Positions 1 through 64,000 of a stretch of 64,000 bases of DNA are shown here, piece by piece. The notes under the pieces were generated by a model. That model had not been told where the DNA came from, did not search any database, and was given only the letters and a program-made list of their open reading frames with translations. The stretch spans positions 186,001 through 250,000 of the forward strand of contig ONJS01000007.1 in NCBI GenBank assembly GCA_900318205.1, in the 5' to 3' direction. Source of the stretch: an uncultured Prevotellaceae bacterium. GTDB taxonomy: Bacteria > Bacteroidota > Bacteroidia > Bacteroidales > Muribaculaceae. Position 1 is the first letter of the stretch. Each line of letters begins with the position of its first letter. The position numbers and the translations under genes were made by a program.

Positions 1-1
1 A

Positions 2-85
2 GACTTCCTCAAGTCGTTCCAATACGATTTCATTGGTTCTATTAGACGTGCAGTCCATGCTGTTTCTCGGAGGACAGTACATTAG
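2..85 (+). CDS. C-terminal end of an unidentified protein (partial at window edge)
   Basis: An open frame enters from the left edge and ends at TAG 83-85. It gives 27 residues that start DFLKSFQYDF and end SRRTVH. The product cannot be identified from so little. It lies 36 bases upstream of glf on the same strand, so it is probably the preceding gene of the same polysaccharide cluster. The 36-base gap shows no terminator. The alternative is that the frame is open by chance; 28 codons is too short to exclude this. Confidence 0.4.
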   Translation, partial: DFLKSFQYDFIGSIRRAVHAVSRRTVH

Positions 86-121
86 TTTTTGACATAAGAA
101 TTAATCTTCGTTTTCACATTC

Positions 122-1261
122 ATGAAGAGATATGATTACTTGATAGTGGGGGCTGGACTGTTCGGTGCGGTGTTTGCCCATGAGGCTCAAAAGGCGGGGA
201 AGCGTTGCCTGGTCATTGATCGTCGTCCCCATTTGGGCGGCAATATATATTGCGAGCAGGTTGAGGGCATCAATGTGCATCGATATGGGGCTCACATCTT
301 CCATACGGCCAACAAACGGGTGTGGGAGTATGTGAACTCGATTGTCGAATTCAATCGCTACACCAATTGCCCGGTGGCATGCTACAAGGGCGAGATGTAC
401 AACCTGCCGTTCAACATGAACACGTTCAACCGCATGTGGGGCGTGAGGACACCTGCTGAAGCGGTTGCTAAGATAGAGGAACAGAAGGCCGAGGCGAATG
501 CCAGAATGGAGGCTGATGGTGTCAACGAGCCCCGTAATCTGGAAGAGCAGGCGTTGATGCTGGTGGGAAAGGATATCTATGAACGCCTGATTAAAGGCTA
601 CACCGAGAAGCAGTGGGGTCGTGATTGCCGTGACCTGCCGGCGTCCATCATTAGGCGACTGCCTGTACGCCTTGTTTTTGACAACAATTATTTTAATGAC
701 CCTTATCAAGGGATCCCTATAGGTGGGTACAACAGGCTCATTGAGGGATTGCTTGATGGTGTTGAAACGCGTATAGGGGTGGACTTTGCCGAGCTTAAGG
801 GGAATTGGCGCGATAAGGCTGATAAATTAGTCTACACAGGGCCTATTGATGAGTATTTTGACTACTGCTATGGCAACCTGCAGTACAGGACAGTGAGATT
901 TGAAACGGAGGTGTTTGACATGCCCAATTATCAAGGTAATGCGGTCATCAACTACACTGAGCGAGATATTCCTTATACTCGTGTGATAGAACACAAACAC
1001 TTCGAGATGTTTGGCAGCGAGGTATACTCAACTCCAAAGACGGTAGTTAGCCGCGAGTACTCTACTGAATGGAAACCAGGCATGGAGCCTTATTATCCAG
1101 TTAATGACGACAGGAATTCAGCATTGTACCAGCAATATCGATTGTTGGCCGAGCAAGAGCCGAATGTGATTTTCGGTGGTCGTCTTGCCGAGTATAAGTA
1201 TTATGATATGGACAAAGTCATTGAACAGGCATTGTTAACCGCTAAAGAAGAACAACTATGA
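122..1261 (+). CDS. glf: UDP-galactopyranose mutase
   Basis: This flavoenzyme converts UDP-galactopyranose to UDP-galactofuranose, the donor for galactofuranose in cell-surface polysaccharides, in the cytoplasm. The 379 residues match the family length. The N-terminus carries a dinucleotide-binding fold (DYLIVGAGLFGAVFAHEA, residues 4-21). The family motifs RYGAHIFHT, GYTEKQWG and the NNYFNDPYQGIP segment that forms part of the substrate pocket are all present. The ATG at 122 lies just before the flavin-binding strand, as expected. The gene overlaps the next glycosyltransferase by ATGA, so the two are translationally coupled. Together they suggest the end of a capsule or O-antigen cluster that uses galactofuranose. 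The family call is secure; the polysaccharide is not known. Confidence 0.95.
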   Translation: MKRYDYLIVGAGLFGAVFAHEAQKAGKRCLVIDRRPHLGGNIYCEQVEGINVHRYGAHIFHTANKRVWEYVNSIVEFNRYTNCPVACYKGEMYNLPFNMNTFNRMWGVRTPAEAVAKIEEQKAEANARMEADGVNEPRNLEEQALMLVGKDIYERLIKGYTEKQWGRDCRDLPASIIRRLPVRLVFDNNYFNDPYQGIPIGGYNRLIEGLLDGVETRIGVDFAELKGNWRDKADKLVYTGPIDEYFDYCYGNLQYRTVRFETEVFDMPNYQGNAVINYTERDIPYTRVIEHKHFEMFGSEVYSTPKTVVSREYSTEWKPGMEPYYPVNDDRNSALYQQYRLLAEQEPNVIFGGRLAEYKYYDMDKVIEQALLTAKEEQL

Positions 1262-2250
1262 GTAAGGTATTGAGCATTTGTATTCCTAGTTACAATATGG
1301 AAAAGTACTTGAATCGCTGTGTCGATTCGATGCTTGTTGAGGAGGTACTGGGTCAGCTTGAAATTATCATTGTTAATGACGGCAGCAAGGATGGAACCCT
1401 GGCCATTGCCAACGATTATCAGCAGCGTTACCCACAGTCGGTTGTTGTCATTGATAAACCCAACGGTCATTATGGCTCATGCATTAACGCATCGTTGAAA
1501 GTAGCTACTGGCAAGTACTTCCGTATTGTAGATGCCGACGATTGGGTTGATAGCAAGGCTCTTGTTGAATTTATACATACCTTGAGCGAGATTGATGTGG
1601 ACTGCGTGTGCACAAAGTATGCTACACGATGGGATGGTGGAATGAAGATTCAGCCCTTGGAGGCACCATTCAACGAGGTTTTGGACTTGAATCAGTTTGA
1701 GCTACCAATTCAAAATCTTCGCATGCATGGTCTGACTTATTCTATACAATTGTTGAAAGACATAGGATATGTGCAAACGGAGGGTATTTGCTATACTGAT
1801 ACTGAGTATCTGTATATTCCTCTTGCATGTGCACGTAGTATCTATTTCATGGATGTTGTGTTATATCAATATTTAGTGGATCGTAGTGGTCAGTCTATGG
1901 CTCTGGATGAGCGTCTGAAAAATGATTCCCATCTATATAAGATTATGTTGAGGTTTGAAATGATACATCATACTGATTTGCCCTTTAATAAAAATGAATC
2001 CCGAATATGGTCTTTTACACAGAGTAATTTGATAGAATGGTGCACTGTTGTCTATATCTTCTTTTTTGAATATGATTTAGTTAAAGAAAATACCTTAAGG
2101 CGAATCATTGCAGAATTGCGTAGCGACAACCAATTGTGCTTTAATGGACTTTGGTCGAAGAAGCGAATGGCGGTTTTCTACTTATGGTACTACAGTGGCA
2201 AGAAGTTATCTAAGTTTTTGACACAACCATTTAGGAAAATAAAGAGATAG
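1258..2250 (+). CDS. Family 2 glycosyltransferase
   Basis: A GT-A fold glycosyltransferase that would transfer a sugar from a nucleotide donor to a growing surface glycan at the inner face of the membrane. It has 330 residues. The N-terminal half shows the usual landmarks: SICIPSYN near residue 7, VNDGSKDGT at 39-47 and DADDW at 92-96, the metal-binding DxD equivalent. The C-terminal third has no recognisable motif and is clearly more AT-rich than the flanking housekeeping genes, which is common for transferred polysaccharide genes. The start overlaps the glf stop by ATGA. The donor sugar cannot be read from the sequence; the pairing with glf makes UDP-galactofuranose possible. Confidence 0.88.
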   Translation: MSKVLSICIPSYNMEKYLNRCVDSMLVEEVLGQLEIIIVNDGSKDGTLAIANDYQQRYPQSVVVIDKPNGHYGSCINASLKVATGKYFRIVDADDWVDSKALVEFIHTLSEIDVDCVCTKYATRWDGGMKIQPLEAPFNEVLDLNQFELPIQNLRMHGLTYSIQLLKDIGYVQTEGICYTDTEYLYIPLACARSIYFMDVVLYQYLVDRSGQSMALDERLKNDSHLYKIMLRFEMIHHTDLPFNKNESRIWSFTQSNLIEWCTVVYIFFFEYDLVKENTLRRIIAELRSDNQLCFNGLWSKKRMAVFYLWYYSGKKLSKFLTQPFRKIKR

Positions 2251-2325
2251 ATAGTGGCATTCATGTTAATGGTACGATGATACAGTAAAGCGTACCCTGT
2301 AGAATAATTTTATAGAGGCGCAGTG

Positions 2326-2372
2326 AAAATAGCAGGGAGCCGGTTCATTAGAATCGGCTTCCTGCTATTTTT
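2326..2372 (+). terminator. Intrinsic terminator after the glf-glycosyltransferase pair
   Basis: The arms AAAATAGCAGG-GAGCCG and CGGCTT-CCTGCTATTTT pair with one mismatch around the loop GTTCATTAGAAT, and a run of T follows. It ends the polysaccharide operon 75 bases after the glycosyltransferase stop. The A-rich 5' arm also gives a T run on the other strand. Confidence 0.85.
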
Positions 2373-2482
2373 AGGTGGGTGGGGGTCGGCTTTTTGTTTT
2401 GGGGTTTGGGAGTGTTTTTGGTGGGGTGGAGGGGGAAATGTGGATTTGGATTTTTTAAAGGGGTGGTTTTTAGGTGGTTGAG
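2371..2482 (+). other. G/T-skewed low-complexity stretch without a gene
   Basis: About 110 bases are almost free of C on the plus strand, with many GGGG and GGG runs separated by T runs. The only open frame is a 62-codon proline/lysine/serine-rich minus-strand frame that follows from the skew and has no coding character. The spaced G runs could form G-quadruplexes in the DNA or in a plus-strand transcript, but that is inference. Confidence 0.5.
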
Positions 2483-2492
2483 GTGAATTTGA

Positions 2493-2533
2493 GGTCAAAA
2501 AATGACAAATTTTGGGTCAAAAAATGACAAATT
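2493..2533. repeat. Two tandem copies of a 19-bp unit, each containing a palindrome
   Basis: GGTCAAAAAATGACAAATT occurs at 2493-2511 and again, identical, at 2515-2533. Inside each copy GTCA and TGAC form an inverted repeat around a run of A. The centres are 22 bases apart, about two helical turns, and the pair lies about 50 bases upstream of the promoter-like box at 2583. This is the layout expected for a dimeric regulator, but no regulator is identified. Confidence 0.5.
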
Positions 2534-2582
2534 ATCCTAATTGTTTTTGATGTTTTTCCTAATGGTGAAGGAGGGTGGGTTG

Positions 2583-2590
2583 TAATTTTG
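2583..2590 (+). promoter_or_regulatory. Bacteroidota -7 promoter box
   Basis: TAATTTTG fits the TAnnTTTG consensus. No good TTTG box lies at the usual 19-21 base distance. Transcription would start near 2597. Confidence 0.5.
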
Positions 2591-2594
2591 CAAC

Positions 2595-2716
2595 GTCCAA
2601 AAAGGACAAGGCCCTCAGTTCCATAATTACGGGAATCCTTGAAAACGATACCTCCAAATGAAATAAGTAATAACCCAATGGCAGCCCGTTGCGACGATCA
2701 TCGCAACGGGCTATCT
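2595..2716 (+). ncRNA. Candidate small RNA or terminated leader
   Basis: Between the -7 box at 2583-2590 and a strong terminator at 2683-2716 lie about 120 bases with no useful open frame but with foldable segments. These are a hairpin GTCC-AAAAA-GGAC at 2595-2607, and a longer stem in which CAAGG and GTTCC pair with GGAAT and CCTTG (about 2607-2641). The combination suggests a discrete non-coding transcript, or a leader that terminates early upstream of the gene at 2869. I do not recognise it as 6S RNA, tmRNA or another known family. Confidence 0.42.
2683..2716 (+). terminator. Perfect 12-bp stem terminator
   Basis: AGCCCGTTGCGA and TCGCAACGGGCT pair without mismatch around a six-base loop (CGATCA), followed by ATCTTTT. 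No protein gene precedes it within 400 bases, so it most likely ends the candidate small RNA. Confidence 0.8.
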
Positions 2717-2868
2717 TTTGCTTTGGAGAAAGGTGGCATGAAAGTGTGGCTATTGTGAAAAAATGTTGTAGTCGGGCGATTTTTGGGGTGAGGCGTGGTG
2801 TTGTTCGGCGGTTTTGTAGTAATTTAGCAGGTTAAATAAAGGCCAATATGGCCTGTTGGAATTAGAAA

Positions 2869-3759
2869 ATGAGATCTATATTGTTATTAATCACCACTTT
2901 GGCACTGATGAGCATCACGTGCCATGCCCAGGGACAGCTTGCCGAGCAGCAGCCCGGCACCTTGTTCGCCTATCCGATGGCGCCTGACACCTGTTCGACG
3001 CTCGAGAGCCGTTGCAACTACATTATCAGCCACTTCTGGGACAATTTTGACATCAGCAAACCCATCAGCGATGATGTGGCGTTTGAGACGACGTTCCGTG
3101 ACTTTGTGGACTTCTTCCGCTACGGTCACCGCAATGTGGTCCTTAGTGCTGCACGTGACCTGGTCAACAAGGCGCAGTCCAATACCGCCAACCTGCAGAA
3201 GCTGGGCGAGGTCGCCGAACGTGCCCTGTACGGTACCGAGGCCGAGTACTGGAGTGACGAGGTGTATGTGGCCTTTGCCAAACCGCTTGCCGGCAGCAAG
3301 CGGTTGCCGCGTGCCGTGCGTGACCATTATGCCGAGCAGCTGACCCGCATCAATTCTGTCCAGGTGGGCTCGGTGCTTGATTTTGAGTATGTTGGGCTTG
3401 ATGGTTTAAAGCATCAGTTGAGTGAAACGGAAGCCGAGACCTACATTCTGCTGTTTATTGACGACAACACCGATAGCATGATCGGTCGCCTGCGCCTGAG
3501 CACCGATGTCGCCCTTAACGCTCTACTCAATGCGGGAGGCACTAAGCTGCTGTGCCTGTGCATGAACAAATACAGTGCCGACTGGGCGAGCACGGCTGCC
3601 ACCTATGCCGACAACTGGACCATCGGGTGCGGTAGCAACCTGATGCGCGACCTTGACCTGCGCGTGTTCCCGTGCTGCTATGTCCTTGATGCACAGCGCA
3701 CGATCGTTAACAAGAGTTTGTCGGTCGAGAGGCTGCTGCTTGCTGTAAACCCTAATTGA
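2869..3759 (+). CDS. Secreted DUF5106-like, thioredoxin-fold-like protein
   Basis: The 296-residue product has a signal peptide that ends near residue 20 (LMSITCHAQGQ). A helical region follows with the pattern DTCSTLESRCNYIISHFWDN (residues 41-60), typical of the DUF5106 family of Bacteroidales cell-envelope proteins. The C-terminal half (about 165-290) looks like a thioredoxin fold: a beta strand ETYILLFIDD, then LLCLCMNKYS, then FPCCYVLDAQ with the proline before the final strands. The usual CxxC active site is not seen in the expected place, so a redox role is uncertain. DoxX follows 47 bases downstream on the same strand and the two are probably co-transcribed. The family assignment is from memory and is moderately secure. 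Confidence 0.6.
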   Translation: MRSILLLITTLALMSITCHAQGQLAEQQPGTLFAYPMAPDTCSTLESRCNYIISHFWDNFDISKPISDDVAFETTFRDFVDFFRYGHRNVVLSAARDLVNKAQSNTANLQKLGEVAERALYGTEAEYWSDEVYVAFAKPLAGSKRLPRAVRDHYAEQLTRINSVQVGSVLDFEYVGLDGLKHQLSETEAETYILLFIDDNTDSMIGRLRLSTDVALNALLNAGGTKLLCLCMNKYSADWASTAATYADNWTIGCGSNLMRDLDLRVFPCCYVLDAQRTIVNKSLSVERLLLAVNPN

Positions 3760-3806
3760 TGGGCTTAAAAAGTATAGAAAATTGACATTAAAGAAGTGAT
3801 ACAGTT

Positions 3807-4292
3807 ATGACCGGATTTTTTAAGAACCTTTTCCTTTACAGTGCAGGTCACACCTACAGCAACCTGTCGCGTCTGTTCCTGCGCTTGTTCACGGGAATCA
3901 TGTTCCTGCAGCTGTGCATCCGCCAGATGCTGAACTTTGATGCCATCGTGCCGACTTTTGACGGCATCTTGGGGCTCTCTCCCGAAGCATCTATGACGTT
4001 GCTGGTGTCGATTGAGCTGTTGTGTGCCGTGTGCATCATGCTGGGTTTCCTGACGCGTCTCGCCGTGTTGTTCCCCTTGTGCCTGATGCTCTTTGCCGAG
4101 AACCTCGTGATGTCGTCACCTAACACGGCTACAGACCAGTTCTTTAATTTCCAGCCTGGCTATCCCCTGATGTTTATCGGCATCTTCATCTATATGTTGC
4201 TCGCCGGTCCGGGCAAGATCTCGCTGGACTATATCATCGCGGCTCACTTCACCGAGAATGTCGATGACGAGCACGTGATTGATAATGCGTGA
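3807..4292 (+). CDS. DoxX family membrane protein
   Basis: A 161-residue inner-membrane protein with four predicted membrane helices, matching the size and topology of DoxX/TQO small-subunit-like proteins. The first helix region (LSRLFLRLFTGIMFLQLCIRQ) and the SIELLCAVCIMLGFLTRLA segment fit the family pattern. Members are linked to respiratory chain or redox stress functions, but most, including this one, have no assigned reaction. It sits 47 bases downstream of the DUF5106-like secreted gene. A 7-base repeat tract follows its stop codon directly. Confidence 0.75.
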   Translation: MTGFFKNLFLYSAGHTYSNLSRLFLRLFTGIMFLQLCIRQMLNFDAIVPTFDGILGLSPEASMTLLVSIELLCAVCIMLGFLTRLAVLFPLCLMLFAENLVMSSPNTATDQFFNFQPGYPLMFIGIFIYMLLAGPGKISLDYIIAAHFTENVDDEHVIDNA

Positions 4293-4362
4293 TTAGGCTT
4301 TAGACCTTAGACTTTAGACCTTAGGCTTTAGACTTTAGACATTAGGTGCTAGACCTTAGAGG
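4293..4362 (+). repeat. Heptanucleotide TTAGNNN tract after the doxX-like stop
   Basis: TTAG occurs at 4293, 4300, 4307, 4314, 4321, 4328, 4335, 4342 and 4356, with CTAG at 4349: ten units at an exact 7-base period starting one base after the TGA stop. Because 7 is not a multiple of 3, TAG recurs in all three frames. It is one of about a dozen such tracts in the window. Confidence 0.85.
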
Positions 4363-4412
4363 ATTGGTTTTGGGGTTTAGATGTTAGTAATTGATTTTTA
4401 GAGGATTAGAAA

Positions 4413-5477
4413 TTGAGTATTGCTGTATTGATATCGGGAGGCGTTGACAGCGCCGTGGTGGTCCACCGGCTCAAGGAGCAGGGCGAGGACCTGCACTTGT
4501 TCTACATCCGCATCGGCATGGACAATGACGAGGGCGACTGCAGCGCCGAGGAGGACATCGAGATGTGTACCCTCATCGCGCATCGCTACGGCCTGCCGCT
4601 TGAGGTGGTGTCGTTGCATGAGGAATACTGGGACCACGTGATGGAATATGCCCTGCGCACCGTTCGTGCCGGCCTGACGCCCAACCCCGACATGATGTGC
4701 AACAGGATGATCAAGTTCGGCTTTTTTGAGGAGCGGTGGGGCAAGGATTTTGACCTGACTGCTACAGGCCATTATGCGACCACCGATGTCATTGACGGCG
4801 TGAAATACCTTGCCACGGCGGTGGATCCCGTCAAGGATCAGACCGACTTCCTGGCACAGATTACCTACGACCAACTGAAGCATGTCATCTTCCCCATCGG
4901 CAATCTGCCCAAGGAGGAGGTGCGCCGCATCGCCGAGGAAGCCAAGCTGCCCAATGCCTATCGTCGTGACAGCCAGGGCATCTGCTTCCTGGGCCAAATC
5001 GATTATAACGACTTTATACGCCGCCACCTGGGCGAGAAGCCCGGTCCCATCATCGAGCTGGAGACGGGCCGCAAGCTGGGCGAGCACCGCGGCTACTGGT
5101 TCCACACCATCGGGCAACGTAAAGGCTTGGGCCTGAGTGGTGGACCATGGTATGTCGTGCGCAAGAACGTCAATGAAAACGTCATTTACGTTTCCAACGG
5201 CTACGGCACTGACAAGCAGTACGGGCGTACGCTCAACCTTGACGAGATGCACTTCATCTCGGGCAACCCGTGGGAGGGCGTTGAGGGCCCCGTGGACATC
5301 ATGTTTAAGAACCGCCACACGCCCCACATCATGCGCGGCAAGTTCACCCACATCGACGGCCGCCGCTGGGTCATCGAGAGCGAGGTGGACGTGCAAGGCA
5401 TCGCGCCCGGCCAGTTCGCCGTCATCTATGACCCGCAGGGCCACCTGTGCTACGGCAGCGGAATGATTACACTGTGA
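4413..5477 (+). CDS. mnmA: tRNA-specific 2-thiouridylase
   Basis: MnmA adenylates U34 of tRNA Lys, Glu and Gln and replaces the 2-oxygen by sulfur in the cytoplasm. The 354 residues fit the family. SGGVDS (8-13) is the PP-loop that binds [18 protein letters not shown] (89-103) holds the first catalytic cysteine, C96, and DSQGICFLG (186-194) the second, C191. The start is TTG: an in-frame TAG at 4407 leaves no room for an earlier start, and the PP-loop begins only seven codons later. The C-terminal beta-barrel domain runs to the end. A perfect palindrome covers the stop codon (separate entry). The family call is secure. Confidence 0.95.
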
Positions 5478-5489
5478 CACAGTGTAATC
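5465..5489. repeat. Perfect 25-bp palindrome across the mnmA stop codon
   Basis: GATTACACTGTG (5465-5476) and CACAGTGTAATC (5478-5489) are exact reverse complements around one base. The left arm is the last four codons of mnmA plus part of its stop, so the end of the gene is mirrored into the spacer. It may act as a terminator stem. A 7-base GATTAGN tract follows at once. Confidence 0.8.
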
Positions 5490-5518
5490 AGATTAGTGAT
5501 TAGAGATTAGCGATTAAA
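5484..5518 (+). repeat. Heptanucleotide GATTAGN tract after mnmA
   Basis: GATTAG or GATTAA begins at 5491, 5498, 5505 and 5512, an exact 7-base period, between mnmA and the next gene. TAG/TAA is in the coding orientation. Confidence 0.75.
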
Positions 5519-5527
5519 GAATATAGA

Positions 5528-6124
5528 ATGGAAGAGGATAAATTAATAGCGTTGAAGGTGCTGGGCATAACACGCAGTGAGGTGCAGCCTGGGGCTTACG
5601 CGCTGCTGCTGGAGAATGCCGACAGTACGCCCGACGAGGCGCGTCGCATCCCCATCGTCGTGGGTGCTGCCGAGGCGCAGTCCATCGCCGTCAACCTGGA
5701 GCAGGTGATTCCGTCACGCCCGTTGACCCATGACCTGTTCGTGAGCATGTTTCATGTCTATGGCATTGAGCTGCAGCGGGTTGTCATCTATAGCTTCAAG
5801 GATGGCGTGTTTGCCGCGATGCTGCATGTGAACAACGGCACCGTGGCTGCCGAGATTGACGCCCGCACGAGCGACGCCATCGCTGTCGCCCTGCGCACCG
5901 GCGCCCCGATCTTTACCACCCCCGAGGTGATGAAGCTCACGAGCTATGAGTGGCGCCGCGACGGCAACTACAAGCCGCAAAAGCCCGTTCGCCTCGAGGA
6001 TCTGCCGCTGGACAAGCTGGAACGGCGCATGCAGCACTATGTCGATAAGGAGGAGTATGAGAAGGCTGCCAAGGTGCAGAAAATCATCGCCCAGAAAACA
6101 AATCCAGCCCAAAGTGAGGAGTAG
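5528..6124 (+). CDS. DUF151 bifunctional nuclease family protein with UvrB/UvrC-like tail
   Basis: The 198-residue cytoplasmic protein starts with a DUF151 domain (about residues 5-140). The landmarks are RIPIVVGAAEAQSIAVNLE (a conserved IxIGxxEAxAI-type strand and helix), RPLTHDLF and ARTSDAIAVALRTGAPIF, the last being the SDAIALALR motif of the family. Some members have been described as nucleases, but the role in most bacteria is not settled. A short C-terminal helical pair, LERRMQHYVDKEEYEKAAKV (165-184), matches the UVR motif that mediates UvrB-UvrC contacts. This domain order is common in Bacteroidota. It lies in the same direction as mnmA. Confidence 0.85.
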   Translation: MEEDKLIALKVLGITRSEVQPGAYALLLENADSTPDEARRIPIVVGAAEAQSIAVNLEQVIPSRPLTHDLFVSMFHVYGIELQRVVIYSFKDGVFAAMLHVNNGTVAAEIDARTSDAIAVALRTGAPIFTTPEVMKLTSYEWRRDGNYKPQKPVRLEDLPLDKLERRMQHYVDKEEYEKAAKVQKIIAQKTNPAQSEE

Positions 6125-6137
6125 TTGGCGTTTTTTA

Positions 6138-6145
6138 CTAATTTT
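6138..6145 (+). promoter_or_regulatory. -7 promoter box for the nucleoside permease gene
   Basis: TAATTTTG matches TAnnTTTG and lies 41 bases before the ATG at 6186. No clear TTTG -33 box is visible. Transcription would start near 6152. Confidence 0.5.
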
Positions 6146-6185
6146 GTGAGTTGAAAATATCAATTAATCAAATAATAGCATTCTT

Positions 6186-7511
6186 ATGAAAAATCTGAAG
6201 TTAAGACTCATTGTGATGAATTTCCTGGAGTTTGCCGTGTGGGGTGCTTACCTGACCTGCATGGGCAACTACCTGGGACGTGCCGGCATGGGAGCCGAGA
6301 TCTCGTGGTTCTATGCCATCCAGGGTATCGTGTCGATCTTCATGCCCACGCTGTTGGGTATTGTCGCCGACAAGTACATCCAGCCGCAGCGTCTGTTGGG
6401 CATCTGCCACCTGATTGCTGGTATGGCGATGATTGCGTTGGCCTACATGGGCATGAGCAATGACATGCCGGACAAGGCTGCCTTTATTGCCCTCTATACG
6501 CTGAGTGTGGCATTCTATATGCCGACGCTGGCGCTGTCCAACACGGTGGCCTTTACCATCCTGAAGGACAACGGCATGGACACCGAGAAGGACTTCCCGC
6601 CCATCCGCGTGTTCGGTACCATCGGTTTTATCGCCACGATGTGGTTTGTCAACTGCGCCGTGCTTGACAATGGGTCCTTCGGGTTCACCCTGGGCGAGAA
6701 TGCCAACAAGTTCCAGTACACCTACATGCAGTTCGTCGTGTCAGGCCTGTTGAGCTTCGTGCTCTTCCTGTATTGCATGACGCTGCCTGAGTGCAAGCTG
6801 GTCAAGAAGGAGTCCAAGTCGCTTGCCGAGCAGCTGGGTCTGAGCGCCTTCAAGCTGTTCAAGACCAAGAAGATGGCGATGTTCTTCATCTTCTCGGCCA
6901 TGCTGGGTATGTCGCTGCAGGTGACCAACGGCTTTGCCACACCCTACCTGACCCACTTCAAGAGTGATCCCACGATGGCCGACACCTTCGGTGCCAACAA
7001 CGCCACCATGCTCGTGTCGCTCTCGCAGATTGCCGAGGCCCTGTGCATCCTGCTGATTCCTTTCTTCCTGAAGCGCTACGGCATCAAGGTCGTGATGCTG
7101 ATTGCCATGTTCGCCTGGGTGTTGAGGTTCGGTTTCTTCGGAGCCGGCAATCCCGCGTTCCCTGGTGTCATCCTCATCGTGCTGTCTTGCCTGGTATATG
7201 GCGTTGCCTTTGACTTCTTCAACGTCTCGGGCGGTATCTTCGTCGATAAAGAATGTGCCCCCGACATCAAGGCATCGGCTCAGGGTCTGTTCATGCTGAT
7301 GACCAACGGCTTGGGCGCTACCATAGGTACGCTCGCTGCTGGTGCCATCGTCAACAGCCTGTGCCACTGGACCGAGGACGGCTATCTCGTGGGCAACAAT
7401 CCGTCGAGCTGGAGCACTGCATGGTTCATCTTTGCCACCTTCGCACTGGTGGTAGCCGTGTCGTTCATGTTCCTGTTCAAGTACAAACACGTGAGAGAGG
7501 AACAGAAGTAA
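6186..7511 (+). CDS. NupG-type nucleoside:proton symporter (MFS)
   Basis: A 441-residue inner-membrane transporter with about twelve membrane helices. The N-terminal block LRLIVMNFLEFAVWGAYL followed by LGRAGMGAEISWFYAIQGIV matches the nucleoside H+ symporter branch of the major facilitator superfamily (E. coli NupG/XapB). The loop with FPPIRVFGTIGFIATM fits the same branch. It would import nucleosides with protons. The gene has its own -7 box and is followed by a heptanucleotide tract. The substrate is inferred from family membership; related Bacteroidota proteins are not well tested. Confidence 0.8.
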   Translation: MKNLKLRLIVMNFLEFAVWGAYLTCMGNYLGRAGMGAEISWFYAIQGIVSIFMPTLLGIVADKYIQPQRLLGICHLIAGMAMIALAYMGMSNDMPDKAAFIALYTLSVAFYMPTLALSNTVAFTILKDNGMDTEKDFPPIRVFGTIGFIATMWFVNCAVLDNGSFGFTLGENANKFQYTYMQFVVSGLLSFVLFLYCMTLPECKLVKKESKSLAEQLGLSAFKLFKTKKMAMFFIFSAMLGMSLQVTNGFATPYLTHFKSDPTMADTFGANNATMLVSLSQIAEALCILLIPFFLKRYGIKVVMLIAMFAWVLRFGFFGAGNPAFPGVILIVLSCLVYGVAFDFFNVSGGIFVDKECAPDIKASAQGLFMLMTNGLGATIGTLAAGAIVNSLCHWTEDGYLVGNNPSSWSTAWFIFATFALVVAVSFMFLFKYKHVREEQK

Positions 7512-7539
7512 TTTCAGTTTTCAGTTTTTAGTTTTCAGT
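7512..7539 (+). repeat. Heptanucleotide TTTCAGT tract after the nucleoside permease
   Basis: TTTCAGT, TTTCAGT, TTTTAGT and TTTCAGT follow one another at 7512, 7519, 7526 and 7533 straight after the TAA stop at 7509-7511. Confidence 0.8.
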
Positions 7540-7627
7540 TGGCATAGTCTTTGTAGGTGCTTGAAACCGTAGTTTGACATGCGCTGAAATCGAATAACTA
7601 AGGACTGACAACCCACAACTTGAACAA

Positions 7628-8350
7628 ATGCACCGTTTCTATTGTCCTGACATAGCGGAGACTTTGACGCTGGGCGAGGAGGATTCCAAGCACTGCGTCA
7701 AGGTGCTGCGTATGGCCGAGGGCGACACCATCGAGGTGGTTGACGGAAACGGAAACCTATACACTTGCCGCATCACGATGGCGCATCCCAAGCGGTGTGC
7801 CATCGAGGTGCTCGACAAGCAATCACAGCCCCCTCACTGGGGCTGCCGCATCGTGCTGGGCGTCGCGCCCACCAAGAATCTGGACCGCATGGAGTGGCTC
7901 GTGGAAAAATGCGTGGAGATGGGCGTGGACCGCATCATCCCCCTGCGCTGCCACAACAGCGAGCGCACGGTGCTGAAGACCGAGCGGCTGAGGAAAATCA
8001 TGGTATCGGCCATGAAGCAGTCGCTCAAGGCCACCTTGCCCCAGCTGGATGAGATGACGCCAGTGGAGCAGGTGCTCGCTGAACCGATGGGCGGCACGCG
8101 CTGCATCGCCTATTGTGACGAAATGTTGCCTCGTGAGCAGCGTCAGACCCTTGCCCATGTCTATCAGCCGGGCAATGATGTGCTGATGCTTATCGGACCC
8201 GAAGGGGACTTCAGCCCCGAGGAGGTGGAGGCTGCCATGGCTGCGGGTTTTGCGCCGGTGACGTTAGGCGAGAGCCGCCTGCGCACCGAGACCGCCGGCA
8301 TGATGTCGGTGGCGTGGATTCACGCTATGCTCGCTACGCAAGCAGTTTAG
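7628..8350 (+). CDS. rsmE: 16S rRNA m3U1498 methyltransferase
   Basis: RsmE methylates N3 of U1498 in the decoding region of 16S rRNA. The 240 residues match the family. The N-terminal PUA-like domain covers about residues 1-70 (EEDSKHCVKVLRMAEGD), and the C-terminal SPOUT domain contains GPEGDFS (190-196) and LGESRLRTETA (213-223), the knot that binds S-adenosylmethionine. VAPTKNLDRMEWLVEKCVEM is also conserved. The stop codon TAG opens a short heptanucleotide tract (8347-8373). Confidence 0.95.
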   Translation: MHRFYCPDIAETLTLGEEDSKHCVKVLRMAEGDTIEVVDGNGNLYTCRITMAHPKRCAIEVLDKQSQPPHWGCRIVLGVAPTKNLDRMEWLVEKCVEMGVDRIIPLRCHNSERTVLKTERLRKIMVSAMKQSLKATLPQLDEMTPVEQVLAEPMGGTRCIAYCDEMLPREQRQTLAHVYQPGNDVLMLIGPEGDFSPEEVEAAMAAGFAPVTLGESRLRTETAGMMSVAWIHAMLATQAV

Positions 8351-8373
8351 GGCTTAGAGTTTAATGTTAGAGA
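8347..8373 (+). repeat. Short heptanucleotide tract beginning at the rsmE stop
   Basis: TTAG at 8347 (containing the stop codon itself) and 8354, TTAA at 8361 and TTAG at 8367 give spacings of 7, 7 and 6. It is a degenerate member of the stop-linked tracts. Confidence 0.6.
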
Positions 8374-8406
8374 TTTGACTGCTAACGGCTTAAATCAAGG
8401 AATAAT

Positions 8407-9222
8407 ATGGTTTTAAAAGAATTATTGGCATCAGATAACTTTTTCCTGCTCGCAGGTCCCTGTGTGATCGAGGGCGAGGAAATGGCGATGGATATTGCCG
8501 AGAAGGCGTTGAAAATCACCCAGTCGCTGGGTATCCCCTATGTGTTCAAGGGCAGTTACCGCAAGGCCAACCGCTCCCGTATCGACTCGTTTACCGGCAT
8601 CGGTGACGAGAAGGCATTGCGCATCCTGCGCAAGGTGGGCGAGACCTTCAAGATCCCTGTGGTGACCGATATCCATGAACCCGTTGAGGCCGACATCGCC
8701 GCCGAGTATGTTGATGTATTGCAGATTCCCGCCTTCCTGTGCCGTCAGACCGAACTGCTGGTGGCCGCTGCCCATACGGGCCGCGTGGTGAACATCAAGA
8801 AGGGCCAGTTTCTGGCGCCCGAATCGATGCGCTTTGCCGTGCAGAAGGTGGTTGACGCCGGCAACGATCAGGTGACCATCACCGAGCGTGGCACCACCTT
8901 CGGCTACCAGGATCTGGTGGTTGACTTCCGTGGTGTGCCCGTGATGCAGGCCTATGCGCCGGTAATCGTCGATATCACCCACTCCCTGCAGCAGCCCAAT
9001 CAGGGTGGGGGAGTGACCGGTGGCCGTCCCGAGCTCATCGAGACCATGGCACGTGCCGCCATCGCTGCCGGTGCCGACGGTCTGTTCCTGGAGACGCATC
9101 AGGATCCCTCGGTGGCCAAGAGCGACGGCGCCAACATGCTGCGCCTCGACCTGCTTGAGGGTCTGTTGACCCGCTTGACGCGCCTGCGTGCCGTCATCAA
9201 TGAGATTGACAACAAATGCTAA
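8407..9222 (+). CDS. kdsA: 3-deoxy-8-phosphooctulonate synthase
   Basis: KdsA condenses arabinose-5-phosphate and phosphoenolpyruvate to Kdo-8-phosphate for the lipopolysaccharide inner core. The 271 residues show the family blocks in order: LAGPCVIEG near residue 16, FKGSYRKANRSR near 48, VVTDIHEP, LQIPAFLCRQTELL, NIKKGQFLAPESM, ERGTTFGYQDLVVDFRG and DITHSLQQPNQGGGVTGGRPE near 190. The cytoplasmic barrel is complete. The gene lies 57 bases after rsmE and 12 bases before the TPR gene, suggesting one transcript. Its presence confirms a Gram-negative, Kdo-containing envelope. Confidence 0.96.
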   Translation: MVLKELLASDNFFLLAGPCVIEGEEMAMDIAEKALKITQSLGIPYVFKGSYRKANRSRIDSFTGIGDEKALRILRKVGETFKIPVVTDIHEPVEADIAAEYVDVLQIPAFLCRQTELLVAAAHTGRVVNIKKGQFLAPESMRFAVQKVVDAGNDQVTITERGTTFGYQDLVVDFRGVPVMQAYAPVIVDITHSLQQPNQGGGVTGGRPELIETMARAAIAAGADGLFLETHQDPSVAKSDGANMLRLDLLEGLLTRLTRLRAVINEIDNKC

Positions 9223-9234
9223 CACTATAAGAAC

Positions 9235-10824
9235 ATGAAAAGAACCGTCATCTTACTTGCCCTCGTTGCAGTCATGTTGTCTGCATCGGGCCAGAGTAGC
9301 GATGCTGTGGTCCGGGACAAGGTCACCAGTGCGGTGATGAAGGTATATGACGAACATCTCGCCCAGAATCCCAGTGATTACAATGTGATGTTTGCCCGTG
9401 CCCACCAGCACTTTTACAATGGAGACTATACCTCGGCGCTTGCCGATGTGAACCAGGCCCTGTTGCTCACCCCAAAGACCGACAAGGAATTGCGCTTTGA
9501 CGAGTACATCCTGCGAGCCCGCATCAGTGACGCACGTCAGGACTACGTGGGAGAACTTGCCGACTTGCGCTTGGCTCAGGAACTGGAGCCTAAGTCGCTG
9601 CCGTGTACCGACCTGATTGCCAAAGCCAACCTCAAGGCAGGTAACCTTGATGCTGCCGCCAAGGCCTTCAAGACCATCCTGCATGCCGAATCCAAGAACT
9701 ATGACGCGATGTATGGACTTGCCCTGGTGGAACAGGCCCGTGGAAATAACAAGGAAGCCCTGTCGCATGTCAACAAGGCGATTGAGCTCTTCCGTACCGA
9801 GCCCCAGGTGTATGTGAACCGTTCGGACATTTATGCCCGTCAAGGTGATATCACCTCTGCCGTCCAGGACCTGTTGGTGGGTATGTCGGTGGGTGATGGC
9901 GGCTCGGCAGTCCAGCAGCTGTTTGACTTGAGCGACAAGAATTATGACGGCGTGATGAATGCCCTCTCAGTGCTTGCCGACCGGAATGCTGCCAACACCG
10001 GGTTGTACCGTTACCTGAGCGCCAATATCGCCATTGACCATTGCCACTATTCCCAGGCTTTGCAAGACCTGAACGATATCAAGCGCAACCATCTCTATGA
10101 CAGCCCCAATGTGGATTACCATATTTCCAAGTGCTGTCTGGAAATGGCACGTTATGACGAGGCTATCCAGCATGTGGACCAGGCGATTGCCGCCGATCCC
10201 CTGCAGCCCGAGTTTTACCTCGTGAAGTCACTTGCCGAATACCATGTCGGTGAAGGCGGACATGTTGACGCAGCCATGGAGGCACTGAACCGCTGCTCAT
10301 TGACACATCCCCAGTATGTGCCCATGCTGCTTGCCAAGGCCTCCCTGCTGGCTAGCCAGGGCAATGAGAAGTCGGCTCTGGGTTACCTGAATGCCGCTGT
10401 TGCTAATGAGCCGGGCAATGCCCAGGTACTGCTTTCCCGCGCTATTGTGCTCAAGCACCTCGGCTATGACAAGCTTGCTGCCCGAGACTTGAATACGATG
10501 ATGTTGATGGGCGATGACCTGTATGACCTGAAGGGATTTGCTCTGAATGAGCTGGGTCGTGACAACGAGGCTTTCCGTTGGCTGACTAATGTCACATCAT
10601 CCCAACTGCCCGGTGGAGAGAATTTCTACTATGCCGCCCTGTTCATGGCTCAACGAGGTGACAATTACCGTGCCATGGATTACCTGCGCAAGGCCATCAA
10701 CAACGGCTTCGGCAGCCTGCAACGCTTGCGGGATGACGTGCTGTCCCCGCTCAATCTGAAGTCGCTGCGCACCGAGCCCGACTTTGACGTCATCGTTAAA
10801 GAGCTGGAAGCGAGAAATAAGTAA
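9235..10824 (+). CDS. Secreted tetratricopeptide-repeat protein
   Basis: The 529-residue product has a signal peptide (MKRTVILLALVAVMLSASGQ) and is then almost wholly TPR-like helical pairs. Clear units include NVMFARAHQHFYNGDYTSAL (about 50-69), AMYGLALVEQARGNNKEALS, YHISKCCLEMARYDEAIQHV and LLSRAIVLKHLGYDKLAARD. It is therefore a periplasmic scaffold or adaptor; no catalytic domain is visible. It starts 12 bases after kdsA and precedes the TamL-like gene, so a role in envelope assembly is plausible but inferred. A 7-base repeat tract begins at its stop codon. Confidence 0.8.
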   Translation: MKRTVILLALVAVMLSASGQSSDAVVRDKVTSAVMKVYDEHLAQNPSDYNVMFARAHQHFYNGDYTSALADVNQALLLTPKTDKELRFDEYILRARISDARQDYVGELADLRLAQELEPKSLPCTDLIAKANLKAGNLDAAAKAFKTILHAESKNYDAMYGLALVEQARGNNKEALSHVNKAIELFRTEPQVYVNRSDIYARQGDITSAVQDLLVGMSVGDGGSAVQQLFDLSDKNYDGVMNALSVLADRNAANTGLYRYLSANIAIDHCHYSQALQDLNDIKRNHLYDSPNVDYHISKCCLEMARYDEAIQHVDQAIAADPLQPEFYLVKSLAEYHVGEGGHVDAAMEALNRCSLTHPQYVPMLLAKASLLASQGNEKSALGYLNAAVANEPGNAQVLLSRAIVLKHLGYDKLAARDLNTMMLMGDDLYDLKGFALNELGRDNEAFRWLTNVTSSQLPGGENFYYAALFMAQRGDNYRAMDYLRKAINNGFGSLQRLRDDVLSPLNLKSLRTEPDFDVIVKELEARNK

Positions 10825-10858
10825 GTGAGGAGTTAGAAGTTAGGAGTGAGGAGTTAAG
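10822..10858 (+). repeat. Heptanucleotide AGTTAGN tract starting at the TPR-gene stop
   Basis: From the TAA stop the spacer reads as 7-base units AGTTAGA, AGTTAGG, AGTGAGG, AGTTAAG, with stop triplets in the coding orientation in changing frames. Confidence 0.75.
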
Positions 10859-10877
10859 AGGGAACACCCAAAAGGTC

Positions 10878-13229
10878 GTGACTGTGAACCGCTTGATGTC
10901 AAGGATAATGATGGCAACTGCTGTGGGCTTGATGCTCATGGCAGTGGTGTCATGTTCCTCGACCAAGCATGTGCCGCAGGGTCAGCTGTTGTTGGATAAA
11001 GTGAGCATCAACATTGCCGATCCCCATAACGACATCAAGGCAGCACAATTGGCCAACTACCTGCGCCAGAACGCCAACCATCGCGTACTGGGCGGCTTGA
11101 AGCTGCAACTGGCCTTCTATAACTTGGCGGGCCGTGATACCACCAAGTGGTATAACCGCTGGATTCAGCGCGTGGGCACGCCGCCAGTGATCTATGACAG
11201 CCTGTTGACGCTGGCGAGCCAGGACCAGTTGCACACCGCCTTGAGCAACAAGGGCTTCATGAACAACCGGGTGGAACGCCGCGTGAGGACCGACAGCGTG
11301 AAACGTAAGGCGTGGGTCGATTTTGACGTAACACTAGGTGAGCCTTATTACATCCGCTCCATCGACTATGAGATTCCTGACGAGGTCTTACATCATCTGA
11401 TCCTTGCCGACTCGGCCCATTTTACCGTTCACAAGGGCGACCTGCTTGACTATGGCCGTCTCGACGAGTGGCGGCAGAGCATCACCGAGTCACTGCGCAA
11501 CAAGGGCTACTATGCCTTTAACAAGGAGTACATCACCTTCATCGCCGACACCGCAGCCGACTCCAAGGGTGTGGACTTGACGCTGAACATGCGTGAGCCT
11601 TACCACAATGACCGTATGCCCTATTATACCGAACACGAGCCGTTCTACGTGCGGGATGTGATTTATGTAACCGACTATGACCCCGTCGCCATGCGTGACG
11701 GCTTCATGGGCGTGGACACGGTGGTGCTGAAAAGCGGTGTGAAGGTTTTTGAAGGCGAGGAGCGTTACTTGAGGCTCGACATTCTTGAAGACTGTAACTA
11801 CATTGTGCCCGGTTCCCTCTACAGCACCGAAGCCGTGAACCGCACCTATCGTGCGCTGGGGCGCCTGAATGTGCTCAAGCAGGTCAATATCGACGTCAGG
11901 CCAGTGGGTGAAGTGGACGGTGTGCTCATGGTTGACACATGGGTGCTGCTGCAGCATGACAAGACTCAGAGCGTGTCGGTCTCCTTGGAGGGTACCAACA
12001 GCGAGGGTGATCTGGGCTTCGGCGTCGGTGTGGACTATGAGCACCGCAACATCTTCAAGGGAGGTGAGGTGCTGAGTGCCAAGGCCAAGGTGTCCTATGA
12101 GAGCATCTCGGGCGACCTGGGTGGCCTGATCAATAACAACTACAGTGAATATTCCACCGAGCTGGGTGTGACCTTCCCCAAGTTCATGTTCCCGCTGCTG
12201 AAGCAATCCTTCAAGCGCAAGATTCAGGCCTCGACGGCCTTCACCGTCAACTTTGACTACCAGGCACGTCCCGAGTACACACGTGTCATCGCCGGTGGCG
12301 GATGGCGCTACCAGTGGACGGAGCGCAGTCGGCGCTTGTCGCACACGTTGACGCTGTTTGATGTGAGCGTCATCAGTGTGCCCAAGTTCAATGACGAGTT
12401 CAAGCAGCGATTTGACTCCATCGCCAATCCATTGCTGTTCTACAGTTATCAGGACCACTTGATCATGAGGATGGGCTACAACTTCTATCGCACCAACAAG
12501 GCCGAGATGAGCGTGCAGCAGATGGGACGTTTCCAGCGTGACGTGTTCACCATCCGTGCCAATATCGAGACGGCGGGAAACCTGTTGTACGGGTTGTCGC
12601 ATCTGACGCGCCAGAAGGCTGACGAGAATGGCAGCTACAAGGCTTTGGGCATCCGCTACTCGCAGTATGTGAAGGCCGATGCCGACTATGCCTTTACCCA
12701 TTATCTGGATCGTCGCCAGAGCATCGCTTTCCACATCGGTGCGGGTGTGGCAGTACCCTACGGCAACAGTGACGTGTTGCCCTTTGAGAAACGATTCTAC
12801 AGTGGTGGTGCCAACAGCGTGCGCGGTTGGGGCGTGCGCACCCTGGGCCCTGGCAGTTATAACAGCAACAACAAACTTTCCAACTTCATCAACCAGTGTG
12901 GTGACATCCGCTTTGATGTCAACCTAGAGTATCGTGCCAAGTTGTTCTGGATCATTGAGCTGGGCCTGTTCCTTGATGCCGGTAACATCTGGACCATCAG
13001 GAGCTATGAAAACCAACCTGGCGGTGTGTTCAAGTTCAACAAATTCTATGAGCAGATTGCAGCAGCCTATGGCGCTGGTATCCGCTTGGATTTCAAGTAT
13101 TTCCTTGTGCGCGTTGATATGGGTATGAAGGCTCACAATCCCGCTAGCGGTCAGGAGCACTGGCCACTGCTGCATCCCAAGTTCAAGCGCGACAGCGAAT
13201 TCCATTTCTCGGTAGGTTATCCGTTCTAG
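10878..13229 (+). CDS. TamL-like Omp85 lipoprotein (BamA/TamA family)
   Basis: A 783-residue outer-membrane protein. The N-terminus has a lipobox (LMAVVSCSSTKHVP), so it is a lipoprotein, as in the TamL branch of the Omp85 family found in Bacteroidota. POTRA-like segments follow to about residue 380 (NKGFMNNRVERRVRTDSVKR, RLDILEDCNYIVPGSLYSTE). The C-terminal beta-barrel holds the family surface motif FYSGGANSVRGWGVRTLGPG and ends in FHFSVGYPF with a terminal aromatic residue. TamL works with TamB in moving envelope components; no tamB is in the window. The GTG at 10878 is used here, but the ATG at 10896 gives an equally good signal peptide. Confidence 0.85.
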   Translation: MTVNRLMSRIMMATAVGLMLMAVVSCSSTKHVPQGQLLLDKVSINIADPHNDIKAAQLANYLRQNANHRVLGGLKLQLAFYNLAGRDTTKWYNRWIQRVGTPPVIYDSLLTLASQDQLHTALSNKGFMNNRVERRVRTDSVKRKAWVDFDVTLGEPYYIRSIDYEIPDEVLHHLILADSAHFTVHKGDLLDYGRLDEWRQSITESLRNKGYYAFNKEYITFIADTAADSKGVDLTLNMREPYHNDRMPYYTEHEPFYVRDVIYVTDYDPVAMRDGFMGVDTVVLKSGVKVFEGEERYLRLDILEDCNYIVPGSLYSTEAVNRTYRALGRLNVLKQVNIDVRPVGEVDGVLMVDTWVLLQHDKTQSVSVSLEGTNSEGDLGFGVGVDYEHRNIFKGGEVLSAKAKVSYESISGDLGGLINNNYSEYSTELGVTFPKFMFPLLKQSFKRKIQASTAFTVNFDYQARPEYTRVIAGGGWRYQWTERSRRLSHTLTLFDVSVISVPKFNDEFKQRFDSIANPLLFYSYQDHLIMRMGYNFYRTNKAEMSVQQMGRFQRDVFTIRANIETAGNLLYGLSHLTRQKADENGSYKALGIRYSQYVKADADYAFTHYLDRRQSIAFHIGAGVAVPYGNSDVLPFEKRFYSGGANSVRGWGVRTLGPGSYNSNNKLSNFINQCGDIRFDVNLEYRAKLFWIIELGLFLDAGNIWTIRSYENQPGGVFKFNKFYEQIAAAYGAGIRLDFKYFLVRVDMGMKAHNPASGQEHWPLLHPKFKRDSEFHFSVGYPF

Positions 13230-13338
13230 TTTTAGATAAGGATAACATCCCATTGGCTTGCTCCTGCAGCAATTTCTCATTATTTTGGGTGAAAGATGCT
13301 ATTTTACTACTGTTTTCGTTAAAAAATAACGGATTTTT

Positions 13339-13369
13339 TTTGTTTGTTGCAAAAAATGTGATAAATTTG
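13339..13369 (+). promoter_or_regulatory. Promoter (-33/-7) for the choice-of-anchor surface protein
   Basis: TTTG at 13339-13342, 19 bases, then TAAATTTG at 13362-13369 fit the Bacteroidota consensus. Transcription would start near 13376, giving a leader of about 55 bases before the ATG at 13431. Confidence 0.75.
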
Positions 13370-13430
13370 TCGCTTAAATAATAAAGATCGAATAATTCAT
13401 TTTTTGTTTAACTTTTAATTTTATAAGCTT

Positions 13431-15258
13431 ATGAAAAAATTTTTATTCATTCTGTTGGCAGCAGCAATGACGCTGCCCGTAATGGCCCAAGTAACCCCCG
13501 CTCTGAGGAACAGAGCTGCTAAGGTTGACCGCGAGCTTGACACGAGAGTACTCAAGTCAATGAAGGGCTTAGACGGCACTTTCAGCATGCCCACGAGGGG
13601 TATGACCGACTATGTATGGGACTTCGAGACTGAAGAAGACTTTGAAGGTTGGGCAACCTATGATGCTGACGGTGATGGCTATTGCTGGGAAGTCGATGAC
13701 TACTATGCATATAGTGGCGTCCAGAGCCTGACTTCACGCAGCTATTATGGTGGTTCTGTATTGTACCCTGACAACTGGCTGATTTCGCCCAATGTTGCCC
13801 TGGGTGGTGAGTTGAAGTTCTTTGCAGAGAACTACTCATACTCCTATCCTGACAACTTCCAGGTATTCTTGATTCTTGGTGATGAGTTGACCGTTGAGGC
13901 AATTGAGGCAGCTGTGCCCATTAGCGACATGATCACTCCTCCCACCGACTGGACCGAGTACACCATTGACCTGAGCGCTTACAGTGGCAATGGTTACTTC
14001 GCTATCCGTCACTATGACTGCTATGACCAGTTGCGCGTCCTGATTGACTACATCACTCTCTCGGCTCCTGCTGCAGCAATGCCCGAGAACGTTACCGCTA
14101 CCCCCGCTGCTACCAGCGCTGTTGTAGAGTGGGAGGATGCCGAGAATGTAGCATGGAACGTGCGCTACAGAGAGGCTGTAGATATTGAGTCTATCGAATG
14201 GGACTTCGAGAATGAGGAGCAGATGGCTCTCTGGGAGCTTGTTGATGCTGATGGTGACGGCAACAACTGGACCTACTTCAACAACACTGGTCTGACTTCT
14301 GGTCGCATGACTGCTCACGGTGGTGAAGGCCTCATTGCATCTGCAAGCTATGACAATGATCTGGGTGTTGCACTGACTCCTGACAACTGGCTGATTTCGC
14401 CGATGGTTAAGCTCGATGGCACCCTGTCATTCTGGGCTGCTGGCCAGGATCCCAGCTATGCAGCTGAGGTATTCGGTGTATTTGTTTCTACCGACAAGGT
14501 TAACTGGACTCAGATTGGCGAGGACATGACTGCTACCGGTACTTATAAGGAGTACACCTTCGACCTGAGCTCACGCGCAGGTGAGGAAGGCTACTTCGCT
14601 ATCCGTCACTACAACGTGACCGACCAGTTCTTCCTGAACATCGACGACATCAGTCTTACCATGGGTAAGCCCAATGAGTGGATCGTTGTTGAGGGCGTTA
14701 CCAGCCCCTACACCATCGATGGCCTGAATCCTGAGACCAACTACGAGGTTGAGGTACAGGGCGTTAACGCCGAGGGTCTCACCAGTGGTTGGACCCAGAC
14801 CATTGCCTTCACCACTCTGGCCGATGATGTTCCTCCCGTTGACCCCACCGAGAAGACTGGTGCTCCCGTATTCAACGGCTACACCACCGACGGTATCCAC
14901 GCTTACTTTGTTGAGATCCTTCCCACCGATGAGGGCAGCGTATCTTTATCCCGGTGAGGAAGAGTACACCGAGTGGGCTATCTATGAGGATATCCTGTCA
15001 TTCGAGGGTGACGGCAAGCACCGCGTTGAGGCTTATGCCGTAGCTCCTAACAAGCTCCCCAGCGAGCAGATTGCTTATGAGTTCGTTGTTGAGCCTGAGC
15101 CTCCCACGGCAATCAGCGAGATGATGAACGGCAAGACCGTTGCTGGCGTACGCTACTTCAACATGGCTGGTCAGGAGATGCCTGAGGCTAATGGCCTGAC
15201 CATCATGGTTACCACCTACACCGATGGTACCACCAGCGCTGTTAAGGTTGTGAAGTAA
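13431..15258 (+). pseudogene. Secreted choice-of-anchor J / fibronectin III protein, frameshifted near its end
   Basis: The gene encodes a signal peptide (MKKFLFILLAAAMTLPVMAQ), a choice-of-anchor J (cleaved-adhesin-like) domain at about 60-212 (WDFETEEDFEGW to VLIDYITL), a fibronectin III-like segment, a second copy at about 253-410 (WDFENEEQMALW to NIDDISL), and another fibronectin III-like segment. The first frame stops at 14955-14957 after EILPTDEGS. The continuation is intact in another frame from about 14941 (YLYPGEEEYTEW) to the stop at 15256-15258, ending in AGVRYFNMAGQEM and a VTTYTDGTTSAVKVVK tail. Homologous proteins as I recall them have a few residues at the junction that are missing here, so a small deletion not divisible by three is likely. 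It may be a real mutation or an assembly error. Without the tail the product would lose its presumed sorting signal. Confidence 0.75.
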
Positions 15259-15293
15259 GCACCTAGGCTTTAGCTTTAATGCAATTTGAAAAA

Positions 15294-15326
15294 CAGGCGT
15301 CCCGTTGTGGGGCGCCTGCTTTTTTT
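15294..15326 (+). terminator. Intrinsic terminator after the frameshifted surface gene
   Basis: CAGGCGTCCC pairs with GGGGCGCCTG around a short loop and is followed by a run of seven T. Confidence 0.85.
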
Positions 15327-15498
15327 GTGGGGTAATGGGATAAACGTAAGTTTGACATAGTTCTATTTTAACGTGAATTCGATGAAAATATACTTTAGGT
15401 TATTGTCCTCCGAGTGGAAATCACCAAGGTTGCATAAACACTTTGATATCAATGCTGTTATGGTGATTTCACGTGAAGAGGCTTGCTATGTCAGGCAT

Positions 15499-15798
15499 GC
15501 AGGTCGAATGACCTGCACAAGGCCAGCGGCCTTGAATTACACCAACCCCAGGGCGCACTGGCCGAAGGTCAGTGAGGCCTGGGGGCTGGCACCTATGTCG
15601 ATATGGGCCCTGAAGGGGGCCACTCACTGCAACAGGCGCAACCCAGTCAAATCACTTGATTCTGACGCTATTGGCCCTCTTCGAGGCCCGATCCAGTTCT
15701 TGCTTGCTTTCCCCCAGGCCACACGAGGTCTTTCGACCTGTGCGCCCTGGGGTTAAGGATAGTCAAGGCCGCTGGCCTTGTGCAGGCCTTCAGCCTGC
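15499..15798. repeat. 300-bp palindromic element with nested hairpins (MITE-like)
   Basis: The left end, read inward from 15499, and the reverse complement of the right end, read from 15798, align for about 65 bases: both have GCAGG, eight variable bases, CTGCACAAGGCCAGCGG, CCTTGA, ten variable bases and CCCCAGGGCGCAC. The match resumes at AGGCCTGGGGG. Within each arm small hairpins keep their pairing although their loops and some arms differ (AGGTCGAATGACCT on one side, AGGCCTTCAGCCT on the other), a sign of selection for structure. The 127-codon and 74-codon frames here follow from this structure and are not genes. The element fills most of the 717-base gap between two gene ends. Confidence 0.75.
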
Positions 15799-15888
15799 TA
15801 AACTTTTTCCGGACACCAATGATCTAGAGTATATCCTTGTCAAACTCATGTTATTGGTGGGTTATTGTCTCTCGTTATAATAGCCTGC

Positions 15889-15917
15889 AAAAAATGCGGC
15901 CAAATGATTAGCCGCAT
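15889..15917 (-). terminator. Intrinsic terminator of the minus-strand transporter operon
   Basis: ATGCGGC (15894-15900) and GCCGCAT (15911-15917) form the stem; on the minus strand it runs into six T. It lies 60 bases past the transporter stop. Confidence 0.85.
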
Positions 15918-15976
15918 AATGGTGGGATAATGTATGAAATGTTTCTTTACTGAAGCCTGAGTCAAGAATAAAATGC

Positions 15977-17662
15977 TCAGGCGACGGCAAAGATGATGAT
16001 CAACTCGGCGATGAGGACTCGCATAAACATCGTCAAGGGATAGACTGTGGCATAGGCTACGGCAGGAGCGTCGTTGCCGGCGGTGGTGTTGGCATAGCCC
16101 AGGGCGGGGGGATCGGTGGTGGCACCTGCTACAAGGCCCATGATGGTGCAGTAGTTGAGGTGCAGCTTGCCACGAGCCACGACGACGGCGATGAGCAGCG
16201 GGATGATGGTGATCAGGAAGCCGTAGAGTACCCACAAGGCACCGTTGGCGCTCAGGATGGTGGAGACGAACTTGCCGCCCGCCGCGATGCCCACCGAAGC
16301 AAGGAAGAGGCTCAGGCCCAATTCACGCAGCATGAGGCTGGCAGCGGTGCTGGTATAGGTCACCAGTCGGGCTTTGTATCCATAACGACCGATGAGGATG
16401 GCCACGATGAGCGGTCCACCGGCGAGACCGAGCTTCATGGGTACCGACATGCCGGGGAGCATGATGGGGATGGAGCCGACGATGATACCGAGGAAGATGC
16501 CGATGAACATGGTGAACAAGTTGGGGTGCTCCAGGCGCTTGTAGGAATCGCCCATGCGCTTGCCCAGACGGTCCACGTCCTCTTCGCGTCCCACAACGGT
16601 GAGGCGGTCACCCACCTGCAGCGACAGGTTGGGGCTAGCCAGCAGCTCGACACCTGCACGATAGACGCGGGTGACATTGACCTTGTAGCCCTCGTGGAGG
16701 CGGATGGAGCCAATTTTGCGACCATTGAGTTCGCTATTGGTGATGACGATGCGCTTGCTGACGATGCCCTTGGGCGATGTCTCGATTTGCCAGTCTAGAT
16801 CCACCTGGGGACCGATGATGGCGTCGAAGATGTCCTGGTCGTGTGCACTCATGACGATGCGCAACACGTCATCCTGATGGATGACAGTCTCGCCCTGCGG
16901 AATCTCGATGGTGCCGTCGGCACGCTTGAGCCGCGAGATGGTGAAGTTGCGGTCGATGATGGAATGCAAGCGCGTCACTGCTTTGTCAAAGATGAGCTTG
17001 TTGGTCACCTGATAGGTGATGACGTGGGGCTTGAGCTGGCTGTCTTCTTTTTCGCGCTCAATCTCATTGATTTCCTTATCGACGTTGATTTTGAAGAAGG
17101 CCTTCAACAGCACCATCGACAGGATGATGCCGATGACGCCGAGGGGATAGGCTGCGGCATAGCCCAGCGACATGGACTCGTTGAGATCGCTGGCACGATC
17201 ACCGACGGTCTCGATGAGTGCCTGCTGGGCGGCACCCAGTCCAGGTGTGTTGGTCACAGCGCCACTCATGACACCCACCAGATCTGTCATGCTGATGTTG
17301 CCGGCAATGTAGTAAATGGCAAGTGCCACCACCACGTTAAGGCCCACGATGAGCATGGCGACACCGTTAAGCTGGATGCCTTCCTGCTTGAACGAGGAGA
17401 AGAAACTGGGACCTACCTGTAGACCGATGGAGAAGATGAACAGGATGAGGCCGAATTCCTGGATGAACTTGAGGGTGGCAGGATCTACCTCAACGCCTAG
17501 ATGACCGATGAGGATACCGCAGAACAGCACAAACGTCGCCCCCAGAGAGATGCCGAAGATTTTCACTTTCCCCAGCAGGACGCCGATGGCGATGACAATG
17601 GCATAGATGAGAAGCGTGTGAGCCACTCCGTTGCCTATCCATAATTCAGTGAACCAGTTCAT
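15977..17662 (-). CDS. AspT/YidE-type putative transporter with TrkA-C domains
   Basis: An inner-membrane protein of 561 residues with the duplicated membrane domain of the aspartate:alanine exchanger family. The first half (VAHTLLIYAIVIAIGVLLGK, then GPSFFSSFKQEG) and the second half (LGIIVGSIPIMLPG to the C-terminus) flank a soluble middle with two TrkA-C (RCK_C) domains at about 195-385, seen from IPQGETVIHQDDVLRIVMS and LQVGDRLTVVGREEDVDRLG. The substrate is unknown; the RCK domains suggest ligand gating. The ATG at 17662 is preferred over an upstream TTG at 17686, because family members begin with MNWF-like residues before the first helix. It lies 36 bases downstream of the phosphatase gene, probably in one operon. 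Confidence 0.82.
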   Translation of the reverse strand: MNWFTELWIGNGVAHTLLIYAIVIAIGVLLGKVKIFGISLGATFVLFCGILIGHLGVEVDPATLKFIQEFGLILFIFSIGLQVGPSFFSSFKQEGIQLNGVAMLIVGLNVVVALAIYYIAGNISMTDLVGVMSGAVTNTPGLGAAQQALIETVGDRASDLNESMSLGYAAAYPLGVIGIILSMVLLKAFFKINVDKEINEIEREKEDSQLKPHVITYQVTNKLIFDKAVTRLHSIIDRNFTISRLKRADGTIEIPQGETVIHQDDVLRIVMSAHDQDIFDAIIGPQVDLDWQIETSPKGIVSKRIVITNSELNGRKIGSIRLHEGYKVNVTRVYRAGVELLASPNLSLQVGDRLTVVGREEDVDRLGKRMGDSYKRLEHPNLFTMFIGIFLGIIVGSIPIMLPGMSVPMKLGLAGGPLIVAILIGRYGYKARLVTYTSTAASLMLRELGLSLFLASVGIAAGGKFVSTILSANGALWVLYGFLITIIPLLIAVVVARGKLHLNYCTIMGLVAGATTDPPALGYANTTAGNDAPAVAYATVYPLTMFMRVLIAELIIIFAVA

Positions 17663-17698
17663 GATTAAGTTTAATGTAGAGGTCAATTGATGTGTCTT

Positions 17699-18367
17699 CT
17701 ATGAAATGCGGATGCCGTTCTCGACGATGTCGAGGATATCGACGGGGTTGTTGACGATGGCATCGGCATGGTACTCGACGAGTTCCTTCTTGCTGCGGAA
17801 ACCCCATGTCACGCCCACCGAGTCGATGCAGGCCCGGCGAGCCGTCTCCATGTCCACGCCGCTGTCACCCACATAGAGCGTGTCGGCCTTGGCCACCTGG
17901 GCCTTGGCAAGGATGGCGAACACGACGCTGGGGTCGGGCTTGACGTTGACGCCCTCGCGGTGCCCCTCGATGGCGATAAAAGGAATGTCGGGGTAGAAGT
18001 GCGGGATGATTTTATCGACCGCCTTCTGGTACTTGTTGCTGGCGACAGCGATGCTCACGCCCATGTCGCGCAGGTCCTGCAACAACTCGGGCATGCCGTT
18101 GTAGGGCTTGGTGTAGTCGGTGCAGTGTTCGTCATAGTACTCGAGGAAGTCGCCGAGCACACGGTCTACCGTCTCGTCGTCACGTGCGTCCTCGGGCAGC
18201 ACACGGGTCATCAGGCGGCGCACGCCGTTGCCCACAAAGTAGGGGTAACTCGCCATGCTGTGGGTGGCATAGCCGTTGCGCTCGAGAGCATAGTTAGCTG
18301 CCTGTCCCAAGTCCTCGATGGTGTAGAGCAGCGTGCCGTCCAAGTCAAAAATCACCAGCTTTTTCAT
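17699..18367 (-). CDS. HAD-superfamily phosphatase, phosphoglycolate phosphatase-like
   Basis: A 222-residue cytoplasmic hydrolase with the four HAD motifs: IFDLDGTLL (6-14, nucleophile and acid aspartates), SNK near 116 (motif II), KPDP near 147 (motif III lysine) and YVGDSGVDMETA near 169 (motif IV). The cap is helical, as in Gph and related subfamily I phosphatases. Phosphoglycolate is the usual guess, but HAD specificity cannot be read from the sequence. A -7 box on the minus strand lies at 18393-18400. The transporter gene follows in the same direction. Confidence 0.85.
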   Translation of the reverse strand: MKKLVIFDLDGTLLYTIEDLGQAANYALERNGYATHSMASYPYFVGNGVRRLMTRVLPEDARDDETVDRVLGDFLEYYDEHCTDYTKPYNGMPELLQDLRDMGVSIAVASNKYQKAVDKIIPHFYPDIPFIAIEGHREGVNVKPDPSVVFAILAKAQVAKADTLYVGDSGVDMETARRACIDSVGVTWGFRSKKELVEYHADAIVNNPVDILDIVENGIRIS

Positions 18368-18392
18368 CTTGATGTTTCTTAAAATGATGCTG

Positions 18393-18400
18393 CAAAGTTA
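18393..18400 (-). promoter_or_regulatory. -7 promoter box for the HAD phosphatase operon
   Basis: On the minus strand the sequence is TAACTTTG, matching TAnnTTTG, 26 bases before the ATG. No clear -33 box is visible. Confidence 0.55.
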
Positions 18401-18554
18401 ATACAAAGTTTTCAGTTTCCCATCACGATACTGGCACTCATCTGGAAAACAAAATTGACAATCAACACAAATCGCTGGTATTCTGCACACTGTTGTGTTG
18501 AGTTGAAACAAGATTTCTTCACCGATTTCGGTAAGCGGCAGGCAAGGAAGTGAC

Positions 18555-18653
18555 TTAGGGCACTATTTCCGTGATGTTGTAGTAGGTGCCATCGACCTCA
18601 AAGTCTTGGGCCGCTGCGGTGAGTGCCAGTATCAGCATGAAGGTGTGGATGAG
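18555..18653 (-). pseudogene. Remnant of a BspA-like leucine-rich surface protein (N-terminal scrap)
   Basis: The minus-strand frame reads LIHTFMLILALTAAAQDFEV and then DGTYYNITEIVP before a TAA stop at 18557-18555. The hydrophobic stretch, the AAAQDF cleavage site and the FEVDGTYYNIT block are the start of the BspA-like leucine-rich repeat proteins that are common in Bacteroidales. The rest of the protein is absent and the initiating codons are degraded, so this is a gene fossil. The remaining 18.4-18.9 kb gap holds operator-like palindromes and the amylase promoter. Confidence 0.55.
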
Positions 18654-18670
18654 ATGATTTTAATTCCAGC

Positions 18671-18765
18671 GTTGCGTTGACAACGCAACAAACAGGACAG
18701 GGGTGCGTGTTGTTTCCTGGTTCATTCCAGCATGGGTGAAATGTTGCTGATGTGCAATCGTTTGC
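18671..18765. promoter_or_regulatory. Operator-like palindromes upstream of the amylase gene
   Basis: GTTGCGTTG (18671-18679) and CAACGCAAC (18681-18689) are perfect arms around one base. A second site, GCAATCGTTTGC at 18754-18765, is a near-perfect 12-base palindrome with a central CG, similar in style to LacI-family operators. Both lie 60-150 bases upstream of the amylase -7 box. The regulator is unknown. Confidence 0.4.
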
Positions 18766-18821
18766 GTTGATTTTTTGAAACTGATGAAGTAACATTATAA
18801 AGTGATGTGGGCGGAAATCAG

Positions 18822-18829
18822 TAATTTTG
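18822..18829 (+). promoter_or_regulatory. -7 promoter box for the alpha-amylase gene
   Basis: TAATTTTG fits TAnnTTTG; transcription would start near 18836, leaving a leader of about 65 bases. Confidence 0.5.
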
Positions 18830-18899
18830 GAGACATCAAAGGGGGGTATAGGACCCGTCACCATCGGAATAACCAAAATATCTATTCATAACTCAAAAT

Positions 18900-21800
18900 A
18901 TGTTCAATATGAAAAAATCAATTACACTATTTCTCGCGCTTGTGGTGTCGATGCTGACGCTGCAGGCTGGCGCCCAGATGTACATTGTGGGCGGCGCACC
19001 GTTCGGTGACTGGAACCCTGCCGGCGGTGTCAGAATGAATGCCAAGGCCGATGGAACTTACAATTACACGACCACCATCAGTGGCGAGGTGTATTTTGTG
19101 TTTGCCGATGGACTGGCATCGTCATCCTCTGATTGGACAACGTTCAATAACAACTATCGCTATGGTCCTTCCGCTGGTGACCAGCAGGTGCCTGTTAACG
19201 GCACTTGGACGGCTACGCAGAAGGCTGGTGACCATGGAGCCTACTTCTTCACGGGCGACGGTTCGGAATATGTGTTCACGTTTGACACGATCAACAAGCG
19301 CTTCAAGGTAGCCAAAGAGGGTGGTAGCGGTCCTGTTGATCCCATCACTGGTCACCTTTACATCCTGGGTGAGGCCAACGGCAACAGTTGGGACCCCAGC
19401 CATGGTGTGGAGATGAGCACGACCGATGGCTATATCTTTACTGCCCAGGTGACCTTCAACGGTGAATGGTCGGAGGAGGATGCCAACGTGAGCTATTTCT
19501 CGTTCACGACCAAGCTGGCTGATGACAGCGAGGACTGGGAAAGCATCAAGCCCTACCGCTTTACTCCTGTGAGCGATGGCAACTTCTGGGTGACCTCGTC
19601 GATGCTGGGTCAAACGATTGTCATGAATGCCCTGGGTGAGGATGTTGATATCTCCTTCCGTATTCCTGCAGGTACCTACAATATCACGGTTGACGTGAGT
19701 GGCCGCACGACGGTCATCACCCGCGAGAGCGGTGGTGGTCCCGTAGCCGGCAAGGGTTGGCCTGCTATGTATGGCGGTGTGATGCTGCAGGGTTTCTATT
19801 GGGACAGCTATGATGCTACCAAGTGGACCCGTTTTACCGAGAAAGCCGAGGAAATCGGCCAGAACTTTGATTTGGTGTGGATACCCAACTCGGGCAGCAT
19901 TGACGACTTTGGCAATGCCCACAGCATGGGTTATATGCCCGTTTATTGGCTGAAACACAACACTTGCTTCGGTACCGAGACGCAGTTGCGTGAGATGATC
20001 CAGACATTGCACGGCCACAATACCAGCGTGATGATGGATATGGTCATCAACCACAAGAGCGGTAAAACCGGCTGGGTGGATTTCCCCGATGAGAGTGTCA
20101 CTGGTCCTGTTACTGGAGACGAATACAGCATGACGTGGAGCCTTGCCGACATCTGCCGCAACGACGAGTGCTCGGCACAGGGTTATACTCCAACCGGAGC
20201 CTATGATGAGGGCGAGAACTTTGACGGCAGCCGCGATCTGGACCATACCAGCGCCAACGTGCAGAAGAATGTCAAGGCCTATCAGAAGTACCTCATGCAG
20301 GAGCTGGGCTATGACGGTTTCCGCTACGATATGTGCAAGGGCTTTGCTGGCTACTACGTGGGTCTGTACAATAAGGCCAGTGAGCCGACCTTCTCGGTGG
20401 GCGAGTACTGGGACGGCAATGCCGAGACCCTGCGCTGGTGGTTGAACGAGACCAAGCAGGACGACCGCATCCAGAGCGCCGTGTTTGACTTCGCGTTGAA
20501 GTATCCGATGCAGAGCGCCTTTGCTGGCGGTAACTGGAGCGCCTTGAATGACAAGGGCCTCGCTGCCGACCAGAACTATCAGCGCTACTCGGTGACCTTT
20601 GTCGATAATCATGACACGGGCCAAAATACTAACTATGACTGTCTGAAGACCAACGTGATGGCTGCCAACGCCTTCATTCTGGCTATGCCTGGTACACCGT
20701 GTGTGTTCTACAAGCATTATAATGTTTATAAGAACGAGATCAGCGACTGCATCAAGGCCCGCCGTGCTGCTGGTATCCACAATCAGAGTGCAATCCTCAC
20801 GCAGCAGGAGAGCAGCAACGGTTACATCCTGGAGACGCAGGGCACACGTGGCAACCTGTACCTGCAGTTGGGCGGTGCTGTCTATAATGGTACGCCCGCG
20901 GGTTATGAGCTCGTGCAGGATGGTGACGGATACAATCTGTTCATCTCCAGTGGTATCGACTGGAGGCATGTGGGCAAGGATGGCAGCATCCTGGGTTATC
21001 CCGTGGTGAGCAAGAAGGCTGGCAACTATGTGGGCAACGTGGCGCTGACTGTCGCTCCCAGCAGATCTGGAACGACCATCGTCTATACCACCGACGGCAG
21101 TGTGCCCACCGTGACCAGCGAGGCGCTCACGGCTAGCAAGAGCTTTACCTTCACCGAGAATACCACGCTCAAGGTGGCTGTCCTCAACGGCAACCAGGTG
21201 GAGAATGTCGAGAGCTATGTCTATACCATCACCGATGCTGCCACAACAGGCATCAACGTGTATGTGAAGAGCTCCATGGCAGGTGCCCACATCTGGGCAT
21301 GGACGAGCGAAGGCAGCGTGACGGGCAGCAGCTGGCCCGGTAAGGCCATCAGCAGCCTGGACAAGGTGACTGTCAACGATATCGAGTGGTACTGTCTGCA
21401 CGTGGATGCCGACCAGGTTTCGGTCATCTTCAACAACGGCGAGAGCGGTTTCGAGAACCAGACGGCGACCATCGATGTGACGCGTGACGCCTTCTTCATC
21501 TATCCCAACAGCGAGCTGACGGGACTGAACTATGCTGCCGCCGACACCTATCTTGACGTGACCGAGAAGTATGCTGGAGCAGGTGCTGCCAGCTTCGACA
21601 AGGTCTATGTGCTGGGTAACATCAACATGACCGGTTGGGCTCCCAACAACGGCTATGAGATGACGACGACCAATGGTGAGAAATATACCGCAACCATCGA
21701 CTTTGTGGATCCCTACGGCGGTTACAGCTATTTCAGCTTCTCGACGGCCCTGGGCGAGACTTGGGATGATATTGCCAGCGACCGCATGGGTGCTACCTCC

Positions 21801-22142
21801 AACAACTTCCTCATCAACCAGGCACGTCTGGGCACCGAACTGAGTGTTGTTCAAGGCACCAACGCCTTCAGGATTCCTGTGGGCAAGTACAACTTGACGC
21901 TGTACCTGTCACGTGGCGTCCTCGTGGTCGATAAGTGGACCGAACCGGTTATCGTTGTTCGTGGCGACGTGAATGCTGATGGCTTTGTCAACATTGCTGA
22001 TGTGACCGACCTGATTAACGCCCTGCTGTCGGGTAACTACTCACACATTAATGTTGATAATGCTGACTGCGAGCAGGATGGCAAACTGAACATCACCGAT
22101 GTGACCACCCTGATCAACTACCTGCTCCTGAGAACATGGTAA
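18900..22142 (+). CDS. Secreted multidomain GH13 alpha-amylase with starch-binding modules and dockerin-like tail
   Basis: A 1080-residue exported enzyme that would cleave alpha-1,4 bonds of starch. A signal peptide ends near residue 25. Two SusE/SusF-like beta modules follow (about 26-140 and 150-275; MYIVGGAPFGDWNPAGGV, LYILGEANGNSWDP). The GH13 barrel (about 288-690) keeps all four regions: DMVINH (380-385), GFRYDMCK with nucleophile D477, GEYWDG with acid/base E502, and FVDNHDTG with D572. A chitobiase-like module, a CBM26-like module (VYVKSSMAGAHIWAW) and a third SusE/F-like module (VYVLGNINMTGWAP) follow. The final 60 residues are a dockerin-like pair (GDVNADGFVNIADVTDLI and later KLNITDVTTLINYLL). 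No susC/susD pair is adjacent. ATG at 18909 is an alternative start. Confidence 0.92.
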   Translation: MFNMKKSITLFLALVVSMLTLQAGAQMYIVGGAPFGDWNPAGGVRMNAKADGTYNYTTTISGEVYFVFADGLASSSSDWTTFNNNYRYGPSAGDQQVPVNGTWTATQKAGDHGAYFFTGDGSEYVFTFDTINKRFKVAKEGGSGPVDPITGHLYILGEANGNSWDPSHGVEMSTTDGYIFTAQVTFNGEWSEEDANVSYFSFTTKLADDSEDWESIKPYRFTPVSDGNFWVTSSMLGQTIVMNALGEDVDISFRIPAGTYNITVDVSGRTTVITRESGGGPVAGKGWPAMYGGVMLQGFYWDSYDATKWTRFTEKAEEIGQNFDLVWIPNSGSIDDFGNAHSMGYMPVYWLKHNTCFGTETQLREMIQTLHGHNTSVMMDMVINHKSGKTGWVDFPDESVTGPVTGDEYSMTWSLADICRNDECSAQGYTPTGAYDEGENFDGSRDLDHTSANVQKNVKAYQKYLMQELGYDGFRYDMCKGFAGYYVGLYNKASEPTFSVGEYWDGNAETLRWWLNETKQDDRIQSAVFDFALKYPMQSAFAGGNWSALNDKGLAADQNYQRYSVTFVDNHDTGQNTNYDCLKTNVMAANAFILAMPGTPCVFYKHYNVYKNEISDCIKARRAAGIHNQSAILTQQESSNGYILETQGTRGNLYLQLGGAVYNGTPAGYELVQDGDGYNLFISSGIDWRHVGKDGSILGYPVVSKKAGNYVGNVALTVAPSRSGTTIVYTTDGSVPTVTSEALTASKSFTFTENTTLKVAVLNGNQVENVESYVYTITDAATTGINVYVKSSMAGAHIWAWTSEGSVTGSSWPGKAISSLDKVTVNDIEWYCLHVDADQVSVIFNNGESGFENQTATIDVTRDAFFIYPNSELTGLNYAAADTYLDVTEKYAGAGAASFDKVYVLGNINMTGWAPNNGYEMTTTNGEKYTATIDFVDPYGGYSYFSFSTALGETWDDIASDRMGATSNNFLINQARLGTELSVVQGTNAFRIPVGKYNLTLYLSRGVLVVDKWTEPVIVVRGDVNADGFVNIADVTDLINALLSGNYSHINVDNADCEQDGKLNITDVTTLINYLLLRTW

Positions 22143-22167
22143 GGTGTTAGCCCTTAGACGTTAACTA
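22140..22167 (+). repeat. Short heptanucleotide tract at the amylase stop
   Basis: From the TAA stop the sequence reads TAAGGTG, TTAGCCC, TTAGACG, TTAACTA: four 7-base units that begin with the stop itself. Confidence 0.65.
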
Positions 22168-22174
22168 TAACATT

Positions 22175-22215
22175 CATCCGCATTCCTGTTTATCAGGGAG
22201 TGCGGATGCTTTTTA
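22175..22215 (+). terminator. Intrinsic terminator after the amylase gene
   Basis: CATCCGCA (22175-22182) pairs with TGCGGATG (22201-22208), with an inner TCCTG/CAGGGA pairing, followed by CTTTTTAT. Confidence 0.85.
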
Positions 22216-22247
22216 TGGTTTTTGTTGGTTGGGTGGGGGAAAAGCAC

Positions 22248-22255
22248 TACCTTTG
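22248..22255 (+). promoter_or_regulatory. -7 promoter box for ruvC
   Basis: TACCTTTG is a strong match. Predicted initiation near 22262 is only about six bases before the ATG at 22268, so this box rules out the longer frame that starts at 22229. A TTTG at 22221-22224 sits slightly far away (23 bases). Confidence 0.7.
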
Positions 22256-22267
22256 CGTAGTAGATCG

Positions 22268-22834
22268 ATGGAGAAGCAGTACGAGAATATTATTATCGGC
22301 ATTGACCCGGGAACTAATGTGATGGGTTATGCTCTGCTGGGGGTGAACGGCAAGAAGCCGGAACTCATCGTCATGGGCGTACTGCAGCTCAGCCGCATGG
22401 AGGACCACTACATGCGCCTCAAGCATATCTACGAGCGCGTGAGCGGGGTGATAGCCGAATATCTGCCCGACGAGATGGCAATCGAGGCACCGTTCTATGG
22501 CAAGAATGTGCAGTCGATGCTCAAGTTGGGACGCGCCCAGGGTGTGGCGATGGTGGCTGCACTGAACCGCGAGATCCCCATCACCGAGTATGAGCCGCGC
22601 AAAATCAAGATGGCGATTACGGGTAACGGCGCAGCCAGCAAGGAGCAAGTGGCGATGATGCTGCAGCGCACACTGGGCATCGACCAGGCTCAGATGCCCG
22701 CTCTGCTTGACGCGACTGATGCGCTGGCGGCAGCCTTGTGCCACTTCTATGAGCGCAACAAGCCCTTCACGGGAAAGGGCACCAAATCATGGAAAACATT
22801 CATCGCCCAGCACCCCGACCGCGTGAAAAAATAA
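22268..22834 (+). CDS. ruvC: Holliday junction resolvase RuvC
   Basis: RuvC cuts Holliday junctions symmetrically after branch migration by RuvAB. The 188 residues match the family. The four catalytic acids are present: D13 in [12 protein letters not shown]73 in [10 protein letters not shown], and D148 and D151 in [15 protein letters not shown] longer frame from 22229 would start upstream of the predicted transcript and adds residues that match nothing, so the ATG at 22268 is chosen. The gene is transcribed alone; a terminator lies about 190 bases downstream. Confidence 0.95.
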
Positions 22835-23019
22835 CCTGAACTACGAATTACGCAGATTATCCAAATTGGCATTCGCGCTCGCTGTTTCTAACAACTGAAA
22901 AGTCTGATATTTCTGAGGGCATCCGTACACGGTCAAAAAGGAAGACAATAAGTACAATAAAGACAATGCCATCCGGCTCCAACGGAATAATTAACGACAA
23001 CTCAAACAACTTAAACAAC

Positions 23020-23045
23020 AGGCATCCGCGCAGATGCCTTTTTTT
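23020..23045 (+). terminator. Intrinsic terminator downstream of ruvC
   Basis: AGGCATC and GATGCCT pair around CGCGCA, followed by seven T. The 185 bases between ruvC and this stem hold no gene. Beyond it (23050-23116) is a G-rich stretch with GGGTTGGC repeated twice. Confidence 0.8.
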
Positions 23046-23214
23046 GTGGGCGATTTTTGGATAGTTCTTGGAGGGTTGGCGGGTTGGCGGGAGGGGTGTG
23101 TTGCGGGAGGGGTAGTCACGGCAAGGCGATGCCTTGTGGTGCTGCTGTACTGGTTTGACTATCAGATTGTTATAAATCAATTGTTTTTTTGTTAATAAAA
23201 TGTTTGGAATGTAT

Positions 23215-23245
23215 TTTGTCGGGTGGGGAAAAATGACTACCTTTG
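23215..23245 (+). promoter_or_regulatory. Strong -33/-7 promoter of the TonB receptor locus
   Basis: TTTG at 23215-23218, exactly 19 bases, then TACCTTTG at 23238-23245. Initiation is expected near 23252, about 250 bases before the chosen start codon. Confidence 0.85.
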
Positions 23246-23251
23246 CGGCGA

Positions 23252-23504
23252 AAATTGAGAGCGTTTTATTAATAAGATGTCAATTACCAACATATTTGGT
23301 ACACCTTTCAGGATAACTTGTTGCGGAGAGGCTGCTAGCCAATTCTATAACCCGCTGCAAGAGAGCATATATAGCGACTTACGCGCCACAATAGGAGGGG
23401 AAGACCCCGCTAATGTGGCGCGAAACTTTTTTAAAAAATCGAATAAAACAAATCATAATTTTTATAATTCATTATTTTTTCATCAATTTAAACAAGTTTT
23501 TTGT
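23252..23504 (+). promoter_or_regulatory. Long structured 5' leader (riboswitch or attenuator candidate)
   Basis: Three structures can be seen. CTTGTTGCGG (23317-23326) pairs with CCGCTGCAAG (23352-23361) with one mismatch, enclosing a small hairpin GGCT-GCT-AGCC (23330-23340). GCGCCACA (23383-23390) pairs with TGTGGCGC (23414-23421), with an inner GGGG-AAGA-CCCC stem, and is followed by GAAACTTTTTT, which resembles an intrinsic terminator. A stem-loop followed by a terminator-like hairpin ahead of a receptor gene is the layout of a riboswitch. I do not recognise cobalamin, TPP or other known consensus boxes. The reading frame happens to be open through the leader. Confidence 0.5.
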
Positions 23505-26500
23505 ATGTTGAGAACAGTTAAGCTTATGGCCTTGGTGGCAATGTTCTTTGTGGCATTGGCATCGAGTGCTCAGGTGACGACCTCGGCACTGTCCGGTGTT
23601 GTGACCGATGAAAATCAACAGGCGATGATTGGCGCCACGATTACCGCGTTGCACACGCCCTCGGGCACGAAGTACAACGCTGTGACCAACATGGACGGCC
23701 GCTATACCATCCAAGGTATGCGTCCCGGTGGTCCCTACACCGTTACGGTGAGCTACATCGGCTATGAACCGCGCAATGTAGAAGGCGTGATGCTGCAACT
23801 TGCCGAGACGTCCAACCTTGACGTTGACATGAGTGTTGATGCCAACACGCTGGGCGAGGTAGTCGTTACCGCAGCCGCTACCAAGTTCCGCGCCGAGAAG
23901 ACCGGTGCTGCAACCAACATCAACAGCACGCAGATCAGCAACCTGCCCACGGTTACCCGCAGCCTGACTGACGTTACCCGCCTGTCACCTTACGGCGGTA
24001 ACGGCATGAGCTTCGCCGGTACCGATGGCCGTACTGCCAACTTCACCGTTGACGGTGCCAACTTCAACAACAACTTCGGTCTGAGCGACAACCTGCCTGG
24101 TGGCGGTAATCCTATCAGTATCGAGGCTATTGAGGAGTTGCAGGTAGTGATTTCTCCCTATGATGTTCGTCAGACCAACTTCATCGGTGGTGGTGTTAAC
24201 GCTATCACCAAGAGCGGTACCAACAAGTTCCGTGGTAGTGCCTACGTCTTCCATCGCAATGAGAACATGCGTGGTGATGCCGTACAGCGCACCCAGATCG
24301 GTCAGGCCCGCGAGAAGTTCCAGGTGAACACCTATGGTGCCACCATCGGCGGTCCGATCCTTAAGGACAAGCTGTTCTTCTTTGTGAACGGTGAGATGAC
24401 CAAGCAGCCGACTATTGTAAATATGTGGCGTGCTTCGGAAAATGGTGTTGCCGTTCCCGACCAGTACATCTCTCGCACCACGCTCGCCGACCTGGCCCGC
24501 GTGAGCGAACACGTGATGAACAAGTACGGTTATGACACCGGTTCCTATACCCACTTCCCCGCCGACGAGAACAACTACAAGATTCTTGCCCGTCTGGACT
24601 GGAACATCAACCATGACCACCACCTGGCCCTGCGTTACAACTACACCAAGAACCGCTACTGGAGCAATCCCAATGCTTCGTCGATGGACGGTGGCACGCG
24701 TATGGCTAATGCCCGTGTATCGCAGAAGTCCTTCTCCTTCGCCAACTCGATGTATGGCATGGACAACTTGGTACACTCTTTCTCTATTGACCTGAACAGC
24801 CGTCTGAGCGACAACCTGTCGAACCAGTTCCTGGCTACCTACTCCAAGCTGGATGACATCCGCGCCAGCAATTCTAGCGAGTTCCCCTTCATCGACATCA
24901 CGATGACCGATGCCGAGGGCAACAAGGACAACTACATGGCTCTGGGTTATGAGCTGTTCACCTGGAACAACGCCGTTCACAACACCATCTGGAACCTGCG
25001 TGACGACGTGACCTGGTACTATGGTAACCACAAGATCATGGGCGGTCTGAGCTTTGAGCACCAGATGGCCGACAACCAGTACATGCGCAATGGTACGGGT
25101 TACTACCGCTATAATAGCGTTGACGACTTTATCAACGGTGCTACCCCCGAGGTCGTTTGCTTGACTTACGGTTACGGTAGCGAGACCAAGCCTGCTGCCC
25201 GCGTGCAGTTCAACAAGGCCGGTATCTATGCACAGGACGAGTGGAACGTCACCAAGAACTTCAAGCTGACCTACGGCCTTCGTCTGGATGGTCTGTTCTT
25301 CAACAACGGTGACTTGATGACTAATGGTGTTCGTACCAATAACATTTTTGACGAGAAAGGAGATGCCATTATTCCGGTTTATGACAAAAATGGCAAACTT
25401 GTAGAAAAGAAAGGAACCTATCCTCTCTATGATGCTAATGGTAAGCCCGTATTGAGTGGTATCTTGGGCCTCGACTATTATGACAATAATGGCAAGGTTC
25501 GCTATATTGACACAGGCAAGTGGCCCAACAGCAACCTGATCGTTCAACCCCGCCTCGGCTTTAGTTGGGACGTGTTCGGCAACAAGGTGCTGAAGGTGCG
25601 CGGTGGTACGGGTCTGTTCTCGGGTCGTCTGCCTCTGGTATTCTTCACCAATATGCCCACCAACGGCGGTCTGGTACAGTATCAGGCTCAGCTCAACGCC
25701 AACACCAAGATTGGCGGTATGGTTAAGGATCCCAACACTGGTGAAATGGTTTACAAGCCCAACAGTGGCTTTGAGAACTACACTGGTGCCTACACCACCG
25801 ATGCCAATGGTAACCGCTATATCGACATGAGCCAGTTTGCCGGCGGTCTGGTGACCGAGAACGGCCAGGCTTCGGTCAATGCCCTACGTAACAAACTGCT
25901 CGCTATGGGTTATCCACAGGTAGCTGACCCAAGTATGGGTACCGTTCCCTCGTCGATCAGTGCTGTGGATCCCAAGTTCAAGATGCCGATGGTCTGGAAG
26001 ACCTCGTTGGCTGTTGACTACAGCATTCCCGTATCGTTCCCCTTCACTGTGACTGTTGAGGGTATCTTCAACAAGAACATCAACGCTGCCAGCATCAGCG
26101 ACTGGGCTATCCCCAGCGTGGGCGGCTTTGCCCGCTTCAACGGTGCTGACAACCGTCCCATCTATCCCGCCGGTTTCCGCACGGGTACCAAGGCCTTCGT
26201 TCTGGAGAACACCAGCCGCGGTTATGGTTGGATTGGCAACATCACCCTGAATGCTGAGCCCACCGACTGGCTGAGCCTGATGGCTGCTTACACCCACACC
26301 GTACAGAAGGAAGTTACCGGTATGCCCGGTAGCGCTGCCGAGAGCGCCTTCACCTATGTTCCCACCGTTGAGGGTCCCAACAACATCAAGCTGCACAACT
26401 CGCAGTATGTAACTCCTGACCGTTTCGTCCTGTCGGCAACCGGTCACGACAAGAGCGGTAACCACTATGGCCTGATCTATGAGACCTGGCGCGGCGGTTA

Positions 26501-27029
26501 CAACTACTCCTACATGATGGCCAACGATATGAACGGCGACGGTTACAACTACGACGCCCTCTACATCCCCACCGACGAGCAGGTCGCTAACCGCGAGTTC
26601 CGCTTCGTGAGCGAGGGTGACAAGACCCGCTTCATGGACTATGTACATGCCAACAACTACCTAAAGAACCATCAGGGCAAGTATGCCGAGGCCTATAGCC
26701 TGTACAGCCCTTGGGTTCATCGCATTGACTTGAGCTACAAGCATGACTTCTCACTGAACGTGTGCGGTGCCAAGCACACCCTGCAGCTGCTCCTCGACGT
26801 GAAGAACGTGCTCAACTTCTTCAACTCGAGCTGGGGCGTGAGCAAGTACCTGAATCCCGAGATTGGTAGCGATCCCCGCATCCTCAAGTATGAGGGCGTT
26901 GACGCTCAGGGCTATGCCACCTTCTCGACTCCGGGCTCCATCAGTGGTAGCACCAAGACCTTCGTTCCCAACAAGTCCATCGGTCAGTGCTGGAACGCAT
27001 CTATCGGTATCAAGTACATCTTCAACTAA
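23505..27029 (+). CDS. TonB-dependent outer-membrane receptor, Oar-like
   Basis: A 1174-residue TonB-dependent receptor that would import a large ligand across the outer membrane using energy from TonB-ExbBD. From the ATG at 23505 there is a signal peptide (LMALVAMFFVALASSAQ), a carboxypeptidase regulatory-like domain (about 25-105: SGVVTDENQQAMIGATI, YTIQGMRPGGPYTVTVSYIG), a plug (about 120-225, with DGANFNNNFGLSDNLPGGG) and the barrel to the C-terminal YIFN. There is no SusD partner. The domain pattern resembles the Oar group rather than SusC. The frame is open back to 23277, but the signal peptide shows that 23505 is the start. The BACON/OB lipoprotein gene follows after 23 bases. The ligand is not known. 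Confidence 0.88.
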   Translation: MLRTVKLMALVAMFFVALASSAQVTTSALSGVVTDENQQAMIGATITALHTPSGTKYNAVTNMDGRYTIQGMRPGGPYTVTVSYIGYEPRNVEGVMLQLAETSNLDVDMSVDANTLGEVVVTAAATKFRAEKTGAATNINSTQISNLPTVTRSLTDVTRLSPYGGNGMSFAGTDGRTANFTVDGANFNNNFGLSDNLPGGGNPISIEAIEELQVVISPYDVRQTNFIGGGVNAITKSGTNKFRGSAYVFHRNENMRGDAVQRTQIGQAREKFQVNTYGATIGGPILKDKLFFFVNGEMTKQPTIVNMWRASENGVAVPDQYISRTTLADLARVSEHVMNKYGYDTGSYTHFPADENNYKILARLDWNINHDHHLALRYNYTKNRYWSNPNASSMDGGTRMANARVSQKSFSFANSMYGMDNLVHSFSIDLNSRLSDNLSNQFLATYSKLDDIRASNSSEFPFIDITMTDAEGNKDNYMALGYELFTWNNAVHNTIWNLRDDVTWYYGNHKIMGGLSFEHQMADNQYMRNGTGYYRYNSVDDFINGATPEVVCLTYGYGSETKPAARVQFNKAGIYAQDEWNVTKNFKLTYGLRLDGLFFNNGDLMTNGVRTNNIFDEKGDAIIPVYDKNGKLVEKKGTYPLYDANGKPVLSGILGLDYYDNNGKVRYIDTGKWPNSNLIVQPRLGFSWDVFGNKVLKVRGGTGLFSGRLPLVFFTNMPTNGGLVQYQAQLNANTKIGGMVKDPNTGEMVYKPNSGFENYTGAYTTDANGNRYIDMSQFAGGLVTENGQASVNALRNKLLAMGYPQVADPSMGTVPSSISAVDPKFKMPMVWKTSLAVDYSIPVSFPFTVTVEGIFNKNINAASISDWAIPSVGGFARFNGADNRPIYPAGFRTGTKAFVLENTSRGYGWIGNITLNAEPTDWLSLMAAYTHTVQKEVTGMPGSAAESAFTYVPTVEGPNNIKLHNSQYVTPDRFVLSATGHDKSGNHYGLIYETWRGGYNYSYMMANDMNGDGYNYDALYIPTDEQVANREFRFVSEGDKTRFMDYVHANNYLKNHQGKYAEAYSLYSPWVHRIDLSYKHDFSLNVCGAKHTLQLLLDVKNVLNFFNSSWGVSKYLNPEIGSDPRILKYEGVDAQGYATFSTPGSISGSTKTFVPNKSIGQCWNASIGIKYIFN

Positions 27030-27052
27030 TTCCTAAAGACTAAGACAATATT

Positions 27053-28567
27053 ATGAAACTCAAATATTTTATTTCGTTTTTTGCACTGGTCGCCCTGCTG
27101 TCGGCTTGCTCTGATGACGATGCGATGACTCTGCTCGATGAGATTCAGGTTTCATCTTCCTACGTGAGCATTGACGAGGCCGGTGGTTCCAATACGATTA
27201 CCTTGAAGGCCAAGGAAGCTTGGACCTTTGACGATGAGGAAATTCCCGCTTGGCTGACCATCAACCCGAAGAGCGGTGGTGCTGGCGAGACCAAGGTGAC
27301 CTTCAGCGCTGACGCTGCTCCTGACGGCCGCACCTCTGTACTCCACGTGAAGTGTGCTGACAAGAGCCAGACCATCAACGTTATCCAAGGTCTGTCGGTA
27401 GTTAAGCCTGCTACTTGTGCTGAGGTTATTGCCGGTCCCGAGAGCAAGACCTACCGTGTGACTGGTACCGTTAAGTCGATTGTTAACACCACCTATGGTA
27501 ACTGGTATCTTGAGGATGAGACCGGTGAGGTTTACATCTATGGTACGCTGGACGCTAAGGGTGGTACCAAGAACTTCCTGAGCTGGGGCATGGAGGTTGG
27601 TGACATTGTTACCGTCGAGGGTCCCAAGACCGTTTATAACGGTACTGTTGAGCTCGTTGACGTAACCGTCGTCAATATCGAGAAGTCGCTGGTTAAGGTC
27701 GAGGGTTATGACCCCGCCGATGCCACTATCCCCGTTGAGGGTGGTACGGTAGCCATCAACCTGTCCTGCAAGACCAACAACGGTGTCTCGGTTGAGATTC
27801 CCGAGGAGGCTGAGGACTGGCTGGGCATCGTGTCGGTTACTGGTGGCGCTGAGCCCGTGGTTACCTTCCGCGCTCCCGCCAACAATGGTGGCGACCGCAG
27901 TGCTACTGTAGTCTTCAAGACCACCGACAAGGGTAAGGAATATACCGCTCAGGCAACCATCTACCAGAAGGGTTCGATTGTTGCTTGCTCGATCCAGGAG
28001 TTCCTTGAGGCTCCCGTCGGCGATACCCAGTATCGCATCACCGGTGTGATCACCAAGGTGGCCAATGCATCCTATGGCAATGTTTACGTGCGTGACTGGT
28101 CGGGTGAGACCTACGTCTATGGCATCGGTGCCAAGGGTGACTTTGAGGCTGCTGGCCTGAAGGAAGGTGACGTCGTTACCCTCGTGGGCAAGCGTGGCGA
28201 GTACAAGGAGACTCCTCAAATGACCGGAGCTGTCCTTGAGGAGAGCATTCCCGTTACCCGCGTGACTATCGACGAGTTCCTTGACAAGGAAGACGATCCC
28301 AATACCTATTATATGCTGACTGGTATTATCACTGAGATTGCCAATCCGACCTACGGAAACCTTTATCTCGAGGATGAGACTAACAGCGTCTATGTCTATG
28401 GCTGCTATCCCGGTTGGGGTGCTACCGGTGACAACCGCAAGAACCTGCTGGAGAACTTTGGTATCGTTGTCGGTGACCAGTTGAGCGTAATCGGCGTGAA
28501 GAGCACCTATAAGGATACTCCTCAGCTGGCTAATGGTATCTACTTCTCTCACGAGAAGGCCCAGTAA
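27053..28567 (+). CDS. Surface lipoprotein with BACON and OB-fold domains
   Basis: A 504-residue lipoprotein (lipobox ALLSACSDDD). The domain order appears to be BACON (about 30-118), OB-fold (118-220; YRVTGTVKSIVNTTYGNWYL), BACON (220-308), OB-fold (308-398; YRITGVITKVANASYGNVYV) and OB-fold (400-500; YMLTGIITEIANPTYGNLYL). BACON domains are carbohydrate- or mucin-related beta modules of Bacteroidota. The three OB units resemble those in predicted nucleic-acid-binding surface proteins. It starts 23 bases after the TonB receptor and is probably its surface-exposed binding partner, in the place that SusD occupies in other loci. Binding to nucleic acids is inference only. Confidence 0.8.
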   Translation: MKLKYFISFFALVALLSACSDDDAMTLLDEIQVSSSYVSIDEAGGSNTITLKAKEAWTFDDEEIPAWLTINPKSGGAGETKVTFSADAAPDGRTSVLHVKCADKSQTINVIQGLSVVKPATCAEVIAGPESKTYRVTGTVKSIVNTTYGNWYLEDETGEVYIYGTLDAKGGTKNFLSWGMEVGDIVTVEGPKTVYNGTVELVDVTVVNIEKSLVKVEGYDPADATIPVEGGTVAINLSCKTNNGVSVEIPEEAEDWLGIVSVTGGAEPVVTFRAPANNGGDRSATVVFKTTDKGKEYTAQATIYQKGSIVACSIQEFLEAPVGDTQYRITGVITKVANASYGNVYVRDWSGETYVYGIGAKGDFEAAGLKEGDVVTLVGKRGEYKETPQMTGAVLEESIPVTRVTIDEFLDKEDDPNTYYMLTGIITEIANPTYGNLYLEDETNSVYVYGCYPGWGATGDNRKNLLENFGIVVGDQLSVIGVKSTYKDTPQLANGIYFSHEKAQ

Positions 28568-28633
28568 CTGTAAGAGACTACTATTCTGAGTCCAGTTACT
28601 AAGCGCGATTACATTTAAACTTGAATTTGCTAA

Positions 28634-28669
28634 GGGAGCGACCGTTTGCGGCCGCTCCCTATTTTTTTT
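28634..28669 (+). terminator. Intrinsic terminator after the receptor-lipoprotein operon
   Basis: GGGAGCG (28634-28640) pairs with CGCTCCC (28653-28659), followed by a run of T. A second hairpin, CCGAGGC-GGA-GCCTCGG, lies at 28680-28696. Confidence 0.88.
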
Positions 28670-28722
28670 GATTCTGTTTCCGAGGCGGAGCCTCGGACTA
28701 CGGGACAATGCTGGCCGAAGGC

Positions 28723-28753
28723 TTTGTTGGATGATTATTTTTGGTTACCTTTG
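28723..28753 (+). promoter_or_regulatory. Strong -33/-7 promoter of the phosphodiesterase gene
   Basis: TTTG at 28723-28726, 19 bases, TACCTTTG at 28746-28753. It is the same -7 box and spacing as for the TonB receptor upstream. Initiation would be near 28760. Confidence 0.85.
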
Positions 28754-28780
28754 CAACATGATAAACGATTAAACCTCTAG

Positions 28781-29983
28781 ATGATGAAAAGATTGTTTTT
28801 ACTGATGCTTCTGCTGCCGCTCCTGGCTGTTCAGTCATGGGCTGCTGGACGTGACAACTACACGGTGATTATTTCGCTCGATGGTCTGCGTTGGGACTAT
28901 CTGGACACCTATGACGTGCCGTTCATGAACCAGCTGGCGCGTGAGGGCGTCAAGGCGGTGATGCAGCCGTCGTTCCCAAGCAAGACGTTCCCCAACCACT
29001 ACACGCTGGCAACGGGCCTCACGCCCGACCACCACGGCATCATTGCCAATATCTTCTGGGACCGTGAGAAGGGCGTGGAGTACTCGCTGAGCAACAAGGA
29101 GACGCGTGCCGACAGCCACTACTACGGTGGCGACCCCGTGTGGCTCACGGCTAAACATCAAGGCGTGAAGACTGCCACGGTCTTCTGGGTGGGCAGTGAT
29201 GTCGCTGTCAAGGGCGAGTATCCCACCTACTGGCGCGATTACCAGACCGAGCAACTTGATTTTGAAAGCCGTGTTGATGAGATTATCCGTCTGCTCAGTC
29301 TGCCCGAGAAAGACCGTCCCCACCTGGTGATGGCCTACTTTGAGGAGCCTGATCGTAGCGGCCATGATTATGGCCCCATGCACCGCAATACACGCCTCGC
29401 CGTGGAGAACATGGACCTGCTGTTGAGCAAGCTGTGGGCTCGCATCCAGCTGTTGCCCTTCGCCGACAAGGTGAACTTTATCGTTACCGGTGACCATGGT
29501 ATGGCTAGCGTCGATCCCAAGCGCTTTGTGGACATCGACGACGTGCTGCCCAAGCGTTGGTATGAGCGTTTCTGCAACGATTATCCCACGCTGATTTATG
29601 CCAGTGCGCCGCAGTATATAGACTCCATCTGCGATGCCTTGCAGCGTGTGGACCACATCCGTGCGTGGAAACGTGCCGACATACCCGCCTATCTGGGTTA
29701 CGGCACCGATAAGAACATGGGTGATGTGGTGGTCTTGCCCGATGTGGGCTGGCTCTTTGCCGACAAGCCGTCCAAAAAGCAGCGCGGCAGTCACGGCTTT
29801 GACCACACGGCAGCCGACATGCAGGTGGGTTTCCGTGCCATCGGTCCCGATTTCAAGGTGGGCTATGTGAAGGCAGACCGTTTCCGCAACGTTTGCGTCT
29901 ATCCGCTGTTGTGCTACCTGCTGGGTGTGACCCCGTCGCCCAATGACGGCAGCCTTGAAGAAGTGCGCGACCTGCTCAAGTGA
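28781..29983 (+). CDS. Periplasmic nucleotide pyrophosphatase/phosphodiesterase (NPP family)
   Basis: A 400-residue exported member of the alkaline phosphatase superfamily. After a signal peptide (to about residue 22) come the two-zinc site and nucleophile: D34 in IISLDGLRWDY, T69 in FPSKTFPNHYTLATGL, D191 and H195 in EEPDRSGHDYGP, D238/H239 in TGDHGM and H338 in GSHGFDHT. The threonine nucleophile with PNHYTLATG is diagnostic for NPP enzymes, which split nucleotide phosphodiesters or pyrophosphates. It has its own promoter matching that of the TonB receptor operon upstream. It could supply nucleotides or phosphate from the ligand taken up there; this link is inference. Confidence 0.9.
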   Translation: MMKRLFLLMLLLPLLAVQSWAAGRDNYTVIISLDGLRWDYLDTYDVPFMNQLAREGVKAVMQPSFPSKTFPNHYTLATGLTPDHHGIIANIFWDREKGVEYSLSNKETRADSHYYGGDPVWLTAKHQGVKTATVFWVGSDVAVKGEYPTYWRDYQTEQLDFESRVDEIIRLLSLPEKDRPHLVMAYFEEPDRSGHDYGPMHRNTRLAVENMDLLLSKLWARIQLLPFADKVNFIVTGDHGMASVDPKRFVDIDDVLPKRWYERFCNDYPTLIYASAPQYIDSICDALQRVDHIRAWKRADIPAYLGYGTDKNMGDVVVLPDVGWLFADKPSKKQRGSHGFDHTAADMQVGFRAIGPDFKVGYVKADRFRNVCVYPLLCYLLGVTPSPNDGSLEEVRDLLK

Positions 29984-30049
29984 TTTCAAGCAGACCGCAC
30001 ACATAATTCATTATTCTATTAATAAGAGTTCTATAAAACTATACTCTTG

Positions 30050-30157
30050 AACTCAACTGGCTGGCCAGTTGAAGGCCAGTAGAAACTCGGAATTTTGCGT
30101 CTCCAGAGCAGCATTTTAGTTATGCCTAACGCTTGGAGACGCAAAATTTTGCGTCTC
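30050..30157. repeat. Palindromic repeat cluster between convergent genes
   Basis: A perfect 22-bp palindrome (arms GAGACGCAAAA and TTTTGCGTCTC) occupies 30136-30157. A third copy of the arm, AATTTTGCGTCTCCA, lies at 30091-30105 and can pair with TGGAGACGCAAAATT at 30134-30148 as a rival stem. AACTGG-CT-GGCCAGTT is at 30055-30070. The cluster lies between the convergent phosphodiesterase and FGE-like genes and may terminate transcription from both sides. Confidence 0.65.
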
Positions 30158-30220
30158 AACATGGCGTGAGTTGAACATCAATGCTTTATTGTTGTTCAAC
30201 TCGCGTTGATTTGGTAGGGA

Positions 30221-31186
30221 TTATAGCGCGATGCGCAGACCGAGGTCACGGCGTGCGGTCTCAGGCGAATAGTACTGGCGATAGCCGATGCGGCAGAACC
30301 TAACGTGTCCCTCCATGCATCCGCCGCGGCAGACGCGATCGGTGCCGGTCTCAGGTCCCGTGGGATCAACGCAGCTAGCGTTGCTGTACATGCCCCACCA
30401 GTCATAGCACCATTCCCACACATTGCCACTCATGTCGTAAATGCCCAGCTCGTTGGCTTTCTTGGTGCCGACAGGCTGTGTCCTGTCGTTGCTGTTCAGC
30501 TCGCACCAGGCAACTTCATCATAGTTGTTGCTGCCTGAATACTTGTAATGTTTGCTCTTGTTACCGCCACGGGCTGCAAATTCCCATTCGGCTTCGGTAG
30601 GCAGGCGGAATTGGCAACCTGTCAAGGTGTTCAAGTCGCTAATAAACCGCTGGCACTCAAACCACGACACATTCTCGACAGGGTTCTGCGGATTGATGAC
30701 TCCTAAGCTGGGGTTGTAGCCCATCACTGCTTCCCAGAGTTCTTGGGTGACCTGGGTCTGACCGATAGTGTAGGTCGAGAGGGTCACCTGGTGCACGGGA
30801 TACTCATCATAATTGGCTTCGCTGGCTTGCTCGGAGGTGGCACCCATCTTGAAGGTGCCTCCATCGACGATGACCATGGTGAACGGCACGCCATAGGCCA
30901 CATAGCGTTGGGACGTCTGATTGACATCCAGGACTTGGTCAATGAGCGTGGTGATGTCGTTAATCGTCATTTGGCCATCACCATTGATGTCGATCATCGC
31001 GTTAGCGGGACTGTCGGCGAGAACGGCGTCAATGATTTCAACCACATCGGTGATGCCGATACGGCCGTCACCATTCATGTCGCCAACCCTGCCCGAGAGG
31101 TTGTCGACAGTCGCAGAACTCGAGAAACACATCAAGCCCGCAACCATCAAGGCCAGGCTCCTGAAAAAGTTAAGTTTAGATTCCAT
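30221..31186 (-). CDS. Secreted FGE-sulfatase (SUMF1) domain protein with N-terminal dockerin-like pair
   Basis: The 321-residue product has a signal peptide (to about residue 25), then a dockerin-like calcium-loop pair (33-92: GDMNGDGRIGITDVVEII and DINGDGQMTINDITTLI), then an FGE-sulfatase domain (about 100-320). The latter shows FRLPTEAEWEFAARGG, DMSGNVWEWCYDWWG, a VCRGGCMEGHVRF block and a GLRIAL end. Genuine formylglycine-generating enzymes need a specific cysteine pair; many bacterial paralogues are C-type-lectin-fold proteins without that activity, and I cannot assign activity here. Placing the dockerin module at the N-terminus is unusual, since the other four such proteins in this window carry it at the C-terminus. 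Confidence 0.8.
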   Translation of the reverse strand: MESKLNFFRSLALMVAGLMCFSSSATVDNLSGRVGDMNGDGRIGITDVVEIIDAVLADSPANAMIDINGDGQMTINDITTLIDQVLDVNQTSQRYVAYGVPFTMVIVDGGTFKMGATSEQASEANYDEYPVHQVTLSTYTIGQTQVTQELWEAVMGYNPSLGVINPQNPVENVSWFECQRFISDLNTLTGCQFRLPTEAEWEFAARGGNKSKHYKYSGSNNYDEVAWCELNSNDRTQPVGTKKANELGIYDMSGNVWEWCYDWWGMYSNASCVDPTGPETGTDRVCRGGCMEGHVRFCRIGYRQYYSPETARRDLGLRIAL

Positions 31187-31249
31187 GATGAAAAGAATTT
31201 AAAACAGATTAATACGATACTCTAAAAGTTGATAGGACTTTATTCCTCA

Positions 31250-31257
31250 CAAAGTTA
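31250..31257 (-). promoter_or_regulatory. -7 promoter box for the FGE-like gene
   Basis: On the minus strand TAACTTTG, 64 bases upstream of the ATG; initiation near 31243. Confidence 0.5.
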
Positions 31258-31346
31258 CAATTAATTTGCAACATGCTGCATGGGCAGTCCGCCTTTTAAC
31301 AAAGATTAAAGGAATAGGGGGAAATGAGGAGTTGGGGTAGGGGTAC

Positions 31347-31449
31347 AAAAAAAGGGCAAGTGAGCTACAGCGCGCCGCTACAACCTCGTTACCCTTGCTC
31401 CGGTCAAGGCCTGGGGGATTGGGAGGGAGCTGGCCGTGTAGGACTTACC
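31347..31449 (-). ncRNA. ffs: Signal recognition particle RNA (4.5S-type)
   Basis: On the minus strand an RNA of about 96 bases begins GGGTAAGTCCTACA. Its 5' end pairs with the 3' end: GGGTAAGT (31449-31442) with ACTTGCCC (31361-31354, one G-T pair), then CTACA with TGTAG. The middle has the domain IV signature CCCCCAGG, an apical segment, then GGAGCAAGGGTAA: the asymmetric CAGG/AGCA internal loop that binds Ffh. A run of T ends it at 31353-31347, and a -7 box sits just upstream at 31463-31456. The size, closing stem and internal loop together support SRP RNA. The apical loop does not read as the usual GGAA tetraloop. Confidence 0.8.
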
Positions 31450-31455
31450 CGGCTG

Positions 31456-31463
31456 CAAAAGTA
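31456..31463 (-). promoter_or_regulatory. -7 promoter box for the SRP RNA
   Basis: TACTTTTG on the minus strand, with initiation expected at about 31449, exactly where the closing stem of the RNA begins. A weak -33 match (CTTG) lies about 20 bases upstream. Confidence 0.7.
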
Positions 31464-31542
31464 CTGCTTTTTCCTGAACTGACAAGGATTTTTCAGGAAA
31501 ATATTTTCTGCCAGATGCTAACGGTCTGTGGCAGTGGGAGTT

Positions 31543-31639
31543 CTAGATGCTCTAGAGAAACTAGATGTCCTAGAAAAACTAGAGATTCTAGATGAACTAG
31601 AGAAACTAGATGGTCTAGTAGAGAAACTAGATGGTCTAG
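31543..31639 (-). repeat. Nonanucleotide CTAG tract: eleven in-frame TAG codons after the AGCS symporter
   Basis: CTAG begins at 31543, 31552, 31561, 31570, 31579, 31588, 31597, 31606, 31615, 31627 and 31636. The spacing is exactly 9 except one step of 12. The copy at 31636 contains the symporter stop codon (TAG, 31638-31636), and since every step is a multiple of three all eleven TAGs are in frame with it. CTAG is normally a rare tetranucleotide in bacteria. Confidence 0.92.
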
Positions 31640-33009
31640 AGGGAATCCTTAGGGTCGGTGGGGGCGTGGTGGTCGAGGCGGTTGCCGTAGAGGTAATGCT
31701 TGGTCTCGCGGGCGATGACATTGCTCAGCAGGAGCAGGGCAACGAGGTTAGGGATCGCCATGAGGGCATTCATGCAGTCGGCGGCGTTCCACACGACGTC
31801 GAGGCTGATGATGCTGCCCACAAAGACCATGGCAACGAACAGGATGCGGTAAGCCAGCATCCAGCGCTTACCCTTGAGGTACTCGACGGCGCGCTCGCCA
31901 TAGTAGCACCAGCCGAGGATGGTGGTGAAGGCAAACGTCAGCAGGCCGAAGGTCAACAGGGGAGTGCCCACGTAGGGGATCTTGGAGAAGGCGGCCTTGG
32001 TGAGGGCGGCACCGTCGCTGGCGCTGATGTCGGGGTGGGCGAGGATGGAGCTGACAATCACCAGTCCCGTGAAGGCGCAGATGACGACCGTGTCCCAGAA
32101 GGTGCCCGTCGAGGAGACGAGGGCCTGGCGCACGGGGTTGCGCGTCTGGGCGGCAGCAGCGACGATGGGCGCGGAACCCAGACCGGACTCGTTGCTGAAC
32201 AGACCGCGGGCGATACCCATGCGGGCTGCAATGATGACCGTGGTGCCTATAAAGCCGCCGCCGGCAGCCTGAGGCGTGAATGCCGATTCACAGATGAGCT
32301 TGATAGCGGGCCATACGTACTGCCCGTTGGCAAAGAGGATGTAGATGCAGCCGATGACGTAGAAGAAGGCCATGAAAGGCACCAATGCGCCACAGACGCG
32401 GGCGATGCTCTTGATGCCGCCCAGCAAGACGAGCGCCGTCAGCAGGCAGACGCCGGCACCTGTCACCCAGGCGGGGATGCCGTAGGACTCGTTGGCGATG
32501 GTCGAGATAGCATTGGCCTGCACCGTGTTGCCGATGCCGAAGGATGCCAGTGCCGTGAACAGGGCGAACAAGATGGCGAGCCATTTCCAACCCAGACCAC
32601 GCTCCAGGGCGTACATGGGACCGCCCAGCATGCGGCCGTCATCGGCCTTGACGCGGTACTTGATGGCCAACAGGCCCTCGCTGTACTTGGTGGCGATGCC
32701 GAACACGCCCGAGAGCCAGCACCACAGCACAGCTCCGGGACCACCCAAGGCGACGGCTGTCGCCACACCGACGATGTTACCCGTGCCGATGGTTGCCGCC
32801 AGCGCGGTTGCCAGCGCACCGAACTGTGACACGTCACCAGTGGAGTCCTTGTCCTTGCTGATGGACAATTTGATGGCTGTCAATAGTTTGCGCTGCGGAA
32901 ATCCCAGGCGAATGGTCAGGAAAATGTGTGTACCCAGCAGTAATATGATCATCGGCCACCCCCAGAGGTAGTCGCTCATTGTCGTAAAGAATTGGTTCAA
33001 GGTTTCCAT
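31636..33009 (-). CDS. Alanine/glycine:cation symporter (AGCS family)
   Basis: A 457-residue inner-membrane sodium- or proton-coupled amino acid carrier. Family landmarks are GTGNIVGVATAVALGGPGAVLW near residue 75, FGIATKYSEGLLAIKYR near 100, the GGPMYALERGLG loop and SNESGLGSAPIVAAAAQT near 275, with about ten membrane helices. The ATG at 33009 is preferred over the TTG at 33024, because METLNQFF directly precedes the first helix and a -7 box lies just upstream at 33042-33049. The TAG stop is the first of eleven regularly spaced TAGs. The substrate, alanine or glycine, is inferred from the family. Confidence 0.9.
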   Translation of the reverse strand: METLNQFFTTMSDYLWGWPMIILLLGTHIFLTIRLGFPQRKLLTAIKLSISKDKDSTGDVSQFGALATALAATIGTGNIVGVATAVALGGPGAVLWCWLSGVFGIATKYSEGLLAIKYRVKADDGRMLGGPMYALERGLGWKWLAILFALFTALASFGIGNTVQANAISTIANESYGIPAWVTGAGVCLLTALVLLGGIKSIARVCGALVPFMAFFYVIGCIYILFANGQYVWPAIKLICESAFTPQAAGGGFIGTTVIIAARMGIARGLFSNESGLGSAPIVAAAAQTRNPVRQALVSSTGTFWDTVVICAFTGLVIVSSILAHPDISASDGAALTKAAFSKIPYVGTPLLTFGLLTFAFTTILGWCYYGERAVEYLKGKRWMLAYRILFVAMVFVGSIISLDVVWNAADCMNALMAIPNLVALLLLSNVIARETKHYLYGNRLDHHAPTDPKDSL

Positions 33010-33041
33010 CTTATTCAAGGTCAATGTTAAGGTTGAAAGTG

Positions 33042-33049
33042 CAAATATA
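33042..33049 (-). promoter_or_regulatory. -7 promoter box for the AGCS symporter
   Basis: TATATTTG on the minus strand; initiation near 33035, about 26 bases before the ATG at 33009. Confidence 0.55.
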
Positions 33050-33112
33050 GTGAAAATAGTTTTAAGTTGTAAGTTTTTGGTGATAAGATTTAGGTTTTTC
33101 GTTCATTTTGAT

Positions 33113-33120
33113 TATTTTTG
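33113..33120 (+). promoter_or_regulatory. -7 promoter box for the secreted protein at 33183
   Basis: TATTTTTG on the plus strand; initiation near 33127 means the open frame from 33108 cannot be translated from its first codon. This supports the start at 33183. Confidence 0.55.
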
Positions 33121-33182
33121 TGGCGAAAAGTAATAGAAAACCAAAAATTACCGATAATAACCAATTTAACCCACTTATCATT

Positions 33183-34415
33183 ATGAAGAAATTATCATTA
33201 CTTATCTTGAGTGTTGCCGTCGCCGTCAGCGCGATGGCAGGTGTGAATTCCAGGGGCAACGCCTACCGCCCGATGGACAAGATGAAGTCGGCCACAGCGC
33301 TGAACGCCCCGTCGCGTGTTGACATAATCACCGAGCAACCCGAGGGCACCGTGGTGAACTACCTGCGCACTGGTGAGTATCTGATGTCGAGCCTTTACGG
33401 CTATGACACCGACTATCAGACGGGTCGTGTGAAGATTGTCTATGCCGATGACGGCAAGACGGTTTACATCCAGGACATCCTGTGCTATGCCGAGGGTACC
33501 GGCGTGTGGGCTGTCGGCGAGTTGAGCGAGGACGGCCAGACGATTTCGGTTCCCCTGGGACAATATGTAGCCTACAACGAGGAATATGGCTATGGTGTGA
33601 TCCTGTCATGGGGAACGACCGATGTCATTGACCTGGGTGACGACTTCTACTGGCTTGATTTCATTGCCGATGACCGTGCTACCGAGGTGACTTATGCTGT
33701 GGATAACGAGAACGGCATCATCACCATGCTGGGCAGCGATGGCAGTCTGGAGAATCCCTTCCCCTACAACTGCGTGGCAACGGGTCTTGCCGGCCTGTGG
33801 AGCGACGACGGCAGTGTAGCCACAATCGAGTGGGGCTCGACCTGGACAATGGTGGCTGATGCTACTCCTGCTGTGCCTGCCAACCCCGAGGTGCTGGAGT
33901 TCTTTGACAGCGGTGACGAGACCGGTTATACCCGTCTGGACTTCAACATCAATCTGGTTGACGTTGACGGCAATCCGCTGGATCCCGACTGCTTGACCTA
34001 CAGCATCTTTACCGATGAGGACCAGTTGTTCACGTTCGACTACGCGACCTATGGAGCCAACAACGGTTTTGACACCGACATGACCGAGATCCCCTATGCC
34101 TACAGCGGTTATGACTTCTACCTGCGCCGCATCTACTTCTATCGCACCAACGAGGGTGACAATCCCATGTTCACTTGGCGCATCGGTATGCAGCTGAACT
34201 ACACCGTTGAGGGCGTGACCAACAAGAGTGACATCGTCTATCTCGAGGTTTATCCGCATCCCTCTGCAGTTAATGAGGTTAATGCTGGTAAGAGCGTTGC
34301 CGGCGTGCGCTACTTCAACATGGCAGGCCAGGAGATGGCACAGCCCAGCGGCCTGACCATCCAGGTAACCACCTACAGCGACGGCACCACCAGCGCAGCG
34401 AAGGTTCAATTTTGA
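33183..34415 (+). CDS. Secreted protein with YFNMAGQ-type C-terminal tail, function unknown
   Basis: The 410-residue protein has a signal peptide (MKKLSLLILSVAVAVSAMA). No known catalytic domain is recognised. The body is acidic and rich in aromatic residues and beta structure, with segments such as YLMSSLYGYDTDYQTGRVKI and GVILSWGTTDVIDLGDDFYW. The C-terminal 45 residues (KSVAGVRYFNMAGQEM to SDGTTSAAKVQF) match the tail of the frameshifted protein at 13431 and resemble type IX secretion sorting domains. The longer frame from 33108 is rejected because the signal peptide begins at 33183 and a -7 box lies at 33113. A perfect inverted repeat spans its stop codon. Confidence 0.8.
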   Translation: MKKLSLLILSVAVAVSAMAGVNSRGNAYRPMDKMKSATALNAPSRVDIITEQPEGTVVNYLRTGEYLMSSLYGYDTDYQTGRVKIVYADDGKTVYIQDILCYAEGTGVWAVGELSEDGQTISVPLGQYVAYNEEYGYGVILSWGTTDVIDLGDDFYWLDFIADDRATEVTYAVDNENGIITMLGSDGSLENPFPYNCVATGLAGLWSDDGSVATIEWGSTWTMVADATPAVPANPEVLEFFDSGDETGYTRLDFNINLVDVDGNPLDPDCLTYSIFTDEDQLFTFDYATYGANNGFDTDMTEIPYAYSGYDFYLRRIYFYRTNEGDNPMFTWRIGMQLNYTVEGVTNKSDIVYLEVYPHPSAVNEVNAGKSVAGVRYFNMAGQEMAQPSGLTIQVTTYSDGTTSAAKVQF

Positions 34416-34433
34416 AGCAGGCTTCAAAATTGA
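34406..34433. repeat. Perfect palindrome across a stop codon
   Basis: TCAATTTTGAAGC (34406-34418) and GCTTCAAAATTGA (34421-34433) are exact reverse complements around two bases; the TGA stop (34413-34415) is inside the left arm. As at mnmA, a heptanucleotide run (TTTAGAG twice, 34436-34449) follows. Confidence 0.78.
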
Positions 34434-34480
34434 GGTTTAGAGTTTAGAGAGGCGCCAAGCACGGACTCTTGGCCGATTCA

Positions 34481-34521
34481 CGACACGAGGCACAGCCATT
34501 TTGTGGCTGCGCCTCGTGTCG
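34481..34521. terminator. Long hairpin between convergent genes, probable bidirectional terminator
   Basis: CGACACGAGGC and CAGCCA pair with TGGCTG and GCCTCGTGTCG around TTTTG, with one mismatch: a 17-bp stem. There is no T run, but the position between two convergent genes suggests termination. Confidence 0.6.
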
Positions 34522-34548
34522 CTATAAGTTTGGAAATCGATGAGTTTG

Positions 34549-36111
34549 TCATTTAGGCCATTTACCCAGCCGCTTTAGATTCTCAATGGCAAGTTCATTG
34601 CCCTGTTCAGCTGACTTTCTATATAACTCAATAGCCTTTTGTAAATCTTTTGGTACACCTTGGCCATTCTCGTAGCAAGCACCTAGATTGTTTTGTGCGT
34701 AAGCGTGTCCTCGTTCCGCTGCTTTTTTATACCATTTGACGGCCTCATTGTCGTCTTGTGCAACACCCCGGCCATTGTCGTAGCAGTAGCCAAGACTGCA
34801 TTGCGCCGAAGCATCTCCTTGTTTGGCTGCTTTTCTGTACCATTTTACAGCCTCATAGTAGCCTTTTGTTATTCCTTGGCCATTCTCGTAGCATACGCCT
34901 AGATTGTATTGCGCTCTTGCGTGCCCTTGTTCCGCTGCTTTTCTATACCATTTTATAGCCTCTTTGTAGTCTTTGGTTACTCCTTGTCCTTTCTTGTAGC
35001 AGACTCCTAGATTGTTTTGTGCGTAAGCGTCTCCTTGTTCTGCTGCTTTACGGTACCATTTTACAGCCTCTTTGTAGTTTTGCACAACACCCAAGCCAAA
35101 ATAATAGCAGACTCCTAGATTGTTTTGCGCTAATTTGTATCCTTGTCTAACAGCTTTACGGTACCATTTTACAGCTTCGTAGTAGTCTTGTGATATTCCC
35201 CAACCATTTTGGTAGCAACGTCCCAGATTGTTTTGTGCTCTTGCGAGTCCTTGTTCTGCTGCTTTTCTGTACCATTTTACGGCTTCACTATAGTCTTGAG
35301 ATACACCTTGACCAACATCGTAGCAGTAGCCCAAATTGCATTGTGCTCTTGAGTCTCCTTGTTCCGCTGCTTTTTTGTACCATTTGACTGCCTCTTTGTA
35401 GTCTTGAGCAACACCTTGACCTTTCTCATATCGGACACCCAGATTGTTTTGCGCTTCCATAAATCCTTGTTCTGCTGCTTTACGATACCATTTTACGGCT
35501 TCACTGTAGTCTTGTACAACACCTTGACCATACTTGTAGCATAAGCCTAGATTGTTTTGCGCTTCCACGAGTCCATGTTCTGCTGCTTTACGGAAATATT
35601 CAACGGCTTGCTCGTATTCCTGCTTATCGTAATGAGATACGCCGCGTGAGTACAGTTCGTCGGGGGAGAGATTGGCGTTTATTTTGTTTGGGACTTTGGG
35701 TGATTGCGGTTTGCCAAGTCTTCTAAATATGGATTTTAATAGACGCTCGGTGGCTGATGTTGGGCGATTTGAGTGATATTGGATGAAATCGATGTCAATC
35801 AAGTCAAAATCGATGCTCTCGGCATATTCGGTTTCATCCAACTTGACGGGGACAATGGGCTTTTCTTTCTTGAGGGAATAGCTGATTTCCTTGACTGTCC
35901 ATTTGGATGCATTGGACTTGGCTGAAGAGAAGAAGACCACGAGTGCCGAGCCTTTGATGGCTCTTACTATTTTGGTCTTGAACTCGTCCCCGCCATCGAT
36001 GCCTTCGCGGTCTATCCAGACGCGGTAGCCGGCATCAGTGAGTTTGGCCACAAATTGATCGACAATCTGTGTGTCCGCTCGTGAGTAACTGATGAAAATG
36101 TCGTATTCCAT
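34549..36111 (-). CDS. TIR domain protein with a long Sel1-repeat array
   Basis: The 520-residue cytoplasmic protein starts with a TIR domain (about 1-130: YDIFISYSRADTQIVDQFV, then YRVWIDREGIDGGDEF). A glutamate, E75 in KWTVKEISYS, lies where NAD-cleaving TIR domains keep their catalytic acid. After a linker, ten helical repeats of 36 residues follow (about 150-520; consensus LGxCYxxGQGVxxDYxEAVK WYRKAAEQGxxxAQNN), the Sel1 subclass of TPR-like repeats. The units are nearly identical, so the DNA is a 108-bp tandem array prone to expansion or loss. The gene is monocistronic and more AT-rich than its neighbours. TIR-repeat proteins act in some phage defence systems, but no partner is seen here, so a role in defence or signalling is inference. 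Confidence 0.88.
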   Translation of the reverse strand: MEYDIFISYSRADTQIVDQFVAKLTDAGYRVWIDREGIDGGDEFKTKIVRAIKGSALVVFFSSAKSNASKWTVKEISYSLKKEKPIVPVKLDETEYAESIDFDLIDIDFIQYHSNRPTSATERLLKSIFRRLGKPQSPKVPNKINANLSPDELYSRGVSHYDKQEYEQAVEYFRKAAEHGLVEAQNNLGLCYKYGQGVVQDYSEAVKWYRKAAEQGFMEAQNNLGVRYEKGQGVAQDYKEAVKWYKKAAEQGDSRAQCNLGYCYDVGQGVSQDYSEAVKWYRKAAEQGLARAQNNLGRCYQNGWGISQDYYEAVKWYRKAVRQGYKLAQNNLGVCYYFGLGVVQNYKEAVKWYRKAAEQGDAYAQNNLGVCYKKGQGVTKDYKEAIKWYRKAAEQGHARAQYNLGVCYENGQGITKGYYEAVKWYRKAAKQGDASAQCSLGYCYDNGRGVAQDDNEAVKWYKKAAERGHAYAQNNLGACYENGQGVPKDLQKAIELYRKSAEQGNELAIENLKRLGKWPK

Positions 36112-36136
36112 TGGCGAGTCAGTTTTTATTCTTGGG

Positions 36137-36144
36137 CAAAGATA
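36137..36144 (-). promoter_or_regulatory. -7 promoter box for the TIR-Sel1 gene
   Basis: TATCTTTG on the minus strand; initiation near 36130, about 19 bases before the ATG. Confidence 0.55.
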
Positions 36145-36228
36145 GAATATTTTTTTGTTTTATGCGCTATCATGGGCGGGGTAATGTGCTACAGCACTTA
36201 GTGTTATTGAGCCAAAAATCTATAAATA

Positions 36229-36260
36229 TTTGTGAATGTGAATGAAAAGGCGTATTTTTG
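36229..36260 (+). promoter_or_regulatory. Promoter (-33/-7) for the secreted dockerin protein at 36322
   Basis: TTTG at 36229-36232, 20 bases, TATTTTTG at 36253-36260; initiation near 36267. Confidence 0.75.
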
Positions 36261-36321
36261 CGATTGCTATTAGCATTTTTAGACCGAAAACTGTTATTAA
36301 CTTTTTAATGCGATATTGCTT

Positions 36322-37695
36322 ATGAAGAAATATTTATATGTTTTGTCGGGTGTCGTTGTGGCGTTTTTTGCTTCGACGGGCATTAATGCGACCACTGTTC
36401 CCACCGATATGTATGTTGAGCCAGGATCTCATTCGTGTGTGGTCACTTGGAACGATGAGGACAATAGCGCTTGGAATCTGCGCTACAGGCTATATGCGGA
36501 GGAACCTGAGGTCGAGCTGCTTAGCACGGTTTCCGGAACCGACTACACGTACAGTTCTACTGGCTATTATGAGATCGTGTTGCCTGCGCCCTGGGGTGGT
36601 ACCAACGTGCGCGGTGGCCTCAACTCGATTATCTACTTCAGGAATAACTACAACAATGATGGTTCCTATGGCAACATTACCTACACCGTTCCCGAAGGTT
36701 ACACCAATGCGGTCTTCACGATGAAGATTACAACTGCCACCACTAGTGATGGTTCTGGTAACCTTGCCGTGTCAACCCCTCAAACCGCTGCAGTGAACCA
36801 CCACTTCAGCATCGGTGAGACCTATGCTTGGGCGGTTGTTGTCAGTTCGGGTCAGAAAATCACCATTACCACCACTGATAACAACTTCTCGCCCGACATC
36901 GCTGTGCTTGAGGTCTATAAGGGTGATGCTACCAGCATGAAGATGCGGGCTCAGGATTGGACCTATGTGAACAACCTCAACAAGACAGAGTACACTATCG
37001 AGGACCTCGAGCTCGCGACCGAATATGAGGTGCAGGTGCAGGCTATCGGCAGCGATGGCACTTTGAGTGACTGGTGCAGGCCAGATGTCTTTATGACACT
37101 TGATGAGGAGCCCTTTGTCCCCACCGTTCACATCCTGGGAGAGATTGACGACCAGGCATGGTCGCCTTCGGACGGTACCAAGATGCAGTATGATCCTGAG
37201 AACGAGCTGTACACCGCCACCGTCCACATTGAAGCAGACAGGACCTTCGGTTTCACGACCGAGCTTGATGACAACGGGGATATGGGCGGCTGGAACTATA
37301 TCTTGCCTTTCCGTTTCGGTCCCGAAAATATTGGTGACGAGGAATTAAGGCTAACTGATGAGCTTATCGGAAAGCCCCTGACTTTGTCTTGGGAGAACTT
37401 CTCGGATGTCCGTGCTCTGAAAACCGGTGATTATGAGATAACCCTCAGCCTGGAGCAGAACTACGTCATTATCGGAATGCTTGAACCGGCTTATCAGTTG
37501 GGCGATGTGAACAAGGACGGCGTGGTGAGCATCAGCGACGTTTCCGCCTTGATCAATGCCCTCCTTGCCGGCAACGAGGACGTAGAGACCGACCACTACA
37601 ACCCCGCTGCTGCCGAAATGAACGGCGACAGCAAAGTCACCATCGCTGACGTCTCCTACCTGATCAGCTACCTCCTCTCAACCACCCCCGAATAA
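36322..37695 (+). CDS. Secreted protein with fibronectin III-like segment and C-terminal dockerin-like pair
   Basis: From the ATG at 36322 the protein has 457 residues; the TTG at 36316 is less likely. A signal peptide (LYVLSGVVVAFFASTGINA) leads to a fibronectin III-like edge (VEPGSHSCVVTWNDEDNSAW), an unrecognised beta-rich region, a second fibronectin III-like strand set (YTIEDLELATEYEVQVQAIG, about 230-265) and a SusE/F-like module (VHILGEIDDQAWSPSDGTKM, about 272-390). The end is dockerin-like (GDVNKDGVVSISDVSALI and a second loop ending SYLISYLL). No enzyme domain is seen. It is probably a surface glycan-binding or structural protein. A good promoter and a bidirectional terminator frame it as a single-gene unit. 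Confidence 0.78.
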   Translation: MKKYLYVLSGVVVAFFASTGINATTVPTDMYVEPGSHSCVVTWNDEDNSAWNLRYRLYAEEPEVELLSTVSGTDYTYSSTGYYEIVLPAPWGGTNVRGGLNSIIYFRNNYNNDGSYGNITYTVPEGYTNAVFTMKITTATTSDGSGNLAVSTPQTAAVNHHFSIGETYAWAVVVSSGQKITITTTDNNFSPDIAVLEVYKGDATSMKMRAQDWTYVNNLNKTEYTIEDLELATEYEVQVQAIGSDGTLSDWCRPDVFMTLDEEPFVPTVHILGEIDDQAWSPSDGTKMQYDPENELYTATVHIEADRTFGFTTELDDNGDMGGWNYILPFRFGPENIGDEELRLTDELIGKPLTLSWENFSDVRALKTGDYEITLSLEQNYVIIGMLEPAYQLGDVNKDGVVSISDVSALINALLAGNEDVETDHYNPAAAEMNGDSKVTIADVSYLISYLLSTTPE

Positions 37696-37741
37696 CGCCC
37701 CACCCAGGTAATAGAATCTATAGAGGATAATATGATGAAAA

Positions 37742-37782
37742 AATCCCGCCGGGCCCTTCACGGGTGCGGCGGGATTGTTTTG
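37742..37782. terminator. Bidirectional terminator between the dockerin protein and the glp locus
   Basis: AATCCCGCCG (37742-37751) pairs perfectly with CGGCGGGATT (37767-37776), with an inner CCC/GGG pairing; T runs occur on both strands. It serves the plus-strand gene and the end of the minus-strand glp operon. Confidence 0.9.
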
Positions 37783-37851
37783 ATAGGAAAAAATTGATGT
37801 CAATAAAAAGTATATGCTGAATGGTAGTCTGAGATCAATTCTTATATTTCC

Positions 37852-39195
37852 TTAGAACGTGAACTGTACACGGGCCTGTGCCACGTGGAGGTTCTTGTCG
37901 TAGGGGAGGAAGGGCTTGTCAATCTTGTGCCAGGTGTAGTCAAACATGCAGAGCACATAGCGGTTGAAGCTGTAGTTCAAGCCCAGGGTCATGCTGTGAA
38001 CATCACCACCACCAACGCTGGTAGCACCAGTGCCGGGCCAATCCTCCATGTAACCGTTGGCATAGTAGTGGCCACGGCCGGCGTTGTAGTACTCACCGTC
38101 GGTGAGGTTGTTCAGGCCGGTGTAGTTGTAGCGTGCCACTACCTCGAGTGACTTGCCGTCAAGACCGCCGAGAATACCTTCCTGGTGGTTGTACTTGTAG
38201 CCGTTGCCAAGGATCTGGAAACCAGCCTCTACGTAACCGCCAAAGAACTTGTTGGTCTTGAGCTTGTTGGCGTTCTCCCACCAGTCGATGTCACCCCAAC
38301 CGTCGATGTTGTTCTGGGCGTCGATGAAGAGGGAGTAGCTGTCGCGCTTCTTGCTCACGCTCTTGAAGAAGAACTCACCACGGGCAAAGAACTTGTTGTT
38401 CTGATACAGTGCCTCAGCACCCAGATTAACCACGTTGTTGGCCCAGTCGAGGTCGGCGTTAACAAACTGCTCGTCTTCGTCAACGAGGGTCTCCATAGCC
38501 TGACCGAGGTGGAGGGTCTTCTTGAGGACGTTGTTGGTCACCACGCCACCGCCCAGGTGTGCAAAGCGTGCGCTCACGCCCACGTGCATGGTCTGGGCCT
38601 CATCGGCGATGGGACGGAACAAGTAACGACCGGCAACGGTGAGGCCGTTGAAGCCAGCGTCGATCTTGTTGTAGGCGTTCTCGGTGAACACACCCTGATA
38701 AGCCATGAAGCGCTTGGTGTTGAACTTGTAGCTGATACCGAGCTCACGGCCCTCACCCAGTGCATAGGATGAACCGGGACGGCTGATGAAGTGGTAGCTA
38801 CCCAGCGAGGTGTTGCGTGCCATCGAACCGGCGGGGTCATTGTAGTAACCCACCTTAACGGCATGGGTGTTGTCGTTGTTGTCGAGGTGGCTGTACTGCA
38901 GGAAGATGTTCTTCTGAGCGAACTTGCCGCCGCCGAAACCGAAGTCGGCATAGAAGTACCAGTCCTTATAGGTCATCGAGGTGCGGATGCGTGCATCGGT
39001 GATTGAGGCACCGCTCTGCAGAGGGGTGAAGTCGCTGCGATAGTAGGCGGCATCGGCCATCATGCGTGCACCAACGGTGAACTTCACTTGCTTCTCAGCG
39101 TTCTCGAGCTCCAAGGTGGGGTCGGTGTCGAAGTCCTGGGCTGCGCTAGTCAGTGCGAAGACTGCCAAAAGAGGCATCAAAATATATTTTTTCAT
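37852..39195 (-). CDS. Phosphate-selective-porin-like outer-membrane protein (OprP/OprO type)
   Basis: A 447-residue protein with a signal peptide (MKKYILMPLLAVFALTSAAQ) and a beta-barrel with alternating strands up to the terminal phenylalanine (HVAQARVQFTF). Strand patterns such as MTYKDWYFYADFGFGGGKFA and LEVVARYNYTGLNNL match the OprO/OprP family. It is the last gene of the glp operon, 52 bases after the GDPD gene. That position suggests it lets glycerophosphodiesters or glycerol phosphate through the outer membrane. This role is inferred from context; the family call rests on the barrel pattern. Confidence 0.82.
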   Translation of the reverse strand: MKKYILMPLLAVFALTSAAQDFDTDPTLELENAEKQVKFTVGARMMADAAYYRSDFTPLQSGASITDARIRTSMTYKDWYFYADFGFGGGKFAQKNIFLQYSHLDNNDNTHAVKVGYYNDPAGSMARNTSLGSYHFISRPGSSYALGEGRELGISYKFNTKRFMAYQGVFTENAYNKIDAGFNGLTVAGRYLFRPIADEAQTMHVGVSARFAHLGGGVVTNNVLKKTLHLGQAMETLVDEDEQFVNADLDWANNVVNLGAEALYQNNKFFARGEFFFKSVSKKRDSYSLFIDAQNNIDGWGDIDWWENANKLKTNKFFGGYVEAGFQILGNGYKYNHQEGILGGLDGKSLEVVARYNYTGLNNLTDGEYYNAGRGHYYANGYMEDWPGTGATSVGGGDVHSMTLGLNYSFNRYVLCMFDYTWHKIDKPFLPYDKNLHVAQARVQFTF

Positions 39196-39247
39196 ATTAA
39201 ATTGTGTCGATTTAATGTTGTTAATATGTTATTACACCAGTTGTGGA

Positions 39248-40870
39248 TTAGTAACCCAGACGCTCGAGGGTAGCAACGGCATCGGGAACGATGACGTTGG
39301 CCTGTGAGTTGTCATACTCCTGATTGGGATGGAAGGGGTTGGGCAACTGGGCGTTGCCACGGAAACCGTTCTCGACCATGTAACGCAGCGACATCTCGGT
39401 GCGGTTGGTGAAGAAGCCGTCCATGTAAACGGGTACACTGTGGGGATAGCTGGTGGTGCAGTAGGGAGTAACGGGAATCTCCAGACGGAGCAGGTCGTCG
39501 AACTCGGTCTCCCACTCATAGTTGTAGTAGCCCATATACTTGCACATCTGTGCCCAGCTGTCGAAGCTGTAGGGGTGGTTGATCATACCAGCACGGCGAA
39601 TCATGTAGGCCTGCCAGGGTGCGTTCATCTCGGGATAGTTGTTAGGTGCGCCGCTGATGGCCGGACCGATGATGTGTGCGCCATTGTCCTGTGCCCACTT
39701 GATGAAGGCTGCATAGCCGGTGGGGGTGTCATAGGCGATGTCGGTAGCATAGGCGGGATCGCTGATCCAGAGCAGGTAGCACATGGGGATGCGGCCCTTG
39801 AAGACGTCGTTGGCACGACGCAGAGCGTCGAACGAGAAGGTCTGCAGGATAACGCGACCGCGGGTGTTGCCCACGTTCACCTTACCATTCTTGTAGAAGG
39901 GCTGATCGCCGGGATCGTTGGTGATGATGTTCCAACCCTGCTGGGCGAGCACGTCATACACGCGCTGCTCCATGTTGCCGGGGTTGAGCCAGCTCTCCTT
40001 GAACTCGACATAGATGCCGGGACGGTTGCCGGTGTCCTCGGGGTCGGGCTCGTAAGCGTTGGCGAAGTCGTACTCGATGAAGTCCATATACTTGGCATTG
40101 TACTCACCCTTGGCCTTGATGGCATCGTAGATCTGCTGCAAGGTCTTGCCCTTGTACTCGTCCTTGATCTTGTAGGTGAGCACGCGGCGGCCCTCGGCGT
40201 CACGAATCAGTCGCTTGCCCTGGGCATAAGCGATCTGGTCCTGGATGGCGCTGATGTAAAGGCCATTGCTGTAGACGATCTTGCCATTCTCAAAGCGACC
40301 GTTCTCCGAAGCCTTGAAGGTGGGACGGGCCTGCTCCAGCGAGCTCTCGTTGAACCAGCTACCGGCGTCGAGCATGAGCAGCTCGGCATAGTAGTAGCTC
40401 AAGGTGTAGAACGGGCGGAAGGCGGCCATGTCACGGCCATACTGTGCCTCGGCGTCATCGCGTGAGAAACCCAGGCTCATATAGAAGTCAACACGGCTGG
40501 CGGGAATGTTCTCGCTGAAGACGTTCTCGATGTTGGTGGTGCGCTTCAGGTTCTCATCGTGGTTAGCAAGCACGATACCGTCCTTGGTGCACTGTACGTC
40601 ACTCTCCAGGTAGTCGGCACCCATTTCGCGGGCCCAACGCCAGGAAGCCTCAGTCTCCTCGGGAGCCCAGAAGGTAGAACCACGGTGGGCGATAACGGCA
40701 TACAGAGGCACGTAGTCACGAACCTTAGCCAGTTCAGCGTTCAGTACTTGTACTTCTACGCGTTTGGCGTCAAGCTTCTCATTGGTGAACTGCTGTTCTT
40801 CCTCACATGAGGTGAAGGCTGCAAGCACAACGGTGCTCAACAAACCTACTCTAACGAGATTTTTAAACAT
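39248..40870 (-). CDS. glpQ: Glycerophosphodiester phosphodiesterase lipoprotein
   Basis: The enzyme would release glycerol-3-phosphate and an alcohol from glycerophosphodiesters in the periplasm. The 540 residues begin with a lipoprotein signal (VVLAAFTSCEEEQ). The GDPD barrel follows: AVIAHRGSTFWAPEETEASW (about 60-79, catalytic HRG and glutamate), GADYLESDVQCTKDG (glutamate and aspartate that bind metal) and VLANHDENLKR with the second histidine. The C-terminal part, with GYYNYEWETEF and a YFxx-rich segment, is longer than in E. coli GlpQ (about 360 residues) and has no recognised domain. Operon position between the glpT-like and porin genes fits the role. Confidence 0.9.
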   Translation of the reverse strand: MFKNLVRVGLLSTVVLAAFTSCEEEQQFTNEKLDAKRVEVQVLNAELAKVRDYVPLYAVIAHRGSTFWAPEETEASWRWAREMGADYLESDVQCTKDGIVLANHDENLKRTTNIENVFSENIPASRVDFYMSLGFSRDDAEAQYGRDMAAFRPFYTLSYYYAELLMLDAGSWFNESSLEQARPTFKASENGRFENGKIVYSNGLYISAIQDQIAYAQGKRLIRDAEGRRVLTYKIKDEYKGKTLQQIYDAIKAKGEYNAKYMDFIEYDFANAYEPDPEDTGNRPGIYVEFKESWLNPGNMEQRVYDVLAQQGWNIITNDPGDQPFYKNGKVNVGNTRGRVILQTFSFDALRRANDVFKGRIPMCYLLWISDPAYATDIAYDTPTGYAAFIKWAQDNGAHIIGPAISGAPNNYPEMNAPWQAYMIRRAGMINHPYSFDSWAQMCKYMGYYNYEWETEFDDLLRLEIPVTPYCTTSYPHSVPVYMDGFFTNRTEMSLRYMVENGFRGNAQLPNPFHPNQEYDNSQANVIVPDAVATLERLGY

Positions 40871-40912
40871 AAGTAATTTGGTTTTAAATGAATAAATTAT
40901 TGTAATTGGTCT

Positions 40913-42337
40913 TTATTTCTTTTCGATTTTCTCGCCCTTGCGGTCAGCAACGAGATACTGTTCCTCCTTGTAGGTTAGGGCCATGAAGAAGATGGCGCCT
41001 ATACAACCCACGATGAGCAGGATGAACGGCATGTCCCAACCACCGGTGCTCTCGGCAACATAACCGAGGACGGAGTTGGCGAGGATGGCGGTACCCAGCA
41101 CATAGCCCATGAAACCGGTGAGACCGGCGGCGGTGCCTGCTGCATTCTTGGGTGCGAGGTCAAGGGCCTGCACGCCGATGAGCATCACGGGACCGTAGAT
41201 GAGGAAGCCGATGGCGATGAGGCAGCCGATGACAACACTCAGGTTGGTCATGTTCTGCCAGTAGATGACGATGGCGACAATGATGAGCGCCATAAAGATC
41301 ATGGTGGGCAATGCGCGACGGCCGTTGAAGACCTTGTCGCTCAGCCAGCCGCAGAAGATGGTGCCGGGGATGGCAGCAATCTCATAGGCGAAGTAAGCCC
41401 AACCGGCGTTCTTGATGTCCACGCCCTGCTCGCTCAGGATGGTGGGAGCCCAGTCCAAACAACCGTAGCGCACCATGTAGATGAATGAGTTGGCCAGTGC
41501 GATGTACCACAGGAACTTGTTGGAGAGGACGGTCTTGAAAATCTCACCGATGCTGAGCGACTGCTCGCTCTTCTTCTCGTCATAGTTCTTAGAGGCACTG
41601 CCGCTCCACTTCTCGATGGAGGGAAGACCACAGGACTGAGGGGTGTCACGGATCATCACATAGGCGATAATCGCGATCAGGATAGCCACTGCAGCGGGGA
41701 AGGCATAGGTACCGATGAGGAAGTACATCTTCTCATCGTTGCCGTAGAACCATGAGCCGAACCACATGGCACCATAGGCAGCCATGGGGCCGACGAGGGC
41801 GCCACCCACGTTGTGGGCGCAGTTCCACACGCTCATCCAGGTGCCGCGCTCCTTAATGGAGAACCAGCGCGTCATCACGCGTCCACACGGAGGCCAGCCC
41901 ATACCCTGGAACCAACCCACGAGGAAGTTGAAGGCACCCATCAGGAAGACGGCGAGACCCTTGCGCTCGGGGTGACCGATGGGGTCGAGCATGGTGATGG
42001 GAACCATCATGAACAACATAGCGATGGCCGACAGGATCAGACCCAGCGGCAGGAAGCGGCGCGCATTGCTGCGGTCGCTGATGCTGGCCATGACGAACTT
42101 GGAGAAGCCATAGGCCACGGCATTCATCGCCAGGGCAGTACCCAGCATACCCTTGGTGAAGCCGAAGGGCTCGAGCATGGGAATTGCCATGGAGAAATTC
42201 TTTCTCACCAGATAGAAGCCGGCATAGCCAATGAAGATGCCGATAAAGACTTGCCAACGCAGTCTCTTGTACTTGGCATCGGCCTCGGGACCGGTCTGTT
42301 CCGGCTTATAGGCCGGGGGAGCTAAAAAACTTGCCAT
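40913..42337 (-). CDS. glpT: Glycerol-3-phosphate transporter of the organophosphate:phosphate antiporter family
   Basis: A 474-residue MFS protein of the GlpT/UhpT group that would exchange external glycerol-3-phosphate for internal phosphate at the inner membrane. The start of the first helix (GIFIGYAGFYLVRKNFSMA, with the family arginine), the SKFVMASISDRSNARRFLPLGL loop and GWFQGMGWPPCGRVMTRWF with the second conserved arginine are diagnostic. The glp neighbours make glycerol-3-phosphate the likely substrate. A heptanucleotide tract lies between it and glpC. Confidence 0.92.
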   Translation of the reverse strand: MASFLAPPAYKPEQTGPEADAKYKRLRWQVFIGIFIGYAGFYLVRKNFSMAIPMLEPFGFTKGMLGTALAMNAVAYGFSKFVMASISDRSNARRFLPLGLILSAIAMLFMMVPITMLDPIGHPERKGLAVFLMGAFNFLVGWFQGMGWPPCGRVMTRWFSIKERGTWMSVWNCAHNVGGALVGPMAAYGAMWFGSWFYGNDEKMYFLIGTYAFPAAVAILIAIIAYVMIRDTPQSCGLPSIEKWSGSASKNYDEKKSEQSLSIGEIFKTVLSNKFLWYIALANSFIYMVRYGCLDWAPTILSEQGVDIKNAGWAYFAYEIAAIPGTIFCGWLSDKVFNGRRALPTMIFMALIIVAIVIYWQNMTNLSVVIGCLIAIGFLIYGPVMLIGVQALDLAPKNAAGTAAGLTGFMGYVLGTAILANSVLGYVAESTGGWDMPFILLIVGCIGAIFFMALTYKEEQYLVADRKGEKIEKK

Positions 42338-42340
42338 AAT

Positions 42341-42380
42341 TTCTAATGTTTACAGTTTAAAGCTTAATGTTTAATGAATA
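42341..42380 (-). repeat. Heptanucleotide tract between glpC and glpT
   Basis: Read on the coding (minus) strand: CATTAAA, CATTAAG, CTTTAAA, CTGTAAA, CATTAGA, five 7-base units with TAA/TAG cores, just after the glpC stop at 42389. Confidence 0.75.
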
Positions 42381-42388
42381 TTTGTTGT

Positions 42389-43651
42389 TTACTTAACTTC
42401 GTTGGCTTGGCGGGTGGCTTCAACGTCCAGGGCATCGGCGAGGACACTGATGGGGTTCTCGACGGGCAGCCCCGTGGACATCTCAATCTGCCACTTGCAG
42501 GTCTCACAGTCGGTGGTCACGGCTTCGACATGGGCCTGCTCAATGTCCTTGAACAGGGTGGAGCCGATGGCCTGGCTGCGCTCGTAATTCTCCTTCTTGA
42601 AACCATAGGTGCCTGAGATGCCGCAGCAGTTCTGCTCGAGTTCCACGAGATCGAGACCGGGAATCATGCGCAGCAGCTCCATGCTGAACAACTGCCAGCC
42701 CATGCGTTGCATGTGACAAGCGGTGTGATAAGCAAGGCGACGCTTATAGTTTTGCTTGAAGATTAACTTGATTTCTCCTTCATCCACAAGATTATAGATG
42801 AAACGAGTTGCGAGGTTGATGCTGTCGCGCACGTCGGCATTGTCGATGCCGAGCATCGAGGGATACTCGTCGCGCATATTGAAGGTACAGCTCGAGCTGG
42901 TGGTGAGCACCGGGCGATGGTCGCGGCTGACCGACTTGCGGATGCTGTCGATGTTGGTGCGGCCCTGGCGCTTGGCTTGCTTGTAGAGGCCGTTGGCGAT
43001 GAGGGCGACGCCACAGCACTGCTCCTTGTCGAGCAGGTGTACGCCGTAACCCACTGCGTTCAACAGCTTCACGAGATCTTGTCCTAACTTGGGGAAGTTG
43101 TAGTTGACATAGCAGCCGTGGAAGTAGCTCACGTGGTGGGCATAGCTGTTCTGGTCCTTGGCGGCGTGGCGCTTGAACCAGGTGGTGAACTTCTGGCGGC
43201 TATAGGCGGGGAAGGTGCGGTGCTTGTCGATGGCCATCACGCTGTGCATCACCATTTTGGTGGGCGACAGGCCCAGGGTGGCATTGGCGATGGGAGCCAC
43301 GCGGTTGGCGACGGTTCCCAGCAGATCGGTGTTGGCGAGCATCGTGTCGCGCAGGCTGGCTCTCTTGCCCTCGGTGGCACGCATGCGGGCGTGCTGGATG
43401 ATATCGGCGATGTGTACGCCGCTGGGGCAAGCCACCTCACAGCGCTTGCAGTTGAGGCACAGCTTCAATGCCTTGTCAAAATAGGCGGGGTCCTTCAAGC
43501 GATAGCGCTCCCCGTCGGGGCCAGCCTGCTTGGGACCGGGATAATCGGTAGTCACAGCGGCAACCGGGCAGACTGTGGTGCAGATGCTGCACTTGGTGCA
43601 CTGCTCAAAGTTGTTCTCGCTGAGGTTGCAGATTTGCATTCTTTCAGCCAT
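42389..43651 (-). CDS. glpC: Anaerobic glycerol-3-phosphate dehydrogenase subunit C
   Basis: GlpC anchors GlpAB to the membrane and passes electrons to quinone. The 420 residues hold two 4Fe-4S clusters: CTKCSICTTVCPVAA (about 18-32) and CLNCKRCEVACPSG (about 65-78). Two CCG domains follow: FHGCYVNYNFPKLG with EQCCGVAL, and AYHTACHMQRMG with EQNCCGISGTYG. The segment DCETCKWQIEMSTG near 395 completes the second. The length matches E. coli GlpC. It is the third gene of the operon. Confidence 0.93.
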   Translation of the reverse strand: MAERMQICNLSENNFEQCTKCSICTTVCPVAAVTTDYPGPKQAGPDGERYRLKDPAYFDKALKLCLNCKRCEVACPSGVHIADIIQHARMRATEGKRASLRDTMLANTDLLGTVANRVAPIANATLGLSPTKMVMHSVMAIDKHRTFPAYSRQKFTTWFKRHAAKDQNSYAHHVSYFHGCYVNYNFPKLGQDLVKLLNAVGYGVHLLDKEQCCGVALIANGLYKQAKRQGRTNIDSIRKSVSRDHRPVLTTSSSCTFNMRDEYPSMLGIDNADVRDSINLATRFIYNLVDEGEIKLIFKQNYKRRLAYHTACHMQRMGWQLFSMELLRMIPGLDLVELEQNCCGISGTYGFKKENYERSQAIGSTLFKDIEQAHVEAVTTDCETCKWQIEMSTGLPVENPISVLADALDVEATRQANEVK

Positions 43652-43748
43652 AATATCCCTCTAAAAAATCATCAATCAAATCGTTATATATCTAACTCTA
43701 AATCTTTACTTGAAGCGCACTTCAAGGTCCGCATGGTTATGGATGCGG

Positions 43749-44996
43749 TTATTTTGTCTCCATGATGTGGTCCACAACAGCGAGTGCCGTCAGCATCGAT
43801 ACGCCGTTTGCATCGCCCATCTTTACGGCATTGTGTCCGCTGAGGATCGAGCCGATGGCATGGAGGTTGGAAATCGTTTTGCCCTGCTTGAGGCATCGCA
43901 GCTGGTCGTCGGTGGCGACGCCGAAACGCGAGTAGGCTTGCGGCTGCAGCACACCGAAGGTGGTCCAGCGGTTGGGATCGCTGTCGGCATCCACATCAAC
44001 GCCAAGCACGGGCTCATAGACGCGCTCATAGTCGGCTACCAGGCCGCGGCTGATGAACGAGCCGGAAGCTAGGACGAACTGGTCGGCCTTCAGGGGCATG
44101 TCGGCGAGCTTGGCGGTGGTGATGGCCGTCAGGCGGTCGCCATCGAAGGTGCCGCTCACGGCGGTGTCGCCCATGAGGTAGTTGCCGCCCAGCATCCTGA
44201 AGTAGTGTCGCAGTTGGGTCATCATCCTCATGCCTGCTACTGCCGGAGGAAGCGTGGCGACGAGTCGCAGCGGCTTCTTCACCATCGACTGGAGCATCTG
44301 GAAGTCGGCATCGTCATTCTGTCCCAATACGCTGGGCAACAGCACGATGTCGGCCTCGGTGGCGAGGCTGTTCATCTGATCGGCAACGCGTTGAAGCGCG
44401 TTTTTGCTCACCAGGCGCTTGGCGAGGCTGGTGGCGCGCATCTCGCTCGGGCTGCGGCGCAGGGCGGTGATGTCGTCGGTGGTAAACTCAATCACATCAA
44501 CCTCAAATCCCAGGTCGCGCAGACCCTGTGCCAGCATAGCATTGGGCTGGTCCAAGTAACCGCGGATGCTCATCAGCGCCAATCGCTTGGCGGGAAGGTT
44601 GGAGAGGTTGTCGATGCGCAGGTGGTCGTTCAGGGTGAGCCATGCGGGCTTGGCGACGCCCATCGGGGTGATGCGCCAGTGGTTGGCTGCAACGTTGCCC
44701 TCCATCTTGATGCCCGAGTCATTGAGCAGCAACTTGGCGCGGCCGGCAAGCGACTCGATGCAGTCGGCGCCGATTTTGCTGTAGGGATGGTCCTGGGGCA
44801 GGGTGGCGATGGCCTCGAGCGGTGCTGTGACGGCCTTGCCGTCGATGTTACCCAGCAGTTCCATTGAGCCGCCGTTGAACAGCATGGTGCTCTGTCCGCT
44901 TGACACGATGGCTACACGCTTGCCGCGCTTGGCGAGCGCGATGCCGCATGAGAGGCCGCTGAGGCCTCCGCCGATGATGACGGTATCCATTCTCAT
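43749..44996 (-). CDS. glpB: Anaerobic glycerol-3-phosphate dehydrogenase subunit B
   Basis: GlpB is the FAD- or FMN-binding partner of GlpA in the anaerobic dehydrogenase. The 415 residues start with MRMDTVIIGGGLSGLSCGIA, a dinucleotide-binding fold. FNGGSMELLG, GVAKPAWLTLNDHLRI and the near-C-terminal AIGSILSGHNAVKMGDANGV block fit the family. The ATG at 44996 overlaps the glpA stop by ATGA; the open frame extends 16 codons upstream into glpA, but those codons are not flavoprotein-like, so 44996 is chosen. Confidence 0.9.
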   Translation of the reverse strand: MRMDTVIIGGGLSGLSCGIALAKRGKRVAIVSSGQSTMLFNGGSMELLGNIDGKAVTAPLEAIATLPQDHPYSKIGADCIESLAGRAKLLLNDSGIKMEGNVAANHWRITPMGVAKPAWLTLNDHLRIDNLSNLPAKRLALMSIRGYLDQPNAMLAQGLRDLGFEVDVIEFTTDDITALRRSPSEMRATSLAKRLVSKNALQRVADQMNSLATEADIVLLPSVLGQNDDADFQMLQSMVKKPLRLVATLPPAVAGMRMMTQLRHYFRMLGGNYLMGDTAVSGTFDGDRLTAITTAKLADMPLKADQFVLASGSFISRGLVADYERVYEPVLGVDVDADSDPNRWTTFGVLQPQAYSRFGVATDDQLRCLKQGKTISNLHAIGSILSGHNAVKMGDANGVSMLTALAVVDHIMETK

Positions 44997-46636
44997 TGCA
45001 CGTCCTCCTTTCCTTCGATATTCACTGCCATATCCAGTCCGCACAGACCCTCATAGATAGCTGCCGTGAGTTGTGCCTCACGCAGGGTGTCGCCCCATGC
45101 GACAGGCCTCATGCCCTTCCATCGCTCGTCGAGGAAGGCGGCAAGGTCCTCCTGGGCGCCCTTGACGTCCTGTCTGAACTCGCCCATCAGCGATGCGGCG
45201 CGGCAGGAACAGAGTTTGCCCTGGCAGGTTCCCATGCCCACGCGGGTGCGTCGGCGCAGGTTCACCAAGTTGTGGACGTGCAGCTGGTGCACGGCATATT
45301 TGATTTCGCCCACGGTGACGCCTTCACACTCGCACACCAGGGCGTTGTCGATGTCGTTTTCCTTCTCGATGCGTGCCGCGAGAGAGCCGTGGCGGCCGAT
45401 GGCGGCGCGCTGTCCGAAGCTGTAACGCTTCGTCGTATCCTTCTGGTCGGGGCCGTCGGCTTCTGAGCCTGGCAGCACTTGGGTTGCAGTGACACAGGGA
45501 GCCGTGTTGCCCAACTTGGCGCAAACCGCGTTGGTGGCGATCTCGCCCATCAGGCGGTAGGTCATCATCTTGCCGCCCGTGATGGTGATGAAGCCTTCCA
45601 GACCGTCGCGCTGGGCGTGGTCTAGGCACACGATGCCGCGGCTGATGCTGCGTCCGCTGGGGTCGTCGTCGCTGGCAACCAGGGGGCGTACGCCGGCATA
45701 GGCGCGGATGATGCGTGTAGTGGCTAGCGACGGGGCGATTTTCACGCCCTCCTTGAGCAGCACGTCCACTTCCTCGCGTGTCACGCGCATGTCGTCAACG
45801 GTCTCGATGGGGATGCGGTCGCTGGTGGTGCCGATAACGCAGACCGTGTCGTCGGGCACGAGGATGTCGGCGTTGGCGGGCTTGCGGCAGCGGTTGATGA
45901 CCATATTGTTCACGCGGTGGCCGAAGATGAGCAGAGCACCCCTTGCGGGGAACATCGAGATCTTGACGCCTGCCATCTGGGCGATGCGCTGGCCCCAGAT
46001 GCCTGCTGCGTTGACCACGACCTTGCCGCGCACCTCCACGTGCTCACCGTTGAGTTTGTTGAACAGCTTCAGGCCCTCGACGCGGCTGCCGTTGATGATG
46101 ACGCCCTCCACCTCGTGGTAGTTGAGCGTCTCGGCGCCATGCATGCGGGCGTCGAGCAGGTTAGCCACGGTGAGGCGGAACGGGTCGATGGCGGCATCGG
46201 GAACGCGGACGGCACCGATGAGGTCAGGATTCACTGCCGGCTCGATGCGGCGGGCCTCCTCGGGGTCGATGACGTCGGCGCGGATGCCGGCACGCTGGCA
46301 GGCCTCAACGAAGGTCTTCTGGTAGCCCAGGTCGTCCTCGGGCAGCGTGATGAACAGGCCGTCGGTCTCCTCGACACAGTGTCGCGCGATGCGCCTCAGG
46401 ATCATGTTCTCGCTGATGCACTCGCTGGCACTCTCGCCGTCGGTAATGGCATAGCGTGCGCCGCTGTGCATCAGGCCGTGGTTGCGACCCGTGGCGCCCG
46501 TGCTATAGTCGTTGCGCTCGACGAGCAGCACGCTCAGTCCGCGCAGGGCGCAATCCCTCGCGGTGCCGGCGCCAGTCGCGCCGCCGCCCACGATGATCAC
46601 GTCATATTCTTTCTTGTAAATGTCGCTTGTTACCAT
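44993..46636 (-). CDS. glpA: Anaerobic glycerol-3-phosphate dehydrogenase subunit A
   Basis: The catalytic flavoprotein oxidises glycerol-3-phosphate to dihydroxyacetone phosphate. The 547 residues contain the FAD motif YDVIIVGGGATGAGTARDCA (10-29), the RNHGLMHSGARYAITDGESA substrate-side block (about 51-70), and a C-terminal BFD-like 2Fe-2S domain with CECEGVTVGEIKYAV and RTRVGMGTCQGKLCSCRAA. This is the anaerobic GlpA type, not aerobic GlpD. It is the first gene of the operon; the promoter lies at 46687-46717, and the regulator gene is divergent. Confidence 0.94.
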   Translation of the reverse strand: MVTSDIYKKEYDVIIVGGGATGAGTARDCALRGLSVLLVERNDYSTGATGRNHGLMHSGARYAITDGESASECISENMILRRIARHCVEETDGLFITLPEDDLGYQKTFVEACQRAGIRADVIDPEEARRIEPAVNPDLIGAVRVPDAAIDPFRLTVANLLDARMHGAETLNYHEVEGVIINGSRVEGLKLFNKLNGEHVEVRGKVVVNAAGIWGQRIAQMAGVKISMFPARGALLIFGHRVNNMVINRCRKPANADILVPDDTVCVIGTTSDRIPIETVDDMRVTREEVDVLLKEGVKIAPSLATTRIIRAYAGVRPLVASDDDPSGRSISRGIVCLDHAQRDGLEGFITITGGKMMTYRLMGEIATNAVCAKLGNTAPCVTATQVLPGSEADGPDQKDTTKRYSFGQRAAIGRHGSLAARIEKENDIDNALVCECEGVTVGEIKYAVHQLHVHNLVNLRRRTRVGMGTCQGKLCSCRAASLMGEFRQDVKGAQEDLAAFLDERWKGMRPVAWGDTLREAQLTAAIYEGLCGLDMAVNIEGKEDVQ

Positions 46637-46686
46637 AAACGTCGTTTTTGAGGTAGCAAAACTAATTGCGGGAATCAGTTTCGGTG

Positions 46687-46717
46687 CAAAGTTATATATT
46701 GTTTTTGGATTGACAAA
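46687..46717 (-). promoter_or_regulatory. Promoter of the glpABC-glpT-GDPD-porin operon
   Basis: On the minus strand TTTG (46717-46714), 19 bases, TAACTTTG (46694-46687); initiation near 46680, 44 bases before the glpA ATG. A second -7-like box, TAGTTTTG, lies closer, at 46664-46657. Confidence 0.75.
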
Positions 46718-46823
46718 ATAATTTCGTATTTATTTTTTCATATATTTTCAATAGTTAATTATATTATGCTGAAAATCAATATAATATAAATTTTATAAAA
46801 TGGTTGAATTATTGTTGTCGGTA

Positions 46824-46908
46824 TTTCGTTTCCTTGTTAATGTGGTTTCGTTTTGAAACAAAATAATATCAAAAATGTTTTGATGGTGTTTCAAAAATTG
46901 TTTCGTTT
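46824..46908. promoter_or_regulatory. Repeated TTTCGTTT motif, candidate operator of the DeoR-type regulator
   Basis: TTTCGTTT occurs at 46824-46831, 46846-46853 and 46901-46908. The middle copy is part of a perfect inverted repeat GTTTC-GTTTT-GAAAC (46845-46859). Further GTTTC sites lie at 46888 and 46900. The cluster lies between the two divergent promoters, where an operator for both directions would be expected. The rest of the 364-base gap is AT-rich, without a gene. Confidence 0.55.
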
Positions 46909-46939
46909 AGATAAAAAATGAAAGATTTTTGCGATTTTT

Positions 46940-46971
46940 TTTGGTCGGTATTTATCTTTTCTCTACTTTTG
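46940..46971 (+). promoter_or_regulatory. Promoter of the DeoR-type regulator gene
   Basis: TTTG (46940-46943), 20 bases, TACTTTTG (46964-46971); initiation near 46978, 23 bases before the ATG. Confidence 0.75.
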
Positions 46972-47000
46972 TCGCATCATAAAGAAAAACATCTGCTATC

Positions 47001-47765
47001 ATGACGAAAGAACAACGACACGAAGTTATTATGGAGGAGCTCATCAAGCATGGCTCAGTGCTTGTGGCTGACCTGGTGCGACAGCTTGACGTGTCGGCGG
47101 TGACGATACGCAAGGATCTTACCGAGCTTGAAAAGAGCGACAAGCTCTATCGCAACCACGGAAAAGCCGTGCTCATCAACCCTTACATCAACAACCGTTC
47201 TGTAAACGAGAAAGAGAAGTTTGCTGCCGACGAGAAACATGCCATCGGCCGTGAGGCCGCTCGCCTGATCACGCGCAACGACAGCATCTGCATCGCATCG
47301 GGAACGACGGTTCATGCCCTGGCGCGCAACATCGTGCCTATCCACAAGCTGACCGTTGTGTCGGCGTCGTTGCCTGTGAGCAATATCCTGTCGGAGCATG
47401 AGAACATCGACATCATCCAACTGGGTGGCATGTTGCGTCACAGCAGCCTGTCGGTAGTGGGGGAATACAGCGCCCGCATTCTCCATGACTGCTCGTTCAG
47501 CAAGCTGTACATGGGTGTTGATGGCATTGATTTTGACTTCGGTATCACGACGACCGAGATGCGTGAGGCGGCGTTGAACCAGAAGATGATGGCAGCGGCC
47601 CAGAAGACGATTGTCCTGGCCGACAGCACCAAGTTCGGGCGACGTGGCTTCGCTAAAATCGCCGACATGGATGCCGTGGACATCATTATCACCGATGCCG
47701 GCGTGTCGCCCAAGGTCGTCAAGCGGATCGAGGACCTGGGCATCGAGCTCATTATCGCAAAATAA
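47001..47765 (+). CDS. DeoR-family transcriptional regulator, probable glp repressor
   Basis: A 254-residue regulator with the DeoR winged helix at the N-terminus (TKEQRHEVIMEELIKHGSVL and LVRQLDVSAVTIRKDLTELE, residues 2-40) and the sugar-phosphate-binding DeoRC domain (about 75-235; SICIASGTTVHALARNI, VVSASLPVSNILSEH, and FSKLYMGVDGIDFDFGITT). DeoR proteins sense phosphorylated sugars or polyols; GlpR senses glycerol-3-phosphate. Its divergent position from the glp operon and the repeated motif in between support control of that operon. Autoregulation is likely. The effector is inferred. Confidence 0.88.
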   Translation: MTKEQRHEVIMEELIKHGSVLVADLVRQLDVSAVTIRKDLTELEKSDKLYRNHGKAVLINPYINNRSVNEKEKFAADEKHAIGREAARLITRNDSICIASGTTVHALARNIVPIHKLTVVSASLPVSNILSEHENIDIIQLGGMLRHSSLSVVGEYSARILHDCSFSKLYMGVDGIDFDFGITTTEMREAALNQKMMAAAQKTIVLADSTKFGRRGFAKIADMDAVDIIITDAGVSPKVVKRIEDLGIELIIAK

Positions 47766-47772
47766 TACTACA

Positions 47773-47815
47773 GGGTGATTATAGAGATTATAGTCACTAT
47801 AGCGGCAATAGAAAT
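47773..47815 (+). repeat. Nonanucleotide tract after the DeoR-type gene
   Basis: Units such as GATTATAGA, GATTATAGT, CACTATAGC and GGCAATAGA recur at a 9-base period with an ATAG core. Confidence 0.65.
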
Positions 47816-47838
47816 AGGTGCTCTTGAGTTGAGGGGTT

Positions 47839-48909
47839 CTACTGGGTTTTGACCCTCTCGGCGAAGGGGGCGTTGCTCCAGACGATGAGGGCGTCATTGA
47901 TGGTATCGGCGCTGATGGTCATCACGCCGAGGTCGCGCCGGTTCTGCATTACTTTTTTCACTTGGCTTTCTCCCATCACCATGCATGCGGTCGCCCAGGC
48001 GTCGGCAGTCATGCAGTCGTTGGCAATGACGGTGACGCTGAGCAGAGTCCCTGCCTGGCTGTCGCCGGTGTGCGGGTCGATGATGTGTGACAGTTTGTTG
48101 CCGCCCTCGATGCGCCACTTGCGGTAGTTGCCGCTGGTAGCGACTGCGCCGCTGTCGATGGCGAGCGTCATGGCGCTCTCGTGGCTGTTTTCGTACACGG
48201 GGACGGTTCTTTTGTACGAAAAATCCGATTTTTCGTACAAAAGAACCGTCCCTGTGTACGAAATTGGCATATCTACTGAGACGTGCCATGACGTGCCGCG
48301 GCTGTTGTGGCCGCTTGCCATCACCTCGCCGCCGATTTCGACGAGCCAGTTGACGGCACCGTTGCGGGCGAGCATACGGCCGATTTCGTCACACGCCATC
48401 CCCTTGGCAATGGAAGAGAAGTCGAGCATCACGCGCGGGTCACTCTTGACGATGGTGTCGCCGTGGAGGACGATTTTGTCCATCCCGATGAACTGCAGGA
48501 TGCTGTCGAGCTGAGCACGGGAGGGCAGGGTGCCGTTCTTGTAGCCGAAGCCCCATGCGTTGACCAGCGGCATCACCGTGGGGTCGAAGGCGCCGTCGCT
48601 CTCACGGTTGACGATGCGCGAGGCGTCGATGAGGCGTTTGAGGTAGGCATCGACAAGAGATGACGTGTTGCCGTTGATGGCGCTGATGAGAGAAGCCTTG
48701 TTGTAGGGCGATACGCTCATATCCAGCTTGTTGAAGATGAGCTGGATGCTGTCGCCCAGGTCGCGGTTGGCCTCGTAGGTGATGTGGTAGTCGGTGGTCC
48801 AGACGACGCCCTCGTTAGTGAAATAACGCTTACGGTCCCGCGAGCAGAACATCATCACGATGGCTATCGCGAGGGCAAACAGAATAGCGATATAACTCTT
48901 ACTTCTCAT
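47839..48909 (-). CDS. apbE: FAD:protein FMN transferase carrying an in-frame palindromic insertion
   Basis: ApbE attaches FMN through a phosphoester bond to threonine of exported flavoproteins such as NqrC and RnfG. The 356 residues include a membrane anchor or signal at 1-22, the motif DGAFDPTVMPLVNAWGFG near 103, LDFSSIAKGMACDEIGRML near 162 and WLVEIGGEVMASG near 187. ATSGNYRKW and SHIIDPHTGD follow. Between WHVSVDMPIS and SHESAMTLAI lie about 25 residues (near 217-241, starting YTGTVLLYEK) that are not part of the family and come exactly from a 75-bp palindrome at 48189-48263. Without it the length would be a normal 331. Activity may be kept if the loop is surface-exposed. Confidence 0.9.
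   Translation of the reverse strand: MRSKSYIAILFALAIAIVMMFCSRDRKRYFTNEGVVWTTDYHITYEANRDLGDSIQLIFNKLDMSVSPYNKASLISAINGNTSSLVDAYLKRLIDASRIVNRESDGAFDPTVMPLVNAWGFGYKNGTLPSRAQLDSILQFIGMDKIVLHGDTIVKSDPRVMLDFSSIAKGMACDEIGRMLARNGAVNWLVEIGGEVMASGHNSRGTSWHVSVDMPISYTGTVLLYEKSDFSYKRTVPVYENSHESAMTLAIDSGAVATSGNYRKWRIEGGNKLSHIIDPHTGDSQAGTLLSVTVIANDCMTADAWATACMVMGESQVKKVMQNRRDLGVMTISADTINDALIVWSNAPFAERVKTQ
48189..48263. repeat. 75-bp near-perfect palindrome inserted in frame in apbE
   Basis: The arms 48189-48225 and 48227-48263 are reverse complements over 37 bases with a single mismatch (48199 against 48253), which is a G-U pair in RNA. The arm starts TTTCGTACAC and includes GGGACGGTTCTTTTGTACG. Its length is 25 codons, all open in the apbE frame, so the gene survives the insertion. 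Confidence 0.92.
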
Positions 48910-48920
48910 GACTCGTGGGG

Positions 48921-48940
48921 GCCGTGACGGGAGTCACGGC
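48921..48940. repeat. Hairpin GCCGTGAC-GGGA-GTCACGGC, with a relative at 49669-49688
   Basis: Perfect 8-bp arms around GGGA lie between apbE and the upstream barrel gene. A related hairpin, GCCATCAC-GGGA-GTGGTGGC, lies at 49669-49688 between the two barrel genes. The shared loop and flanks (GGGGCC before, GGC then GG after) suggest copies of one small mobile palindrome. Confidence 0.6.
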
Positions 48941-48967
48941 GCGGGACAACACTGACGCGGTAATTAT

Positions 48968-49012
48968 AAAATGCTGATGTCTAATAGCTAAAGCCTAACG
49001 CCTAAAGCCTTA
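48968..49012 (-). repeat. Heptanucleotide TTAGGCN tract after the barrel gene at 49010
   Basis: On the coding strand the stop TAA opens the run TAAGGCT, TTAGGCG, TTAGGCT, TTAGCTA, TTAGACA at an exact 7-base period. Confidence 0.78.
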
Positions 49013-49633
49013 CTTCAGGAACCAGGTGACATTGAAGTACCAGGTGCGGTTCTTGGCGACATTGTCGTCAAGGAGCTTGGTGTGGAAGGTCTGGCCGATC
49101 GAGAAGTTGTAGCCGGCACGCAGCTGGAGGCGTTCCTTGATTTCGATGCCGGCACCCATGTCGAGATAGACGCTCACGGGGGAGTAGGCATTGATGTTGC
49201 GGTTGTTGCCGCCGACGAGGAACGAGAATTGTGGTCCCGCATATACCAGTGGCATTAAGGAAGTCTCGAAGCCTCCCAGGCGGTGCCACTTGAGTTTGAG
49301 GTGCAGAGGCACATCGAGGTAATGCATCGACACGGTCTCGTTGCCGGCGCCGATGGCATCCCATATCGTGCGGTTGCCGTAGTTGACCTTGCCCTGCTTG
49401 AGGGTGTAGAGCAAGCCGCCGTCCACGCCGAATCCCACACCGCTGAAGTTCATCTCACCCGTGACACCCACTTGTGGTCCCCAAGCACGCTTGGAGGGGA
49501 CAATGTCGGTCTGCTTGAAGTGAACCTCGTTGAAGTTAGCGCCGGCGGTGATACCCCAGCGTGATGTGGTCTGTGCCATGGCGGCAGATGCGGTGAGCAG
49601 CAGGGCTGCAATCAGTAGAAATGTCTTTTTCAT
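49010..49633 (-). CDS. PorT-like outer-membrane beta-barrel protein
   Basis: The 207-residue protein has a signal peptide (LLIAALLLTASAAMAQ) and about eight beta strands with the WGITAGANFNEVHFKQTDIV start and a final aromatic strand (TWYFNVTWFLK), the pattern of the PorT/OmpX-like beta-barrel family of Bacteroidota. It is a small outer-membrane barrel of unknown ligand. A paralogue lies directly upstream (49717-50307). Both are on the minus strand, and apbE follows. Confidence 0.78.
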   Translation of the reverse strand: MKKTFLLIAALLLTASAAMAQTTSRWGITAGANFNEVHFKQTDIVPSKRAWGPQVGVTGEMNFSGVGFGVDGGLLYTLKQGKVNYGNRTIWDAIGAGNETVSMHYLDVPLHLKLKWHRLGGFETSLMPLVYAGPQFSFLVGGNNRNINAYSPVSVYLDMGAGIEIKERLQLRAGYNFSIGQTFHTKLLDDNVAKNRTWYFNVTWFLK

Positions 49634-49716
49634 TATATTGTGTCGTTGTTAATGTTCATTTTGGCGGGGCCATCACGGGAGTGGTGGCATGGATTGACCC
49701 GTTGCCTGAAGGACGG

Positions 49717-50307
49717 TTAGAAGAGATAGGCGGCGTTGATGGTCCAGTGGCGGTCTTTACCCTCGATGCGTTGCCCGTCATATTCCTTGTCGATATATTC
49801 CATCGCCTTGGAAATGCCGATGTCGTAGGACGCCGACAACCTCAAGTGCCTGAAAAGCTCCACGCCGGCTCCCACATCCCACGACAGGAAGGTCTTGGAG
49901 TTCTTGTAGTTGGTGGGAGCATTCTCATTGAAGAGAATGGAGAAGCTTGGACCCGTGAAGATGTAAGGGGCGAAGACGCGCTCCAGTGACGTCAAGGAAA
50001 GACGGTAACGGGCATAGACCGGAATCTCGAAGTAGTGGCGCTTGAAATAGATTTGGCCGTCGGTAAGGCGGTCTTTGCGGTGGGCATACATCACACCGAC
50101 CTCGGCGCCGAGGCCGATGACGGGAATATTCAAGTCAAGCAGCAGGCCGCCGGTATAACCCACGCGGTTGTCGCTGTTGATCACGTCGCGGTCAAAGCGC
50201 ATCTCCCCCAGGGTGAGGCCGCCGCGCACACCGAGTCTCACCTGGGCTGTCGCGGGAATCGCCAGCAAGGCTGTCAGCAGGAATGCGAGCAGGAAATGTC
50301 TGTTCAT
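49717..50307 (-). CDS. PorT-like outer-membrane beta-barrel protein
   Basis: The 196-residue paralogue of the next gene has a signal peptide (LLAFLLTALLAIPATAQ) and the same opening strand pattern (VRLGVRGGLTLGEMRFD), with a C-terminal WTINAAYLF. Segments IPVYARYRLSLTSLERVFA and AGVELFRHLRLSASYDIG match the barrel family. The two genes are probably a tandem duplication that has diverged. Function is unknown. A -7 box on the minus strand lies at 50335-50342. Confidence 0.78.
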   Translation of the reverse strand: MNRHFLLAFLLTALLAIPATAQVRLGVRGGLTLGEMRFDRDVINSDNRVGYTGGLLLDLNIPVIGLGAEVGVMYAHRKDRLTDGQIYFKRHYFEIPVYARYRLSLTSLERVFAPYIFTGPSFSILFNENAPTNYKNSKTFLSWDVGAGVELFRHLRLSASYDIGISKAMEYIDKEYDGQRIEGKDRHWTINAAYLF

Positions 50308-50334
50308 CTTTGTGCAATTATTGTTTCAAAACTA

Positions 50335-50342
50335 CAAAGTTA
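50335..50342 (-). promoter_or_regulatory. -7 promoter box for the barrel gene pair
   Basis: TAACTTTG on the minus strand, 28 bases before the ATG; initiation near 50328. Confidence 0.6.
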
Positions 50343-50431
50343 CACAGGATTTTTGAAATCCGGGCCGGTTTAAGGTTTTTTTTGATGAAGCGGCGATGGG
50401 ATGGTGGCAATGAGGGTAGGGAAATAACAAC

Positions 50432-50459
50432 AAAAATCCCGCACCGGAATGGTGCGGGA
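50432..50459 (-). terminator. Intrinsic terminator of tRNA-Val
   Basis: On the minus strand TCCCGCACC-ATTCC-GGTGCGGGA is a perfect 9-bp stem followed by TTTTTG. Confidence 0.9.
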
Positions 50460-50466
50460 CCTCTGT

Positions 50467-50544
50467 TGGTGGGCAGTGAGGGATTCGAACCCCCGACCCT
50501 CTGCTTGTAAGGCAGATGCTCTGAACCAACTGCGCTAACTGCCC
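50467..50544 (-). tRNA. tRNA-Val (anticodon UAC)
   Basis: On the minus strand the gene starts GGGCAGTTAGCGCAGTTGG and ends with acceptor strand ACTGCCC, discriminator A and encoded CCA. The acceptor stem GGGCAGT/ACTGCCC pairs perfectly. The anticodon arm TCTGC-CTTACAA-GCAGA gives anticodon TAC for valine. The T arm reads GGGGGTTCGAATCCCTC. A terminator follows 8 bases after the CCA. Confidence 0.95.
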
Positions 50545-50687
50545 GTTGCTGTCAAAAGCGATAAAAAGTGCTTTTTTTTCAAAAAATGGGGTTTTTCTCG
50601 GGAAAAAGGGGTAATTTTGAGACGATATAAGGATAATTTTGGCGGTCTCGCCACAGCGGGGCCCCACAAAAGTTTTAAAACGAAAAA

Positions 50688-51236
50688 ATGAAGACGAGTT
50701 TTATTTTTCTGGCCGACGGCTTTGAGGAAGTGGAGGCCATGACGAGTGTGGATGTAATGCGTCGCGCGGGCATGCCCGTCGTGACCGTGTCGATTAACGA
50801 GGGCGTTGCCGTGACCGGTGCCCATGGTGTGACGGTGGTGGCCGACAGCGTGTTCGGTGACAACGATTACAGCGACGCCGAGTGGCTGGTATTGCCCGGT
50901 GGGATGCCCGGAGCCACCAATCTTGCCGCCCACGAGGGGCTGTCAGCGTTGCTGGATGCCCAAGACGAGCGAGGAGGCAAGTTCAGTGCCATCTGTGCTT
51001 CGCCCGCTATCGTGCTTGCACCGAAGGGCCTGCTGCAGGACCGTGACGCTGTGTGCTATCCCGGCATGGAAGCCGATGTAGAAGGCGTGCGCTGGGGTGA
51101 TGCCCAAGTTGCCGTATCGGGCAACGTCGTGACGGGTAACGGACCGGCAGCCGCTGCTCCATTTGCACTGGCAATGGTGGCCGAGAGCCTGGGCCAGGAT
51201 GCCGCCGACCAGGTAGCCAGTGGCATGCTGCTCTAG
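50688..51236 (+). CDS. DJ-1/PfpI family protein
   Basis: A 182-residue cytoplasmic protein of the DJ-1/ThiJ group. FLADGFEEVEA (7-17) holds the conserved glutamate E14/E15, LVLPGGMPGATNL (67-79) forms the oxyanion side, and AICASPAIVLA (101-111) carries the nucleophile-elbow cysteine C103. The motif AVSGNVVTGNGPAAAAPFAL near the end is typical of YajL/DJ-1-like proteins. Proposed activities are glyoxalase III-type deglycation or oxidative stress protection; which applies here is unknown. Confidence 0.9.
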   Translation: MKTSFIFLADGFEEVEAMTSVDVMRRAGMPVVTVSINEGVAVTGAHGVTVVADSVFGDNDYSDAEWLVLPGGMPGATNLAAHEGLSALLDAQDERGGKFSAICASPAIVLAPKGLLQDRDAVCYPGMEADVEGVRWGDAQVAVSGNVVTGNGPAAAAPFALAMVAESLGQDAADQVASGMLL

Positions 51237-51328
51237 ACCGTTTTTGTGTGTATGCACTATTTTGGTTAATTATGTTAGTGAATCGGTGTTTTTTGTTGAA
51301 AAAAGTTGCTGAGTTAAAATATAAGATG

Positions 51329-51336
51329 TATATTTG
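51329..51336 (+). promoter_or_regulatory. -7 promoter box for the dockerin protein at 51465
   Basis: TATATTTG; initiation near 51343 gives a leader of about 120 AT-rich bases and excludes the longer frame that begins at 51345. Confidence 0.6.
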
Positions 51337-51464
51337 CCACATCTTTGAGAAATAAGGTGTCAACCATGATACTTTTTTCCACAAGAAAAACCGCAGAAAA
51401 AAAGTTATACACATTTTTTATTAACTCATATTTTATTATTAACATTAAATCATTACTTAGATTT

Positions 51465-53006
51465 ATGAAGAAATTTTTTGCATTACTCTTTGTGTGTGCA
51501 GGCCTGACCGCAATGGCTGGTGCACCCCAGTTCAACAAGGCTGACATGATGAAGTCAACCAAGGGCCAGATGGTAATGAAGGCTAACACCTTGAGCCAGG
51601 ATCTGACCGCTCCCGTGATGAAGACGATGACTGGTGCCAAGGCTCCCGCTTCGATGAAGTTCATCAACAGCATGCGTCCCAGCATTGCCAACAACAAGAT
51701 GGTTCGCAAGGGTGCTCCCCGTCGCATGAGTAACGAGGATCTGATCAACCAGGACAAGTATATGGACTTCAAGTACGCTTGGGATCTCAACGAGGCTGGT
51801 ACTGGCTTTGAATGGTCATATTATCACTTCCGTGGTGGTGAAGGTGTTCATTTCCAGGAGGATGGTGGCGTTCTTTACTGCGTTGGTCTTTTCTGGGATG
51901 ATGATCCTCAGAGTCCTTCTTTCGGTTCAGGCTGGTGGCTTGACCTTAACATTGATTACACCACTGGTGCCATCGAGCTCCCGACCGGTTATGCACTCGT
52001 AGATAGCACTATTGTTGGTACTTATGCCAACGGCTATCGCATTGACAAGGAGATCTACAGAATGCTTGTTGATGGTAACTATTACTTCGGTGATGCTGAG
52101 GCTCCCGGTTCTGTTCCCGGTACCCTCTATGAGGATGGCTCCATTGAGTTCAATGACTCAATCCCCTATGTATATGCCGGTTATAACATCCAGCACTACT
52201 ACACCCGCACTGGTAACGCTTGGACTGGCTATACCTATAAGCTGGACCACAGCGATACCACCTTTGTACAGGATGTTTATCTGGGCACCCAGTTCCTTGT
52301 TGCCAACGGTACCCAGGACTATGACTTCATGAACCAAGGCGCTATTGCTGGTCACATCACCGACAGCATTTACATGATGCAGCCCGACTACAGCACCCTC
52401 TATGTGTTCAACATGTGCGGTGACGGTATGCCCGGTGCAGTGATCAACCTCACTCCGGAGGGCGTTGCTACTTATCCCACCAATTGGCCCCTTGCTGAGG
52501 CTGGCAATTATCTGAGAGACCTGTACTCTCAGCAATATCAGGGTTATGATTTCTCTTTGATGCATTATGGCTGGCCCTATGCTATGGATGAGAGCTACAA
52601 TGTAACCGAGGACACCCTGATTGTCGGTACTGTTACTCCCGAACTGCTCACTCTGCCTGGTATCCACTCAGAGTTAGGCCCCATCTATGCAAGCAGTGAC
52701 ACTCAGCACACCACTGGCTATGCCTTGGTTAGCACTCTGATCAACCACGAGTTCAGGTTCATGAATGGTGGTCAGTTCGTTCTTAAGGAGCCCACCACCT
52801 ACCTGCGTGGTGATGTTGACAACGATGGCGAAGTTAAGATTGCTGACGTTACCGTCCTGATCAACCACCTGCTCAATGGTGACCTTGATGATTCTGACAC
52901 CTTCAGCGGTGACAATGCCGACTGCGACCTTGATGGTGAGCTGAAGATTCCCGATGTAACCTCTCTGATCAACTATCTGTTGGCTGGCGCTTGGCCCGAG
53001 GAGTAA
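51465..53006 (+). CDS. Secreted protein with C-terminal dockerin-like pair, function unknown
   Basis: From the ATG at 51465 there are 513 residues: a signal peptide (FFALLFVCAGLTAMA), a lysine- and methionine-rich N-terminal segment (MMKSTKGQMVMKANTLSQDL), then an acidic, aromatic, beta-rich body with no known domain (for example YHFRGGEGVHFQEDGGVLYC and SGWWLDLNIDYTTGAIELP). The final 65 residues are dockerin-like: GDVDNDGEVKIADVTVLINH and CDLDGELKIPDVTSLINYLL. The signal peptide fixes the start. It is a single-gene unit, with its own -7 box and a downstream terminator. It resembles the next gene only in the tail. Confidence 0.78.
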   Translation: MKKFFALLFVCAGLTAMAGAPQFNKADMMKSTKGQMVMKANTLSQDLTAPVMKTMTGAKAPASMKFINSMRPSIANNKMVRKGAPRRMSNEDLINQDKYMDFKYAWDLNEAGTGFEWSYYHFRGGEGVHFQEDGGVLYCVGLFWDDDPQSPSFGSGWWLDLNIDYTTGAIELPTGYALVDSTIVGTYANGYRIDKEIYRMLVDGNYYFGDAEAPGSVPGTLYEDGSIEFNDSIPYVYAGYNIQHYYTRTGNAWTGYTYKLDHSDTTFVQDVYLGTQFLVANGTQDYDFMNQGAIAGHITDSIYMMQPDYSTLYVFNMCGDGMPGAVINLTPEGVATYPTNWPLAEAGNYLRDLYSQQYQGYDFSLMHYGWPYAMDESYNVTEDTLIVGTVTPELLTLPGIHSELGPIYASSDTQHTTGYALVSTLINHEFRFMNGGQFVLKEPTTYLRGDVDNDGEVKIADVTVLINHLLNGDLDDSDTFSGDNADCDLDGELKIPDVTSLINYLLAGAWPEE

Positions 53007-53050
53007 TCCTTGTTCCCACTTGATTAATCACAATTAATCAATAAACCTAA

Positions 53051-53083
53051 AGGACAGGCATCCCACAGCGGGGTGCCTGTCCT
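53051..53083 (+). terminator. Terminator hairpin after the dockerin protein
   Basis: AGGACAGGCATCCC pairs with GGGGTGCCTGTCCT over 14 bp with one T-G pair; only a weak T-rich tail (GCTTGTTGG) follows. Confidence 0.75.
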
Positions 53084-53227
53084 GCTTGTTGGTGGACGTT
53101 AATTATTTAGAATGATTTTCATGGTGGGACAGTGGCTTGGCGTGAGGTTCAAGTGAGTTAATTGCCTAGTTATAGGGAAGTAGTGTAAAAAGTGGTTAAA
53201 TGTGAGTGCAGATAGGAAATATTTCAG

Positions 53228-53235
53228 TACTTTTG
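53228..53235 (+). promoter_or_regulatory. -7 promoter box for the dockerin protein at 53356
   Basis: TACTTTTG; initiation near 53242 leaves a leader of about 114 bases. The long frame from 53206 would start before the transcript and is rejected. Confidence 0.6.
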
Positions 53236-53355
53236 TCATTGCTAAGCGCGACAAGCGGCTGCCCGTACCGGATAGTTTTCGGTATGGTGTTTGTATGTTG
53301 TTGCTTATCAGTTCATTGCGAATTATTACTCACATTATTTATATTATTGATCAAG

Positions 53356-54549
53356 ATGAAGAAGATAATTGCAATCCTGTGCATGTGTGCAGGAATCGGC
53401 ATGACAATGAATGCGGCTCAGAGCCTCGGTGCTAACGGGTCAACATTGCTTGGACCACGCGTTTGCCTGATGCAAGAGTATCAGTGGAATGAAGGTGCAA
53501 GTACTACCGTAACCGAAAGTGACCCCTTATACTGCGGTGGTTGGACTTCTACGGTCGTTGCCGGCGAGGGCAATACAGTAATCGTAGAAGGCGGTTTTAC
53601 ACCTTATCGCCTGACCCAGCCCATGACCGTTGACATGGCAGCTGGTCGTGTCACCCTGGAAGTCAATGAAGAGGAGCCGTTTGCTACGGTTACCACTACA
53701 GAGACCACAGTTAACGCTGGCGTGACCACCCAAGTTGACAGCACGAAAAGCTACTACTTGGTGAACGAGGCTTGGTTTGTTGATGGTGCCGATCTTGCCG
53801 ACGTGACGGGTGAGATACTTGCTGACGGTTCCATTCACATTGCCGACGGCTTTGCCTATTTTGTCGAGATTACCATTACGACCACTATCACCTACCAGAA
53901 CGGTACGAGCACCACCTATACCGATAAGACCGATGCCATGTCCCCGATTTATCGTGACACCTGGCTGCTGGTTGCCAATGGCAAGCATGAGTTTGTCAGC
54001 GTTGAAGATGGTACTACCAACACTGTTGACGTGAACATCCGTCAAGACGGTGAGACCGTATGGGTAACCAACCTGTATGGCTTTGGTGCCCCCGAGGTGC
54101 ATATGGAGTTGAGCGAAGGCGGCACGATGTCCTTCCCCAGCCAGATGCTGCGTGACATCCCCGCATCGGTGTCGCCCAACGGCAGCGGCATGTGGGTAAA
54201 CATGGGTGGCAACACGGGAGCCGTGACTGCCGAGGCTATCACTTGGGGCCAGACGACACCCACCGACAATGTTCAGACTTGGTCGGGTTGGACCAATAAC
54301 CGTCTGTACTTTACCGACGGCAACCACTTTGTTGTCCCCGGTACCGAAGTGGGCATGCGTGGTGACGTGAACAAGGACGGTGCTGTCACTATCGCTGACG
54401 TGACAGACTTGATTAATGGCCTGTTGACAGGTCCTGATGTGGAGACCGATCACTTCAGCCCCTCGAATGCCGACTGCAACCAGAGCGGTGGTGTCACTAT
54501 CGCCGACGTGACCGTACTGATCAACTACCTGTTGAGCGGCACCTGGTAA
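53356..54549 (+). CDS. Secreted protein with C-terminal dockerin-like pair, function unknown
   Basis: The 397-residue protein begins with a signal peptide (MKKIIAILCMCAGIGMTMNA). The body is rich in threonine, valine and glycine, with repeated beta strands (GRVTLEVNEEEPFATVTTTE, EITITTTITYQNGTSTTYTD) and no recognised domain. The last 65 residues are dockerin-like: GDVNKDGAVTIADVTDLING, then GGVTIADVTVLINYLL and GTW. It follows the similar gene at 51465 but has its own promoter and terminator. The unusual segment between the promoter and ATG (53242-53355) has no structure that I can see. Confidence 0.78.
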   Translation: MKKIIAILCMCAGIGMTMNAAQSLGANGSTLLGPRVCLMQEYQWNEGASTTVTESDPLYCGGWTSTVVAGEGNTVIVEGGFTPYRLTQPMTVDMAAGRVTLEVNEEEPFATVTTTETTVNAGVTTQVDSTKSYYLVNEAWFVDGADLADVTGEILADGSIHIADGFAYFVEITITTTITYQNGTSTTYTDKTDAMSPIYRDTWLLVANGKHEFVSVEDGTTNTVDVNIRQDGETVWVTNLYGFGAPEVHMELSEGGTMSFPSQMLRDIPASVSPNGSGMWVNMGGNTGAVTAEAITWGQTTPTDNVQTWSGWTNNRLYFTDGNHFVVPGTEVGMRGDVNKDGAVTIADVTDLINGLLTGPDVETDHFSPSNADCNQSGGVTIADVTVLINYLLSGTW

Positions 54550-54577
54550 GCGGTAACCCATTTTACTGGAAGATATA

Positions 54578-54613
54578 ACCGGCTGGACCAATGATGGTCC
54601 TGCCGGTTTTTTT
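54578..54613 (+). terminator. Intrinsic terminator after the dockerin protein at 53356
   Basis: ACCGGC and GGACC pair with GGTCC and GCCGGT, with one T-T mismatch, followed by eight T. Confidence 0.92.
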
Positions 54614-54656
54614 GTTGCCCTGCTTTTTGTGCTGGCGGGGTGGAATGGTGCCGCAG

Positions 54657-54664
54657 TAATTTTG
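54657..54664 (+). promoter_or_regulatory. -7 promoter box of the terminase pair
   Basis: TAATTTTG with expected initiation near 54671, 31 bases before the ATG at 54702. The best TTTG upstream (54626-54629) is too distant. Confidence 0.5.
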
Positions 54665-54701
54665 CGCGGTGTACTGTGTAAAATTATTAAAGAAGAATAC
54701 C

Positions 54702-56693
54702 ATGAAGAAAAAAGAGAAAATGAGAGAGCTCCGGGTCATCGCCCGGGGAATGGTGCCGCTAGCCAATGGTGAGGCGGCACAGTGCGGCGAGGCACTGTTG
54801 GCGCAGAACGTGCGCGAGCAGGAGTCGTCGTTGCAAGTGACAGGACAGCCGGCTGTGACGGGAACGATTGCCGTTGGGGAACGGTTGCTGCTGCTTGCCG
54901 ACGAGCACAAGGTGACCTGCCGTGGCAGGAGTGTGAAACTTGACGGAGTGCCCGTCGTGACTGTTGGGGGCAACATCGTCGGTGCTCACGCCCTAGGTGA
55001 CCTTATCGTAATTGTTGCTGACACCGGACTGACCTACCTGAAGCAACACGAGGGCGCATGGCGTGTGCTCAATCCCGCCGATGCCGTGCCGCAACTGAGC
55101 ATCGGCACCGATGAAGCCATCGTGAGCACCGCGATTGATGCCTATACCTTTGCTGAGCCTTATCGGCAATGGCAGGCCCCGCTTGCCGATGCCGACTGTG
55201 CCGCCCTGAAGGCCCGATTGCAGTCGGCATGGTCGTCACTGACCGCCGACGTGCATGCCGAGGGGCGTTATCTCGCTCCGATGCTGGTACGCTGGGCGGT
55301 GCGGCTACATGACGGGAGTTACTTGTGGATGAGTGAGCCCGTGCGTGTGGGAGATGCGACGCTTGCCAATGCCAACCGTCTGGCAGCCGATGTGGTGACT
55401 TCGGGCAGCAATTTCACCGGCATCGAGGCGACATCGTTGAGGTTGACGCACTATGGCTTGGATATCAACGTGACGCGGGATATCGCTGCCGAATGGCTGC
55501 CCTTAGTGGCCTCGATTGACGTGTTTGCCACCGACGAGGCCCAACTGCTCACTTCGGTCCGTTCACTGGACTACCGCTGCGTGACACGGACGACTGGAGG
55601 TCGTGAGTATGTGCTGGAGATGGGTTTCACGCGGCGCAGTGCCGCTGCCATCTCGCGTGAACTTACCGCCTCGCCGTGGCATCTTGTCGCTACCGCCGCT
55701 GTTGCCGCTCACGTAACGGGCAATGACTTCGGTGCACCTGCTGAGCCGTTGACGCTGACCAATGGCCAATGCAGCACCATCGGACGGCTGCCGTCGCTTG
55801 AGGGCGTGGTGTGCTCTACACTGGCGGGCGGGCGCCTGTACTGCTGCACGCATGACGGCGATGTGGTGTCGAGTGCTACCGGCAACGCCCTTGCTGAGGC
55901 CCATCGTCGTCGTGTGGTGGGTGCCGTGCCTCTGTCGATGGCCGTGGTGACGCGACCGTTGTATTCGAGTGGCTTCGGACGCTATCCCGTTTATGTGTTT
56001 ACCGATGACGGCATCTATGCCATCCCGCAGGGTGCACAAGGGACATTGGGCGAGGCGCGTCTTGTGGATCGCACGGTCATTGCAGCAGGCGTGTCTCCCG
56101 TTGAGGGCGGAGGCAGCATCTGGCTCGTGTCACGTCATGGGCACTTGTGCCGCCTGGACGGCTCGCGGTTAACGGTGTGCTGCCGTGACGTGGATTGTGT
56201 CGGTCTGGCATGGAGTGGAGCCCACGGGGAATTGTGGCTGCTGCGCGACTCGGCTTACCCCGTGGTGTTGTTGCCGAGCAGTCGCATGAGCGTGCGCACC
56301 GTTGCTGCCGCCCAACTCTATTGCGACCCGCGCCATGCCGTAGCGGTGACCGATACCGGAAGTGTGCTTGATCTGGAGTGTGAGACCGATGTGGCGATGC
56401 CAGTGGTGTGGCGCAGTCATCCCGTGGCACTGCATCCCCTGATGGGTGAGCGGGTGCATCGCGTGGTGTGGCACTTGAGCGGCGATGAGTTGGACTTGAC
56501 ATTGCGGGTGACGGGGCAGCGCGGCATTATGGCGATGGAGGCCGATGTGAGTGTTGTCACCGTGACGGGTAGCGTGCAGCAGCCGTTGGCGACCCCGACG
56601 GTGACGGTACCATGCCGCACCCTGCGCCTGTCACTTGAAGGCATGGCACGCAGCGGCACCCTGCTGCTGCCCACCCTTATCTATTCCCTCTAA
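54702..56693 (+). CDS. Large protein of unknown function, possible beta-propeller, partner of the terminase gene
   Basis: The 663-residue protein has no signal peptide and no recognised domain. It consists of short beta-strand units with glycine turns, for example RLLLLADEHKVTCRGRSVKL, RLYCCTHDGDVVSSATGNAL, VYVFTDDGIYAIPQGAQGTL and WLVSRHGHLCRLDGSRLTVC. This pattern suggests a beta-propeller-like fold, as in some phage tail or neck proteins. It begins with a basic start (MKKKEKMREL) and the segment GEAAQCGEALLAQNVREQES. The open frame extends to 54669, but the promoter supports 54702. The terminase gene follows after 47 bases on the same strand. GC content is high and like the rest of the chromosome. 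A virion-associated origin is inference. Confidence 0.7.
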   Translation: MKKKEKMRELRVIARGMVPLANGEAAQCGEALLAQNVREQESSLQVTGQPAVTGTIAVGERLLLLADEHKVTCRGRSVKLDGVPVVTVGGNIVGAHALGDLIVIVADTGLTYLKQHEGAWRVLNPADAVPQLSIGTDEAIVSTAIDAYTFAEPYRQWQAPLADADCAALKARLQSAWSSLTADVHAEGRYLAPMLVRWAVRLHDGSYLWMSEPVRVGDATLANANRLAADVVTSGSNFTGIEATSLRLTHYGLDINVTRDIAAEWLPLVASIDVFATDEAQLLTSVRSLDYRCVTRTTGGREYVLEMGFTRRSAAAISRELTASPWHLVATAAVAAHVTGNDFGAPAEPLTLTNGQCSTIGRLPSLEGVVCSTLAGGRLYCCTHDGDVVSSATGNALAEAHRRRVVGAVPLSMAVVTRPLYSSGFGRYPVYVFTDDGIYAIPQGAQGTLGEARLVDRTVIAAGVSPVEGGGSIWLVSRHGHLCRLDGSRLTVCCRDVDCVGLAWSGAHGELWLLRDSAYPVVLLPSSRMSVRTVAAAQLYCDPRHAVAVTDTGSVLDLECETDVAMPVVWRSHPVALHPLMGERVHRVVWHLSGDELDLTLRVTGQRGIMAMEADVSVVTVTGSVQQPLATPTVTVPCRTLRLSLEGMARSGTLLLPTLIYSL

Positions 56694-56727
56694 AGTCTTT
56701 AAGGACCCTAAGGACCTTAACGTCGTA
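56691..56727 (+). repeat. In-frame tandem TAA tract after the propeller-like gene
   Basis: The stop TAA is followed at 9-base steps by three more in-frame TAA codons (TAA AGT CTT TAA GGA CCC TAA GGA CCT TAA). Confidence 0.8.
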
Positions 56728-56740
56728 TAATAACTAGACC

Positions 56741-58645
56741 ATGAAAAATACATTATCTAATCATATGGATGCGATTCTTGAGGAAAACGCACGGCGGCGG
56801 GCATTGCTCGAAAACAACCCCTATGATCCGCTGGCAGGCATCGGCTGCTGGGGGGATAGGGTAGAGGTGGCGGGGCGGATGGTGCCGCGCTCGGTGCTGG
56901 ACCGCCATCCTGACTACGCGTCGTTGCCACCCACCGAGCAGGACAAGGCGCGCATCCAAGAGGACTTTGAATTCTGGTGTGCCCGTTGCGTGACCATCAA
57001 GGACAAACATAATAGCAAGAACGTGCCGCTGATACTCAACCGTCCCCAGCGACGGCTGCTGGGAGTCATGGAAGGGCAACGCGTGGCAGGTCTGCCCGTG
57101 CGTCTCATCCTGCTCAAGGCCCGCCAGTGGGGCGGCTCAACGCTGGTGCAGATGTATCTGGCATGGATGCAGCTGGTGCGCCATACGGGTTGGAATAGCT
57201 TGATTTGTGGGCACTTGCACATGACAAGCAAATGCATCAAGCGGATGTATAACCTGTTGCTCAGGCATTATCCGCGCGAGATGCTTGATGATGACGGGTG
57301 TAGGCTGCAGTTCTCTAAACTAGAGGGCCAGCCCAACGTGCAGCAACTGGAGGCACGGGACTGCCTGGTATTGACCGCCAGTTCTCGCAGCGAGGATGCC
57401 GCGCGTGGCTATGACATCTCCATGGCCCACTTGAGCGAGGTGGCGTTTTGGAAGGAAAGTGCGATGCACTCGCCAGATGATGTGGTGCGCAGCGTGTGCG
57501 GCAGTGTGGCGTTGAAGCCCGAGACCGTCGTTGTGCTGGAGTCTACCGCCGACGGAGTGGGTGACTTTTTTCACGACGAGTGGCTGCGTGCTGAGCTGGG
57601 CCGTAGTGACAAGGCGCCGGTGTTTGTGCCATGGTATGAGATAGATGGTTATGCCCGCGCCGTCGATGATCCGGCGGCACTGTGGGACTCGATGGATGAG
57701 TATGAACGGGATTTGTGGGATGACGGGCGCACACTGGAGCAGATTAACTGGTATCATGCCAAGCGCAAGGAATACCGCACCCACGAACTGATGATGGCGG
57801 AGTACCCGGGTACCGCCAGCGAGGCCTTCAGTACAAGCGGCAACAATCCCTTCAAGCGCGAGCATCTTGACGAGCTGGAGAAGGGTTGTTCCAAACCCCC
57901 GATCCTGGTAGGCGACATCCAGGGTGCAGCCACGAGCGGACTGTTGGCCAAGGAGAATGTTCATCTGGTCGCTGAATCGGGTGGCCTGCTCAAGGTGTGG
58001 GAAATGCCGCAGCCCGGTCCTCCCGCCGATGTGCGTTACATGGTGGTCGTCGATGTGGGTGGCCGCAGCGAGTCGAGCGACTACTCGGTGATTGCCGTGT
58101 GGCGTTACAGTGAGGACAGGTCGAGCCCGAAGGCTATCGTTGCCCAGTGGCGAGGCCACATCTACCATGACCAGCTGGCCATCAAATCCATGCAGCTGGC
58201 TTTGTTCTATCACAAGGCGTTGCTCGTGATTGAGTGCAACACGCTCATCAACGAGGCGGCTCGAGCCGGCGAGAGCGAGTATATCCTGCAGACGCTGAAG
58301 CGCTTATATGGTAAACTATACCAGCGCGAGGGCAATCAACTGGGGTTCCACACTAACGTCAAGACCAAGCGCAAGGCCATCACCGAATTGCTGCGTGCAG
58401 TGCGTGACGGAGAGTATATCGAGCGTGACATGGATGCGGTGAACGAGATGCGTGATTATCAGGAACGCAATGGCACCTATGCGGCAAGTCCGGGCAAGCA
58501 TGATGACATCCTGATGACCCGTGCCATCGGTCTGCTGGTGATGCAGGACACGAGGTTGAAATGCGGCAAGCACGCCAGGCCCGAGGATTTCCTGCCACCC
58601 AGCAAGTTGGATCGGTCGCCCGGCACGTTGATAGGTCTCGTTTAA
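56741..58645 (+). CDS. Phage-type large terminase subunit (orphan)
   Basis: The 634-residue protein has the complete plan of a tailed-phage TerL motor. The ATPase half holds a deviant Walker A, LLKARQWGGSTL (124-135), Walker B with catalytic glutamate ISMAHLSEVAFW (E233) and the coupling motif VVVLESTADGVGDFFHD (263-279). YPGTASEAF (355-363) is the usual linker motif. The nuclease half has D438 in MVVVDVGG, E498 in VIECNT and D588/D589 in PGKHDDILMTRA. All catalytic residues remain, so the protein is probably active. No portal, capsid, small terminase or integrase gene is in the window. Base composition matches the chromosome, which argues for long residence rather than recent infection. It may be a phage remnant, a gene transfer agent part or a domesticated motor. 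Confidence 0.9.
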   Translation: MKNTLSNHMDAILEENARRRALLENNPYDPLAGIGCWGDRVEVAGRMVPRSVLDRHPDYASLPPTEQDKARIQEDFEFWCARCVTIKDKHNSKNVPLILNRPQRRLLGVMEGQRVAGLPVRLILLKARQWGGSTLVQMYLAWMQLVRHTGWNSLICGHLHMTSKCIKRMYNLLLRHYPREMLDDDGCRLQFSKLEGQPNVQQLEARDCLVLTASSRSEDAARGYDISMAHLSEVAFWKESAMHSPDDVVRSVCGSVALKPETVVVLESTADGVGDFFHDEWLRAELGRSDKAPVFVPWYEIDGYARAVDDPAALWDSMDEYERDLWDDGRTLEQINWYHAKRKEYRTHELMMAEYPGTASEAFSTSGNNPFKREHLDELEKGCSKPPILVGDIQGAATSGLLAKENVHLVAESGGLLKVWEMPQPGPPADVRYMVVVDVGGRSESSDYSVIAVWRYSEDRSSPKAIVAQWRGHIYHDQLAIKSMQLALFYHKALLVIECNTLINEAARAGESEYILQTLKRLYGKLYQREGNQLGFHTNVKTKRKAITELLRAVRDGEYIERDMDAVNEMRDYQERNGTYAASPGKHDDILMTRAIGLLVMQDTRLKCGKHARPEDFLPPSKLDRSPGTLIGLV

Positions 58646-58674
58646 TGTTCTGGACTTGATAGGTACAAATAAAT

Positions 58675-58702
58675 AAGCCGCGGGCTGTTAGCTCGCGGCT
58701 TT
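58675..58702. terminator. Bidirectional terminator between the terminase gene and the convergent secreted gene
   Basis: AAGCCGCG (58675-58682) pairs with CGCGGCTT (58694-58702) around GGCTGTTAGCT; A-rich and T-rich flanks provide a T run for each direction. Confidence 0.88.
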
Positions 58703-58726
58703 ATTTATTGAGTCAAGTGAAGTAGA

Positions 58727-59710
58727 TTACTTGATCACCTTGCAGGTGCTGGTGGTACCATCGTTGTAGGTGGTCACCTTGATGTTAACACCCTCGAAAG
58801 GCTCAACACTCTCCATACCGGCGATGTTGATGTACTTCACGTTGTTGATGGTCTTCTTGGCCATGTCCTCAACTACGCTGCTGCTGCCATACAGAGCAAC
58901 GCGGTTGTAGTACTGGAAGCGCTGGGTCTCGTTGTTACCACCCTCACCATAGATGAAGCGGTAGTCATTGGGCTCCCACTTGGGCTCAACGATGAAGGGC
59001 TCGCGCATACCAAACTCCTGGTTGGCGATGATCATGTCGGGCAGATGGCCTTCGATCTCGTCCTGGTTGTCGTTCTGCATGAAGAGAGCGAACAGAGCAG
59101 CGTCGTCTTTCTTCAGAGCACCATTGTTGGTGTAACGGGTAGCGTTCTTAGCAGAGAAGTGAGTACCATTGTTCTCCTGGTTGGAGATGATAATGGTGTA
59201 GGGCTGATAGGTAATACCATCAATCACCTTGGTCTCGGCACCAACAGCGAACTTGAAGTTAGCTGAGTTGGGCATACGGTCACCCTGCTTGAAGCTGATC
59301 TCGTCACCATCCTCGTTCTCAGACTTGATGATAGCGATGCTCATGGGCAGGTAAATGTTGCACTGGAATGAGTTATAGGTAATCTCGTTATAGGGAGCAC
59401 CACCGTCCTTGATGAGGGTCTTGGGCAGAGCCTGAACCTTCTCATTCTGATAAATCTCATCGTCATCGAGCCAGAACCAAACGGTTTGGGGAGTACCACC
59501 CTTGAAGGATACCTTGTTGTCATAAACAGTACCCGGGTTAACATCGTCGTAAGCGTTACGAACGAACACGTGGTCGTTAGTGGTCTGACCAATCTTAGCG
59601 GGCGAACCGTCCTCCAGAACTGCCCATTCACCGGTCTCAAGATCCTGAGCGAAAGCTGAGAGGCTCAGAGATGCAGCGGCTGCAAAGAGAAGTAAATTTT
59701 TAATCTTCAT
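58727..59710 (-). CDS. Secreted protein with YFNMAGQ-type tail, function unknown
   Basis: A 327-residue exported protein (signal peptide LLLFAAAASLSLSAFAQ). The body has no recognised domain; segments such as FKGGTPQTVWFWLDDDEIYQ and YQPYTIIISNQENNGTHFSA suggest a beta-sandwich. The C-terminus, VKYINIAGMESVEPFEGVNI and then VTTYNDGTTSTCKVIK, is a variant of the tail in the proteins at 13431 and 33183, and is probably the sorting and anchoring signal. The gene is alone, with an AT-rich 370-base upstream region (59711-60081) that holds no other gene and no convincing -7 box. Confidence 0.78.
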   Translation of the reverse strand: MKIKNLLLFAAAASLSLSAFAQDLETGEWAVLEDGSPAKIGQTTNDHVFVRNAYDDVNPGTVYDNKVSFKGGTPQTVWFWLDDDEIYQNEKVQALPKTLIKDGGAPYNEITYNSFQCNIYLPMSIAIIKSENEDGDEISFKQGDRMPNSANFKFAVGAETKVIDGITYQPYTIIISNQENNGTHFSAKNATRYTNNGALKKDDAALFALFMQNDNQDEIEGHLPDMIIANQEFGMREPFIVEPKWEPNDYRFIYGEGGNNETQRFQYYNRVALYGSSSVVEDMAKKTINNVKYINIAGMESVEPFEGVNIKVTTYNDGTTSTCKVIK

Positions 59711-60081
59711 AGATAATTGCGTTAAATTGTTAGTAATAATGTTAATTAATATTTTTTGTTTTTTCTGTTTCTAATTGATTGGGTTTATCGTTATTCAACA
59801 ACACGTGTCGATAATGGATATAATATACCACAAATCGCTGAAAATGAGAAAACTGCACAGTAATTGCGACATTTTTCCCGCTTTTCAGAGTACAATATTA
59901 CGAACTTTTTTTGAACTGACAAAATTTTTTTAAAAAATCGGCAAAAAATTTACAAAAACAAATTCCTTTTGTACACTTGCTGCCATGGTGTGTATATTGA
60001 AAATATACGGCATCAGGATGAAGCCGCTTTCCATTTGTTAATTGTGGTGTCAGATTGATGACTCGTCCCCAGTGTGTCGGG

Positions 60082-60894
60082 TTAGGGATTGATGACACAA
60101 GACAGTGCCGAAGCGGCGTCGCCGTGTTGTGCCGTCACGATCATGATGGCTCCAGCGGGTGCCTCGTGGGAGATGGCGAGGCGGTATTGCCAGTTGTTGG
60201 CTCCCGTGGGGGCGGCGATGGTCTTGACGATGCTTGCGACGTCGGCATTGCGGCTGGTGACGGTCCACTGGCAGGCGGCAGCGTTGAAGCCGCTATCGTT
60301 GATTAGGTGGGACTGACTGTCCGTGATGGTGAGGGCGATGGTGTCTCCAGGATGGGCAGTGAAATAGGACGGTGCATCCCATCCAGTGCCGTTCCATGCT
60401 GCCACGGTCCAACAACGGTTGGTCAACGTCACCTGGTCGCTCACTCCCGATGCCGTAGCTGTAATGACGGTGGTGCCGTCGCCGGCGATGTTATTGAAGC
60501 AGACCAGACCTGAGGCATCAACGGTGGCAACCGCGCTGTTTGAGGAGTGCCAGGACACAGTGGCGACAGCCGAGGTCACGGCGTTGAGCTGCAGCGTTTG
60601 CCCCATGTAGCCATAGTTGCGGGGCGCGTTGAGCATGATGGAAAAGGTGGTTGTGGTGTCGTTGTTGCCGTGGTGGGTGGTATCGGCGGGATTGGTGTTT
60701 CCGGTGGTATCGTTAGGGGTTGTGTTGTGGTGAGTGGTGTCGGTAGGGGTTGTATCGTTGCGGTGGGTCGTGTCATGAGGCACAGGAGTCGTGCCGTTGT
60801 CACGGCCTCGAGGCTCATCGGTGCCACAGGATAGCGCACACAGCAGGATCGCTGCGAGTGCTAACGGTGGCAGATGACGCATCGGGTTGCTCAT
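60082..60894 (-). CDS. Lipoprotein with threonine/histidine-rich linker and Ig-like domain
   Basis: The 270-residue protein begins with a lipobox (ALAAILLCALSCGTDEP). Residues about 28-82 are a low-complexity linker of repeated DTTH, DTTP and HHN units. A bacterial Ig-like (Big2) domain follows (about 86-160; LNAPRNYGYMGQTLQLNAVT and SSNSAVATVDASG). The C-terminal 110 residues, with SYFTAHPGDTIALTITDS, look like a further beta-sandwich. It is likely to sit on the outer membrane with the domains held away by the linker. The start ATG overlaps the stop of a 45-codon gene upstream by ATGA, so it belongs to the envelope operon. Confidence 0.75.
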   Translation of the reverse strand: MSNPMRHLPPLALAAILLCALSCGTDEPRGRDNGTTPVPHDTTHRNDTTPTDTTHHNTTPNDTTGNTNPADTTHHGNNDTTTTFSIMLNAPRNYGYMGQTLQLNAVTSAVATVSWHSSNSAVATVDASGLVCFNNIAGDGTTVITATASGVSDQVTLTNRCWTVAAWNGTGWDAPSYFTAHPGDTIALTITDSQSHLINDSGFNAAACQWTVTSRNADVASIVKTIAAPTGANNWQYRLAISHEAPAGAIMIVTAQHGDAASALSCVINP

Positions 60895-61028
60895 GGCTTG
60901 ACCTTGAACTGTTTGCCGGCGATGGTTGCCAGGCGGCGGAAGTGCTTGTACCAGCCCGGAGGGGCAGGGGGTGTCAATCGAGGCACCCTTCCGCCAGGAC
61001 GCTGTATTCCAATGGGCTTTTTAATCAT
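60891..61028 (-). CDS. Small 45-residue protein, translationally coupled, function unknown
   Basis: An open frame starts with ATG at 61028 and ends at TGA 60893-60891. The product starts MIKKPIGIQRPGGRVPRLTP and ends KQFKVKP; it is basic and proline-rich, with WYKHFRRLATIAGKQF as a likely short helix. It fills the gap between the DUF6048-like gene (9 bases upstream) and the Ig-like lipoprotein, which it overlaps by ATGA. The tight fit on both sides supports translation. There is no signal peptide or membrane segment. No homologue is known to me. Confidence 0.6.
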   Translation of the reverse strand: MIKKPIGIQRPGGRVPRLTPPAPPGWYKHFRRLATIAGKQFKVKP

Positions 61029-61037
61029 ATTGTTTTA

Positions 61038-61904
61038 CTATTGTTTTTCGGGAGTCGGTAGGTTGCTCTTGGACTTGCGGTTGAGGGGTAGGGTGTAGTA
61101 GAGACCCAAAGACAGACCAAGACTACTGCTGCGCGGTCCATAACCAGGTATAAACCAAGGTTTTGAGTGCTCGTTCTTGCCGTAGTTGAAGATGCCGTGA
61201 TAGCGTATCATCCACCCCATCGACAGGCGGTCAAACAGCTTGACCTTGATGCCTACGCCAGCCTCGCCCCACAAGGCGTGTGAATGTTCGCCTTTCAGCT
61301 GATAGGAAATGTCTTCCTGCCAGTAGCCGCCATGGTAGAAAACATCGGTGATATCGTAGCTGAAAGTGCTGTATCCCAGCCTGATACCGATTACTGCCTG
61401 ATAGTCGGGGCTGTTCTTGAACAGGAAGTTGTAGTTGGCTCCCAGTTTGAAGTAGGGAGAAGGCTTTGCGTGGTAGGTGAAGTTCATGCCGTCAGGTGTG
61501 GACTTGGCCCAACCCAGACCCAGTTCTAGCGTGGGCTGGAGTCGGTTCCACATATTGAGCGTCGCATTCACGTCGGCACTGGCATAACTTTGACCGAAAA
61601 CCATGAAAATCGGTTCCACCAGATTAACGCCGATTGAGAGGTCGGTCACGAGCGGGTAATGCTTATAGATGCGGCGCAGCGAGTCGCGTCGTGCCTCGGC
61701 AACTGCAGCCGCGCTGTCCCCGGTCAGATACTGCTGAATCACCTTCTCGTCGGTGCCCTTGGGGGGCGGTTGCACCCGGTTGGTCTCGGGCTTCACCGGG
61801 GTGACGTGCCGCTTGTCGGGCTCCTGTGCTACAGCAACCATTGCCCATGCTATAAAAAGCATCGGCAACAGAGTCCGTACTATGGTATTCAGCGACATTC
61901 TCAT
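61038..61904 (-). CDS. DUF6048-like outer-membrane beta-barrel protein
   Basis: A 288-residue exported protein (LLPMLFIAWAMVAVAQ signal), a proline-rich N-terminal linker (HVTPVKPETNRVQPPPKGTD), then from about residue 80 a barrel: YPLVTDLSIGVNLVEPIFMV, YFKLGANYNFLFKNSPDYQA, and a final GLSLGLYYTLPL. The pattern fits the DUF6048 family, found next to DUF6452 proteins in Bacteroidota, and the upstream gene here is DUF6452-like. The start overlaps that gene's stop by 4 bases. Function is unknown. Confidence 0.7.
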   Translation of the reverse strand: MRMSLNTIVRTLLPMLFIAWAMVAVAQEPDKRHVTPVKPETNRVQPPPKGTDEKVIQQYLTGDSAAAVAEARRDSLRRIYKHYPLVTDLSIGVNLVEPIFMVFGQSYASADVNATLNMWNRLQPTLELGLGWAKSTPDGMNFTYHAKPSPYFKLGANYNFLFKNSPDYQAVIGIRLGYSTFSYDITDVFYHGGYWQEDISYQLKGEHSHALWGEAGVGIKVKLFDRLSMGWMIRYHGIFNYGKNEHSKPWFIPGYGPRSSSLGLSLGLYYTLPLNRKSKSNLPTPEKQ

Positions 61905-62395
61905 TCGGTGAAATAGATGCGTATCGATGGCGTTATTTTGCTGGTGATGAGACTATTGATTAGGACTACGGAGTCGATGCCGTGGGTGGTGTTAGTTATT
62001 TTCTCGACTTTGAAGTTATACATGGCACCGCACTCGACCGAGTGGAAAAACTCGATGGGCTGATAGTTGATCGTGAGTGTATCGTAGATACAGTGCCGCT
62101 CTGATCCGATGGTGACCCATCGGGACAGGGCAAAGGCTGTACTGTTGACCGTAGCGCGCAAGGGGAGGTACACCTCGGACAATGAGGTGGAGTCGGCAAG
62201 CAGGCTGTCGCCGGGCACGCCGATTCCCTTGATAGTCAATGCGTTGATGGTCTGTTGTTTATCTCCCAGATAGAACGTCGCCAGCGGCAGACTGCTGCCG
62301 TTGTCATAACAGCTGTCGTCGCTGCACGCGGTGATGCCTGCCCCGAGGGCTGCCAGCATCACGATGATGGCGGTGATATGGGAGAGCCATTTCAT
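61901..62395 (-). CDS. DUF6452-like lipoprotein
   Basis: A 164-residue lipoprotein; the lipobox lies in LAALGAGITACSDDSCYDNG. The rest is a beta-sandwich, with LPLATFYLGDKQQTINALTI, then VYLPLRATVNSTAFAL, and DTLTINYQPIEFFHSVECG near the end. This matches the DUF6452 family that accompanies DUF6048. It starts one base before the stop of the glycosyltransferase gene region (tight spacing) and overlaps the downstream gene by 4 bases. The role is unknown; an envelope-related function is inferred from the operon. Confidence 0.68.
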   Translation of the reverse strand: MKWLSHITAIIVMLAALGAGITACSDDSCYDNGSSLPLATFYLGDKQQTINALTIKGIGVPGDSLLADSTSLSEVYLPLRATVNSTAFALSRWVTIGSERHCIYDTLTINYQPIEFFHSVECGAMYNFKVEKITNTTHGIDSVVLINSLITSKITPSIRIYFTE

Positions 62396-62396
62396 C

Positions 62397-63455
62397 TTAT
62401 TGTGCCTGGATAGGGACTTCTTTTCTCACCTGATGGGCAGCAGGCAACTCGTTGACGCGCTGGCGTGTGCCAAGGGCAGCCACGTCGCTGATGGTGTCAT
62501 CATCGATGATGACGTCGCCGATCTCGTAGTGGTTGCGGTCGTTGCTGTGGCGGATGATGAGCTCTCCCAGGAAACCTGCGAGGAAGAGCTGGGTACCCAA
62601 CAGCATGGACGTCAAGGCAAGGTAGAAGTAGGGGGAGTTGGTGACCAGCGTGTAGCTGTGCCCACTGTGCATGTGGTAGAGTTTGAGGGCGCCCACCACG
62701 ATGACGGCAATGAAACCAAGCAGGAACATCAGGCTGCCGAGCAGTCCGAAGAAGTGCATCGGCTTGACGCCAAACTTCGCCTGGAACCAAAGGGTGAGCA
62801 GGTCAAGGTAACCGTTGACGAAGCGGTCGAGTCCGAACTTGGTCGTGCCATACTTGCGCGCCTGGTGCTTGACCTCCTTCTCGCCGATGCGGGTAAAACC
62901 AGCAATCTTGGCCAGATAGGGGACATAGCGGTGCATGTCGCCATAGACCTCGACGTGCTTGACCACCTCGCTGCGATAGGCCTTGAGGCCGCAGTTGAAG
63001 TCGTGCAGGTTGTGGATGCCGCTGACGCGTCGTGCCGTGGCGTTGAAGAGCTTGGTGGGGATGGTCTTGCTGAGCGGGTCGTAGCGTTTTTTCTTCCAGC
63101 CGCTGACGAGGTCATAACCGTCCTTGGTGATCATGCGGTAGAGCTCGGGGATCTCGTCGGGACTGTCCTGCAGGTCGGCATCCATCGTGATGATGACGTT
63201 GCCGCGGGCATTGGCAAAACCGGTGTTCAAAGCCGGGGACTTGCCATAGTTGCGGCGGAAGGAGATGCCCTTCATCCTCGGGTTCTTGTCGTGCAGACCC
63301 CTGATGACCTCCCACGAGTTGTCGGTGCTGCCGTCGTTGATGAACAGCACCTCGTAGGAGAAGCCGTTCTCGTCCATGACGCGCTCGATCCACTGCGCCA
63401 ACTCGGGCAGTGACTCGGCCTCGTTATACAAGGGTACTACTACTGAAATGTCCAT
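62397..63455 (-). CDS. Family 2 glycosyltransferase with C-terminal membrane helices (GtrB/DPM1-like)
   Basis: The 352-residue enzyme has a GT-A domain at the N-terminus: ISVVVPLYNEAESLPELA (3-20), INDGSTDNSWEVI near 39 and ITMDADLQDSPDEIPEL near 90 (the DxD site). FNCGLKAYRSEVV near 154 is typical of polyprenyl-phosphate glycosyltransferases. Two membrane helices follow (about 235-262 and 272-298; FFGLLGSLMFLLGFIAVIVV, YLALTSMLLGTQLFLAGFLG). Such enzymes load a sugar on undecaprenyl phosphate for envelope glycans. It follows the DUF4199 gene by 35 bases, an arrangement I have noted in other Bacteroidota. Confidence 0.9.
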   Translation of the reverse strand: MDISVVVPLYNEAESLPELAQWIERVMDENGFSYEVLFINDGSTDNSWEVIRGLHDKNPRMKGISFRRNYGKSPALNTGFANARGNVIITMDADLQDSPDEIPELYRMITKDGYDLVSGWKKKRYDPLSKTIPTKLFNATARRVSGIHNLHDFNCGLKAYRSEVVKHVEVYGDMHRYVPYLAKIAGFTRIGEKEVKHQARKYGTTKFGLDRFVNGYLDLLTLWFQAKFGVKPMHFFGLLGSLMFLLGFIAVIVVGALKLYHMHSGHSYTLVTNSPYFYLALTSMLLGTQLFLAGFLGELIIRHSNDRNHYEIGDVIIDDDTISDVAALGTRQRVNELPAAHQVRKEVPIQAQ

Positions 63456-63490
63456 ATATCTATCTTGAGTGAATTTATATTATAATAATG

Positions 63491-64000
63491 TTATTGTCTG
63501 CGATACTTCTTCAACTTGCGTTTGGCAATAAGTGCAGTGATGGCACTTGTCACCGAACCGCCAAAAGTGATGAACCAGAAGGCGTTGAACACCACCTCGA
63601 TGGGTGACGGCAGGCGTCGCTGGTCAACCATGCGTTGCAGGATGACCAAGAGCTCGCTGTCCTTCATGTCGGGCATCTCGCTGTAGGCCTTAATCACTTG
63701 GGCGGCTTGTTCATACATGAAGTTGGGACGGCCAAACTGTAACACCATATAAACAATGAAGCTGGCCAGCACCGTGCCCAGAATGAACAGCATGATTCCC
63801 AGCATCCACAATGCGGAATAATCGGTAAATCCGTCATCCTCAATGAACTTGCGCCGCTGGAAATAATAGACTACAATGGGCGTCGCAAAGAACAAGACGA
63901 TGAAAATGAGTCCCAATGGCGCAAACCAATCGGCAAAGATGAACGCCACGGCACCGCATGTCAGATACAGACCGAATGGCACACCCCATTCGCTCGCCCG
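63491..64000 (-). CDS. DUF4199 family membrane protein (5' end beyond the window)
   Basis: The frame is open to the right edge, and the codons before the GTG at 63982 encode RASEWG, which continues naturally into VPFGLYLTCGAVAF. The real start is therefore outside the window. Four membrane helices are visible (for example LGLIFIVLFFATPIVVYYFQ and LWMLGIMLFILGTVLASFIV) with the FAFWFITFGGSV-like segment near the end and a basic tail (KRKLKKYRRQ). This matches the DUF4199 family. Function is unknown; it lies next to a polyprenyl-phosphate glycosyltransferase. Confidence 0.78.
   Translation of the reverse strand, partial: RASEWGVPFGLYLTCGAVAFIFADWFAPLGLIFIVLFFATPIVVYYFQRRKFIEDDGFTDYSALWMLGIMLFILGTVLASFIVYMVLQFGRPNFMYEQAAQVIKAYSEMPDMKDSELLVILQRMVDQRRLPSPIEVVFNAFWFITFGGSVTSAITALIAKRKLKKYRRQ

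Follow-up and report, generated by a model that had tools for sequence, protein, structure and literature searches.

The locus considered here is an apbE gene encoded on the minus strand of a 64,000-nt stretch of bacterial DNA (the window, a term that stands for the whole stretch analysed), in whose interior lies a long REPIN-like palindrome, a doublet whose two REP units are inverted relative to each other (Table 1). The palindrome consists of two arms of 37 bases and one central base; 36 of the 37 arm positions match, as a preliminary description of this DNA had stated, and the single mismatch is at arm position 11. As single-stranded DNA it is predicted to fold with -40.8 kcal/mol against -10.0 +/- 2.2 kcal/mol for shuffled sequences (z -14; 0 of 200 as good), and one arm folded alone gives -7.0 kcal/mol. 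The odd position, to which the same description attributed a G-U pair in RNA, is a G-T only on the plus strand, the antisense strand of apbE; the apbE mRNA, which has the minus-strand sequence, carries an A-C mismatch there, unpaired in the predicted fold. The mRNA hairpin, computed on a region of 175 nt, reaches -92.4 kcal/mol (z -11.8). No stop trinucleotide occurs in the 75 bases on either strand, so that all six frames are open, a property found in 373 of 200,000 palindromes generated with shuffled arms (0.19%; single-base shuffles) and in 371 of the 63,925 75-mers of the window. Since a stop trinucleotide is present in the spacer of 5 of the 12 elements tested, six-frame openness is a property of the arms and not of every copy.

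Table 1. Features of the apbE locus, with positions numbered from the first base of the window
Feature	Position	Strand	Basis
apbE (FMN transferase family), host gene; element in codons 216-241	47839..48909	-	Pfam ApbE 1.8e-72
Whole REP doublet (REPIN-like palindrome), 75 bp	48189..48263	.	arm match, folding, copies in own genome
First REP unit; stem 48189-48197 / 48213-48221, loop 48198-48212	48189..48221	+	covariation register
Constant core GGGACGGTTCTT, first unit	48200..48211	+	
Doublet centre, between the two stems	48222..48230	.	
Second REP unit, inverted; stem 48255-48263 / 48231-48239	48231..48263	-	arm match and covariation register
Constant core, second unit	48241..48252	-	

The host gene is full-length and encodes, with the insert and without a stop within it, a protein of 356 aa. 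Orthologues of apbE were recovered from 56 of the 61 genomes searched, and among the 30 that were aligned the insert occurs only in the gene under study and in that of the sister genome G054, where the element occupies the same site and frame with 78 of 79 bases identical; because the sister species shares the site, an assembly artefact is unlikely. Absence from the other 28 aligned orthologues rules out that the insert represents conserved ApbE residues and bears out the earlier proposal of an in-frame mobile palindrome inside the gene. The linker between VDMP and HESA measures 27 residues in the two species with the element and 7-10 in the remaining aligned orthologues (lengths were parsed by script, one misparsed row being taken directly from the alignment), which corresponds to a net gain of 17-20 codons. 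A clean addition of exactly 25 stop-free codons, as first described, is therefore ruled out by these linker lengths, and what holds of it is the length of the element and the absence of stops; the linker either lost about 5-8 codons or was short to begin with. In the predicted ApbE model (mean pLDDT 88.7) the insert forms, at low confidence (block means 59-61), a two-strand extension between two core strands, and the rest has the standard ApbE fold, with 4xgv as best structure match (E 1.7e-24).

The arms belong to a repeat family whose members are scattered over the genome of origin (G000; 3.62 Mb, 53 contigs), in accordance with the expectation of further copies. A pattern search for the arm GGGACGGTTCTTTTGTACGAAA returned 12 exact matches and one with one mismatch; these 13 arms with the TTTCGTACA-type stem make up seven elements, including a single unit at C31:291.0 kb, and one more single unit, at C30:145.8 kb and with a variant stem, brings the total to eight. 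The additional full doublets lie on C36, C16, C43 and, in two cases, on C30, the contig of the window. An Rfam scan of four loci gave no known structured RNA family at the gathering score, and the exact insertion ends and target duplication could not be fixed because the empty sites are too diverged. The genome also contains a diverged relative (GGGACGGTTCCTAAGTACGAAA and similar), part of which is arranged in tandem: in L020 (G000:C31:79300-80500), positions 354-943, about five copies follow each other with a period of 116 bases, each with a diverged inverted pair GGGGACGGTTCGTCTGTATGAAAA.., and related units are seen on C13, C25, C31, C33 and C44. Another stem class (GGTAAAAAAGGGACGGTTCTTTTGATGTA) is represented in the same genome, where only one RAYT of this family matched, by a single unit in L209 (G000:C29:21600-24700, about 1511-1539).

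The design of the units emerges from 232 distinct 40-base arms, which were chosen because the core is present. These arms share one pairing register, in which the six inner stem positions are paired in 76-90% of cases; shifted registers are mostly paired below 50%, and isolated positions reach as much as 91% if their partner falls within or next to the constant core. In 34 arms with different stems, 70.9% of the pair cells are standard against 45.9% after shuffling, and the covariation score is 0.617 versus 0.217 for shuffled and at most 0.274 for slid alignments; changes on both sides occur in all nine pairs, a count that says little, since shuffles reach a mean of 8.4. The 12-base core GGGACGGTTCTT is constant across the genus, and the flanking stem is variable and covarying: it is TTTCGTACA / TGTACGAAA in the apbE element, and the types found in the genus include, besides TTTCGTACA, TGGGACA, GTGACA, GAAACA, CCATCA, TTATAACA, TTTAGTAAA and CTAGATAAA. 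One frequent stem class (GGTAAAATA..GATGTAATTTT) is unpaired in the common register. The tag GT[AG]G was found in the 16 bases over the 5' foot of only 12 of the 232 arms (9.3-9.5% of random 16-mers) and its complement C[TC]AC, sought across the 3' foot, in 6 (random 10.1%); the tag CGTC occurs at the 5' foot of 3 arms and at the 3' foot of 5 (random 5.4%), and GACG at the 3' foot of 7 (random 6.1%).

About 19 kb from the apbE copy, outside the window (which ends at C30:250000), a Y1_Tnp gene of the RAYT type (C30:253311-254117, 269 aa) is flanked on each side by a full doublet (C30:253.16 and 254.13 kb). Its product matches Pfam Y1_Tnp (2.4e-10), and the model is matched by 18 of 18 aligned members, among which H68, H70 and Y127 are invariant; the NCBIfam model REP_Tyr_transpos scores 51.5 bits, below its cut-off of 80. 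The AlphaFold model of this RAYT has as best match 4er8, a complex of TnpAREP with a REP hairpin (E 6e-6, at an rmsd of 9.9 and a mean pLDDT of only 68.9); phmmer found no match among PDB sequences, and the RAYT profile retrieved from them only 4er8, at E 0.55. HTH domains of Pfam are matched by a minority of the RAYTs (HTH_23 in 3 of 18, best 1.6e-6; HTH_7 in 4 of 18, best 4.7e-6), with none listed for the own RAYT. The RAYT unit is absent in three relatives, where the flanks match 27 (G081), 37 (G099) and 75 (G053) bases apart, too close for a transposase unit; the same flanks are 467 (G015) and 365 (G071) bases apart in two others, and the spacer sequences read do not contain the core. A Y1 HUH transposase related to TnpAREP, with short palindromes that flank it and are dispersed in the genome, agrees in these two features with a REPtron in the broad sense, and in the apbE palindrome two inverted REP units make up one hairpin, as in the REPINs defined in PMC3116915 (as given in parts of that source).

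Within the genus, the RAYT query matched in 36 of 101 genomes. The core lies within 1.5 kb of 18 of the 20 RAYT loci fetched (pattern search), and a 19th (L106) was recognised by the plain 12-mer; a tree of 18 of the 20 RAYTs contains five groups of like stems, four of them starred, to be read with 8 of 15 inner branches weak, one long-branch warning and one grouped RAYT without an assigned stem. The 15-mer GGGACGGTTCTTTTG occurs 661 times in 66 of the 101 genomes, versus one match for the reversed control; among 395 genomes of the phylum it was found in five only, the own one included, the other four having it once each, and the reversed control occurs once each in four other genomes. Core copies have a median of 6 in the 36 genomes with a RAYT match and of 1 in the 65 without (Mann-Whitney p 1.3e-6), with exceptions in both directions, namely four genomes without a found RAYT that hold 10-30 cores and six with a RAYT that hold none. 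Two further transposase genes were observed in the genome set: L018 contains one of IS200 type, and L019 (G000:C46:4500-7200, 976-1941) contains a second RAYT-like gene (321 aa) with no core GGGACGGTTCTT in the 2.7 kb read.

The placement of the elements relative to genes was surveyed in 150 clusters that are not a random sample, the loci having been chosen for holding the core and duplicates and clusters less than 150 bases from a locus end having been removed. A rough gene caller based on codon scores placed 120 of them in intergenic DNA, 19 across a gene end and 11 inside genes; the first figure is an upper bound, since N-terminal cases are put outside genes, and the lipoprotein clusters L034, L036, L046 and L049 as well as those in L014 and L017 were called intergenic despite open frames through them. 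Two of the 11 genic clusters are a core without a stem, hence a chance occurrence (L114:2413), and a 76-codon ORF (L133). A preference for coding regions is not supported by these counts. In-frame units are nevertheless found in several coding sequences: queA (Pfam Queuosine_synth) carries a single unit in G020 and double units in G095 and G094, the last located by homology, and none in 30 of 33 orthologues; a 2-hydroxyacid dehydrogenase, presumably PdxB-like, carries them at about the same place in G018 and G020 (double) and in G029 (single); a DUF6056 protein of G021 has them too, and so, with less certainty, does an own-genome ORF with a DUF7833 match that the gene caller missed. With the exception of G094, these coding copies were found via open frames and are unusable as a test of frame keeping; in orthologues found by homology, that is the sister apbE, one further queA and 16 of 16 lipoprotein signal peptides, the frame is kept. 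At L015 (G000:C43:51400-54000, 222-1265), and at the same site of G054 (L110), the frame of the upstream gene ends inside the element, the REP sequence forming the C terminus. In L014 (G000:C16:68300-70900, 90-1343) the N-terminal region of a BspA-type leucine-rich-repeat protein includes an in-frame doublet, ahead of the hydrophobic segment; this protein could instead start downstream of the doublet.

The lipoprotein series was obtained by searching for the mature part only of a DUF5074 lipoprotein, which gave 98 matches in 97 of the 101 genomes; the upstream region was read for 90 of the 98. A clear signal peptide with lipobox was recognised by eye in 63 regions, and the 27 unparsed ones do not contain the core. 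One to three units are inserted between the first Met and the lipobox cysteine in 16 of the 63 readable orthologues, always in frame and without a stop; on account of shared ancestry these are not 16 independent events. The units include at least two stem types in DNA (TTTCGTACA and TGGGACA) and both orientations. Those in plus orientation read GTVLL in 13 of 14 cases and GDGSF in the own genome, two signal peptides with a minus unit first read KRTVP, and similar-looking peptides (KIGTVLVM, KIRTALLM) are seen in several relatives that lack an intact core. In some of these lipoproteins translation could start downstream of the unit. The gene provides a natural series of empty, single, double, triple and possibly decayed states, which makes the passage from selfish palindrome to coding sequence a directly testable question.

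The explanation that accounts best for the palindrome in apbE is that this REP doublet is mobile but non-autonomous and most likely owes its spread to a RAYT-type Y1 (HUH) transposase working on single-stranded hairpins; its probability is put at about 0.87. Several observations weigh against it: the RAYT match of the sister species stands beside a different stem class, core number and RAYT presence disagree in some genomes, one common stem class is unpaired in the shared register, and the GTAG tag of well-studied REPs is lacking. Each arm would fold as its own hairpin, with a lineage-variable stem around a loop that holds the constant core, and two inverted units would make up the long palindrome, doublets being the usual product. 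The RAYT would recognise the folded unit on single-stranded DNA, through the loop core together with the stem, and then copy or move it; that the own RAYT cuts and joins these units is suggested by its position and by the biochemistry of TnpAREP published in PMC8266576, as far as parts of that source describe it. A copy would have landed in the variable ApbE linker before the split from the sister species, where its lack of stops, its length of a multiple of three and the variability of the linker probably made it tolerable, and would then have been translated within the protein. Genic copies would survive only where the added residues are harmless, as in loops, linkers and cleaved signal peptides, and where the frame is kept. 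Such a RAYT-REP system in a genus labelled Prevotellaceae stands out for the clarity of its design, in which the core is fixed, the stem covaries and related RAYTs have like stems next to them, and is biochemically testable. A more far-reaching idea, held tentatively and with more doubt than belief, is that the RAYT-borne hairpin is a recurrent source of protein sequence in the genus: REP units may have entered the lipoprotein signal peptide more than once, given the different stems, orientations and unit numbers, with the GTVLL of the core adopted into the hydrophobic export signal; the look-alikes without a core would be decayed, domesticated copies, and the loop would serve the transposase as a common code, the stem as a lock specific to the lineage.

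In-frame REP doublets are already in print for other bacteria, and the kind as such is known. Parts of PMC3733652 describe intragenic REPs, over half of these insertions being dimers or groups that encode 20-30 residues, some of them N-terminal, and according to parts of PMC6006769 REP insertions in tnpAREP genes keep the frame. The elements described here share with these dimers and with the Rickettsia palindromic elements (RPEs; parts of PMC3733652 and PMC10969869) the in-frame position in unrelated genes, the dimers of 20-30 residues and, in some cases, the vicinity of the N terminus, and differ in sequence family and host. RPE-4 and RPE-6 are classed with the CGTC REPs in parts of PMC3733652, where these have no adjacent transposase, in contrast to the present elements, which flank transposase genes. 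With the REPINs and BIMEs of Pseudomonas and E. coli (parts of PMC3116915 and PMC8266576) they have in common the inverted doublet that gives a long hairpin, the occurrence as singles and clusters and the tie of element classes to particular RAYTs; they differ in having no GTAG or GTGG at the stem foot, a constant loop core and a variable stem. The TIRYT/TIRtron group (Y1 subclass 2.1; parts of PMC3733652 and PMC6006769) is similar in the features found in the RAYTs here (260-271 aa, HUH motif, Y-I-H-x-NP, WSS) and in its flanking inverted repeats, some of the published ones being self-complementary, and the motif GGGGWSAS given in parts of PMC3733652 for TIR-flanked RAYT relatives is close to GGGGACGG. 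However, the core gives NGGGACGG, with G and not A at motif position 7, and does not fit GGGGWSAS, the first G of the TIR-like motif being present in 111 of the 232 arms; moreover, each unit here forms a hairpin whose core is constant and whose stem covaries, and parts of PMC6006769 report no REP-like sequences beside subclass 2.1 genes. The same source, in parts of its text description, presents the subclass 2.6 genes, mostly of Bacteroidetes, as flanked by atypical structures with copies elsewhere in the genome; they agree with the present system in phylum and in the YIH[QN]NP of many members here, and differ in length (179 aa versus 260-271). PMC text searches for GGGACGGTTCTT and AAGAACCGTCCC gave no REP paper by title, those for RAYT or REPIN in Prevotella or Bacteroidales gave, among the matches listed, titles that were all unrelated, and those for REP with signal peptide gave, among the matches listed, none relevant by title; neither the core/stem design nor the signal-peptide series turned up in the portions of open-access running text that were covered.

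Other explanations can be weighed against mobilisation by a RAYT. The preliminary description had likened the palindrome to the elements of Rickettsia, and the likeness holds as an analogy of in-frame palindromes, whereas the present ones are RAYT-linked REPs without GTAG or CGTC tags. A family of this kind, selfish, adapted to coding regions and independent of a RAYT, would suit a palindrome open in all six frames within a housekeeping-type gene; the predominance of clusters called intergenic (an upper bound), the copies that flank RAYT genes and the length, 75 bp where the first RPEs measure about 150 bp (parts of PMC10969869), make it very improbable. Still less credible is that the ribosome hops over the hairpin as over a mobile bypassing element, the insert then being absent from the protein: the great stability of the mRNA hairpin would favour it, but bypassing should not need the frame, and the lipoprotein signal peptides, chosen regardless of frame, all keep it.

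A role in DNA or RNA, as mRNA end, terminator or protein-binding site, with arms conserved by purifying selection and the apbE copy as a by-product, can hold together with the REP doublet and its RAYT, and is on the whole unlikely, though it deserves more weight than the two preceding alternatives. It draws on the comparison with G054, which shares 4 of the 8 own elements site for site: the elements are identical at 269 of 278 bases and their 300-base flanks at 2067 of 2400 (p 8e-9), and the pair of loop bases in front of GGGAC agrees between the species at 3 of the 4 shared sites, which argues against genome-wide homogenisation. Conversely, positions in mid-gene and in signal peptides are unsuited to a terminator, arm-to-arm conversion may likewise account for the conservation, and one of the four sites, on C31, does not reach significance by itself. 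The four differences between the species within the C16 element all fall in the spacer or at the edge, and the C36 site is empty in G054. That assembly, 91% complete, has one RAYT match, with another stem class beside it, and the genes that flank the own RAYT site have no match in it; constraint, arm-to-arm conversion and a late RAYT loss may each have played a part. Elsewhere in the window, about 0.9 kb (50416-51345, compared with L192 1-987) is 95-98% identical between the two species, where the neighbouring 6.8 kb is 89% identical, and may be a mark of recombination.
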